Below are positions 1 to 35,194 of a stretch of DNA of 35,194 bases, in pieces. How positions within the stretch are numbered: position 1 is the first letter of the stretch; every line of letters begins with the position of its first letter. The stretch lies in IMG/VR virus record IMGVR_UViG_3300025407_000011, positions 1 to 35,194 of that record; one strand, written 5' to 3'. Made by a program: the position numbers and the translations under genes. Origin of the DNA: a virus. The notes under the pieces are model-generated. The model did not search any database. It saw nothing but the letters and a program-made list of their open reading frames with translations, and was not told the origin of the DNA.

Positions 1-127
1 TTCGAGGTTAAGAGTCGAGTTTTTGTATGCTCCAGCAAGGTGAGCAATGACCCAAGCGAACTGGTAAGTGTTAAGCTCCGATGTGGCGAACTCAGCAACT
101 TGGTCAAGTCCGTCTGCATAGACTCTA
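1..127. repeat. Terminal direct repeat, left copy (circular assembly overlap)
   Basis: This stretch is identical to the last 127 bases of the window. The terminase frame continues correctly when the two copies are merged, so the molecule was assembled as a circle of 35,067 bp. The length of 127 equals a common maximum assembly k-mer, which favours an assembly overlap over a biological terminal repeat. Confidence 0.95.
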
Positions 128-1245
128 AAGACTTGTATGCAAAATCTGTCAGCCCAGTCTGAGCTGCCGTAAGCTGGGTCTGCCCCGATAACGTAGTAGG
201 CGGTATCAACGGGTTGTTGCCATACCCGAAGCGTTGCCAGACGGTCTGTAGACGGTAAGCACTCTGTGTCTTGAAAGAGTTGTCCGAAGGCGTATCTGTA
301 ACATTCGTAGTCGAGGGATTTTGCGTATTTGGCTGCATCTGTACACCTACTGTTAGAGAAGAAACTTGTTCCTGTCATCACAAAAGCATAGTCTTCTGTG
401 GGTGGGAATTCCTGGTACATGAGAGTCTCGTCTTTAATACCCTCAGCCATCTTCCACCGCCACCACGCCATCTGACGGGAGTTTATCTCAACCCCGTACA
501 TTTTCTTAATCTCTTTTACCCATTCTTTCTCGTCAGGCTTGAGCTTGCCATCCCAGTAGACTTTGTACTCTTTAGAGTCTGCGCTCACAGAGTAATACTC
601 GTTACGCCACCATCCACAAAAGATTGCACGTTGTGTTCTCGCTCGTTTGGCAGTCTTGTACATATCGTGGAACATATTGAACCCTTGAGCAGTGGATTCA
701 AAGATGTACAGACGCTGAGGATTCTTTTCTGCAAGAGATGCTATAAGGGATGCCAATCCTTCATCGTTCCCCCAAGAGGCTGTCTCAGTAGCGTGCAAGT
801 AAGTGATAGCTTTACCTTGCCCCAATCGACTTTTGTTTCCCGCAATTTGATAAAAGATTCGGCTTCTATTTTTAAGAACCATCTGGTTTCTATTGTGGGC
901 AACCAATGGAATTTTGTACTCTTTTGGTAATCCGTCAATGTACATTCCCAGGGTAGACCTAAACATATCCCTGTTTTCTTCGGTGTCTGAAACCAACGTA
1001 CCTTGCCAACCAGGATGAGTAAATTGCCAATAAAGGTCAAGAGCAAGGCTAACAGTAGTAATACCAAGCTGACGACCCTTGAGAATAACAAAGAAGTGAA
1101 CGTCATCTTTCAGTCCCTTATCTATTTCTTCCATGACATAGGTTTGTGTCCCCAGGAGCTTGGTCATTTTTTTCAAGCCCTCTTCTTTTGTTTCCACTTT
1201 CAATTCGGAACAAAATTTATAAAATCTTTGTAAATCAAAATTCAT
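1..1245 (-). CDS. terL: Terminase large subunit, N-terminal 415 residues (continues at the other end)
   Basis: This is the ATP-driven DNA-packaging motor, running off the left edge; its C-terminal part is at 34543-35067, giving 589 aa in the circle. The ATG at 1245 overlaps the HNH stop (ATGA). The ATPase domain shows a Walker A-like KGRQLGITT at residues 56-64, a Walker B-like YLHATETASW at 149-158, and FESTAQGFN at 182-190, which fits the coupling motif. The nuclease domain begins with GADPAYG near residue 354, where D356 is the expected metal-binding Asp of the RNase H-like fold. The order HNH, terminase, then portal fits a packaging module. The motifs are seen directly; the subfamily is not assigned. 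Confidence 0.93.
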   Translation of the reverse strand, partial: MNFDLQRFYKFCSELKVETKEEGLKKMTKLLGTQTYVMEEIDKGLKDDVHFFVILKGRQLGITTVSLALDLYWQFTHPGWQGTLVSDTEENRDMFRSTLGMYIDGLPKEYKIPLVAHNRNQMVLKNRSRIFYQIAGNKSRLGQGKAITYLHATETASWGNDEGLASLIASLAEKNPQRLYIFESTAQGFNMFHDMYKTAKRARTQRAIFCGWWRNEYYSVSADSKEYKVYWDGKLKPDEKEWVKEIKKMYGVEINSRQMAWWRWKMAEGIKDETLMYQEFPPTEDYAFVMTGTSFFSNSRCTDAAKYAKSLDYECYRYAFGQLFQDTECLPSTDRLATLRVWQQPVDTAYYVIGADPAYGSSDWADRFCIQVFRVYADGLDQVAEFATSELNTYQFAWVIAHLAGAYKNSTLNLE

Positions 1246-1772
1246 AATAAGTACCCTTTGCTTTGCATAAAGTCTATTGGGTCTTTAGCGTGTTTAGTTA
1301 AATTGCAAGTTGGGCACAATAACTGTAAATTGTCTAGTTGATGTTTCCCGCCTTTTGACAAAGGAATGATGTGGTCGATATGGTATTTAACAAGTTGCTG
1401 TCTACAAGACGGGCAAGCATTTTGTTGTAAAGCTCTAAGTTTTCTGATTTCTGATAATGGTATGTGTGTTGGCAGTCCCGCTGCCCTTCGTTTGTGAGTT
1501 TTAAGATTCCAAAGTTCTTTGTTATTTTCGTAATATTGTTTTTGTTGGGCAAGAAGCCTGTCTCTGTTTTCACGATAATATTCCTTTGCCCTGTTAGATT
1601 TACGTTCTTTAATTTTGTCTTTTGTCTCTAAATACTCTTGAGCTTTTTTTTCTTTGTTTTTAGCATACCAATCTTTAGAACAACCCACACACATATTAGT
1701 GCTGACGTATCTAAGTCCGTCATGCCCTTTACCGCAAACCGCTCCAAAATATGTTCCAGATGTTTCTCTCAT
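1242..1772 (-). CDS. HNH endonuclease upstream of terminase
   Basis: A 176-aa free-standing HNH nuclease. The N-terminus has a Cys pair (MCVGC, about residue 28), followed by a long Lys/Glu/Arg-rich helix at about 35-90. The C-terminal nuclease core has a CPSC pair at about 119-122, then YHIDHIIPLSKGG with the HNH His residues, then LDNLQLLCPTC, which supplies the Asn and the second zinc Cys pair. It ends by ATGA overlap with terminase. HNH proteins beside terminase can take part in packaging in some cos-type phages, and others are mobile homing nucleases. The sequence does not decide between these. The upstream ribosome-binding site is weak (CCGG before the ATG). Confidence 0.88.
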   Translation of the reverse strand: MRETSGTYFGAVCGKGHDGLRYVSTNMCVGCSKDWYAKNKEKKAQEYLETKDKIKERKSNRAKEYYRENRDRLLAQQKQYYENNKELWNLKTHKRRAAGLPTHIPLSEIRKLRALQQNACPSCRQQLVKYHIDHIIPLSKGGKHQLDNLQLLCPTCNLTKHAKDPIDFMQSKGYLL

Positions 1773-1804
1773 CCGGTTATTTTAGTTTCAATCTTTTGTT
1801 TCTG

Positions 1805-2512
1805 TCAAGCCTCCCAGGGCATTGTCTCACCGTACTTCTCTGTCATGAACTTGTGACCAGCATCAAAGAACTCTTTTGTCACACTACCAGGGTTTCCACC
1901 CAGTCTGAAGTTAAAGCTATGTTTCTTAGTTGTCTGGTACTTAGGGAACATTTGTTTTGCTACCCTGTAGAACTCACGGTCACTACCAAAGCCAGGCATA
2001 CCGAGAATGGCAGATATACCCTTTAGCTTTTCTGTACGCATCCCCCACATACACCAATCTACAAAGTTACATCCTTTGTTGTTCCAGTCTTCATGAAGGT
2101 CACCAAGAGCTTCACATCTGTCGTTGAACAAGAAGTTACCGTCCTTGTCGTGTATCTTACGAAGGCTGTACGCCCAGTCGTTACCCCGCTGAATAATCTG
2201 CATGAGTGACTCCACATGGTCAGGGTCAAACCAGTCATCATCGTTACAGAAGAAGATTACGTCTTCGTTTATCAGGTGAGGTACTGCTGCCAACCATCTA
2301 CGACCATCTTTGTCAGGATGAGCTATGCCTGTTGGGAATACACAGACGTGTTGATTCTTTTGCAGGAGGAGCTTGGGGAGCATACCGTTGTCGTACAGTA
2401 GGTAGTGCTGGACAGGGTAAGTTTGAGCTTGTATAGAGGCTATACACTTGTCTAGCTCAGGTCTTCCTTTGGTTACTGTGACGACTGCTGCCGTTAGTTT
2501 TTTACTTATCAT
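1805..2512 (-). CDS. Glycosyltransferase family 2-like protein
   Basis: A 235-aa GT-A-fold transferase. The N-terminus (AAVVTVTKGRPELDKCIASI, residues 8-27) is the typical GT2 nucleotide-sugar binding strand and helix. CNDDDWFDPDHVESL at about 89-103 carries the metal-binding acidic cluster (D91-D93). The ATG at 2512 overlaps the preceding stop (ATGA). Such enzymes in phages may decorate DNA, capsid or host surface glycans. The acceptor here is unknown. It is one of three glycosyltransferase-like genes in the genome and the only one in the minus unit. Confidence 0.82.
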   Translation of the reverse strand: MISKKLTAAVVTVTKGRPELDKCIASIQAQTYPVQHYLLYDNGMLPKLLLQKNQHVCVFPTGIAHPDKDGRRWLAAVPHLINEDVIFFCNDDDWFDPDHVESLMQIIQRGNDWAYSLRKIHDKDGNFLFNDRCEALGDLHEDWNNKGCNFVDWCMWGMRTEKLKGISAILGMPGFGSDREFYRVAKQMFPKYQTTKKHSFNFRLGGNPGSVTKEFFDAGHKFMTEKYGETMPWEA

Positions 2513-2712
2513 TTAAAGTCCTCTAGTTGCCAGTTTGATATTGCTTCTGCTGCTTTTCTATTTTTGGCACATCTGATAAGTTCGTTATAGACAACGTCAG
2601 AATATTTCTCTTTCCACTCTTTTGCCAAGTACCGTTTAGACCCAGGACTAATGCAGGATAAAGCCCTCTGCATTTCTTTCTTGAGCCTCAATCTTGAGTT
2701 GTACAGACGCAT
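2509..2712 (-). CDS. Small conserved phage protein, unknown
   Basis: 67 aa if the start is the ATG at 2712, which has AGAGG eight bases upstream. Two earlier in-frame ATGs (2736, 2718) have poorer spacing. The product is Lys/Arg-rich and helical, with WKEKYSDVVYNELIRCAKN in the middle and a C-terminal ISNWQLEDF. It overlaps the gene before it in another frame and is coupled to the glycosyltransferase by ATGA. No function is recognised. Confidence 0.62.
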   Translation of the reverse strand: MRLYNSRLRLKKEMQRALSCISPGSKRYLAKEWKEKYSDVVYNELIRCAKNRKAAEAISNWQLEDFK

Positions 2713-2863
2713 CTGCATATCCTCTGTTGTATCCATACGCTAACGCTTTCCCCATGTTGTTAACCAGTTCTACCCTGTGGTGCTCAGAAACAAGCAGAGC
2801 CTCTACCAACAAATGGCAGTGCTCTCTAAGCTCATCCTCGTTCATCCACAGTAACTCTATCAT
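2648..2863 (-). CDS. Small acidic protein, unknown
   Basis: 71 aa. The ATG at 2863 follows GAGGAG, with the upstream gene's TGA ending at 2865, so the two are tightly coupled. The protein starts MIELLWMNEDELREHCHLLV, then a helix through HHRVELVNNMGKALAYGY and a short charged tail. The N-terminal half is acidic and His-containing. It shares 65 bp with the next gene in another frame. No family is recognised. Confidence 0.6.
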   Translation of the reverse strand: MIELLWMNEDELREHCHLLVEALLVSEHHRVELVNNMGKALAYGYNRGYADASVQLKIEAQERNAEGFILH

Positions 2864-2864
2864 C

Positions 2865-3038
2865 TCACTCCTCGTATCCGTAATGCTTAAACAGATAAAA
2901 ATACATTAACTTCTCCCACCTCATGCTTGGTCCATTTTTATTCCAGCAGTGACAAAGCTCATATTGATGCCAGTAATAACAACGCTCTGCCATTTTTATC
3001 CAGTAACTAGACCCAAACTTGTTTTTCATTTTGTTCAC
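2865..3038 (-). CDS. Small aromatic/Cys-rich protein, unknown
   Basis: 57 aa from a GTG start at 3038. That GTG overlaps the upstream stop (GTGA) and has GGAGAG just before it. A GTG at 3050 and an ATG at 3029 are alternatives. The core is rich in Trp, Tyr, His and Cys (ERCYYWHQYELCHCWNKNG), with C, H and CxC spacing that could bind metal, and it ends YLFKHYGYEE. No function is recognised. The start is the least certain part. Confidence 0.58.
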   Translation of the reverse strand: MNKMKNKFGSSYWIKMAERCYYWHQYELCHCWNKNGPSMRWEKLMYFYLFKHYGYEE

Positions 3039-3253
3039 GCTACTCTCCACACACGCAAGTTGTCACCCTCAGACTTGCTAGAAAACTTAAACCCTAACCT
3101 CTTAGATGCCCTGTAGTTGGCATTGAGCACCTTTGCTCTCGCACTTACAGGTACAGTAAAACTATCCCCCACCTCCATGCTGTCATACGGATATGCGTAC
3201 ACCACCCGTGGGCTAGGCAGAACACTACCCTTTTCTATCTCTAATATCTCCAT
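3035..3253 (-). CDS. Small conserved phage protein (MEVGDSFTVP type)
   Basis: 72 aa, the first gene of the minus unit, with AGAGGTG ahead of the ATG. The core YPYDSMEVGDSFTVPV, then a basic helix (NANYRASKRLGFKF), then a C-terminal LRVWRVA, matches a small family I recall from many phages: an M-x-VGDSF-x-VP strand and an RVWR end. No role is established. It sits directly behind a strong consensus promoter, so it is probably expressed early. Confidence 0.75.
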   Translation of the reverse strand: MEILEIEKGSVLPSPRVVYAYPYDSMEVGDSFTVPVSARAKVLNANYRASKRLGFKFSSKSEGDNLRVWRVA

Positions 3254-3274
3254 ATAATCACCTCTACCTATAAT
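3253..3274 (+). promoter_or_regulatory. Candidate plus-strand -10 elements (two TATAAT)
   Basis: Two exact TATAAT hexamers lie at 3253-3258 and 3269-3274, upstream of the plus-strand gene at 3305. Neither has a clear -35 box at the right distance, so assignment is tentative. Confidence 0.3.
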
Positions 3275-3277
3275 CTG

Positions 3278-3305
3278 ATAATACCATAATCTAAAGGAGT
3301 GTCAA
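3278..3305 (-). promoter_or_regulatory. Minus-strand promoter, TTGACA-16-TATTAT
   Basis: On the minus strand a perfect TTGACA (3305-3300) is followed after 16 bp by TATTAT (3283-3278), placing the start of transcription near 3271, ahead of the 3253 gene. The -35 box covers the start codon of the divergent plus-strand gene. Confidence 0.65.
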
Positions 3306-4024
3306 TGTTAATCAGAACCTACAACGAATACCACCTGGGCGACCAGCTCCATCACTTGAACTTCTTACGTAAGGTTTGTCAGGAGGATACGAGCATCGAA
3401 TGTATCCACTACTGTAAACAAGAATACCACTCCCAGCTCCTACCCATCTGTGAGGACGCACCCATCACCCTACAAGACCTACCCCACAGAGGTGACTCTA
3501 TCAACGCCTGGATAGGCGCAGACGGCTACTTCTACCGTAGTCCGTTAAATAAGAACTGGGTAGCCTTTCACCTAGACTGGTTTAGTTATCTGTCTAACAA
3601 GCTAGGTGTTATGAACCCTATGCAACATCCAGATGCTTTCCTCTTTGACTACCCAGAGCTAAACAAAAAGAAGTACCCAAACTACGATGTCCTCATCGTC
3701 AACTCTGTCCCCATGTCTAACCAGCTCCCAGACTACAACCCTTGGTTCTTTGAGAGACTCACCAAGAAGTACCTAGATGAAGGCTCTACCGTCATCACCA
3801 CCTACCCCACCAACCTATGTCAGAGCACACTAGAACTGGGTATGTCAGTGTCAGACATCGGTAGCCTAGCAAAGTCAGTCAACCGTATACAAGGCGTAGA
3901 TACAGGTCCTATGTGGACTACCTATAACGTATGGGCACGTATACCCACCCGTATAGTCTACTCAGCAGCACACGCCATCAACCTACTCGATACGATAACC
4001 CTAGACCGCCTGACGGATATATAA
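3305..4024 (+). CDS. GT9-like (heptosyltransferase-type) glycosyltransferase
   Basis: 239 aa. The ATG at 3305 has AAAGGAG five bases upstream; a GTG two codons earlier is less well placed. The N-terminus NEYHLGDQLHHLNFLRK (about 7-23) matches the GD-x(2)-H-x(3)-FLRK start of ADP-heptose/GT9-type GT-B enzymes. RIQGVDTGPMWTTYNVW at about 194-210 matches the C-terminal donor-site motif GVDTGPMH, with Trp in place of His. It is shorter than bacterial heptosyltransferases (about 320-350 aa), so it may be a reduced form. The substrate is unknown. It stands alone between the divergent promoters and the long AT-rich control region. Confidence 0.68.
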   Translation: MLIRTYNEYHLGDQLHHLNFLRKVCQEDTSIECIHYCKQEYHSQLLPICEDAPITLQDLPHRGDSINAWIGADGYFYRSPLNKNWVAFHLDWFSYLSNKLGVMNPMQHPDAFLFDYPELNKKKYPNYDVLIVNSVPMSNQLPDYNPWFFERLTKKYLDEGSTVITTYPTNLCQSTLELGMSVSDIGSLAKSVNRIQGVDTGPMWTTYNVWARIPTRIVYSAAHAINLLDTITLDRLTDI

Positions 4025-4079
4025 ATTTTTTTATGGGGGGGGATAAGTGGGGGGCACGCACATCACGCTACGCAGTCCC

Positions 4080-4106
4080 CATCACTTGCCACGCATACGT
4101 GTGATG
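4080..4106. repeat. Inverted repeat CATCAC...GTGATG
   Basis: CATCAC (4080-4085) pairs with GTGATG (4101-4106) around a 15-base loop that holds a second, overlapping CACG/CGTG pairing. There is no T-tract, so it is not a standard terminator. It could be a protein-binding site or an RNA stem. Confidence 0.4.
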
Positions 4107-4143
4107 ACTTACGCATCTATTGGAGTAGTCCAATCTCCAAACT

Positions 4144-4187
4144 GAGAGAGAGAGCGTACTAAATATATATTTTGTAGAGAGAGAGCG
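4144..4187. repeat. GA-tract direct repeat, GAGAGAGAGCG twice
   Basis: GAGAGAGAGAGCG ends at 4156 and GAGAGAGAGCG at 4187, 31 bases (about three helical turns) apart, with AT-only sequence between. The equal phasing suggests a bound protein or an iteron-like pair; this is inference. Confidence 0.45.
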
Positions 4188-4387
4188 GAGGTATACACAA
4201 TGCTCTTTTACTATTAACCCTATAAGCCTGTTAGTCATATAGATATATAAACACACTCACTTATGTATTATCTCAATATGATATTTAATATATATCTTAC
4301 ATATATGAATATATATTGTACTCCTACAATATGTGGATATACTTTAGTTCTAATATATATCTTTACACAACATTTACATTTAAATTA

Positions 4388-4417
4388 TTTACAGATTGAT
4401 TTATATATGTATATAAT
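4388..4417 (+). promoter_or_regulatory. Early plus-strand promoter, TTTACA-18-TATAAT
   Basis: TTTACA (4388-4393) is followed after 18 bp by an exact TATAAT (4412-4417), a good sigma70-type promoter. The expected transcription start is near 4424, inside the palindrome that follows, and the first early gene starts at 4485. Confidence 0.65.
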
Positions 4418-4423
4418 ACGTAT

Positions 4424-4445
4424 AAGACAACTTAATAATTGTCTT
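4424..4445 (+). promoter_or_regulatory. Palindrome at the early promoter start site (candidate operator)
   Basis: AAGACAA (4424-4430) and TTGTCTT (4439-4445) form a perfect 7-bp inverted repeat around an 8-base AT spacer, covering the predicted +1. The position suits a repressor operator; a hairpin in the 5' leader is the other reading. A TCCTAACTTAA element begins four bases later. Confidence 0.5.
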
Positions 4446-4448
4446 AAT

Positions 4449-4459
4449 TCCTAACTTAA
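4449..4459 (+). repeat. TCCTAACTTAA element, copy 1
   Basis: Exact 11-mer downstream of the 4424-4445 palindrome and 25 bases ahead of the 4485 start codon. First of seven copies, all on the plus strand between early genes. Confidence 0.75.
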
Positions 4460-4484
4460 TCAACTTTTCCTAGAGGTAAACACA

Positions 4485-4718
4485 ATGAGAATTGCAAAGA
4501 AACACCTAATCATTATCAATGATTCTTTAAACACTGTTCAAGTAGCTGAGTATTTTATTAATAAAAACAATTCAACAAATAAGCCAGAGGACAATCTAAT
4601 TTGGGCTAAAGATGGGTTGAGAGCAATAGCTGTCTTAAATACCTACGGCATAGAACCAGACGCATCTAATGGGGATTTATTCAAGTATTGGATTAATAAG
4701 TTATCTGTTCCTGCTTAA
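4485..4718 (+). CDS. Early protein, unknown (77 aa)
   Basis: 77 aa, the first gene behind the early promoter, with AGAGG eight bases before the ATG. It starts with a short basic strand (MRIAKKHLIIIND), followed by a helical N-terminal half (NTVQVAEYFINKNNS) and an amphipathic C-terminal helix ending in YWINKLSVPA. The layout is compatible with a small DNA-binding or inhibitor protein, but no helix-turn-helix is clear and no family is recognised. Its first position after an operator-like palindrome makes it a candidate early regulator by context only. Confidence 0.75.
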   Translation: MRIAKKHLIIINDSLNTVQVAEYFINKNNSTNKPEDNLIWAKDGLRAIAVLNTYGIEPDASNGDLFKYWINKLSVPA

Positions 4719-4720
4719 AG

Positions 4721-4774
4721 TCTAGCGTATAGCCTCTTATGGGGGCTATGCGATACGTTTTAGCGTATCTTTTT
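4721..4774 (+). terminator. Double hairpin with T5, intrinsic terminator-like
   Basis: After the 4718 stop, CGTATAGCC pairs with GGCTATGCG (one G-U), then GATACG (4752-4757) pairs with CGTATC (4764-4769), followed by TTTTT (4770-4774). The second stem is only six mostly A-T pairs, so termination is probably partial. It directly precedes copy 2 of the TCCTAACTTAA element. Confidence 0.55.
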
Positions 4775-4776
4775 AA

Positions 4777-4787
4777 TCCTAACTTAA
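4777..4787 (+). repeat. TCCTAACTTAA element, copy 2
   Basis: Exact 11-mer that runs straight into the AAAGAGG ribosome-binding site of the 4800 gene and follows the hairpin at 4721-4774. Confidence 0.75.
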
Positions 4788-4799
4788 AGAGGTTTTACC

Positions 4800-5096
4800 A
4801 TGATTGCAATACATACTAAATTTCTAAAAGCTACCAATACAAACGGAGCACGCATAAAAGCCTATACAGTAGGTTTTGGGAGCGTTAAAGGCTTTCAGGC
4901 TACCGTACCCTATGATTACTCTGTTGACGTCACAGAGGCTCATTTTGAGGCTGTGCGGGCGTTAGTTAGAAAGAACAAACTAGATTGGAATCTAACTAAT
5001 ATGCGTTATGGCGATAGTTCAGACGGTAAAGGCTTTGTATTCTGTTTTGACGGCTCTGTGGTTCTTAGCTCATTAGAGAATAGAAAAGCAGCCTAA
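4800..5096 (+). CDS. Conserved phage protein (MIAIHTKFL type)
   Basis: 98 aa with AAAGAGG seven bases before the ATG. The N-terminus MIAIHTKFLKATNTNGARIK is the signature of a small protein family I recall from many phages and prophages: an IHTKYL strand, then TNT-x-G-x-RIKA. The middle is VPYDYSVDVTEAHFEAVRAL, and the C-terminus GKGFVFCF is a strand. No activity is known to me. It forms its own cassette between two hairpin plus TCCTAACTTAA junctions. Recognition of the family is confident; function is not assigned. Confidence 0.85.
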   Translation: MIAIHTKFLKATNTNGARIKAYTVGFGSVKGFQATVPYDYSVDVTEAHFEAVRALVRKNKLDWNLTNMRYGDSSDGKGFVFCFDGSVVLSSLENRKAA

Positions 5097-5105
5097 ATGT
5101 CAACT

Positions 5106-5129
5106 AGTAGCCTTACGTGTAGGGCTACT
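5106..5129 (+). terminator. Hairpin AGTAGCC/GGCTACT after the 5096 stop
   Basis: A perfect 7-bp stem (5106-5112 with 5123-5129) and a 10-base loop begin ten bases after the stop, followed by GGGTGCTATTTT. The short T-run is six bases away, so it may be a weak terminator or an RNA-stabilising stem. TCCTAACTTA follows at 5149. Confidence 0.5.
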
Positions 5130-5148
5130 GGGTGCTATTTTGCATCAA

Positions 5149-5158
5149 TCCTAACTTA
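5149..5158 (+). repeat. TCCTAACTTA element, copy 3
   Basis: Ten of eleven bases of the element, followed by CGAGGTAATTATG, which holds the ribosome-binding site and the 5169 start codon. Confidence 0.72.
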
Positions 5159-5168
5159 CGAGGTAATT

Positions 5169-5303
5169 ATGAATACATTAAAGCCTACACAATGCCCTGA
5201 TACTCTCCGCTGGTATGTAACGGGTTACTTAACTGGTCGCAAATACTGGGGGCACTCCGCACGTGCAGCCGAATTACTTGCTCAGTCTTATTTCTATAAA
5301 TAA
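5169..5303 (+). CDS. Small early protein, unknown (44 aa)
   Basis: 44 aa from the ATG at 5169, chosen because GAGG lies five bases upstream. An in-frame ATG at 5097 has no ribosome-binding site and would read through the hairpin. The sequence has a short strand-like start (TLKPTQCPDTLRWYVTGYL), then a basic, helical SARAAELLAQSYFYK. No family is recognised. It is a single-gene cassette in the early block. Confidence 0.6.
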   Translation: MNTLKPTQCPDTLRWYVTGYLTGRKYWGHSARAAELLAQSYFYK

Positions 5304-5340
5304 GGCTTTGCATGATATATCAAGACCTATTTACTATCTT

Positions 5341-5358
5341 AGGGCTAACCCTAGCCCT
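5341..5358 (+). terminator. Hairpin AGGGCTA/TAGCCCT
   Basis: A perfect 7-bp stem with a 4-base loop (ACCC), followed by CTCTA and then TCCTAAC at 5364. There is no T-tract, so it is a stable stem rather than a classic terminator. Confidence 0.5.
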
Positions 5359-5363
5359 CTCTA

Positions 5364-5372
5364 TCCTAACTT
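5364..5372 (+). repeat. TCCTAACTT element, copy 4
   Basis: The first nine bases of the element, then TTAATTTATT and the GAGGTAATTATG start region of the 5392 gene. That 12-mer is identical to the one at copy 3. Confidence 0.68.
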
Positions 5373-5391
5373 TTAATTTATTGAGGTAATT

Positions 5392-5526
5392 ATGACTGCA
5401 CAAGAATTGTACGATGTCTTAAACAAGGCAGGGATTGACTTTGAAATAATCGAGATATTTGACGGTTCAAGATTGTTACGGGTTGAAATTGACGACTCAG
5501 AAATTGACGAAGGAGCAGGACAATGA
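5392..5526 (+). CDS. Small acidic early protein (44 aa)
   Basis: 44 aa with GAGG five bases before the ATG. The sequence is MTAQELYDVLNKAGIDFEI, then a second half with EIFDGSRLLRVEID and a strongly acidic end (DDSEIDEGAGQ). An N-terminal helix followed by two strands is predicted by eye. It overlaps the next start (ATGA at 5523-5526), so the two are translationally coupled. Small acidic early proteins are often inhibitors or DNA mimics, but nothing here shows that. Confidence 0.68.
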   Translation: MTAQELYDVLNKAGIDFEIIEIFDGSRLLRVEIDDSEIDEGAGQ

Positions 5527-5669
5527 GACTATCAGAAATGGAAATGGAACTACTTAGGCTAGTCTTTGCCGATTACCTAGACCTTACGGACAATCGTCTA
5601 GACTGGAAATTATTAAACATCTACCGTAAGATTGAACAACTGAACAACAAGGAGAATGAGAATGTATAA
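5523..5669 (+). CDS. Small early protein, unknown (48 aa)
   Basis: 48 aa, ATG overlapping the previous TGA. It starts MRLSEMEMELLRLVFADYLD and continues through a helix (NRLDWKLLNIYRKIEQLNN). It looks wholly helical with alternating charge, as in a small coiled-coil or dimeric protein. AAGGAG inside its 3' end serves the next gene, which overlaps by eight bases. No family is recognised. Confidence 0.65.
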   Translation: MRLSEMEMELLRLVFADYLDLTDNRLDWKLLNIYRKIEQLNNKENENV

Positions 5670-5793
5670 ACCAGACTTTGAAATTGAAAAACATGAGAGA
5701 GAAAAGACATATAAGCGCATAGATGTATTAATCATGCTCTTTGCTATTTATGTAGCAGGGTATATGACTTGTGCGCTCGTGCATGGTTTGTAA
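5662..5793 (+). CDS. Small single-TM membrane protein (43 aa)
   Basis: 43 aa with AAGGAG upstream at good spacing. A charged N-terminal part (KPDFEIEKHEREKTYKRID) is followed by one membrane segment at about residues 22-40 (VLIMLFAIYVAGYMTCALV) and only three more residues. This is an N-in tail-anchored layout. Early membrane micropeptides may act in superinfection exclusion or membrane remodelling, which is only a possibility here. It ends just before a GGGGG/CCCCC hairpin. Confidence 0.65.
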   Translation: MYKPDFEIEKHEREKTYKRIDVLIMLFAIYVAGYMTCALVHGL

Positions 5794-5799
5794 GAATCT

Positions 5800-5826
5800 G
5801 GGGGTTTGTAATTCCCTTACGCCCCC
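5800..5826 (+). terminator. Hairpin GGGGG...CCCCC
   Basis: G5 (5800-5804) pairs with C5 (5822-5826) around a 17-base loop, followed by TTGTATTGATTG. A strong GC stem with a diffuse T-rich tail. TCCTAACTTAA follows at 5839. Confidence 0.45.
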
Positions 5827-5838
5827 TTGTATTGATTG

Positions 5839-5849
5839 TCCTAACTTAA
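5839..5849 (+). repeat. TCCTAACTTAA element, copy 5
   Basis: Exact 11-mer running into GAGGTGAAATTATG, the start region of the 5861 gene. Confidence 0.75.
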
Positions 5850-5860
5850 GAGGTGAAATT

Positions 5861-6046
5861 ATGTATTTAGTCGTATGGGTAGCTTTGGGCGTAAATAACG
5901 AACCCCGTGACCTTTGGGTTGCACATGAGAGCTTAGAGGATGCTAGAACGCATTACAACGCTCTAATTGCCTTGGATGAGGTCTACACCGTCTCAATCTG
6001 TGCAGTAATTGAGAGCACAGATTACACACCAACAGAGGTAATATGA
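5861..6046 (+). CDS. Small early protein, unknown (61 aa)
   Basis: 61 aa from the ATG at 5861, which has AGAGGTG nine bases upstream; longer in-frame starts near 5771 lie across the hairpin and lack a ribosome-binding site. The sequence YLVVWVALGVNNEPRDLWVA is strand-like. It is followed by HESLEDARTHYNALIALDE, a helix, and a last strand (VYTVSICAVIES). The strand-helix-strand order is compact. It overlaps the methyltransferase start (ATGA at 6043-6046), so it is translationally coupled to it. Confidence 0.72.
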   Translation: MYLVVWVALGVNNEPRDLWVAHESLEDARTHYNALIALDEVYTVSICAVIESTDYTPTEVI

Positions 6047-6791
6047 ATGAGTTGGCTCTTTTCTCGGGCGTTGGTGGAGGCATACTGGGGGAAAGCTCCT
6101 CGGCTGGAGAACCGTCTGTGCAGTCGAGTGGGACACTTACGCTGCAGGGGTATTGTGCGCCCGACAAAATGATGGACTTCTTGCCCCTTTCCCGATATGG
6201 GATGACATACGCACTTTTGACGGAGTCCCTTGGAGGGGACGTGTTGACGTGGTGTCTGGCGGATTCCCTTGTCAGGATTTGTCAGTCGCAGGACACGGGG
6301 ATGGACTGGATGGAGAGAGGTCTGGACTATGGGGAGAGATGTCCCGAATTATTGGGGAAGTACGACCCCGATACACATTCGTGGAAAATAGCCCAAACCT
6401 CACTAATAGAGGACTCACCCGAGTGCTTGCAGACCTTACCCAGATGGGGTATGACACACGCTGGTGCGTTATGGGGGCTAACTCCGTGGGTGCGCCCCAC
6501 AAAAGAGACAGAGTGTGGATTGTTGGAAAGATTCCCGACCCCCAACGCTTGGGATGGGAGGAGAGGCCCACTTTCAAAAGAGTTGTACGAAAAGAAAACC
6601 AAGCAGATAACTCTGGTGACGTTTATTCGACACTCTGCGCAGACTCCCCCAAATGGTGGTCAACTGAACCCCTCGTGGGTAGAGTGGCTCATGGGGTGGC
6701 CGATAGGGTGGACAGACTTAAAGCAATTGGAAACGGACAAGTCCCCCTGTGTGCTGCAACCGCTTGGAGGGTCTTGACAAGTTCCTTTTAA
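6043..6791 (+). CDS. dcm: C5 cytosine DNA methyltransferase, split by a -1 frameshift
   Basis: This enzyme transfers a methyl group from SAM to cytosine C5. The first 16 codons (MNELALFSGVGGGILG, motif I) are in one frame. From 6090 the -1 frame continues GKLLGWRTVCAVEWD (motif II region), GGFPCQD with catalytic C77, VENSP at 114-118 (motif VI), APHKRDRVWIV at about 151-161 (motif VIII), and AIGNGQVP at about 228-235 (motif X). The joined product is 249 aa. The frames part at a G5 run (6087-6091); six Gs would restore one frame. Without a shift the -1 frame has only a TTG at 6153 and lacks motif I. AGAGG precedes the ATG. The target-recognition part between motifs VIII and X is short, about 65 residues. 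Confidence 0.8.
6169..6777 (+). CDS. Overprinted protein in the second frame of the methyltransferase (WVEWLMGWP type)
   Basis: The frame that holds the methyltransferase start stays open to 6777 without shifting. From ATG 6169 it reads 202 aa: LSRYGMTYALLTESLGG, DVLTWCLADSL, KYDPDTHSWK, LPRWGMTHAG, and finally LNPSWVEWLMGWPIGWTDLK. From memory these blocks match a protein family found beside cytosine methyltransferases in many environmental phages. Its C-terminal motif is the alternative-frame reading of methyltransferase motif X. The ATG at 6169 has no good ribosome-binding site, so the product may instead start at 6043 (244 aa). Function is unknown. Both frames look conserved, but selection on this one is unproven. 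Confidence 0.5.
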   Translation: MMDFLPLSRYGMTYALLTESLGGDVLTWCLADSLVRICQSQDTGMDWMERGLDYGERCPELLGKYDPDTHSWKIAQTSLIEDSPECLQTLPRWGMTHAGALWGLTPWVRPTKETECGLLERFPTPNAWDGRRGPLSKELYEKKTKQITLVTFIRHSAQTPPNGGQLNPSWVEWLMGWPIGWTDLKQLETDKSPCVLQPLGGS

Positions 6792-6834
6792 ATTGTGATA
6801 TGATTCGCCTCATTGTGGTCGTGCGCAATATCAG

Positions 6835-6905
6835 AGGTCTTAGGAAACTCTCCCTCCCTGTAATACAGGGGCACGACAGGGGGGGTTACTTAAGACCTTT
6901 TTTTA
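6835..6905 (+). terminator. Strong intrinsic terminator after the methyltransferase
   Basis: AGGTCTTA (6835-6842) pairs with TAAGACCT (6891-6898), and T-rich sequence runs to 6905. Inside, CCCTCCCTG (6852-6860) can pair with CAGGGGGGG (6877-6885) to extend the stem, or CCCTGT (6856-6861) with ACAGGG (6865-6870). The two inner pairings exclude each other, as in a switching element. Confidence 0.75.
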
Positions 6906-6908
6906 TTG

Positions 6909-6915
6909 TCCTAAC
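6909..6915 (+). repeat. TCCTAAC element, copy 6 (partial)
   Basis: Only the first seven bases match; GATTACC follows instead of TTAA. It lies directly behind the strongest hairpin, but no gene start follows closely. This may be a decayed cassette whose gene was lost. Confidence 0.5.
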
Positions 6916-7152
6916 GATTACCGTACCCCATACGAAAATAAGCACTCTGTTCTGGTGGCGTGGGAGAGAAGGAATCACCTTGACCCAAGGGGGACGGGTG
7001 CACGAGGGTGCTACCCCAAGTGATAAACAGACATGTATCTTGATGATGGTGGTTGCAGAGTCCTTTAACTCTGGTCTGATAAATAAAGCAGTAGCACGTA
7101 TTAAGGGTAGAACCCCAATACGGACAGTCGCAGGACTGCTGGTATAGATGCT

Positions 7153-7212
7153 ATGTTCTATATGTACATCATCATCGATACCGTAGCCCTTGTATGTGTA
7201 ATCGAAAAGTAA
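7153..7212 (+). CDS. Possible 19-aa hydrophobic peptide
   Basis: The ORF MFYMYIIIDTVALVCVIEK ends ten bases before the 7222 start. It is hydrophobic throughout its middle. There is no clear ribosome-binding site, so it may be a leader-like or chance ORF. Confidence 0.2.
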   Translation: MFYMYIIIDTVALVCVIEK

Positions 7213-7221
7213 GGGGGTAAC

Positions 7222-7428
7222 ATGATAGAACTATTGGAACAACGTAGAAAAGAATTAAAAGCCATGTATAAACGTCAGCCAGATATAGATACGCTTGCAC
7301 GTCTGCGTGAGAATCTAATCATGGCTAGACGGTATAAGAGGCTTATAGAGGCAGAGGTGGACGCTGCAGGGTTTAGAGAGGAACTGGGTAACCTAGTGAC
7401 CCTTATGAGTGGACTGGAGGCAGTATGA
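7222..7428 (+). CDS. Small helical early protein (68 aa)
   Basis: 68 aa with GGGGGTAAC just before the ATG. It is almost entirely helical with heptad-like spacing: MIELLEQRRKELKAMYKRQ, LARLRENLIMARRYKRLIEA, then FREELGNLVTLMSGLEA. This looks like a coiled-coil or helical hairpin, basic in the middle. It overlaps the next gene by ATGA at 7425-7428. It resembles nothing I can name. The pairing with the next gene suggests joint expression. Confidence 0.72.
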   Translation: MIELLEQRRKELKAMYKRQPDIDTLARLRENLIMARRYKRLIEAEVDAAGFREELGNLVTLMSGLEAV

Positions 7429-7634
7429 GTAAAGATGAGCCTGTGGGCAAGTTTGCAAAGTTTAACGATGGTATTTGGCGAGAAGTTACAGTTGGTTCTT
7501 CTGGAGTTCTTCTCTATACTCATCCTAAAGAATGGGTAGGGTTAAATGATGAGCAATACAAGGAGTTAAGCCAATTAACCCATGTGGAAGTCATCAAGTT
7601 AATAGAAGACATCCTAAAAAATAACAATACCTAA
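7425..7634 (+). CDS. Small early protein, unknown (69 aa)
   Basis: 69 aa, ATG overlapping the previous TGA; GGAGG sits upstream inside the previous gene. The N-terminal half is strand-rich (GKFAKFNDGIWREVTVGSSG, then VLLYTHPKEW). The C-terminal half is helical (LNDEQYKELSQLTHVEVIKL). I recall similar small phage proteins with the GKF-x(3)-DG-x-W-x-EV pattern but know no function. It is the last gene before the second early promoter. Confidence 0.72.
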   Translation: MSKDEPVGKFAKFNDGIWREVTVGSSGVLLYTHPKEWVGLNDEQYKELSQLTHVEVIKLIEDILKNNNT

Positions 7635-7670
7635 ACTTTACACAAACTTTACATAAGGAGACAATCATTC

Positions 7671-7699
7671 TACTTAGACTAATCATCTAATGCTATAAT
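7671..7699 (+). promoter_or_regulatory. Second early promoter, extended -10 TGCTATAAT
   Basis: An exact TATAAT (7694-7699) preceded by TGC forms an extended -10, with a weak -35 (TACTTA, 7671-7676) at 17 bp. The predicted start, about 7706, lies at the edge of a palindrome. It would drive the recombination genes from 7760. Confidence 0.55.
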
Positions 7700-7705
7700 C
7701 CTCTC

Positions 7706-7725
7706 ATCACATATACGTATGTGAT
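7706..7725 (+). promoter_or_regulatory. 20-bp palindrome at the second early promoter (candidate operator)
   Basis: ATCACATA and TATGTGAT are perfect 8-bp arms around TACG, placed at the predicted +1. ATTTT follows, so it could also act as a weak terminator hairpin. Its arrangement with promoter and TCCTAACTTAA mirrors the one at 4388-4459, although the palindrome sequence differs. Confidence 0.55.
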
Positions 7726-7729
7726 ATTT

Positions 7730-7740
7730 TCCTAACTTAA
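7730..7740 (+). repeat. TCCTAACTTAA element, copy 7
   Basis: Exact 11-mer four bases after the 7706-7725 palindrome, followed by AAATGAAAGGATG, the ribosome-binding region of the 7760 gene. Confidence 0.75.
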
Positions 7741-7759
7741 AAATGAAAGGATGTTTCAC

Positions 7760-7972
7760 ATGAAACTCTGTATCGACTGTAAGTATTTTGAAGTCCCTGT
7801 AGATTCACGCAATACGTTTGCTAAATGTACCCGTGGACGTGTTTTAAGCCCCGTAGACGGCTCTCCAACACCCTTAGACGAACTACCCTACTGCTCTATA
7901 GAACGGAACAGTACAGTACCCGAAAGATGCCAAATGAGTGCCATTTATTTTGAGGAGGCTAACCATGTCTGA
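7760..7972 (+). CDS. Cys-rich small protein, likely zinc-binding
   Basis: 70 aa from the ATG at 7760, eight to nine bases after AAAGG; an in-frame ATG at 7751 overlaps that site. The start MKLCIDCKYFEV has a CxxC pair, followed by single Cys residues in AKCTRG, PYCSIER and ERCQ. It ends AIYFEEANHV. This matches a small phage family I recall with an N-terminal CxDCKYF and a C-terminal YFE, probably a metal-binding knuckle. It overlaps the exonuclease by eight bases, so it may belong to the recombination operon. Confidence 0.78.
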   Translation: MKLCIDCKYFEVPVDSRNTFAKCTRGRVLSPVDGSPTPLDELPYCSIERNSTVPERCQMSAIYFEEANHV

Positions 7973-8864
7973 TTTCACACCACAAACACGTAATTCTGCA
8001 ATCTGGTCTGGTGACTCTAGGCGAGTTGCTATGGGTAAGGCTAATGAGGTTATTTTGACCAAGCAGGGCAAGATGGACATACCAGACTTGTCAACCATAG
8101 AAGCAGTCCAGATGGGTCACGTCATGGAACCCGTAATCGGTAGGCTTGCACAGGCAAAGCTAGGCGTAGAGCTTAACAAGATAGAGGAAAGCCTGACTCA
8201 CAAAAAGGAATCATGGTTTAAATCACATTTTGACTTTGCAGGGACTAAAGATGGACAAACAATTCTGGTCGAGTGTAAAAACTATAACGCTGGTGTGCGT
8301 AATAAGTTTGACGATATTTCTAATACCATTCCTGACGCTGATTTTGCTCAGTTAGTCCACGAAACCGCAGTATTCGGAAATACCCGTATCTACCTAGCCG
8401 TCCTATTCGGTGGTCAAGAGTTTGTTATGTTCCCCTTCGACATCTCTGACCAACAGAAAGAGGAGCTAATCAAGAAAATGGCTCAAATTTGGGCACACGT
8501 GCAGACAGGTACAACCCTTCCGCCAGAGGATTTAGAGCAAGTGAAGCTACTCTACCCTAAAGACAACCCAGAAAGCGTCAGGATGGCTTCTAGGAGCGTT
8601 GAGGAGGCTTGCCAAGCCCTACGTAGCATCAAAGAGGAAATTAAGCTCTTAGAGGGTCGTGAGGAGCAGTTACAGACCCTAATAGCTGGGTTTATGGAGA
8701 CTGCATCCAGTTTGCAGACCATAGACGGAAAAGTGTTGGCAACGTGGAAGGCAGCAAAAGCAAGCAATAAGTTTGATGCCAAGCTGTTTGAGCAATCCAT
8801 GCCTGATGTCTACAAGTCGTTTATCAGGGAAGTACCAGGTTCTAGGAGGTTTTTACTGAAATGA
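7965..8864 (+). CDS. YqaJ-type viral recombinase exonuclease
   Basis: 299 aa from the ATG at 7965, which follows GAGGAGG. It belongs to the lambda-exonuclease-like PD-(D/E)XK group. GHVMEPVI (E55), SHFDFAG (D90), ILVECKNY (E103, K105) and QLVHETAV (Q129, H132) give the expected acidic, Lys and QxxH catalytic pattern. Residues about 200-260 form a charged coiled coil (RSVEEACQALRSIKEEIKLL). It degrades one strand of duplex DNA to expose single strands for annealing by the RecT-type protein at 9054. It is coupled to the next gene by ATGA. Confidence 0.85.
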   Translation: MSDFTPQTRNSAIWSGDSRRVAMGKANEVILTKQGKMDIPDLSTIEAVQMGHVMEPVIGRLAQAKLGVELNKIEESLTHKKESWFKSHFDFAGTKDGQTILVECKNYNAGVRNKFDDISNTIPDADFAQLVHETAVFGNTRIYLAVLFGGQEFVMFPFDISDQQKEELIKKMAQIWAHVQTGTTLPPEDLEQVKLLYPKDNPESVRMASRSVEEACQALRSIKEEIKLLEGREEQLQTLIAGFMETASSLQTIDGKVLATWKAAKASNKFDAKLFEQSMPDVYKSFIREVPGSRRFLLK

Positions 8865-9061
8865 AAGCATATCCAATCATGTACAAACACCCTACCACGG
8901 GGTTAATTGTGGAACACGAAGGCATGGACTTGCGAGACTGGTTTGCAGGGTTAGCTATGGAAGGGATTGTTTATGAAGGAGTTACTCCAGAACAAACAGC
9001 TAAAGCTGCATACCAAATGGCAGATGCAATGATGAAACAAAGAGAGGTTAAAAATGACTAA
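8861..9061 (+). CDS. Small protein between exonuclease and RecT
   Basis: 66 aa, coupled on both sides (ATGA upstream, eight-base overlap with recT). The central EGMDLRDWFAGLAMEGIV, then PEQTAKAAYQMADAMMKQRE, match a small phage family I recall that often carries GMxLRDWFAG and A-x(2)-AYxxADAMLK-x-R. It is predicted to be helical. No function is known. Its place inside the exonuclease-RecT operon suggests a link to recombination or DNA handling. Confidence 0.78.
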   Translation: MKAYPIMYKHPTTGLIVEHEGMDLRDWFAGLAMEGIVYEGVTPEQTAKAAYQMADAMMKQREVKND

Positions 9062-9881
9062 CTTAGTACCACTACAAGATATTACGCAGATGGCAGAGGT
9101 TGCAGCTGGTAGCAAGATGTTCGGGTTTAAGAATCCTCAAGAGGCTATGGCAATTATGCTCTTATGCCAAGCTGAGAATCTACACCCCGCAGTAGCTATG
9201 CGTGACTACCACGTCATCCAAGGTCGTCCAGCATTGAAAGCAGATGCAATGCTTGCACGTTTTCAACAGGCAGGAGGTTCAGTCCAATGGAAGGATTACA
9301 CAGATGAGAAAGTCACAGGCGTATTTTCTCACCCGTCAGGCGGGAGTCTTGAAGTCAGTTGGTCGTTGGCGCAAGCTAAGAGCATTGGGATTGCAAACAA
9401 GGACAACTGGAGGAATTATCCTCGGGCAATGTTACGTGCAAGGTGCGTATCGGAAGGCATTAGGTCTGTCTACCCAGGGTGTGTCGTTGGGGTGTATACG
9501 CCAGAGGAGATACAAGACTTTAAACCGTCTAAACCGATTGACATGGGTATTGCAGAACGAGTCGAGACAGAGAATGAGCATGATGTTATTCAGAATGAAG
9601 ATGGAGCGTTCAAACTCTACGTACCCAACCTAGACGAACCACACTCTAGCTACCACTCCGTGGAAGACTGGATTGCAGCCTACGGCAACATGGTTAGCAG
9701 AATCATGTCATCTACCAAGATTAATGATGCCGACAAAGAGAAAAAGGTAGATTCTTTGAAGGTTGCAAATGAGCTTGTGGTTGACGGTTTTACGACAGTT
9801 GACAAACTGAAGGTAAAGGCAGCTATCGCAGAGGCAGGAGGCAATCCACTCCCAAAGCAATCAGTGTCTCAGGACGTTTAG
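9054..9881 (+). CDS. recT: RecT-family single-strand annealing protein
   Basis: 275 aa. The conserved block runs from PQEAMAIMLLCQAENLHPA (about 28-46) through YHVIQGRPALKADAMLARFQ (about 51-70) and WRNYPRAMLRARCVSEGIR (about 123-141) to VYTPEEIQD. This is the RecT-type layout seen in many phages. It anneals complementary single strands exposed by the exonuclease. Residues beyond about 165 are less conserved, with a helical tail. It sits in the operon order exonuclease, small protein, RecT, HTH, SSB-like, nuclease-like, which fits a recombination module. Confidence 0.82.
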   Translation: MTNLVPLQDITQMAEVAAGSKMFGFKNPQEAMAIMLLCQAENLHPAVAMRDYHVIQGRPALKADAMLARFQQAGGSVQWKDYTDEKVTGVFSHPSGGSLEVSWSLAQAKSIGIANKDNWRNYPRAMLRARCVSEGIRSVYPGCVVGVYTPEEIQDFKPSKPIDMGIAERVETENEHDVIQNEDGAFKLYVPNLDEPHSSYHSVEDWIAAYGNMVSRIMSSTKINDADKEKKVDSLKVANELVVDGFTTVDKLKVKAAIAEAGGNPLPKQSVSQDV

Positions 9882-9901
9882 GAACTCAAAAGAGTAATAT
9901 C

Positions 9902-10093
9902 TTGAGACACCTACAAAATGGACTCACCATCACCCCGCAAGATGCTCTCAAGCACTACGGTTCGTTCAGGCTTGCAGCCCATATCGAAGTCCTTAGAAAA
10001 GAGGGACATCCCATCATTACAAAAATGGTTAGAGAGGGCGGGAAAGAGTACGCCCAATACAAATATTTATCAGGAGAAACGCATGGCAACTAA
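9902..10093 (+). CDS. Winged-helix/HTH small protein
   Basis: 63 aa from a TTG at 9902 with AAAAGAG seven bases before; no ATG or GTG lies in frame between the recT stop and this TTG. The sequence LTITPQDALKHYGSFRLAAH, then IEVLRKEGHPI, matches the small phage helix-turn-helix family that carries ITPxxAL-x(3)-G-x-xRLAaxIxxLRxxG. The codons before TTG also read family-like residues (TQKSNI), so the real start may be a non-standard codon further up. It probably binds DNA. It overlaps the next gene by 11 bases. Confidence 0.7.
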   Translation: MRHLQNGLTITPQDALKHYGSFRLAAHIEVLRKEGHPIITKMVREGGKEYAQYKYLSGETHGN

Positions 10094-10406
10094 CAACAAC
10101 TATCCCGACAAACCTGGCTACGGAACTCTGTTCTACCAAGCTCCAGAACATAAAAAGCACCCACAAGGTCCTGATTTCACAGGTCACCTCGTGCTAGACA
10201 TGGACTACAAAGCTGGTGAACGTGTTAACTTTGGTCTGTGGCAGAAAGAGACAAAACAGGGCACAACCATGTTCTCTGTGCGTGAAGACAACTGGCTGAA
10301 AAAGAAAAAGCTAGAGGAGCAGCAGCCTAAAGAGGTAACACCTGGTTACGCTAGAAAGCCTAACACGTTCAACAGAAGTCGTGACGATAATGACGTACCC
10401 TTCTGA
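10083..10406 (+). CDS. SSB-like small protein with acidic C-terminal tip
   Basis: 107 aa from the ATG at 10083, chosen because CAGGAG lies just upstream. GTLFYQAPEHKKHPQGPD opens a strand, followed by LDMDYKAGERVNFGLWQKET and SVREDNWLKKKK, then a low-complexity linker and a final SRDDNDVPF. The end is close to the DDDIPF tip by which bacterial SSB recruits partner proteins. I do not see a full OB-fold signature, so this is an SSB-like or tip-mimicking protein by inference. It is next to RecT. The stop overlaps the next ATG (TGATG). Confidence 0.68.
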   Translation: MATNNNYPDKPGYGTLFYQAPEHKKHPQGPDFTGHLVLDMDYKAGERVNFGLWQKETKQGTTMFSVREDNWLKKKKLEEQQPKEVTPGYARKPNTFNRSRDDNDVPF

Positions 10407-10732
10407 TGGCAACTAAGAAGACATCACCGACCCAGCGTAGCCTAGAGTACCTAAGAGAGGAAGGCTACCTACCGTGGATTGTGGAATACTGGAATCCTTG
10501 GGCACGGGTTAGAAAAGACTTGTGGGGTTGGTGTGACATTTTGGCACTCAAAGATGATGAGGTTCTGGCGGTACAGGTAACTGCCTCTGGCGTTTCATCA
10601 CGCATTAAAAAAATTCAAGAAAGCGAGACCATATCATGGGTGAGAAAAGCGAATATCAGAGTGCACGTACACGGCTGGAGGAAGTCAGCCAAGACTGGGA
10701 AGTACGTTCTGCGGATAGAGGACATATCATAA
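10406..10732 (+). CDS. PD-(D/E)XK nuclease-like protein
   Basis: 108 aa. The core RVRKDLWGWCDILALKDDE followed by VLAVQVTASG matches small restriction-endonuclease-fold phage proteins of the type R-x-DL-x-G-x-DILAL...iQvT. Here D44 is the likely metal ligand and Q57 stands in place of the usual Glu. A basic region (SSRIKKIQES) and a VHGWRK strand follow. Such proteins may be junction resolvases or repair nucleases, and lack of the classic E-x-K could mean low activity. It ends the recombination operon before the tRNA. Confidence 0.68.
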   Translation: MATKKTSPTQRSLEYLREEGYLPWIVEYWNPWARVRKDLWGWCDILALKDDEVLAVQVTASGVSSRIKKIQESETISWVRKANIRVHVHGWRKSAKTGKYVLRIEDIS

Positions 10733-10743
10733 AGCTGAAGAAC

Positions 10744-10836
10744 ATGAGCCTTCAGGAGATTTACGATATGGCTTATCAACAAGGGTTTGAAGACGGCATG
10801 AGCTTTGTCACAACGCCTAGAATAGCTCACGGTTGA
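10744..10836 (+). CDS. Possible 30-aa protein before the tRNA
   Basis: 30 aa: MSLQEIYDMAYQQGFEDGMS followed by a short tail. The upstream GAAGAA is a weak ribosome-binding site. A longer in-frame version from 10636 would overlap the nuclease-like gene by about 97 bases. Helical composition is plausible, but evidence is thin. Confidence 0.35.
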   Translation: MSLQEIYDMAYQQGFEDGMSFVTTPRIAHG

Positions 10837-10841
10837 AAACA

Positions 10842-10917
10842 GGGACGTTAGCTCAGTTGGTAGAGCAGCAGACTTTTAATCTGTTGGTCGTGGGTTCGAC
10901 CCCCGCACGTCTCACCA
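10842..10917 (+). tRNA. tRNA-Lys (anticodon TTT)
   Basis: A 76-nt cloverleaf with encoded CCA. The acceptor GGGACGT pairs with ACGTCTC (one G-U pair), the D-arm starts TAGCTCAGTTGGTAGAGC, the anticodon loop is CTTTTAA with TTT at 10875-10877, and the T-loop is TTCGACC. It closely resembles bacterial tRNA-Lys. No selenocysteine or suppressor feature is seen. Confidence 0.97.
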
Positions 10918-10936
10918 TCATTCCAGTGAGAGGCAA

Positions 10937-10957
10937 CTACGAGAGCAACTCTCGGAG
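10937..10957 (+). repeat. Hairpin CGAGAG/CTCTCG downstream of the tRNA
   Basis: CGAGAG (10940-10945) and CTCTCG (10949-10954) form a perfect 6-bp stem around CAA, extended by two more pairs after a mismatch. It lies 22 bases behind the tRNA CCA end and has no T-tract. It may limit 3' trimming or transcription. Confidence 0.45.
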
Positions 10958-10970
10958 TTAGGACAGGTGC

Positions 10971-11002
10971 TGACAGACCCCCTGTAATCTCACAGTCTGT
11001 CA
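10971..11002 (+). repeat. 8-bp inverted repeat TGACAGAC/GTCTGTCA
   Basis: Perfect 8-bp arms around a 16-base spacer, followed by CTTTCTTA and then the AAGGA ribosome-binding site of the 11026 gene. It could be a weak terminator for the tRNA transcript or a regulator-binding site. Confidence 0.45.
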
Positions 11003-11025
11003 CTTTCTTAACTATAAGGACAAAT

Positions 11026-11277
11026 ATGGATTGGTTTCCCAAACATGAAGCGGGGCTTTCTTTAGAGCACAATGAACATAAAAATGTTTATATGTGCATT
11101 GAAGACTATTACCCTGCTGACCAATTTATTTCAGAAGATGACCGTCAAAAATGTATTGATACCAATGAAGTTTGGCGTTTACATTGGTATCCAGAAACTC
11201 CAATAGGGTTTCATGTAATTTGTGCATCATCTATAGATTTAATTCAAAAACAACTAAAGGAAAAAAATTATGACTAA
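11026..11277 (+). CDS. Small protein ahead of the glycan genes, unknown
   Basis: 83 aa with AAGGA five bases before the ATG. It is acidic and aromatic: WFPKHEAGLSLEHNEHKN, then CIEDYYPADQFI, DTNEVWRLHWYPETPIGFH, and a C-terminal helix ending LKEKNYD. It overlaps the glycosyltransferase start by eight bases, so it belongs to the same operon. I recall similar orphans next to phage glycosyltransferases but no function. Confidence 0.75.
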   Translation: MDWFPKHEAGLSLEHNEHKNVYMCIEDYYPADQFISEDDRQKCIDTNEVWRLHWYPETPIGFHVICASSIDLIQKQLKEKNYD

Positions 11278-12019
11278 AAAAGGAAATATATTCGTCTGTA
11301 CGCCAATGTATGGTGGCATGTGTACAGGCTACTACACACAGAGTTTGCTAACACTCGGACCAGTGCTCAATCAAAATGGCTATGACATGGCTTATTCCGC
11401 TATGTTTAACGAGTCTTTGATTCAGCGAGGACGTAACGCACTTGCTCACGGGTTTATGCAGCGCCCCGAGTGCACGCACTTGATGTTCATAGATGCAGAT
11501 ATTAAGTTCAATCCGCAGGACATCATCAAGATGATTGAAGCCGACAAGGACATCATTTGCGGAATATATCCTAAGAAGGAAATCAACTGGGTAGAGGTCG
11601 AGAAGGCCGTCAAGGAAGGTGTGCCTACAGATAAGCTAAAAACACGCACAGCAAGCGTTGTAGTCAATTTAAAGGACTATGCGGGTAGCGTAACTGTCCC
11701 TGTCAGTGAGCCTGTAGAAATCTTTAATGGTGGTACAGGCTTTATGCTTATCAAGCGCAACACTTTTGAAGTAATGAAGTCAGTTGTCAATAGCTACAAC
11801 AATGACGTGCTGTTCTTAGATGGTGGCATTTCTAACGACCGCATTACCGAGTATTTTGCTTGTGCTATCGAGCCAGGTACAGAAAGACTGCTCTCAGAGG
11901 ATTATTTCTTCTGCTGGAAAGCTAGAGAAGCAGGGCTTAAAGTCTGGGCAGCACCTTGGGCGCAGTTAGGTCATTTTGGTAGTTACTTATTTGAGGGTGG
12001 ACTCACACCAGCACCATGA
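11270..12019 (+). CDS. GT-A-type glycosyltransferase
   Basis: 249 aa. The N-terminus NIFVCTPMYGGMCTGYYTQS is the nucleotide-binding strand region. RGRNALAHGFM (about 53-63) and THLMFIDADIKFNP (about 69-82) carry the DxD-type motif (D75, D77) that binds metal and sugar nucleotide. IFNGGTGFMLIKRNTFE and LSEDYFFCWKAREAGLKVW match the acceptor-side motifs of phage and viral glycosyltransferases. It overlaps the FkbM gene by ATGA, so the two act together, perhaps building and O-methylating a glycan on the virion or host surface. The acceptor is unknown. Confidence 0.82.
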   Translation: MTKKGNIFVCTPMYGGMCTGYYTQSLLTLGPVLNQNGYDMAYSAMFNESLIQRGRNALAHGFMQRPECTHLMFIDADIKFNPQDIIKMIEADKDIICGIYPKKEINWVEVEKAVKEGVPTDKLKTRTASVVVNLKDYAGSVTVPVSEPVEIFNGGTGFMLIKRNTFEVMKSVVNSYNNDVLFLDGGISNDRITEYFACAIEPGTERLLSEDYFFCWKAREAGLKVWAAPWAQLGHFGSYLFEGGLTPAP

Positions 12020-12705
12020 ACAAAGAAATACAAATCGAATTTAATGCGGGTAACCTGATACCCCACTATCAACAGAAATTTCGTCTCTATGACCGTTTTC
12101 TGCCTCATCTAGCACCCTATTTGCAAGGTACTGTAGTTGACGTAGGGGCTAATTGCGGGGCACTAGCTGTTTCTATGGGTCTGAACAATCCTGAACTTAG
12201 CTTTATCTGCGTAGAGCCTGAAGAACAATGTTTAGAACTTTTGCACAAAAACATAGCAAAAATAGAAAATAAGGTAGATGTCATCAAGGGCAAAGTAGGC
12301 ACAGAGCACATCAAATTAGATGAAATCGTAAAAGGAGATGTTGGTCTTCTTAAAATTGACGTAGATGGCTACGACTGGGACGTAATCAACACTTTTAGTT
12401 TTGCCACAACACCCCCTATTTACATAGAAGAAGACGGTAAAGAGGAATGGCAGTATTCCAAGTATTTTGATATGAACCACAGGCTGAAAGAGCAGAAGTA
12501 CAACAATATTTGGATGTTTGACAACTATGGCTGCTTAATCGGGTTCACCAAGAAATGGACGGAAGTAGACACACTCAATGCCTACATCAATCGTATGAAA
12601 AAGGGTAAATCAGAGCAAACCTTGTGGTATGTAGATTTGCTCATCTGCCAAGATGAAGATGTACAGAACTTAGGTAATGCAGTTCTTGCATATTTGGAAA
12701 AGTGA
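12016..12705 (+). CDS. FkbM-family SAM-dependent methyltransferase
   Basis: 229 aa. TVVDVGANCGALAVSMG (about 39-55) is the SAM-binding motif I, CVEPEE (65-70) is motif II, and LLKIDVDGYDWDVI (111-124) is the FkbM hallmark KIDVEG-x-E-x-xV. These enzymes usually O-methylate sugars. Coupled to the glycosyltransferase before it, it likely modifies that enzyme's product. It is the last plus-strand gene and is followed by the convergent terminator. Confidence 0.85.
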   Translation: MNKEIQIEFNAGNLIPHYQQKFRLYDRFLPHLAPYLQGTVVDVGANCGALAVSMGLNNPELSFICVEPEEQCLELLHKNIAKIENKVDVIKGKVGTEHIKLDEIVKGDVGLLKIDVDGYDWDVINTFSFATTPPIYIEEDGKEEWQYSKYFDMNHRLKEQKYNNIWMFDNYGCLIGFTKKWTEVDTLNAYINRMKKGKSEQTLWYVDLLICQDEDVQNLGNAVLAYLEK

Positions 12706-12728
12706 TTTTTCTTGGTGGCGGGGAGGCC

Positions 12729-12750
12729 AAATCCGTTTTAGGATTTTTTA
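12729..12750. terminator. Bidirectional intrinsic terminator between converging units
   Basis: AAATCC (12729-12734) and GGATTT (12741-12746) form a stem around GTTTTA, followed by TTTT on the plus strand; the minus strand has less T after the stem. It ends at the endolysin stop, where the two transcription units meet. Confidence 0.6.
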
Positions 12751-13170
12751 GGCTATGGCAACGCCTTCTTTTAATTGAGCAATGGTTAACCCGCCCGTGT
12801 ATTGGAAATGCGCAAGCTCTTTAAAATGCCCTGTCCACTTACCCGCCCACTCTAGACCAGCTTGCTCACCAAGAGCACCAACAGTTGCCCACACTGGGTG
12901 ACTTCCATCCCAATCAGGCTTGCCATTAACCAAAGGCACAACGTCCACAGCACAACGATAGTTGTGATAAGACTCACCAGGTCCAGCGTTCGTAACAATA
13001 TTTCCTGGAGAAGTTCTGCCCTGAGCATACAAAGCAGCTTGGCTTTCATTATCTCTATAGGTTGACGTAACGAGGAGTTCAATTCCAGCATCCTTGCATA
13101 AGGAGATGAAGTGCTCGACCTTGGCTTTGACTTCTGGGAGGAGTTCATCTAGTGAGCGTGAGTTAATCAT
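12748..13170 (-). CDS. Endolysin, M15-family L-alanyl-D-glutamate endopeptidase type
   Basis: 140 aa, last gene of the late unit. GESYHNYRCAVDVVP has the zinc ligands H69 and D76, and ELAHFQYTGG has H121. TSTYRDNESQAALYAQGR is the conserved M15C/VanY-like block before them. It cleaves peptide cross-bridges of peptidoglycan. There is no signal peptide, so release depends on the holin just upstream (ATGA overlap at 13167-13170). The length is typical of T5-type enzymes. Confidence 0.9.
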   Translation of the reverse strand: MINSRSLDELLPEVKAKVEHFISLCKDAGIELLVTSTYRDNESQAALYAQGRTSPGNIVTNAGPGESYHNYRCAVDVVPLVNGKPDWDGSHPVWATVGALGEQAGLEWAGKWTGHFKELAHFQYTGGLTIAQLKEGVAIA

Positions 13171-13670
13171 TTCTTCTCATCCAAAGGTGTTGATTTGTGA
13201 AGCATAGCGTCCTTGGCTTGCGAACCAGCAGAGCTACCAAAGTAAAAGGCAATAACACCAGTCCATGCTGTGCCTAGACTACCTAGCATAAGGAGGAGTG
13301 CGTCTGACGTTTTGAACTGCTCGGTCATCAACCCGTATAAGATACCAAAAAACCCTATGGTGACCATAATAGCGAGGACGGGAGGAATAAAGGAGTGCGT
13401 ATTTGTTTGCATCTCCCTTGCGGACTTTCGGTCAGCCACCGCCAACTGCTCAAAGTCTAATCCAAGTTCTTGTGCCTTAGCCTTGAGAGCTATTTCTGCT
13501 TGCTGAACGCTTGCAATTTGGTCAGCAGTGAGTTTGCCATCGTCAAGCATCTTCTTGGCATCGTCTTGAGAAACGCCAAGAACTTTAGAGACTGCCTCGT
13601 AAGCCAGTCCACCAAATGGTCCACCAAGAGCTGTGGCAATCGTGGGTGCAATCGTTTTTAACCAGTCCAT
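13167..13670 (-). CDS. Holin, GTA 3-TM type
   Basis: 167 aa. The N-terminal WLKTIAPTIATALGGPFGGL is the conserved start of the family, followed by KLTADQIASVQQAEIALK and ADRKSAREMQ, then membrane segments at about 94-115 and 124-145, and a soluble GSSAGSQAKD tail. I recall this as the holin family with a Gly-rich first segment plus two strong TM helices (GTA_holin_3TM). It makes the membrane lesion that lets the endolysin out. It precedes the endolysin directly. AAGGA precedes its ATG. Confidence 0.82.
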   Translation of the reverse strand: MDWLKTIAPTIATALGGPFGGLAYEAVSKVLGVSQDDAKKMLDDGKLTADQIASVQQAEIALKAKAQELGLDFEQLAVADRKSAREMQTNTHSFIPPVLAIMVTIGFFGILYGLMTEQFKTSDALLLMLGSLGTAWTGVIAFYFGSSAGSQAKDAMLHKSTPLDEKK

Positions 13671-13671
13671 A

Positions 13672-14318
13672 TCAATCCTTACAGTATTTAGGTAAATATC
13701 CTGTCTCTCTGAATATCTTGTAGCACTCTATCTCTTTGCTATTTTCCTCGAATTTCCTGTGAAACTCAATATACCAACGGTCTTCTCTCTTGCGCTCCTC
13801 TGTCCAAATGTGTATTTGGTACATCAAACCGCCAATGGTAAACGCAACAACGAAAACAGCGATACAGATTGCAACTCCCACTTTGACGTTTCCTGCTCGT
13901 ATACGCCTTTCGTGTGATTCGAGCAATTCCTTTTTTTTTGAGCTTTGTCCAGCGCCTCTTGCTCTTTTACTAGCCTGGTTCTCTCTGCTTCAAACTCTGT
14001 CCAGACCGAACCTAGCTCAGGAGGTGACTCGTAGACAAGCATTTGCCTTAAATCGTACTCAGCCTGTTCTAGTTGCTTCTTACGCAGTACGTTCTCTAGG
14101 GCTATGGCTTGCAGTGACTTGCCCTTGGGAGGATTCTTTTTGAGTTCTGCGTCAGCCTTCTTAGCCTGGTCTTGATGGTCAAAAAAAGAGCCAAGTGCAC
14201 CACTTAGCTCGTTTACTATTTGGACAACTTCCCCGCCTGTTTGCTTGATTTCCTTATAGGCAGCCACTCCGCTTTTTACAGCAGAGAACGCCATCATCGC
14301 CAACGTGAACGGGTCTAT
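13672..14318 (-). CDS. Membrane coiled-coil protein of the lysis region, A9 -1 frameshift and ATA start
   Basis: Two overlapping frames read as one protein when joined by a -1 shift at the A9 run (13931-13939): 215 aa from an ATA codon at 14318. The N-terminal part is DPFTLAMMAFSAVKSGVAAY, then a GGALGSFFDHQDQAKK-like block, then a long charged coiled coil (about 60-145). After the shift come KKKELLESHERRIRAG, one TM helix (about 147-169) and a Cys-containing tail. I recall single-frame relatives in aquatic phages with this exact order, starting MDP. The ATA has GAGGGG six bases upstream; the next ATGs (14297, 14294) have none. The slip site fits A_AAA_AAA. A sequencing error or a pseudogene is the alternative. 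Confidence 0.6.
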
Positions 14319-14669
14319 TTAGAACCCCTCGCCAGGACAAACGTAAACAGATGCGTTAGCTGCGTCTCCAATTACCTTTGCATAAACGTTAGCCGTAGGA
14401 CCAACTTGCAACCACGTTACAACCTTATAAGAATAAGGCGGTAAAGTAATTACATTAGAAGGACCTGTATCTGGCAATGAGACATTAAAAGAATTAGACG
14501 CATTTATCTGAACATATACCGCAGCATTGGTATCAGAGTTTGCCAAGTAAAACTGTTGGCAAGGACTGGTAGCCGTGATGGTAAATACGTTAGATTGTGT
14601 ATTGGCTGCGCCTGTGGCAGAAACCTTTACGGTCGGTCCCATAGGCTGAAAAGGAATATTATTAGCCAT
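14319..14669 (-). CDS. Beta-rich virion protein, paralogue of the 23505 gene
   Basis: 116 aa, start TAATG-coupled, with AAGGTG upstream. It is strand-rich (VKVSATGAANTQSNVFTI, then a Ser/Asn/Thr-rich middle) and ends NASVYVCPGEGF. The protein at 23505-23840 has the same length, a matching opening (PF-x-P-x-G-x-TV-x-xSAT) and a matching end (NATIYITPGDGD), so the two look like distant paralogues. A virion decoration or fibre-associated role is inferred from the compact beta fold and from the tail-region location of its paralogue. Confidence 0.72.
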   Translation of the reverse strand: MANNIPFQPMGPTVKVSATGAANTQSNVFTITATSPCQQFYLANSDTNAAVYVQINASNSFNVSLPDTGPSNVITLPPYSYKVVTWLQVGPTANVYAKVIGDAANASVYVCPGEGF

Positions 14670-14950
14670 TAGTACACCTTCTTACCGCCACCAGATGTAG
14701 GTGATTTTTTAGTGTTGTAAGTAGGCGTACCAGAAAAGTCAAAGACAGAACGGAAGCCACCTTTAGGCAACGTACCAGGAGTCCAGCGTTCCATATCAGC
14801 AGTGCCGTCTCTAGGAAGTTGTGGGCGAATAGACTTAGCTATTTGCTGATTTACCTCATGTGGTCTTTGATGCTTAGAGTTAGCCATGTGGCTATTTTCA
14901 TAGTCACTACTCGGACTCATCGGGTTGATATTTCGGTTGTTGCTTGGCAT
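14669..14950 (-). CDS. Basic, disordered protein, unknown (93 aa)
   Basis: 93 aa with AGGAGAG upstream of the ATG at 14950. It is polar and Pro/Asn/Ser-rich: PSNNRNINPMSPSSDYENSH, a mid part with PQLPRDGTADMERWTPGTLP, then GGFRSVFDFSGTPTYN and a basic GGGKKVY end. It overlaps the two-TM gene by 44 bases in another frame. I recall similar short proteins with the WTPGTLPKGGF motif in freshwater phages but no function. Confidence 0.68.
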   Translation of the reverse strand: MPSNNRNINPMSPSSDYENSHMANSKHQRPHEVNQQIAKSIRPQLPRDGTADMERWTPGTLPKGGFRSVFDFSGTPTYNTKKSPTSGGGKKVY

Positions 14951-15140
14951 TACTTCTCTCCTTGTTGGTTACGACTAGGTAACTGAATAGTACGAATATA
15001 CTCAAAGTTGCGACTCTTGTCCAATCCCCCGCCCACATTGTGTAGCAAGCCAGTCCGCAACTCATCGACAACGCCAATATCGTTATCAATCGGTCTGAGA
15101 TGACTTCCAAAGCCAGACGAATTAAAGCTACTGAATCCAT
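14907..15140 (-). CDS. Two-TM small membrane protein
   Basis: 77 aa with AGGAGG nine bases before the ATG. Two hydrophobic stretches lie at about residues 20-36 (ILALSMSCGLACYTMWA) and 43-58 (VATLSIFVLFSYLVV), and a polar C-terminus (KERSNAKQQPKYQPDESE) stays in solution. The layout fits a class II-type holin, antiholin or other lysis accessory. The genome already has a 3-TM-type holin, so an accessory role is as likely. A longer frame at 14950-15234 has no good start and is rejected. Confidence 0.7.
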   Translation of the reverse strand: MDSVALIRLALEVISDRLITILALSMSCGLACYTMWAGDWTRVATLSIFVLFSYLVVTNKERSNAKQQPKYQPDESE

Positions 15141-15172
15141 GATGTACCCTCCTGTTAAAGGTAATCATATTA

Positions 15173-15394
15173 TCATATATCCTTATCGTCTTCCTCGTCT
15201 GCGTGGTCAAAGAACCCTGAACCGTATTCATCATCCGACACTTTTGCCTTCAAAGCCTCAAGTTTCAGCGCACGGTCAATAATCTTAGTCTTGTCTGTCA
15301 AAGACGCAGTTGGGTCAAGCATGGTAGAAGTCAGCAAGTCTGCAATCGCTTTCTCTAGTGCTGGACTGATACCCTTGTCTTTCTTCTTGCTCAT
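15173..15394 (-). CDS. Small helical protein, unknown (73 aa)
   Basis: 73 aa from the ATG at 15394, which overlaps the stop of the DUF6321-like gene (ATGA). MSKKKDKGISPALEKAIADL starts a helix, DKTKIIDRALKLEALKAKVS is a second, and the end is strongly acidic (DEEDDKDI). Phage proteins with a similar DPTASLTDKxKxxDRALKLEALK pattern are common in my recollection, with no known role. It belongs to a run of coupled small genes. Confidence 0.75.
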   Translation of the reverse strand: MSKKKDKGISPALEKAIADLLTSTMLDPTASLTDKTKIIDRALKLEALKAKVSDDEYGSGFFDHADEEDDKDI

Positions 15395-15618
15395 CTGCAA
15401 CCCCATCTGCGTCTAGCTGCCTTGCCTCTTTCGCCTTTCCAACTCTTAGACCTGGCGCAAAAGGATTTGTGGCGTGGACCAGACTTCTGGGGCGCTTTCA
15501 AATTGCTTCCTGTGGCACGGTTGTATTTAGCCCTGCCTTTAGCGGTGAGACCACCACCAGCTGCAACAGACTGTTTCTCACCCCTGCCAACAGATAGATT
15601 AGGTTTTTTGTCGCTCAT
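15391..15618 (-). CDS. DUF6321-type basic protein
   Basis: 75 aa, ATGA-coupled to the gene before. GGGLTAKGRAKYNRATGSNL (about 22-41) is the signature of the family I recall as DUF6321, followed by KSFCARSKSW and a basic KAARRRWGC end, both typical. It is highly basic, so nucleic-acid binding is possible. Function is unknown. The family is common in phages of aquatic bacteria, usually near structural genes. Confidence 0.82.
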   Translation of the reverse strand: MSDKKPNLSVGRGEKQSVAAGGGLTAKGRAKYNRATGSNLKAPQKSGPRHKSFCARSKSWKGERGKAARRRWGCR

Positions 15619-15770
15619 CTTTTTGACTTCCTTTTTCCTGGCTTTTTGGACTTACGAGCCGTTGACAAAGCGATAGCAATAATTTGCTTCCTGGGGCGAC
15701 CACCCTCTTTTGTGAGCTTGCTAATGTTTTCTGAAATGACTTCACGAGCTTTTCCTTTTTTGAGTGGCAT
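15615..15770 (-). CDS. DUF6496-type basic protein
   Basis: 51 aa. MPLKKGKAREVISENISKLT followed by EGGRPRKQIIAIALSTARK matches the family I recall as DUF6496: M-PLKKGKS, then NI-x-x-L-x-x-EG, then KQAVAIAL-x-x-AR. The tail is Lys/Arg-rich. It starts three bases after the stop of the 642-aa gene and overlaps the next by ATGA, so it is co-translated with the DUF6321-type gene. Both are strongly basic, and packaged-DNA binding is a possibility only. Confidence 0.82.
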   Translation of the reverse strand: MPLKKGKAREVISENISKLTKEGGRPRKQIIAIALSTARKSKKPGKRKSKR

Positions 15771-15772
15771 GA

Positions 15773-17701
15773 CTAATCCTTTAAAAACGTTTTTCCAATT
15801 GTGTAAGCTCCAAAAGGAACTCCAGCAGATATGACTCCGTACTTGACAAAAAGTTTTCTAATTTCAGATGCTTTTTGAGCTTGAGCTGCAGTCTTGTCTA
15901 CTTTCTCAATGTCTGCTTGCAAGGCTTTAATTTTTGCTTCTGGGAGCATTTTGTTTTTAGCCAAATAACTCACCATGTTGTCTGCAATTCCTCTAGCTTG
16001 CTTAGGGTTTACATTAAGCAGTTCTTTAAATTCATCTATTTTTCTTTTCTGGTCAGAAGCTGTTTGAGCTATTTTTGATTCCGTTGTTTCTCTAACAGTC
16101 CCAATTTCTTTAGCTTTTGCACCTAGCTTTTGAGCAGACTCTGATAATTTTTTAGCCTGTTGTTCGGTTTCTGAAAGTTTTTGAGCATAACGATTTACAC
16201 GAGTATTTAATCCTTCAACCTCGTTAACCCATTTAGAATTGTTTTTTAACCAATCAGCAGCCTGAGCAGCCGTTTTCCCTTCTAACTCGTTAACAACGTG
16301 TTGATTTGCAAACTTACGAACTGCTGCCTCATCTCCTCCAAGTTGTTTTCTTAAAGAATTAAGAGTATCTCTGTTTTTAAAATAATAACTAGGATAATCA
16401 GTCGGCATCATTTTTACTTCGCCAGGAACTTTTGCTTCTGTCGCAACACCTTTTTTGCCAAATGATGTCTCGTATGAATCTAAAAACTTACTAAATTCTT
16501 TGTAATTTCCTCTAGCTGTTTGCCGTAATGGAGCATGAGTATTTAATGCGTCTCCAATAATTTCGCTTATTTCCCTGTTTTTTTCCTGTTGTACAGCTGT
16601 GTAATTTTCCGTTTGAGGGGCAGATGCTTTTTCAAAATATTTCCTAAACTCTAATTCAGTGCCAACAGCGTCTTTAGATTCTTGCAAATCTTTCAATGCT
16701 TTAGCAGCATATTCTCGACCAGCAGAACCCGAACTAGGTTCGGAAGACATTTTCTCCAACCGAGCAAGCATGATTTGTCTAGGATTAGATTGTTCAAATC
16801 CTTCTGCTTGTTTAAAGTAATTCTTAAAATCTTCAGCAGCTCTTTGTTGTCTTCTAGCCCCGCCAGTAAATTCTGTACCAGTAATCCTGCGTTGCATTTC
16901 ATCGCCTAACTCAGCGACTTTCTTGGGCGTACCTAAATCTGCAAAAGAACGAGCAGATTCCTCACTTTTCTTTTGTGCTTCTGTTGTAAATTTTTGTTCA
17001 GCTTCTTTTAAAGAAGTCTGTTGTCTGGCACGTTTTTCGTATTCGGCTTGAGTTTCACCTTTAGCTTTTTGAGCAATAGCTGTTTTAGCTTCTTCGCCAG
17101 TTTTTCCAATACTTTCAGCCAATGCTTTTTCAGCTTCTCTTGCTCGTCTTCCTTCTCCACCTAACAAGCTCATAGCCAATCCAGACCCAGTAAAAGACAG
17201 TGGCATGGTTATAGCTCTAGGTACTCCAAAATATTCTCCTGTTTGTTCTAACCCTTCCCCAACAGCTCCTCCTACAGCTCCAGTTGCTGCTCGTTTTAAC
17301 AACGGAGCTTCTGACAAATATTTGCCCGCAGCGGTCATCCCTGCACCTAAAACTCCAGAACCTGGAAACGGCAATTTACCAACAACTTTGCCCCCAACCT
17401 TTAAAACAGGAGGAGCTAAAGTCCCCGCAGCAGCACCTAACCCCGCCCCAACTCCCAACTCTCCCAAAGAAAAATCTTCTCTCGTTGGAGGCTCAAAAAA
17501 GTATTCTCCTAACTTTTCAGAAATAGACTGAACACGTTCTTTTGTTTCAGGGCTTACAGGCGTTGCTCTTTGCTTTGGGGTTAATAAAGCAGCTCCACCG
17601 CCTGTAGTTGCAACAGGTTGAGCAGAAGACAAGTCAAATCCTACTTGATTGCTTGGAACATTTGGTTGAACAGGAGTTGCTGTAGATAAATCAAAAGCCA
17701 T
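15773..17701 (-). CDS. Internal virion protein (642 aa)
   Basis: 642 aa. The N-terminus has two tandem copies of a short motif (FDLSTATPVQP and FDLSSAQPVAT, about 3-13 and 22-32). A Gly/Ala-rich, membrane-friendly region follows (about 85-195), then long charged coiled coil (about 200-620), and a C-terminal hydrophobic helix (YGVISAGVPFGAYTIG). This design suits a protein ejected with the DNA to form a trans-envelope channel. It is one of four consecutive large genes of this type. No enzyme domain is seen. The start overlaps the preceding stop (TAATG). Confidence 0.78.
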   Translation of the reverse strand: MAFDLSTATPVQPNVPSNQVGFDLSSAQPVATTGGGAALLTPKQRATPVSPETKERVQSISEKLGEYFFEPPTREDFSLGELGVGAGLGAAAGTLAPPVLKVGGKVVGKLPFPGSGVLGAGMTAAGKYLSEAPLLKRAATGAVGGAVGEGLEQTGEYFGVPRAITMPLSFTGSGLAMSLLGGEGRRAREAEKALAESIGKTGEEAKTAIAQKAKGETQAEYEKRARQQTSLKEAEQKFTTEAQKKSEESARSFADLGTPKKVAELGDEMQRRITGTEFTGGARRQQRAAEDFKNYFKQAEGFEQSNPRQIMLARLEKMSSEPSSGSAGREYAAKALKDLQESKDAVGTELEFRKYFEKASAPQTENYTAVQQEKNREISEIIGDALNTHAPLRQTARGNYKEFSKFLDSYETSFGKKGVATEAKVPGEVKMMPTDYPSYYFKNRDTLNSLRKQLGGDEAAVRKFANQHVVNELEGKTAAQAADWLKNNSKWVNEVEGLNTRVNRYAQKLSETEQQAKKLSESAQKLGAKAKEIGTVRETTESKIAQTASDQKRKIDEFKELLNVNPKQARGIADNMVSYLAKNKMLPEAKIKALQADIEKVDKTAAQAQKASEIRKLFVKYGVISAGVPFGAYTIGKTFLKD

Positions 17702-19275
17702 TATTCAAGCTCCTCTACTTGTTGTCCGTCTGGACTTACGTATCCATAATTTCCATGAGAATCACGATGTAAAACCCATCCACTTGAATTTGTAGGAGGA
17801 TAACCTGTTGTTGTATCTACAGAACTTTGAGTGTCTTCTGGGATAGATTGAACTAAAGAAACTTCATTAGGATGTTTTGCAAAATGTCTTTCTAAAGCAA
17901 TAACAGCCGTAGGTTTAAGACCTAATCCTTTTAATCTATCATCTGTGGCTTGAATTTCATTTGCCAAAACCCTGTTATAAGACGATGCACTCATATTTTT
18001 TCTAGACAAAACACTTTGAGTTGCTCTAAATTCCGCAACAGGAGCACGATTTCCATATTTTGTTTGCAAATTTTGCATAACAGCATCTAGTTCAGCTTTT
18101 GCCATTACTTTAGAATCATCTGATAAAGCACTAAAAGATTTAGAAAGTTTAGGGTCTGTTTTTAATTCTTCATAAGCAGCATCTAAATCTTCTTTAGAAA
18201 ATTTTCCGTCTGGACCTGCTTTAGTTGCAATAGCTTTGTTAATATAGTCTGCAAAGTCTACTTTTAAACCAGGAACTCCACCTAATGTAGTATTCATTTC
18301 TTGCAAATCTTTTAACTTTTGTTTGTATTGAGTACCAGCCACTGCTTTAGAAGCAGTATCAACATCAACAGGTTCTCCAATAATATCTGAAACAAATTTA
18401 GCTTGATATTCGCCTTTTTTTAATGATTTTTCCCCAGGTTCTTTTGCTCCAACTTTAGTTGCTCCAGCCAGGTTATCTTTAGCTAATGTAATTTCTCCAG
18501 TCCTGTTATTGAACAACTTTGTCACTTGTTTTCCATTTTCAGTAACAACAAAAGGAGTTAATGTGCCTTGTTCCATTTTTCTATCGTGAGCACGTCTTTC
18601 CGCACGGTCTTCTTCTGCACGTTTTTCAGCTTTTAGTTTCTCATTAATTTGCCAAGCCTTTTCAGACAACTCATAGGTTGCTGCAACGCCCATCTTGTCC
18701 AAATACTCGCCCATTTGTTTTGCTTGATGGTTTGCAATAGCTTGTCTAGCTTGCGCTAATCCAAGTTCTTTGTTGACAGAAGCAGTATCAGCAGCACGTT
18801 TAAGCTCGTCTCTCAATCCTTCTACCGCTTTGCTAAGGGCTTTTTGATTCTCGTCAAAGATGTCTTTTTGTTTCTTGTAAATGTCTTGCTGGCCTTTTTG
18901 ATAGCCCTCTAGCATACCGTTTTGGGCAGATAAAGCAGCTTGAGCAGAACCTTTAGCTCCACCACCAATTAAGAAACCAAGAATGTTAGTCATGGCAAAG
19001 ATAGTGCCTAAATCCCCAGCAGTCTGTTGCGTAGGAATAAAAGGCGTGCCTAACTCATCAACAGTTTTTTCGTACTTTTCTTTTAACTCTTTAGGCTCAC
19101 GTTCTTCTGCAAATTTCTTTGTAGTTTCTGCTTCAGCTTTTGCCAATTCTTGCTGACCATAAACCTTTTCTTGTTTTTCTGCAGCTTCAACTTCGCCCTT
19201 GGCTTTTGATGCTTTAAGAACGTTTTGAGCAAATGGGTCTTTTATGCCCATGATGTCGGATAGTGTTTCAGCCAT
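17701..19275 (-). CDS. Internal virion protein (524 aa)
   Basis: 524 aa. After a charged helical N-terminus (about 1-75), residues about 84-120 carry a Gly/Ala/Ile-rich patch (TIFAMTNILGFLIGGGAKGS). A long Glu/Lys/Ala-rich coiled coil follows (about 120-240). The second half is mixed, ending in NSSGWVLHRDSHGNYGYVSP, which resembles a small beta motif. Position between two other virion-type genes and its composition indicate an ejection protein. The homologue is not named from memory. Confidence 0.74.
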   Translation of the reverse strand: MAETLSDIMGIKDPFAQNVLKASKAKGEVEAAEKQEKVYGQQELAKAEAETTKKFAEEREPKELKEKYEKTVDELGTPFIPTQQTAGDLGTIFAMTNILGFLIGGGAKGSAQAALSAQNGMLEGYQKGQQDIYKKQKDIFDENQKALSKAVEGLRDELKRAADTASVNKELGLAQARQAIANHQAKQMGEYLDKMGVAATYELSEKAWQINEKLKAEKRAEEDRAERRAHDRKMEQGTLTPFVVTENGKQVTKLFNNRTGEITLAKDNLAGATKVGAKEPGEKSLKKGEYQAKFVSDIIGEPVDVDTASKAVAGTQYKQKLKDLQEMNTTLGGVPGLKVDFADYINKAIATKAGPDGKFSKEDLDAAYEELKTDPKLSKSFSALSDDSKVMAKAELDAVMQNLQTKYGNRAPVAEFRATQSVLSRKNMSASSYNRVLANEIQATDDRLKGLGLKPTAVIALERHFAKHPNEVSLVQSIPEDTQSSVDTTTGYPPTNSSGWVLHRDSHGNYGYVSPDGQQVEELE

Positions 19276-19284
19276 GTCTACCCC

Positions 19285-20361
19285 TTATGATTGTTGAACT
19301 GTTGTTGTGGTTTGCGTTTGACCAGGCAAGCCAACAGCTCCTGCAACCGTTCTAGCAATGTTTTGAGCATAGCTAGAGGTGAGTTGATTGATATATTGGT
19401 CAGCTTGGATGCCAGTTTGAATAGCGCCTTGAGCAATCTTATCGCCAACGCCTTGCAACTGAATACCCATATTCATTTGGTTAGCCAATAAACTTTGTGT
19501 TAATGTGGCAATTTGGTTCGCTGCTTGAGCTGCGCCTACACCACCTCTAGCCTCAGCACCTTGGGCTAATTGAGCACGTGCAGCCTGTAAAGTTTGTTGG
19601 TTAGCAGGAGTGAGTTGACCTTGTTGAGCCAACTGTTGTAATTGCTGACCCTGTTGTTGATAAGGCGCAGCCATAGACTGTAATTGTTGTTTTGCTTGAG
19701 CAGCTTCGTTTTGAGCTTTACGAACTGCGTTAGCTCCCAAAATAGCCTGTGTACCGCCAATACCAAGAGCAGCCAAGGTTTTAGGTTGAGAAAGATAATC
19801 TATTGCTTTTTGACCAAAAGATTTATCTGGAGCAGCAGGAGTTGCTGCAATTGGTTGTCCGCCTGTTTCGCCAAGTTGCGGTGCACTAGCGTCAGAAACT
19901 TGACCAACAGCTGTTCCGCCTGGCGAAAATGTTGTTCCAGAAGGAGTCAAAGAATAGTCTGTTGACGGAGAAAAACCAGAAGTTATAGGAGCGTTAGAAG
20001 GTACACCCGCTGCTTGTGGAGCAATACTATAGTTGGTTGACAAAGATGTTGGGGCGCTAATATCTCCTGTATTTGACACAGGAGCAAGAGAAGCTGACTG
20101 AATATCAGGCGTTGAAACAGGGGCTGTAGTAGCGGTTTCCGTTGCAGGAGATGCGCCCGCAATTTGCAAAGAATCTTCTAATTCGTAAGACGGAATACCC
20201 TCTGGAGTAATGCGTCCAGAACCGCCACGACTCTTTAAGAGTGCAGCTTCTTCCTCGCTAATGAAAGCTAGTTTGTGACCTGGAGGGGCTTTTGCTTGCA
20301 ACAATTTGGCAATCTGGCGAACATCACTGCCCATGCCTGTAAGTTTTTTAATTGCGCTCAT
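19285..20361 (-). CDS. Internal virion protein (358 aa)
   Basis: 358 aa. It starts helical (MSAIKKLTGMGSDVRQIAKL), then a long Thr/Ser/Pro/Ala-rich low-complexity linker (about 65-175). A helix and Gly-rich patch follow (LAALGIGGTQAILGANAVRK), then Gln/Ala-rich coiled coil (about 210-310, with QQQGQQLQQLAQQGQ) and an Ala-rich tail. The start overlaps the neighbour's stop (ATGA). A structural, ejected protein is inferred. Gln-rich coiled coil of this kind also occurs in DNA-ejection proteins of podoviruses. Confidence 0.74.
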   Translation of the reverse strand: MSAIKKLTGMGSDVRQIAKLLQAKAPPGHKLAFISEEEAALLKSRGGSGRITPEGIPSYELEDSLQIAGASPATETATTAPVSTPDIQSASLAPVSNTGDISAPTSLSTNYSIAPQAAGVPSNAPITSGFSPSTDYSLTPSGTTFSPGGTAVGQVSDASAPQLGETGGQPIAATPAAPDKSFGQKAIDYLSQPKTLAALGIGGTQAILGANAVRKAQNEAAQAKQQLQSMAAPYQQQGQQLQQLAQQGQLTPANQQTLQAARAQLAQGAEARGGVGAAQAANQIATLTQSLLANQMNMGIQLQGVGDKIAQGAIQTGIQADQYINQLTSSYAQNIARTVAGAVGLPGQTQTTTTVQQS

Positions 20362-21305
20362 ACGTTTAAGCCTTCCTTCAAAGATGAATATTTATCGCCC
20401 CATGCCAACTCTGGTGCTTTACCCGTGCTAGGGTCTAGCTCAGTACCACCAGGTGAGCCTCCTGTTGTAGAAGACGTTGTACCTGTTGTACCGCCAGATG
20501 TGCTTACGCCAGTTGTACTTGCGCTTACTTTTCCAGACCCTGTTGTTTTTGGGGCTAAGGCAAGATTTAATCCATATCCAAACACAGATTGCAATGCAGA
20601 TTGAGCCTCTGGAGATAAACCTGGTGTTGTTTGTGGCGTAGACGTTAGTGTATCTGTTGGTGTGGCTTGAGTAAATCCATAATCAACCCCGCCAGGCGTA
20701 AATACAGTAGGAGATAAAGTGTACTGTAGTCCTGGGGCTTGTGGTTCAGCAGGAGCAACCGTTTCTCCCGTTAAAACGCTAGAAGGTATTTGTAATCCTT
20801 CTGTACTTGTAGGAGCACTTTCAAGTGTACTAACTTGAGGTAAAGCGCTAGTGGGAGTTGTCAGCCCCGTTCCCGACATTGGGCCAGGAGACAAAGCTGA
20901 ACTTACAGCATCGGCAGCAGCAGCAGAGCCTCCTCCAATTACAGCTCCTTTGGCTGCTCCTTGAGCAATATTTTGTCCTGTTTGTGCAGCTTGTACTCCC
21001 CCCGCTGCAGCTCCTCCCGCAGTAGCCCCTGCAATGTCTCCTCCTGCAGCAGAGCCTACTCCACCTCCTACAGCGCCAGTAACCGCAGCTTGACCAATTT
21101 GTGTGGCGTTTGCGCCTTCAGCAGCAGCCGTACCAGCGCTAATAACTGCGCCTCCCGCAGCTGCGGCAGCAGTTGACCCTGAAGCAAACCCTAAAGACGT
21201 TCCAATAGCAGGAGCTAATTCTGGAGCAAGAACCGCTACAACAACAGGAATAATAGGGGCTAGTTGTTCAACCTTGTTTTGAACATGGTCGCCATACCAA
21301 CTCAT
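20358..21305 (-). CDS. Gly/Ala-rich internal virion protein (315 aa)
   Basis: 315 aa with GGAGG six bases before the ATG. Residues about 1-30 hold a hydrophobic helix (LAPIIPVVVAVLAPELAPA). About 40-140 are Gly/Ala-rich with repeated AAxGG patterns (GAVGGGVGSAAGGDIAGATA, QGAAKGAVIGGGSAAAADAV), typical of proteins that insert into membranes after ejection. The rest is Ser/Thr/Pro-rich linker ending WGDKYSSLKEGLNV. It starts the run of large internal genes. The composition is unlike its neighbours' coiled coils. Confidence 0.74.
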   Translation of the reverse strand: MSWYGDHVQNKVEQLAPIIPVVVAVLAPELAPAIGTSLGFASGSTAAAAAGGAVISAGTAAAEGANATQIGQAAVTGAVGGGVGSAAGGDIAGATAGGAAAGGVQAAQTGQNIAQGAAKGAVIGGGSAAAADAVSSALSPGPMSGTGLTTPTSALPQVSTLESAPTSTEGLQIPSSVLTGETVAPAEPQAPGLQYTLSPTVFTPGGVDYGFTQATPTDTLTSTPQTTPGLSPEAQSALQSVFGYGLNLALAPKTTGSGKVSASTTGVSTSGGTTGTTSSTTGGSPGGTELDPSTGKAPELAWGDKYSSLKEGLNV

Positions 21306-21574
21306 GCTACACCTCCTGCCATTTTTTGAGCAATCTTGCCCATTAAAACAAACATTGATAAAGCATGGTAATTAATAGACTGACCTAATTCTCCAGGGTC
21401 TATTAATTTGTAATTTTCTAGTTGTTTAATAAACATGGGATACAACGCTTTGTCTTTTATCGCTTGTTCTGCCATATTGCCAAACTGAACTATTATTTGA
21501 GGATTCACCCCGCCTTGTTGAATAGCTTGTTGTATTGCTTGTGTAACTTGCTGTACTTTTTGTTGGTCATCCAT
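21302..21574 (-). CDS. Small helical virion-region protein (90 aa)
   Basis: 90 aa from the ATG at 21574, which overlaps the previous stop (TAATG) and has AGGAG seven bases upstream; a longer frame to 21634 lacks this. It is helical: QKVQQVTQAIQQAIQQGGVN, then IVQFGNMAEQAIKDKAL, then YHALSMFVLMGKIAQKM. Gln-rich at the start, hydrophobic at the end. No family is recognised. Confidence 0.72.
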   Translation of the reverse strand: MDDQQKVQQVTQAIQQAIQQGGVNPQIIVQFGNMAEQAIKDKALYPMFIKQLENYKLIDPGELGQSINYHALSMFVLMGKIAQKMAGGVA

Positions 21575-21915
21575 TACACGACTCCTAACGCTTGTGCTAT
21601 CTGCTGGTGAATATCTTGGTGTACACCCAGCCAATCATAAAAATCATCTTCAACGTTAAAGTCAGCGTCTAACAACTGAAATGGGTTGTTAAGACTCAAG
21701 ATAGTTGCTAAAGACTCGTGCATCTGGTTGTGGATAAGTAGCCAGTCGTCAATGTTAGACGGGTCTATTTCTTCTATAGGGTAAAAAGGAGTAACAATCC
21801 CACGACTGTTGAGTGTTTGATAGAACAGTTCGTGTTGCAAATAGTTTTCAAACGCAAGCCTACCGAGACCTTGGACATCTCCAAATTCTACGTAAGCTAA
21901 GTCGTCTTGATTCAC
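21574..21915 (-). CDS. Acidic helical protein, unknown (113 aa)
   Basis: 113 aa from a GTG at 21915 overlapping the upstream TGA (GTGA), with AAGG nearby. It is acidic and rich in His, Asp and Gln: GLGRLAFENYLQHELFYQTL, then IDDWLLIHNQMHESLATI, then DWLGVHQDIHQQIAQAL. The two last blocks repeat a pattern (DDWLLIHNQMHESLA and YDWLGVHQDIHQQIA), an internal duplication of about 15 residues. That suggests a helical-repeat fold. A virion role is inferred from position. Confidence 0.74.
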   Translation of the reverse strand: MNQDDLAYVEFGDVQGLGRLAFENYLQHELFYQTLNSRGIVTPFYPIEEIDPSNIDDWLLIHNQMHESLATILSLNNPFQLLDADFNVEDDFYDWLGVHQDIHQQIAQALGVV

Positions 21916-22133
21916 TTGTCTGCCTTGTTATCTAGCTTGTTGAAAATCTGTTTACAAATATCTTTAATCTCGTCAATATCTCTGTGATAGTCTTCTTTTG
22001 TTACATAACTACGTTGAGTTTCACGAACATCGTTATCCAATCTTTCTATCGTCTTTGTGATGTTGTTCAGCACCCATCCTGCAAGAAATCCTGCAACTGT
22101 GACCGCAATATCAAATAGTTGTTGTAACTCCAT
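21912..22133 (-). CDS. Single-TM protein with a coiled-coil tail (73 aa)
   Basis: 73 aa. A hydrophobic N-terminal helix (LFDIAVTVAGFLAGWVLNNI, about 6-25) is followed by a charged coiled coil (TIERLDNDVRETQRSYVTK, DIDEIKDICKQIFNKL). I recall small phage proteins of this form, with an SYVxKxDYxxDIxEIK block, next to fibre or lysis genes. The layout also fits a holin-like or spanin-like protein, but its location within the tail genes is ambiguous. Confidence 0.72.
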   Translation of the reverse strand: MELQQLFDIAVTVAGFLAGWVLNNITKTIERLDNDVRETQRSYVTKEDYHRDIDEIKDICKQIFNKLDNKADK

Positions 22134-22134
22134 G

Positions 22135-23001
22135 TTAGACAGCGTAGTAAGGTACTTTTACGACAGTGCCATTTAAATCAAAAAGCATATATCCTTGCGG
22201 AACAAGCGGGATACTAGCCGTAGACATAGTGGCATTAGCGTTAGTCGTAGCAGTGTGGTTGATTGTTTGTACGTTTTGTGTACCAGCGTTAATTGTTACG
22301 TTACCGCTTGTAATTGTTACGTTAGAAAGAGTTAAGTTGCCAACACTAGACGTTGTTGAACCTAATGTTATGGTTGCGTTGCCCAATGTTGCTGTACTGT
22401 TAGATAAATAACTATTAGGAAATGTTGCACCTAATGCGTTAATAGTAATGGTGTTGTTACCATTTAACGTCATCGCATCTGTTGTTGCGTTATTTCCTAC
22501 AAAGTGAACAGCATTATTAGTAATAGTACCAATAACTAAATCTGCGTTACCAGAATAAGCGTAAACAACATTCGAGTTATAAAACCTTCCAGTTCCAGAA
22601 TAGGTGCTAGATGTAATTCCAAAATCACCGTAGGCAGTACCAGTATCATTGACAACCGTAAAGTCAGTAGATGCTTGATTACCGTTGCTTAAGTTTTGTA
22701 CAACTATTTGTATATAGCTATTATCACTTGCTGCATAGGAAGCAATAACGCCCGTGTCTGAATAAGATAAGTTGCCATAAGAAAATACGCCAACGTTTGA
22801 ATTTAAAAAAATATTTCCTGTGCCAACAAAAGAATTAGCTGTTGTTACATTATCAAAAACAGAACCACTACTAATTATTACATTGTTAAGAGTAAGATTA
22901 GATAAAGTTGTAGTAGTGCTACTGGCGTTAATAGTCGTGTTTCCCAGGATAAATGGAAACCCTGAATTACCACCACTTGAACTACTTACGGTCTTTAACA
23001 T
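22135..23001 (-). CDS. Tail fibre-like protein (288 aa)
   Basis: 288 aa, rich in Asn, Thr, Ser and Gly with regular strand repeats (NTTINASSTTTTLSNLTLNN), as in trimeric beta-helix fibres. The C-terminus IPLVPQGYMLFDLNGTVVKV is a compact end domain that recurs in phage fibre tips. Residues about 204-231 (ATLGNATITLGSTTSSVGNL and on) are nearly the same as a block in the 24111 protein. GGAG lies upstream of the ATG. It probably binds the host surface. Confidence 0.76.
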   Translation of the reverse strand: MLKTVSSSSGGNSGFPFILGNTTINASSTTTTLSNLTLNNVIISSGSVFDNVTTANSFVGTGNIFLNSNVGVFSYGNLSYSDTGVIASYAASDNSYIQIVVQNLSNGNQASTDFTVVNDTGTAYGDFGITSSTYSGTGRFYNSNVVYAYSGNADLVIGTITNNAVHFVGNNATTDAMTLNGNNTITINALGATFPNSYLSNSTATLGNATITLGSTTSSVGNLTLSNVTITSGNVTINAGTQNVQTINHTATTNANATMSTASIPLVPQGYMLFDLNGTVVKVPYYAV

Positions 23002-23038
23002 GATATACTAATCTCCATATCCACTAAAAAGGCGTTGT

Positions 23039-23494
23039 ATGAGTTCAAAACCTTGTCGAAAATGCAATGAAATAAAGTCATTATCCGACTTTCCACCGCA
23101 TAAACAAATGGCTGACGGTCATTTAAATACTTGCCGTCCTTGTTGGAGGAAGTATGCCAACGAACATAGGAAAACACCTTCTGGAATAGCAATGAGAAAG
23201 CGTGAAAAACAATATCCAGAAGTAAAAAAACGTTACAAACAATCTGAGAAAGGCAAACAAGCAGCAGCTCGTTACAAAAAAGACAAATCAAGAGAATCAG
23301 CAAAAAATGCAGTGAAATATGCTTTGCGAACAGGGAAACTTGTAAAAGAACCTTGTTTTGTTTGCGGTGACCCAAAGACTCACGGTCATCACTCATCTTA
23401 TGCTCCAGATATGAAACTTGCTGTGACATGGCTCTGCCAAAGTCATCATAATGAACTTCATATTGAGCATAGTGGTTACAAATCATGGATGTAA
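23039..23494 (+). CDS. HNH endonuclease, plus strand, inserted among minus-strand tail genes
   Basis: 151 aa. An N-terminal zinc knuckle (PCRKCNEIKSLSDFP and TCRPCWRKYA, two CxxC pairs) and a long basic helical linker (about 45-105) are followed by the nuclease core PCFVCGDPKTHGHHSSYAPD and WLCQSHHNELH. This belongs to a common phage family of free-standing HNH genes. It is the only plus-strand gene in about 22 kb of minus-strand genes, which suggests a recent, mobile insertion. The ribosome-binding site is weak (AAGG). Confidence 0.85.
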   Translation: MSSKPCRKCNEIKSLSDFPPHKQMADGHLNTCRPCWRKYANEHRKTPSGIAMRKREKQYPEVKKRYKQSEKGKQAAARYKKDKSRESAKNAVKYALRTGKLVKEPCFVCGDPKTHGHHSSYAPDMKLAVTWLCQSHHNELHIEHSGYKSWM

Positions 23495-23504
23495 TACTTT
23501 AGTA

Positions 23505-23840
23505 CTAGTCACCGTCGCCAGGCGTTATGTATATCGTTGCATTGCTACTTGTTGCATTTGCTGAAAAATAAGCATTAGGCATAAACGTGATAATCTCGTC
23601 TGTACCTGGCAATAGTGGCAAGCAATTAGACTGCGTACTTGTTGGCACAACAGCACCAGAAGACGCTAACGCAGAAGTTTGACCATATCCCAAAATAACA
23701 GTCACAGAACCGCTATTTATAATACGGTACTGGTTACCGCCTAGTGTTGCAGACGGTACTTGCACAGGAGTAGACGCAGTAGTTGTCGCAGAGATGACTA
23801 CTGTGTTACCGCAAGGAGAGAATGGTGCTGATACTGACAT
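23505..23840 (-). CDS. Beta-rich virion protein, paralogue of the 14319 gene
   Basis: 111 aa. The opening PFSPCGNTVVISATTTASTP, a middle of short strands (RIINSGSVTVILGYG, LLPGTDEIITFMPNAYFSA), and the end NATIYITPGDGD parallel the 14319-14669 protein. It is strand-rich with no helix. It lies between the inverted HNH gene and the 86-aa protein near the fibres, so a tail or decoration role is likely. Confidence 0.74.
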   Translation of the reverse strand: MSVSAPFSPCGNTVVISATTTASTPVQVPSATLGGNQYRIINSGSVTVILGYGQTSALASSGAVVPTSTQSNCLPLLPGTDEIITFMPNAYFSANATSSNATIYITPGDGD

Positions 23841-24101
23841 TTATTCACCTGGTAATTTTTGTGCTGCAACTGCTGATTGATAAGCTGATACTACTTCGGA
23901 TGTCCAAATTGCATTAGCAATAGCAGGTACTGGAGCAGGGTCGGATTGAGCAGCAGTATCGCCTGGATGTCTTACCCATCTTGTGAAGTTACGGGCAATC
24001 TCTACACCGTCTTTGGTGATGATTTCTGCTTGGCGTACTTGAATAGTGCCGTCTTGTAGCACTTCTGTTTTGTCGATAATTGTGGATGATGCTAGTGTCA
24101 T
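23841..24101 (-). CDS. Small protein next to the tail fibre (86 aa)
   Basis: 86 aa. TLASSTIIDKTEVLQDGTIQ, then VRQAEIITKDGVEIARNFTR and WVRHPGDTAA, match a small protein I recall from many phages, usually one gene from a fibre. Its C-terminal half has AIANAIWTSEVVSAYQSAV. It may be a fibre-assembly or tip-associated protein, but evidence is positional. It is separated from the fibre gene by nine bases. Confidence 0.76.
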   Translation of the reverse strand: MTLASSTIIDKTEVLQDGTIQVRQAEIITKDGVEIARNFTRWVRHPGDTAAQSDPAPVPAIANAIWTSEVVSAYQSAVAAQKLPGE

Positions 24102-24110
24102 GTTGACTCC

Positions 24111-24731
24111 TTAGAATGATGCTTGATATACTATTGTTAAAACAAGATAATTGTTTGATAAATTGGCATTTGTTGGTGTAGAAGAACCACCACTTTGTAA
24201 AACAATATTTGTATTTCCAGAATTAACTTGGCCCAAAAGTGTATTAGTTACATTTGGGCTTCTAGCGACCCCTGCTGAATAACTATTTGAACCTAATTGC
24301 GTAAAAGGCAAACCGCCAATTACTGCGGCAGAAGAATTTGCAGTAACTGGGTAATTTATATAAGCAAATACATAAACTAACCTTCCTACTTTAGTGTAAG
24401 TTGCGGCTGTAATACTAAAAGTTAAACTAGCCCCACTAGCATCCGTAGGTGTCCAAGTACCCGTTTCATAATCGTTAAGCGTAGATGCTGTTAATTCTCC
24501 GCTAGTATTGTTGTTAAAAACAATACCATTTGTTCCTGATGCAAATGTAATATTGCTACTAACTCCTGTAATTGTTGGATTTTGTAAAGTTAAATTACCC
24601 ACAATAGTTGTGGTATTTCCTAATCCTACAGTAGCGTTACCTAATGTTGCATTTGTTGCAAAGTTAGCATCTAACTGCGATAACGGTATGGATGTTGTTG
24701 CGGTTGCAAAAGTATAGGGTACACCAGACAT
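24111..24731 (-). CDS. Tail fibre or tail spike-like protein (206 aa)
   Basis: 206 aa. The N-terminal 60 residues are Asn/Thr-rich strands (ATLGNATVGLGNTTTIVGNL). LNDYETGTWTPT at about 84-95 is a motif common in phage tail and fibre proteins. The C-terminal domain is strand-rich (SITAATYTKVGRLVYVFAYI, LVLTIVYQASF) and probably forms the receptor-binding tip. It shares a block of about 28 residues with the 22135 fibre, which suggests shared assembly or domain duplication. Confidence 0.8.
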   Translation of the reverse strand: MSGVPYTFATATTSIPLSQLDANFATNATLGNATVGLGNTTTIVGNLTLQNPTITGVSSNITFASGTNGIVFNNNTSGELTASTLNDYETGTWTPTDASGASLTFSITAATYTKVGRLVYVFAYINYPVTANSSAAVIGGLPFTQLGSNSYSAGVARSPNVTNTLLGQVNSGNTNIVLQSGGSSTPTNANLSNNYLVLTIVYQASF

Positions 24732-24732
24732 A

Positions 24733-26739
24733 TTAGAACCTCACTCTTAATTCGTGTTCAAACTCAAACGTATTTACTACAAAACCCGCATTATTGGAAG
24801 TCATGGTGAGTCCCAAATACTTACCGTACTGCGAGGCATCCGATTTATACAAGTAATACCCTGTGGATAACAACCACTGTATAACAGCGCTACTGTTATT
24901 TACCCATGATATTACCTGAGAACTGTTATTTAGCCAAGAGACTCCAGTGTCAGACAATGTGTACGCTGGACTAGCTCCCTGCTCAGAATCTACCGTCACA
25001 TTAAACTGTCCACCGCTTGTTAACGTGGCTTCTACTGCAAATTTTAACGCTTGCTTGGTTCTTATGGGGTCTCCCATATCTTGCAAAGCGGTCTGAATGT
25101 AACTAGCAATATTGGTCGTTGTATTGTTGTAAAACTGATATAGCGCATTAGACGTATTTGTACCGTAAAGGTTTACTTTTCCACCTATAGGGGCAGAAGT
25201 AACATAAGGAATCTGTCCTTGATACGTAATAAACCATTTTTTCTCAAAAAACACGGCTTGGATGTACCTAGAACCACCGTATCCAAACGGACATCCGCTG
25301 GTTACGTAAAAGTTAAACACTGCACACAAAATATTGTTGAGCAACGCCTGACCAGCTGTAATTGGTTTTGTAAAGTCTATGTACGGAAAAATACCGTCTA
25401 GTGGGTCACTAATCTTGGTAGTTGTAGAACCCACAAGGGCGTACACACCATAGTCGTTCAAGAACAAAACAGACCTGAAGTACGGGAATATGGCGTAAAT
25501 ACGCTTAGAACCGATAGACGCAGAGACGTTTGTATTGGTAAATACGGTACTTCCTGTAGAAGTGACCTGTAAATTACTAAATACGTTGATACTGTCGTCA
25601 CCAAAAATGTACAAAAAGTTATTGGCTGACAAAATAGCTTGAATATTGCCGTGCAGGGTCGAATCCGTCAGATTAAACGCCACGGCAGATACAGAACTAA
25701 AATCTGTTGGGCTAACCGCACTAGAAGCATAGACTGTCCGACCTGCCGCTACCCAGACACGGCCTGAGAACGTGGCTACATCCACAATTCCGTTGGTATT
25801 GACAATAGCAGTAGCCGTTGCGTTGGCAGTAACGTTGGCTGTATACCCGTTAGCAAAGCTCACAGTAGGCGCTGAAGTGTATCCAGAGCCAGGATTATTC
25901 ATAATAACCTGGGTTACAGCGTTACCAGAGACGATTGCAGTACCGTTAGCGCCTGACCCGCCACCACCGCTAAATGTGACGTAAAAAGAGCCGTTAGCAC
26001 CGTATCCAAAGCCCCCAGAATTGATTAAAACCGAGACTGTACCCGTTGCAAAGGTTGTTAATTGGCAGATAGCAGTGGCATTTGTTGTTGCTCCACCGCC
26101 TTTAATTGTGATAGATGGGGGTGACGTGTATCCAGAACCCGCATTTGTGAGTGATATATAGCTGACTGTGTTGGCTGTACTGACTGTAGCTACCGCAGTA
26201 GCTTGTACACCGCCTGTCTGATTAGGTGCGCCAATTACAACGTCAGGAACACCAGTGTATCCAGCTCCAGGATTTGTAATTGCGATAACACCTATAGAAC
26301 CTATGGCGACTAAGTTACCGCCATCCCACTCATAAAGACCTTTTACAGGGTCTCCAATGTACAAATTGGTGTTTTGATATTGTGTAGCTGCTACACCAGA
26401 AGCAGAAAACGTACCAGCAGCAGCAATATTGCCTCTAGTCAAGCTAGTTAAATCAAAATACTGCATTGACCCGTCAATTTGAGACGCAACTAAGTAATCA
26501 TCTGTAATATTTGCACTTGTCAAATAAGTAACAGTGTTGGAAAAAACTACAGCGTTACCTGACGAATTACTGACAGTTGTGGATTGAGGCGTAATACGCA
26601 AATTACCCGAACCAACGGGCATAGCGTTCTCTAGCCAGTAAAACTCATCTTTCTCGATTGCCGTGCGGTTGGCTTTGGTGTCAATTCCCTTGAATTGTTT
26701 AATAACCGCATAGCTTTTCTTTTGCTCTGCTGCTGCCAT
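24733..26739 (-). CDS. Tail nozzle/DNA stabilisation-like protein with GSGYTSxP repeats
   Basis: 668 aa. KQFKGIDTKANRTAIEKDEF (about 14-33) opens as in podovirus tail nozzle and packaged-DNA stabilisation proteins (P22 gp10-like). The later part (FSGRVWVAAGRTVYAS, LYIFGDDSINVFSN and on) fits the beta-propeller body. Residues about 150-318 are an insertion of four repeats with the motif GxGYTSxPxV. The segments GAGYTGVPDVVI, GSGYTSPPSITI and GSGYTSAPTVSF are clear. The third repeat is degenerate. This insert may be exposed on the nozzle and could bind host glycans. GGAGG lies upstream. Confidence 0.75.
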   Translation of the reverse strand: MAAAEQKKSYAVIKQFKGIDTKANRTAIEKDEFYWLENAMPVGSGNLRITPQSTTVSNSSGNAVVFSNTVTYLTSANITDDYLVASQIDGSMQYFDLTSLTRGNIAAAGTFSASGVAATQYQNTNLYIGDPVKGLYEWDGGNLVAIGSIGVIAITNPGAGYTGVPDVVIGAPNQTGGVQATAVATVSTANTVSYISLTNAGSGYTSPPSITIKGGGATTNATAICQLTTFATGTVSVLINSGGFGYGANGSFYVTFSGGGGSGANGTAIVSGNAVTQVIMNNPGSGYTSAPTVSFANGYTANVTANATATAIVNTNGIVDVATFSGRVWVAAGRTVYASSAVSPTDFSSVSAVAFNLTDSTLHGNIQAILSANNFLYIFGDDSINVFSNLQVTSTGSTVFTNTNVSASIGSKRIYAIFPYFRSVLFLNDYGVYALVGSTTTKISDPLDGIFPYIDFTKPITAGQALLNNILCAVFNFYVTSGCPFGYGGSRYIQAVFFEKKWFITYQGQIPYVTSAPIGGKVNLYGTNTSNALYQFYNNTTTNIASYIQTALQDMGDPIRTKQALKFAVEATLTSGGQFNVTVDSEQGASPAYTLSDTGVSWLNNSSQVISWVNNSSAVIQWLLSTGYYLYKSDASQYGKYLGLTMTSNNAGFVVNTFEFEHELRVRF

Positions 26740-26741
26740 TC

Positions 26742-27614
26742 CTAACCTCCACTACTATAGGGGTTCGGAATCCTTCTTGTATAGGTACTGTTGAGTACGT
26801 TCAAGACGTGTTTGTTGTATTCTTGCTTAAATATCTCGGCTTCACCGTAAGATTGCTCGTAAAACTTAGCCTTGTAAGCAGAGTAATACTGAACACAGGT
26901 TGACCATGGGTCTAGTATCTGGTCTACGGCTGTTGGCGTACTCAGAGACAGGGCTGTCGGTAAAATGACAGTATCTAGCTCAATGTAGTAACTTTGGTCA
27001 GGTACAGGTGCAATGTATATCTGTTGCTGACCGTACACGGAGAAACAAATGGGTCTGCCTACGTAATTTTGCCAATAACGTAACTGAGCTGTGAAGTCAG
27101 ACCAAGGAAGATAACGCATAGGAATACGGCTGTTACCCCAGTATAAATTAATACCAAGAATGTCAATCGTATTAATTGCATTGGGTAGAGCTTGGAATGG
27201 GATGATTTCCGCATTTTGTACGTAGAGCAAAGTTGCTGTACCGTCAGCGAAAGCAGTAGATGGGGGAAAAATATTAGAGCCAGTAGGGTACGCAGGAGCG
27301 GATGACCCAGAAGTTCCTGAAGTTTGGTACTGGTAGATGTAGATGTTGCTGAAAACATATTGCCCCGCAGTTACAGCCGTATTAGCTACCCAAGGAGTAG
27401 CTGGTGTTTGATTTGTGTTTGTACTGGTGTACGGGTTGTATGAGGCAATAGGCGTGGAAGTGTTTTGTACCGTCCGCAAGCATCCTGTGTCTCTAACTAA
27501 TCTTTCTCTAGCCTCGTTAATGTAATTTGTTAACTGAGACTGCGACCAAAAGTTATTGTTGGAGTCATGCAACAGATTTTCAACTTGATAAAGGTAATCA
27601 TTGAGCGTTGGCAT
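26742..27614 (-). CDS. Head-tail adaptor-like protein (290 aa)
   Basis: 290 aa. MPTLNDYLYQVENLLHDSNN, then FWSQSQLTNYINEARERLVRD, match the N-terminal helical motif I recall for phage adaptor proteins: the pattern xxLLxD-x(3)-FWSxxxLxxYINEARxxxxRDTG. A Thr/Pro-rich strand segment (about 60-130) follows, and the C-terminal half has LILDPWSTCVQYYSAYKAKF-like helices ending in YTRRIPNPYSSGG. It would seal the portal and connect to the nozzle gene just after it. Confidence 0.78.
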   Translation of the reverse strand: MPTLNDYLYQVENLLHDSNNNFWSQSQLTNYINEARERLVRDTGCLRTVQNTSTPIASYNPYTSTNTNQTPATPWVANTAVTAGQYVFSNIYIYQYQTSGTSGSSAPAYPTGSNIFPPSTAFADGTATLLYVQNAEIIPFQALPNAINTIDILGINLYWGNSRIPMRYLPWSDFTAQLRYWQNYVGRPICFSVYGQQQIYIAPVPDQSYYIELDTVILPTALSLSTPTAVDQILDPWSTCVQYYSAYKAKFYEQSYGEAEIFKQEYNKHVLNVLNSTYTRRIPNPYSSGG

Positions 27615-27627
27615 GAAGCATCCATAG

Positions 27628-27969
27628 TTAAGCTACCCGTCTTTCAGAGGATTTCCCCCCAACGGATTTTTCAACCCGAAGGGGTACAACTCCTACAGCC
27701 GAGGGTAACGAGCTGTTTTTTCCTGGCTTCACAGTTGTTATTTCAAACTGGTCTAGCTTTTTTAAACTTTCCTCAAGTTCTGCATGAGTGTGAATCCACC
27801 CGTGCCGAACCAAAATGTGTTCTCTATCGTCTAAGCCGTAACCAAAGAGTTGTACTGCTCCACCTAGTGGAATCTCTACAGACTCATTACGCTTAAACTC
27901 GTAGACAACACCGTCATAACCTATGGTCAATTCGATGTTGCTACGATTCGTGACAAATACGGTTTCCAT
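27628..27969 (-). CDS. Virion-region protein, unknown (113 aa)
   Basis: 113 aa, start overlapping the previous stop (TAATG). ETVFVTNRSNIELTIGYDGV, EFKRNESVEIPLGGAVQLFG, HILVRHGWIHTHAELEESLK: strand-rich first half, a short helix, then a disordered basic tail (KSVGGKSSERRVA). I recall a similar phage protein with a VxNRSxxxLxxxYDGxxYxF pattern located between capsid and connector genes. A head-completion or connector role is possible. Confidence 0.74.
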   Translation of the reverse strand: METVFVTNRSNIELTIGYDGVVYEFKRNESVEIPLGGAVQLFGYGLDDREHILVRHGWIHTHAELEESLKKLDQFEITTVKPGKNSSLPSAVGVVPLRVEKSVGGKSSERRVA

Positions 27970-28430
27970 TAGAAAGAAACAACGTCACCGTAAACTTGGA
28001 AGTTAACTGTGTTTGAATTACCAGAAGCTGTCGTTACGTTAACGTACAAAGCCTGAGTAACTGAACCAGAAACTACTGTGTTTGACAGGTATGGTTGAGC
28101 AATGGTTAAGTCTTGGTATCTGCCTGTAGCGGTCATATTAGACAAAGCCACGTTAGCAACAACTGCGTTAGAAGCGTTGCCATCGTTACTTGTTGTAATA
28201 GTGACGTAAGCGGAAGAAACAGCACCAGTTGGGTTATTTACCGTAATTCTACGGACAATAACTGCACCAGAACCTGTAACGTTTCCGCTATTTGTCAAAC
28301 CACCATTCAACAACGGTATCGTAGCTGTTACGTTACCTACCGTTGCGAGTGATACTACTTGAGCAGAACCAATGCGACCATTCCCAAATGAATCCAGGTA
28401 AAACTGACTGACTGAATCGGGATTAGCCAT
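27969..28430 (-). CDS. Capsid decoration-like protein (153 aa)
   Basis: 153 aa, strand-rich and Asn/Thr/Val-rich: SAQVVSLATVGNVTATIPLL, then VIVRRITVNNPTGAVSSAYV, then TSNDGNASNAVVANVALSNM and a closing TVNFQVYGDVVSF. An Ig-like or jelly-roll fold is likely. Two genes downstream of the major capsid gene is a usual place for decoration or head-fibre proteins. No enzyme motif is present. Confidence 0.74.
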   Translation of the reverse strand: MANPDSVSQFYLDSFGNGRIGSAQVVSLATVGNVTATIPLLNGGLTNSGNVTGSGAVIVRRITVNNPTGAVSSAYVTITTSNDGNASNAVVANVALSNMTATGRYQDLTIAQPYLSNTVVSGSVTQALYVNVTTASGNSNTVNFQVYGDVVSF

Positions 28431-28440
28431 TGTTTACTCC

Positions 28441-28788
28441 TTAAACGTTGTTATAAGTACCAGAAACGTTCTGACCACCTTCAACTGTCAACACAGTAAT
28501 GTTGGCAACGTTGGTAGTAGCGTTTGCAAATACGTTAACACCGTCAGAAATAACCATACCGCCTGTGTTAATTGCGTACAAGTTAGAAACAGCCGTGATG
28601 TTTCCACTTGTTGCATTAACGGCAGTAGCCACGGTAATGAATACGTTAGCTGTACCAGGAATCAAATATGTTCCTGCTGGGATAACGTTACCTGTGGTTG
28701 TTGCTGAAATGTTAGCAAAAGTGAAGTACGCACCAGGCGTGTTCGCTGTTGCATTTGCAAGGATGATTTTGTTTAATGCTAATGACAT
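28441..28788 (-). CDS. Small beta-rich capsid-region protein (115 aa)
   Basis: 115 aa. LNKIILANATANTPGAYFTF, then GTYLIPGTANVFITVATAVN, then GMVISDGVNVFANATTNVAN and VEGGQNVSGTYNNV: regular strands with Gly/Asn turns. It sits directly after the major capsid gene, where a decoration or capsid-stabilising protein is expected. It is similar in composition to the 27969 gene but I see no clear sequence match. GGAG lies upstream (AAGGAGCACAATA before ATG). Confidence 0.74.
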   Translation of the reverse strand: MSLALNKIILANATANTPGAYFTFANISATTTGNVIPAGTYLIPGTANVFITVATAVNATSGNITAVSNLYAINTGGMVISDGVNVFANATTNVANITVLTVEGGQNVSGTYNNV

Positions 28789-28799
28789 TATTGTGCTCC

Positions 28800-29822
28800 T
28801 TACAGTGAGAGGTAGTTGTAGTTGTTAATCTTAGACATTGACTTGGGCTTGACAGACACCAACTCAGCAATCATAAGAACAGCACCTACGTAACCAATTT
28901 GCCAGTTCGGGAGTGTGGACTCAAATCCTGTGAACACAAATGAACCTTGCTCGTGGATATAGAGGCTGAGGTAGTTAGTGTTCAGGAAGTACACAGTACC
29001 TTCTGGGCAATATGGGTCTGGATAGATTGGTACACCAGCAACCATCAATGCTCTGAAAGCTGCTTGAGGACCGTTGTTGTCACCGTCAAAGCCTGAGCCT
29101 GGGGTGATAACGTATTGCTCTTGACCTACAAAGTCTTGAGCTAAGAGTGTCCAAGTACCAAATCCGCAAACACCAAAGCTAGGCATTTCAGCGCCACGCT
29201 TAACTGTTCCAGAGATGTATTGGAGAATGTTTTGACGAGTTGGGTTTACGTTTCCTGCGTTGTAAACCTTAGACTGCCACCATGAATAGGTGCTACGGTT
29301 GATGTTACCGTAAGTAGTCTGGTATGTTGCGCCACCAGTACCGTCATCCACCGCTGCGGGGAGACCGATAAACTGTTGGTTGTTTGTGGTGTTGTTGTAC
29401 AAGGCTGTTGCCATTGCATCCATCATCACGTTGGTTGCGTCATTCATACGAGCTTCAATCAATGGAATGATTGCAGCGTCTTGTTGAGCAACACCTTCCA
29501 TACCGAGGAACGGTACGGGAGAAATCATCAACTTGAGGTCGTATTCAGCGTTGTAAGCACCTTGTTGTACTGACGGCTGGGCAAAAGAGCCAGAATAGTC
29601 AGACCACTGTGCGTTAACGAACTGAGCACCCTGAACAGGTACAGTTACTGAAGATACACCGCCACTAGCTTGTTGACTGTTTGCAATCAACGCTGCCATT
29701 AACGGAGTGCTGTTGTATAACTGCACAACCAGTTTCGGAATGAACGCTCTACGAGTTACGTATGTAAGCTCGTTAAATTGCGAACTACCTGTCTGGGGCA
29801 GAATTCCACCACCTATAGCCAT
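28800..29822 (-). CDS. Major capsid protein
   Basis: 340 aa. ELTYVTRRAFIPKLVVQLYN, then TPLMAALIANSQQASGGVSS, DLKLMISPVPFLGMEGVAQQ, LIEARMNDATNVMMDAMATA and a C-terminal ALMVAGVPIYPDPYCPEG, YFLNTNYLSLYIHE block match the capsid type I recall from aquatic phages, probably HK97-like in fold. The order is scaffold, capsid, small head genes. TAAGGAGCTAAT precedes the ATG. It would form the icosahedral shell. Fold assignment is from recall of family sequences. Confidence 0.88.
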   Translation of the reverse strand: MAIGGGILPQTGSSQFNELTYVTRRAFIPKLVVQLYNSTPLMAALIANSQQASGGVSSVTVPVQGAQFVNAQWSDYSGSFAQPSVQQGAYNAEYDLKLMISPVPFLGMEGVAQQDAAIIPLIEARMNDATNVMMDAMATALYNNTTNNQQFIGLPAAVDDGTGGATYQTTYGNINRSTYSWWQSKVYNAGNVNPTRQNILQYISGTVKRGAEMPSFGVCGFGTWTLLAQDFVGQEQYVITPGSGFDGDNNGPQAAFRALMVAGVPIYPDPYCPEGTVYFLNTNYLSLYIHEQGSFVFTGFESTLPNWQIGYVGAVLMIAELVSVKPKSMSKINNYNYLSL

Positions 29823-29839
29823 ATTAGCTCCTTAAAGAT

Positions 29840-29853
29840 GGGCATCTCTGCCC
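29840..29853 (-). promoter_or_regulatory. GNRA-type hairpin in the capsid gene leader
   Basis: GGGCA-GAGA-TGCCC on the minus strand is a 5-bp stem closed by a GAGA tetraloop, between the scaffold stop and the capsid ribosome-binding site. It may stabilise the capsid mRNA or mark a processing site. There is no T-tract. Confidence 0.4.
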
Positions 29854-29873
29854 TGACAAAATTACACCCTCTT

Positions 29874-30404
29874 TTACAAACCGATGGGGCGCTGTGGCTT
29901 ACGCAAATCTGCAAATGCCTTCACCGCCTCTTGCTGCGCTGCACCTTTTGGGTCTTTCCAGAATTTGCCAAGGTCAAACTGGCGAACTGCGGAAGGATTG
30001 TATCCAGTAGGTGTAGGCTTCGCAGCCTCTTTCATAAATCTATGGTACTCAGCAGCAGTCTCGTGGTCAGAGATTTTCTTCTCTAACATGATTTTCTCAA
30101 CTGCGTCTACTTCATCTTCAGAAGAAATCAAACCCTTTTTCACAAGTGATTTTCTACGCTTGTCTAGTTCAGCCTGTGCGTCACGTGTTCTTAACTCGTT
30201 ACGAATAGCCTCGTTTTCCTGACGCATTTGTTGTAATGCGGTGTTGGTATTGTCCTTAAGGTCAATCTCAGGAATGTTGAGACCAGGCTTAACTTTCTTA
30301 GTCAAACGCAAAATGTCCTCCCGTGTGTCGGGGGACTCAGCAAGAGTCTGCATCAGTGATGCTAACTCGTCTCGTGCTTCTAAAGAAAGATTATCTAGTG
30401 CCAT
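29874..30404 (-). CDS. Scaffolding protein
   Basis: 176 aa, acidic and helical: EARDELASLMQTLAESPDTR, then NTALQQMRQENEAIRNELRT coiled coil, and a C-terminal SAVRQFDLGKFWKDPKGAA. It lies just before the capsid gene and has the length and coiled coil typical of podovirus scaffolds. It shapes the procapsid and is later lost. No protease motif is visible. The name is from composition and position. Confidence 0.78.
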   Translation of the reverse strand: MALDNLSLEARDELASLMQTLAESPDTREDILRLTKKVKPGLNIPEIDLKDNTNTALQQMRQENEAIRNELRTRDAQAELDKRRKSLVKKGLISSEDEVDAVEKIMLEKKISDHETAAEYHRFMKEAAKPTPTGYNPSAVRQFDLGKFWKDPKGAAQQEAVKAFADLRKPQRPIGL

Positions 30405-30422
30405 GATGTTACCCTCTTACCG

Positions 30423-30863
30423 TTAAATATTCCAAGTTGCACCACGTTTAACATATCCAATATTTGCATGAGATACATTAAACATAGCACCCAATTTACG
30501 ATGTGACAAATTAGATTTACGAATGAATTTTACTTGTTCTTCCGTTAATTTAGATTTACCGCATTTCTCGCCTCTTGCAGACCTATTTTTTGCAACCATG
30601 TCAGCAGAATTTTCTGCGTGAGTAGCCAAAAATAAATGAGCAGGATTTACACAAAGTCTGTTGTCGCAAATATGGGCAACTAATTTGCCTTTTGGTATTT
30701 CACCAACAAATGCTTCATAAGATGTTCTGTGTGCGGATGCAATTTTCTTTTTATCTGATTTGCATAAACCATAACCAGCATTTGAAACGCCACCCTTCCA
30801 AACCCAACAACCGTTATCGGCTATTGGGTCAGAGTGTTTTAAGATTCTTTGCTGGTCGTTCAT
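30423..30863 (-). CDS. HNH homing-type endonuclease among head genes
   Basis: 146 aa. GCWVWKGGVSNAGYG, then SAHRTSYEAFVGEIPKGKLV, then AHICDNRLCVNPAHLFLATH form the HNH_3-type zinc-finger nuclease core, with CDNRLCVNPAHL the conserved metal site. A C-terminal helix-turn-helix follows (LTEEQVKFIRKSNLSHRKLG). It is coupled to its neighbour with a two-base gap. It is probably a mobile free-standing nuclease. The ribosome-binding site is weak. Confidence 0.86.
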   Translation of the reverse strand: MNDQQRILKHSDPIADNGCWVWKGGVSNAGYGLCKSDKKKIASAHRTSYEAFVGEIPKGKLVAHICDNRLCVNPAHLFLATHAENSADMVAKNRSARGEKCGKSKLTEEQVKFIRKSNLSHRKLGAMFNVSHANIGYVKRGATWNI

Positions 30864-30865
30864 CT

Positions 30866-31048
30866 TCAGATAACTTTTTTACCGTCTGCTGGTTTCTCAA
30901 CTCTCATACCGCCAAAAGCAGCTTTAGCAGCACCTGACAAACCACCCAACTGAGAATAACGGGGAGTATTAACTACTACGCCATTTTTCTGGTTGTTGTC
31001 TGTAGGTCTACGTGGTTGAGAATTACCTCTGGGTTTGTATAAATCCAT
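30866..31048 (-). CDS. Small basic head-region protein (60 aa)
   Basis: 60 aa, polar and Arg/Asn-rich: MDLYKPRGNSQPRRPTDNN, then VVVNTPRYSQLGGLSGAAKA and FGGMRVEKPADGKKVI. An N-terminal disordered basic part is followed by a short helix. It sits between the Pro-rich gene and the HNH insertion. If the HNH gene is removed, it would be directly before the scaffold. No family is recognised. Confidence 0.68.
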   Translation of the reverse strand: MDLYKPRGNSQPRRPTDNNQKNGVVVNTPRYSQLGGLSGAAKAAFGGMRVEKPADGKKVI

Positions 31049-31060
31049 GATTACTCCTGT

Positions 31061-31546
31061 TTACATTGGGGGTGGGGGCATACCTGGTGGCATACCGCCA
31101 GGTGGGGGAGGCATACCACCCGCAGGAGGCATACCAGGAATCGGTGCATTAGCCATAGCTTTACCTTCAGGAGTTCCACCACCAGCTTGCGGTAGTGTTT
31201 GCAACATCTGAAGAATCTCTGACTGTTGAAGCTCGTTTGTCTTGTTCTTACGTGCACCCAAGACTTTGTTGATTGCACTTATTGCACTTAGAGCTGCTTT
31301 ACCTTCTTCAGTATCAGAGCCTAGTGCGGGGAGGGACTGCTCAAGTAAATCCTGAGCCATACCTAAATTAATTTTTGCAGCTTCTTTAGAACCCATCTTA
31401 GGTTCTGGTGTGCTCATGGGAGAAGCCATTGGAGGCACTTCAGCATCAGACATATTTGCCCCTGGTGGGGGCGCATTAGGGACAGGAGCACCAGCAGACC
31501 TTGGTCCACCCATTAACTCCATTAATTTATCTGACGGAACACTCAT
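31061..31546 (-). CDS. Pro/Met/Gly-rich head-region protein (161 aa)
   Basis: 161 aa with AAGGAG upstream. SVPSDKLMELMGGPRSAGAP opens a Pro/Ala-rich part. A helical middle (about 50-125, KEAAKINLGMAQDLLEQSLP, AISAINKVLGARKNKTNELQ) follows, and the end is a run of Pro, Gly and Met (GGMPPPPGGMPPGMPPPPM). Position behind a strong promoter-like site and before the scaffold suggests an early head-morphogenesis role. The C-terminal Pro run is a likely protein-binding tail. Confidence 0.72.
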   Translation of the reverse strand: MSVPSDKLMELMGGPRSAGAPVPNAPPPGANMSDAEVPPMASPMSTPEPKMGSKEAAKINLGMAQDLLEQSLPALGSDTEEGKAALSAISAINKVLGARKNKTNELQQSEILQMLQTLPQAGGGTPEGKAMANAPIPGMPPAGGMPPPPGGMPPGMPPPPM

Positions 31547-31562
31547 ATTTTCTCCTTGCCCT

Positions 31563-31584
31563 AGTTTGTAACCACTTACAAACT
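31563..31584. repeat. Palindrome AGTTTGTAA/TTACAAACT overlapping a promoter
   Basis: A perfect 9-bp inverted repeat with a 4-base spacer (CCAC on the plus strand). On the minus strand it covers the -10 box and part of the spacer of the promoter at 31565-31593, a common operator position. Confidence 0.6.
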
Positions 31585-31593
31585 ATTTGTCAA
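31565..31593 (-). promoter_or_regulatory. Head-operon promoter, TTGACA-17-TACAAA
   Basis: On the minus strand TTGACA (31593-31588) is followed after 17 bp by TACAAA (31570-31565). It would start transcription just ahead of the 31546 gene and the capsid operon. The -10 matches TATAAT at four of six positions. Confidence 0.55.
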
Positions 31594-31599
31594 TAGGGT

Positions 31600-31625
31600 G
31601 GGCAGTATTTTACGACATACTGCCC
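31600..31625 (-). terminator. Hairpin GGGCAGTA/TACTGCCC downstream of the micro-ORFs
   Basis: A perfect 8-bp stem with a 10-base loop lies between the 31662 micro-ORF and the 31593 promoter. On the minus strand no T-tract follows, so it is a stable stem and at best a weak terminator separating two transcription units. Confidence 0.5.
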
Positions 31626-31661
31626 AATGTCGGTTCATTTCAGGGTGTTGCCACCAAGAAA

Positions 31662-31697
31662 TTACTTACGCTTGTGTTTACGAGCTTTACGTGCCAT
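31662..31697 (-). CDS. Basic micro-ORF (11 aa, MARKARKHKRK)
   Basis: AAAGGAGAAATACC precedes the ATG at 31697, a good ribosome-binding site. The peptide MARKARKHKRK has eight basic residues out of eleven. It may be a genuine tiny protein, for example a nucleic-acid-binding peptide, or a leader peptide for expression control. It parallels the next micro-ORF. Confidence 0.42.
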   Translation of the reverse strand: MARKARKHKRK

Positions 31698-31769
31698 GGT
31701 ATTTCTCCTTTAGCAGCGGTCACCTACTTATAAGGGGAGGCAGCCACACCCTCTTTCTCTCTCAAGAAA

Positions 31770-31814
31770 TTATCTACGAGTCTTACGACTTTTTTTACCG
31801 TATCTGTGCATCAT
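31770..31814 (-). CDS. Basic micro-ORF (14 aa, MMHRYGKKSRKTRR)
   Basis: AAAGGAAAATCACC precedes the ATG pair (31814 and 31811). The peptide has seven Lys/Arg out of fourteen residues. It follows the 56-aa gene and precedes the 11-aa micro-ORF, so three small basic ORFs lie in tandem downstream of portal. Confidence 0.42.
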   Translation of the reverse strand: MMHRYGKKSRKTRR

Positions 31815-31833
31815 GGTGATTTTCCTTTGTTGA

Positions 31834-32004
31834 TTAACTTCTGGCGTAGTTTCTTTGAGTCCTACCGCCAGACGAAACTTTAATCCCAGTGGTTCTTGAT
31901 GTCAAGCCTGGTCCTGAAGTTTGTTTGCGTAAAGTTTCTGTTGTCACCCGTGGCTGGTCAGCCTTGGGCGATGTTTGTGGTCCACCTACGTTCTTTGTCG
32001 CCAT
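31834..32004 (-). CDS. Small basic protein behind portal (56 aa)
   Basis: 56 aa from the second ATG (32004), with AGGAGG four bases before it; the first ATG at 32007 is too close. Its ATG overlaps the portal stop (TGATG). The sequence MATKNVGGPQTSPKADQPR, then QTSGPGLTSRTTGIKVSSGG and RTQRNYARS, is polar, disordered and basic. It is translationally coupled to portal. No family is recognised. Confidence 0.68.
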   Translation of the reverse strand: MATKNVGGPQTSPKADQPRVTTETLRKQTSGPGLTSRTTGIKVSSGGRTQRNYARS

Positions 32005-33638
32005 CATCCCTCCTTTTTAACGCCAGGGGCTTTGTGTTCTTTCTTGTGTTCACCGTGAGGTTGTTGGGGTTGAGCAGCTTGCTTGGCTTCCATCTGCTTC
32101 AGCCGTTCTAACAATTCCTCTTTCATTGGTGGCTCTATTAAATCAAGTAAAGATTTTTTGTCAATAGCCCCTGCTTTGAGTAGGTTGAACGCAAGGGTAC
32201 GGGTGTCTTCCGTAAATATCGGGGAGTTTGAATGTCCGTCCACTTTAACCGTAAATTCTTTGGTGAACTGTTCGGCAATGAAAGGTACACCGTGCGTATC
32301 TTTGAAGTGCGTATCGTCATAGAGTTGCATACACTTGAGGTAAAGGGTCGCCAGTTTTTCTAGCGAGTCTTCGATGATTAGCGCCCGTTTTTTAACTCTT
32401 GATGACCCCAGTCGAGCTAACTGGCTTGCGTGTCCTGCTGACCTAACTCCCGCCTCTCCTTTACCTTGGAGAACGTTACCTACGCCAGACGCTTCTTCAA
32501 ACATAGCGTCTATCTCCCGCATCTCAGTAAAGAGGTCTGGAGGCATAGTGGGCGCTAACTTCTCTACCTTAGCGTTAGGCATATCTGTGGATAGTAATCC
32601 CCCCGCACGGTTGAGTGCAAAGTTCTTTTCATCAAGGATGCCTGTGAACCCAATCAGAGCCGTTGGAGGGGAAACTTGTTTGGACAACAGGTCAAGAATT
32701 TCTGTCATCCGTCTGTTGCGTAACTGCTGAAGGTATATCAAACGCTGTACTTCAGAAGCGCCCCAGTAATAATCGTAGAGTGGGTTAGGACAAATCTGAA
32801 TAAAAGGCAACTCACCCTTCATAAACATTTCTTCACCTGAACGTTCGTAGATGATGATGTCTGGGTCAGCTTTGGTTACAACTCTGTAATCTGCTGCATC
32901 ATCATCCCAAATCCACAGCTCGGTCATCTCTACCGTATCTTCAGAGACCTCAGCTTTGTAACGATTGCCACCAGCCAAATCCAAATTAACATTACCGTAT
33001 ATAGTAGGATTAGACTGAGAAATAATAATACGTTCCAGACCATTCGCAATTTCAGTCCTCTCGTGTGGCATGGAGTTCATGCGCTGAATAATTTTTTCCC
33101 GATTAGGGTGGCTGTACAGTCTTGTGTATAGCTCTGACTTGGTGATGTAGTATTTTTGAATGAGGGCTTCTTGTCTGTCCGTGTACGTGATGTCCTCACG
33201 CAGTACGCCTACACAACCAGGCTCAACCATGTACGGGTGAATCCCGTTGTTCATAATGAGCTTGACGTAAGTCGTGCCGTAGACAAGTGCCCAAGTAGTA
33301 GCTGTAGAAAAAACTTGGTCAGCGTTGCTATTTAACCACTCGTTGTTTAGAGCTTTGGTTAAGGTTGGTATTTTTCTGTGTTCGTTCTCAGGTACAGATG
33401 CACCCAGGTTGATAGAAAAACGAGTTGTCTCAGCCGAGTACAGGAAGGAAGTTACCTGGTCAAGGTGAGGAAATATTTTGTTGTAGAGTGCAGGAGCTTC
33501 ATCAGGTCCGTTACCAAAGAGATACCAGTTTCTGAGGGAGGCGTAATCTACCTTCCTAGAGTTTAAGGAGACTTCACATTTGTAGATGATGTCCCTAAAG
33601 AACTCATCTCTGTCTAGCATCCCCTTTGGTATTTTCAT
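32004..33638 (-). CDS. Portal protein
   Basis: 544 aa. FFRDIIYKCEVSLNSRKVDY, then LRNWYLFGNGPDEAPALYNK and IFPHLDQVTSFLYSAETTRF match the N-terminal clip and wing region of portals I recall from aquatic podoviruses. WALVYGTTYVKLIMNNGIHP and YYWGASEVQRLIYLQQLRNR lie in the core. The C-terminus is a charged, Gln/Lys/His-rich tail (MEAKQAAQPQQPHGEHKKEH). It forms the dodecameric DNA entry ring and docks the terminase. It follows terminase after two small genes. Confidence 0.88.
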   Translation of the reverse strand: MKIPKGMLDRDEFFRDIIYKCEVSLNSRKVDYASLRNWYLFGNGPDEAPALYNKIFPHLDQVTSFLYSAETTRFSINLGASVPENEHRKIPTLTKALNNEWLNSNADQVFSTATTWALVYGTTYVKLIMNNGIHPYMVEPGCVGVLREDITYTDRQEALIQKYYITKSELYTRLYSHPNREKIIQRMNSMPHERTEIANGLERIIISQSNPTIYGNVNLDLAGGNRYKAEVSEDTVEMTELWIWDDDAADYRVVTKADPDIIIYERSGEEMFMKGELPFIQICPNPLYDYYWGASEVQRLIYLQQLRNRRMTEILDLLSKQVSPPTALIGFTGILDEKNFALNRAGGLLSTDMPNAKVEKLAPTMPPDLFTEMREIDAMFEEASGVGNVLQGKGEAGVRSAGHASQLARLGSSRVKKRALIIEDSLEKLATLYLKCMQLYDDTHFKDTHGVPFIAEQFTKEFTVKVDGHSNSPIFTEDTRTLAFNLLKAGAIDKKSLLDLIEPPMKEELLERLKQMEAKQAAQPQQPHGEHKKEHKAPGVKKEG

Positions 33639-33640
33639 TT

Positions 33641-34165
33641 TTACTCCGCACTGGTGTTAATCTTTAAACCCTCATGGTCAACCTGAGTCCCTGCACCTGG
33701 TTTAGGTGGTACAAATTGTCCTACACTTTTCGGTAAAACGCTAACAGACTCGTCAGCTACGGGCTTAAACTGCCCTCCCATGACGGATTTGAGGTTGATA
33801 TTACCACCATTACCCCACATTGCGCCACTTAATCGTTGTTGGACGAGTTGTTCCTCTTGCATCTTCTGATTATGAGCCATAGCCTCACCAGCTTGGGCAA
33901 ATTCTTTGTCAGAGAGCTTATTTTTGCGTTTTAGGTAGCCTTCTTGGTGTTCACCCGCTCTTGTAGACTTAATATCGGTCATATCGAACTCTAAAGCCAG
34001 TTGTTTTAGGTTTCTGTCGTTAGATTTGGTCTTTTCTGACTTTACACCCACTGGTTTTAGAAAAACTACCGATAATTCGCCTTTACAGAACTTTATAGGG
34101 CATTTTGCCTCCCTAGATTCAAATACACCGTGCTCTGTACACAAATAGTCTTTTAAAACTGCCAT
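33641..34165 (-). CDS. Zinc-knuckle protein between terminase and portal (174 aa)
   Basis: 174 aa. The N-terminus DYLCTEHGVFESREAKCPIKFC has a C-x(2)-H-x(8)-C-x(4)-C arrangement, likely a small zinc-binding site similar in layout to FmdB-type ribbons. A charged middle follows (RNLKQLALEFDMTDIKST, EFAQAGEAMAHNQKMQEEQL), then a Gly/Pro/Val-rich tail (VGQFVPPKPGAGTQVDHEGL). It lies in the packaging module, so a role in terminase-portal assembly is possible. No known family is assigned. Confidence 0.72.
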   Translation of the reverse strand: MAVLKDYLCTEHGVFESREAKCPIKFCKGELSVVFLKPVGVKSEKTKSNDRNLKQLALEFDMTDIKSTRAGEHQEGYLKRKNKLSDKEFAQAGEAMAHNQKMQEEQLVQQRLSGAMWGNGGNINLKSVMGGQFKPVADESVSVLPKSVGQFVPPKPGAGTQVDHEGLKINTSAE

Positions 34166-34166
34166 A

Positions 34167-34556
34167 TTACCCCCTTGTTAACAAAATATTGTCGAAATTG
34201 CTGTAATCATGCCTATTTAGAGGCTTGCTTTGAACTTTAAACCCCCCGTTAGTAAAGACTAACTTGTTCATCGGGATGACTGGGGGCGCTGGTTCTTTCC
34301 TGTAATCAGGATATGTCTCGTTGGTATGCTTCTTCATTACCCGTATCTTGCCCTCTTTCCAGTGCATATAGGCACGGTTGAGTCCTCGCTGAGACGATTC
34401 AGTTAGCGGAGCTTTACCCTCTTTAATTACAAGCAAGAACAAACGCTCAGATATACCCGCTATCTCACAAAAGTTTTTGATAGAGATACCCCTGTCCTTG
34501 TCTGCCAAGAATAGCTTTAGTTCTTTTTTGAGTGTTCGTTTGTCAAGAGGTTGCAT
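34167..34556 (-). CDS. HTH-like protein behind terminase (129 aa)
   Basis: 129 aa from the ATG at 34556, which has GGGGGT five bases upstream and overlaps the terminase 3' end by 14 bases. The segment ISIKNFCEIAGISERLFLLV looks like a helix-turn-helix, followed by SSQRGLNRAYMHWKEGKIRV. The C-terminal half is Pro-rich with PAPPVIPMNKLVFTNGGFK. A small DNA-binding packaging protein (small terminase-like) is possible by position, but the usual order is small before large subunit. Confidence 0.68.
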   Translation of the reverse strand: MQPLDKRTLKKELKLFLADKDRGISIKNFCEIAGISERLFLLVIKEGKAPLTESSQRGLNRAYMHWKEGKIRVMKKHTNETYPDYRKEPAPPVIPMNKLVFTNGGFKVQSKPLNRHDYSNFDNILLTRG

Positions 34557-35194
34557 TTTTACCCCCGTATACGCCAATAGCTTTTAAGTAATTACTCACA
34601 TTCTTGCCAACAGCCAGTTGTTCAGGGGTGTACTCATCCTGACGCAAGGACATTTCTTTTGACAGACGCATACCAATGAGTCTAGGCTGGACTTGTTCTG
34701 CCCACGCAATGGTTGCTAGGGCTGCTGCAATCACACGGTCATCCTTACCACGACCAGGTGCGCCTATGAATCCGTCTTCACGAACAATACCTTTCATTTC
34801 CTCCAACGTGTCCATGCTGAAGATGCCCATCATGCCCCGCTCAAAGTAATCTTTCATGTAGGAGAGCATACGCTCTTTAGATGATGAGGTTGTCAAGAAG
34901 CCTATGGAGTTGGACAGACCCCCCATCGTATCGTTTCTACGCCAAATGTAGTTTTGCATACTACCTAGTACGTCCATCATGTCCTTAGCCATAGGACCTT
35001 GGATAGCTGCTGCTAGTCTCTTGAGGTTACGGAGTTCGTTGATAACGGCTTGTCCTGGTCCGTTGACTTCGAGGTTAAGAGTCGAGTTTTTGTATGCTCC
35101 AGCAAGGTGAGCAATGACCCAAGCGAACTGGTAAGTGTTAAGCTCCGATGTGGCGAACTCAGCAACTTGGTCAAGTCCGTCTGCATAGACTCTA
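34543..35194 (-). CDS. terL: Terminase large subunit, C-terminal part (continues at the left end)
   Basis: The same gene as the partial CDS at 1-1245, read across the circle join. In the circle it gives residues 416-589; bases 35068-35194 duplicate the left end. The sequence NSTLNLEVNGPGQAVINELR leads into the end of the nuclease domain. GRGKDDRVIAAALATIAWAE supplies the last acidic pair (D524, D525), typical of terminase nuclease domains. It ends SNYLKAIGVYGGKNATS. Confidence 0.93.
   Translation of the reverse strand, partial: RVYADGLDQVAEFATSELNTYQFAWVIAHLAGAYKNSTLNLEVNGPGQAVINELRNLKRLAAAIQGPMAKDMMDVLGSMQNYIWRRNDTMGGLSNSIGFLTTSSSKERMLSYMKDYFERGMMGIFSMDTLEEMKGIVREDGFIGAPGRGKDDRVIAAALATIAWAEQVQPRLIGMRLSKEMSLRQDEYTPEQLAVGKNVSNYLKAIGVYGGKNATS
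35068..35194. repeat. Terminal direct repeat, right copy (circular assembly overlap)
   Basis: Identical to bases 1-127. Removing one copy gives a circle of 35,067 bp in which the terminase frame is continuous. Confidence 0.95.

Follow-up and report, generated by a model that had tools for sequence, protein, structure and literature searches.

The window analysed here, the full 35,194 nucleotides of IMG/VR virus record IMGVR_UViG_3300025407_000011, contains two long open reading frames on the plus strand, at 6043-6777 (244 aa, frame 1) and 6153-6791 (212 aa from a TTG codon), the latter in a frame that stays open back to 6051. Frame 0 at 6093-6791, here called alpha, encodes the body of a C5 cytosine methyltransferase, as indicated by matches to PF00145 (E 3.9e-28), phrog_363 (E 1.4e-59) and, in the PDB, M.HhaI (E 1e-10), and by hhalign alignment to a single-chain enzyme. 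The alpha frame contains motif IV (GGFPCQD, 6258-6278), motif VI (ENSP, 6384-6395), motif VIII (HKRDRVWIV, 6498-6524) and motif X (AIGNGQVP, 6723-6746). Motif IX and the target recognition domain were not found in the alpha chain, and the PF00145 match stops at profile position 166 of 324.

The +1 frame, here called beta, is open to 6777 and matched phrog_1008 (E 9e-19) and phrog_26627 (E 4e-13), with no match in Pfam or NCBIfam. Its body, defined with the help of an alignment of 114 sequences, extends over 6169-6777 (MMDFLPL to GGS; stop codon TGA at 6775-6777). Three blocks are recognized in it. The block KYDPDTHSWK (6358-6387) is conserved in the alignment of relatives and lies opposite RPRYTFVENSP of alpha. 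A PTP repeat unit, FPTPNAWDG (6532-6558), of which relatives have one to several, marks a target-recognition-like region. The third block (NGGQLNPSWVEWLMGWPIGWTDL, 6652-6720) is equivalent to motif IX, since it aligned with residues 398-420 of the single-chain enzyme L499 (hhalign E 1.9e-8, probability 95%). Thus, a preliminary description of this locus was right that two conserved protein families occupy overlapping frames, with the methyltransferase motifs in one and KYDPDTHSWK-type blocks in the other. It had also placed the WVEWLMGWP block over motif X, but this block (6652-6720) overlies WWSTEPLVGRVAHGVADRVDRLK of alpha, immediately 5' of that motif.

In relatives, alpha starts with MNELALF and beta with MSWLFSQ, the latter from an ATG located 4 nt downstream (ATGAATGAG). 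The beta ATG was found at this position in all 42 loci that had been selected with alpha. In 19 loci, the alpha start is located further upstream, and in 17 of these a Shine-Dalgarno-like stretch is present inside alpha at the right distance for the beta ATG. The window shows the same layout, with a Shine-Dalgarno-like AGAGG (6034-6038) upstream of both start codons, an alpha ATG followed by motif I (MNELALFSGVGGGILG, 6043-6090) exactly as relatives start, and a beta ATG at 6047-6049 (ATGAGTTGG, reading MSW).

The window copy differs from the relatives just downstream of these starts. Methyltransferase motif I occupies the initial 16 codons of the 6043 open reading frame. In relatives it is read in the alpha frame, but in the window a G/A run at about 6085-6096 differs in length by one nucleotide and joins it to the beta frame. 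The beta ATG in turn enters an open reading frame of 41 aa (6047-6172). As a result of this frame change, the window as assembled has no continuous frame for the full length of alpha or of beta. The change may represent a mutation, an assembly error or deliberate frameshifting, and intact copies are present in relatives. Purposeful use of ribosomal frameshifting or polymerase slippage at the run (about 6088-6095) to make alpha would fit the G-run followed by AAAG at this site, where a single shift would restore alpha and beta together. A scan for closer relatives that span the frame change gave only contig L177, which is identical over 8575 bases (100%) and has the same run length, but may derive from the window's own sample. 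The arrangement of the window is absent from the relatives that we read, whose genes require no shift. Two bacterial loci (L464:2273-3013 and L443:4203-4976) resemble the window in having joined alpha and beta frames, though their junctions lie elsewhere, as expected of mutation or error. Purposeful frameshifting is thus very improbable.

We searched viral contigs twice, using one query per frame, and obtained 157 loci including the window's own sequence. Wherever the frames could be placed, both were open across the gene, the second typically for 230-300 codons, and the third closed within tens of codons. The overlap is present in named phages of Vibrio, Salmonella, Pseudomonas, Acinetobacter, Klebsiella, Microcystis, Mycobacterium, Porphyromonas, Stenotrophomonas and Synechococcus, among which the identity of alpha falls to about 35%. 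Annotators of the Vibrio and Pseudomonas records chose beta as the gene, whereas alpha was chosen in others. A further scan, with beta as the only query, covered genomes of bacteria and archaea, and 80 loci were retained. A methyltransferase core was identified by script in the -1 frame of 67 of them and in other frames of none, and the remaining 13, read by eye, all contained methyltransferase sequence in the -1 frame (two of them, L443 and L464, are frame-joined and one, L471, is a remnant). No beta without alpha was found among the 80 bacterial loci, and on this basis we reject the second frame as an independent gene family.

Long overlaps of two conserved proteins on the same strand are rare, and annotation tools usually give only one of the two. 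The arrangement described here is kept in hundreds of related phages and bacteria, and their annotation normally shows one product of two. In PHROG, the two products are already listed under different families, with phrog_363 (alpha) and phrog_1008 (beta) labelled as DNA methyltransferase, but its output is silent on the fact that phrog_363 and phrog_1008/phrog_26627 share DNA in overlapping frames. None of the papers covered by our literature search describes this overlap in phages.

We asked how far the openness of the second frame exceeds the expectation from random synonymous recoding, in which the alpha protein and the codon usage of each gene were kept. Across 125 distinct loci, 22 stops were observed in the beta frame as compared to 610 expected, whereas the third frame contained 1952 stops as compared to 1651 expected. 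The 22 stops fall in nine loci and, in distant loci, mostly outside beta proper. For 37 relatives chosen by the methyltransferase frame alone, there was a single beta-frame stop, with 165 expected. In the window itself the beta frame has no stops where 6.0 are expected, and about 2 of 2000 recodings reached zero. This result agrees with the earlier statements that the second frame is open throughout and has been kept; the frequent stops in relatives that would have contradicted them were not seen. Single-chain C5 enzymes of the Streptococcus type served as the control and contained 1171 stops as compared to 1374 expected; a Paenibacillus-type control set was removed, as it proved to be dual-coding itself. 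At 65-75% protein identity, the dual genes showed an identity at fourfold sites of 0.64-0.68, as compared to 0.47-0.48 for the single-chain control; as base composition differs between the two sets, we take this as supporting evidence only.

The conservation of beta varied along its length. In the PTP region, beta was the most conserved of the three frames (0.21, versus 0.16 and 0.14), and in the middle block its conservation exceeded that of the third frame. The tail with motifs IX and X was highly conserved in alpha and beta alike. Over the first 105 residues of beta, conservation was at or barely above that of the third frame (0.325 versus 0.316 in distant pairs). Judged from these alignments, the C-terminal half of beta is under a constraint of its own. 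Together with the identity at fourfold sites, the regional pattern does not agree with the possibility, raised at the outset, that only the methyltransferase frame is constrained. Since residue conservation in the N-terminal part of beta resembles that of the third frame, the missing stops and the conserved start are the sole support for that part.

An alternative explanation is that the second frame is open merely through the codon usage and conservation of the methyltransferase. The lack of excess identity in beta residues 1-105 would be compatible with this, as would the slight shortage of stops in the single-chain controls (0.85 of expectation). However, the shortage in the beta frame was obtained with the codon usage of each gene preserved, the beta ATG and its Shine-Dalgarno stretch are conserved, and in the variable region beta is better conserved than alpha. 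The probability of this explanation is therefore close to nil, and chance openness is ruled out by the combination of synonymous recoding and single-chain controls.

The distribution of motifs suggests what beta may be. Motif IX is missing from alpha, which otherwise has motifs I-VIII and X. It is found in beta together with the PTP-repeat region, and in the beta family the sequence LNPxWVEWLMGWPxGWTDL is nearly invariant and accompanied by one or more PTP units. In the single-chain enzymes L494, L499 and L500, motifs I-VIII, the PTP units, a motif IX reading EWMMGWPEGW and motif X all follow each other in one frame and one protein. Profile comparisons placed alpha on residues 5-181 (E 7.6e-33) and 415-453 (E 3.5e-4) of L499 (458 aa), with beta at residues 398-420 and in weaker matches at the PTP units. 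The N-terminal residues of beta (about 100) have no counterpart in the single-chain enzymes. Comparison of beta with a Streptococcus-type methyltransferase profile gave an alignment at motif IX that was not significant.

A third layout is seen in the mycobacteriophages Noelle (gp77/gp76; L229) and Ryadel (gp8/gp7; L230), in which two genes overlap in a staggered manner and both are annotated as DNA methylase. The second gene of each pair encodes PTP units, EWMMGWPEGW and then motif X, and the two genes probably encode one enzyme that is divided between two subunits. Vash, L222, L455 and L466 resemble these pairs, with a second open reading frame containing the target recognition domain and motifs IX and X. 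Beta aligned with the split second subunits at a probability of 99.9% (hhalign, E 1.6e-31), and phrog_116 comprises an alpha part (226-389) followed by a second-subunit part (409-497). In L466, alpha ends after motif VIII, but the same frame still reads WWSIEPRLGGMAHGLA further downstream, which suggests that motif X has changed frame. An evolutionary order from single-chain through staggered to nested genes is what we infer from these forms.

The preliminary description had proposed that the second protein was born inside the methyltransferase gene. The C-terminal half of beta corresponds to the PTP region and motif IX of single-chain enzymes, and thus looks like a displaced part of the enzyme rather than a newborn gene; a product of de novo overprinting is expected to lack homologues outside the overlap, and the PTP and IX blocks occur in single-chain frames. 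Genuine overprinting could be limited at most to the N-terminal residues of beta (about 100), where the evidence is weaker. In a related explanation, beta arose by overprinting as a separate protein, which would bind or regulate the methyltransferase without contributing to the structures for catalysis or target recognition. The lack of Pfam and NCBIfam matches and the N-terminal region without single-chain counterpart are in line with this. It is nevertheless unlikely, given that the motif missing from alpha is present in beta and that the PTP and EWMMGWPEGW blocks are enzyme parts in both single-chain and split relatives. The role of enzyme partner, which had been suggested as one option, is by comparison of the motifs the most likely one.

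Structure prediction with AlphaFold for beta alone yielded pLDDT values of 52 and 64 and pTM values of 0.20 and 0.28 in runs with alignments of 42 and then 114 sequences. The models had no fold match in the PDB. Their best matches in a viral structure library were unnamed proteins and one S-adenosylmethionine-dependent methyltransferase. Sequence searches of the PDB with beta or Noelle gp76 gave unrelated low scores only. A subunit that folds together with another chain might well give models of low confidence, although this is no evidence for such folding.

A C5 methyltransferase of two polypeptides is known from M.EcoHK31I, which has the specificity YGGCCR and whose smaller polypeptide is encoded in another frame inside the larger gene. 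The locus family described here shares this placement of the smaller polypeptide's frame. The larger M.EcoHK31I polypeptide contains motifs I-VIII and X, the smaller contains motif IX, and the larger one has also been assigned the target recognition domain (PMC3404938, citing Lee, Kam and Shaw 1995). Alpha and beta display the motif layout described there, except that in the window copy motif I is not read in the frame of the other alpha motifs. They differ from M.EcoHK31I in that the PTP target-recognition-like region is in beta and not in the larger subunit. In addition, beta spans nearly the whole of alpha with a start 4 nt later, the genes are phage genes, and no restriction enzyme was recognized adjoining the window gene. 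In M.AquI, another two-polypeptide enzyme, the smaller subunit carries motif X as well as motif IX (PMC3404938). This layout resembles the staggered pairs (Noelle gp77/gp76, L222, L455 and L466) and not the window, where motif X is in the alpha frame.

Thus, sequence comparison indicates that two polypeptides from overlapping same-strand frames of this locus very probably make up a single C5 cytosine methyltransferase of the M.EcoHK31I type. Alpha would provide the large catalytic domain (motifs I-VIII) and motif X, whereas motif IX and the PTP repeats would come from beta in the +1 frame. Because the PTP region sits between motifs VIII and IX in single-chain relatives, beta probably chooses the DNA target. 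In the relatives, a single mRNA would yield both polypeptides, with ribosomes recruited to a common binding site initiating at either of two start codons spaced by 4 nt, so that the amounts of the two polypeptides would be tied. Alpha and beta are predicted to associate into the active enzyme, which probably protects phage DNA from host restriction. The overlap has likely been kept across phages and bacteria because its two frames encode components of a single enzyme.

This division would explain why many C5 methyltransferases in the databases lack motif IX, and it calls for caution, since alpha cloned or modelled alone may be inactive. The locus also offers a natural system of two proteins evolving under mutual constraint, with single-chain, staggered and nested versions all at hand for comparison. 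More broadly, we consider it somewhat likely that such genes, in phages as well as bacteria, form a large class of C5 methyltransferases of ancient origin. In this class, the subunits would be nearly co-extensive on one strand, with one frame evolving for catalysis and the other for target choice, starts 4 nt apart would give equal dosage, and motif X would shift frames across lineages.

A few additional observations were made. Phage methyltransferases of the Paenibacillus type (L231:1450-2487 and L314-L393) lack motif IX and have a distinct beta family in the +1 frame, with the pattern KMTVTSG..LLFRLVPS..PTP..LNPxWVE.LMGFP; in Paenibacillus phage Hobie, the annotation covers alpha only. The open frame of L385 begins as alpha and continues in the same frame with PTP units and LNPRFVAEMMGFPPNW but without motif X, and is thus a frame-swapped form. 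In the window, the open reading frame at 12016-12705 showed weak matches to the phage methyltransferase families phrog_8156 and phrog_6380, and adjoins an open reading frame at 11270-12019 of phrog_1574, a family of unassigned function. The ends of the window (1-127 and 35068-35194) form a 127-base direct repeat, and the record thus probably represents an entire phage genome (about 35 kb) that closes into a circle.
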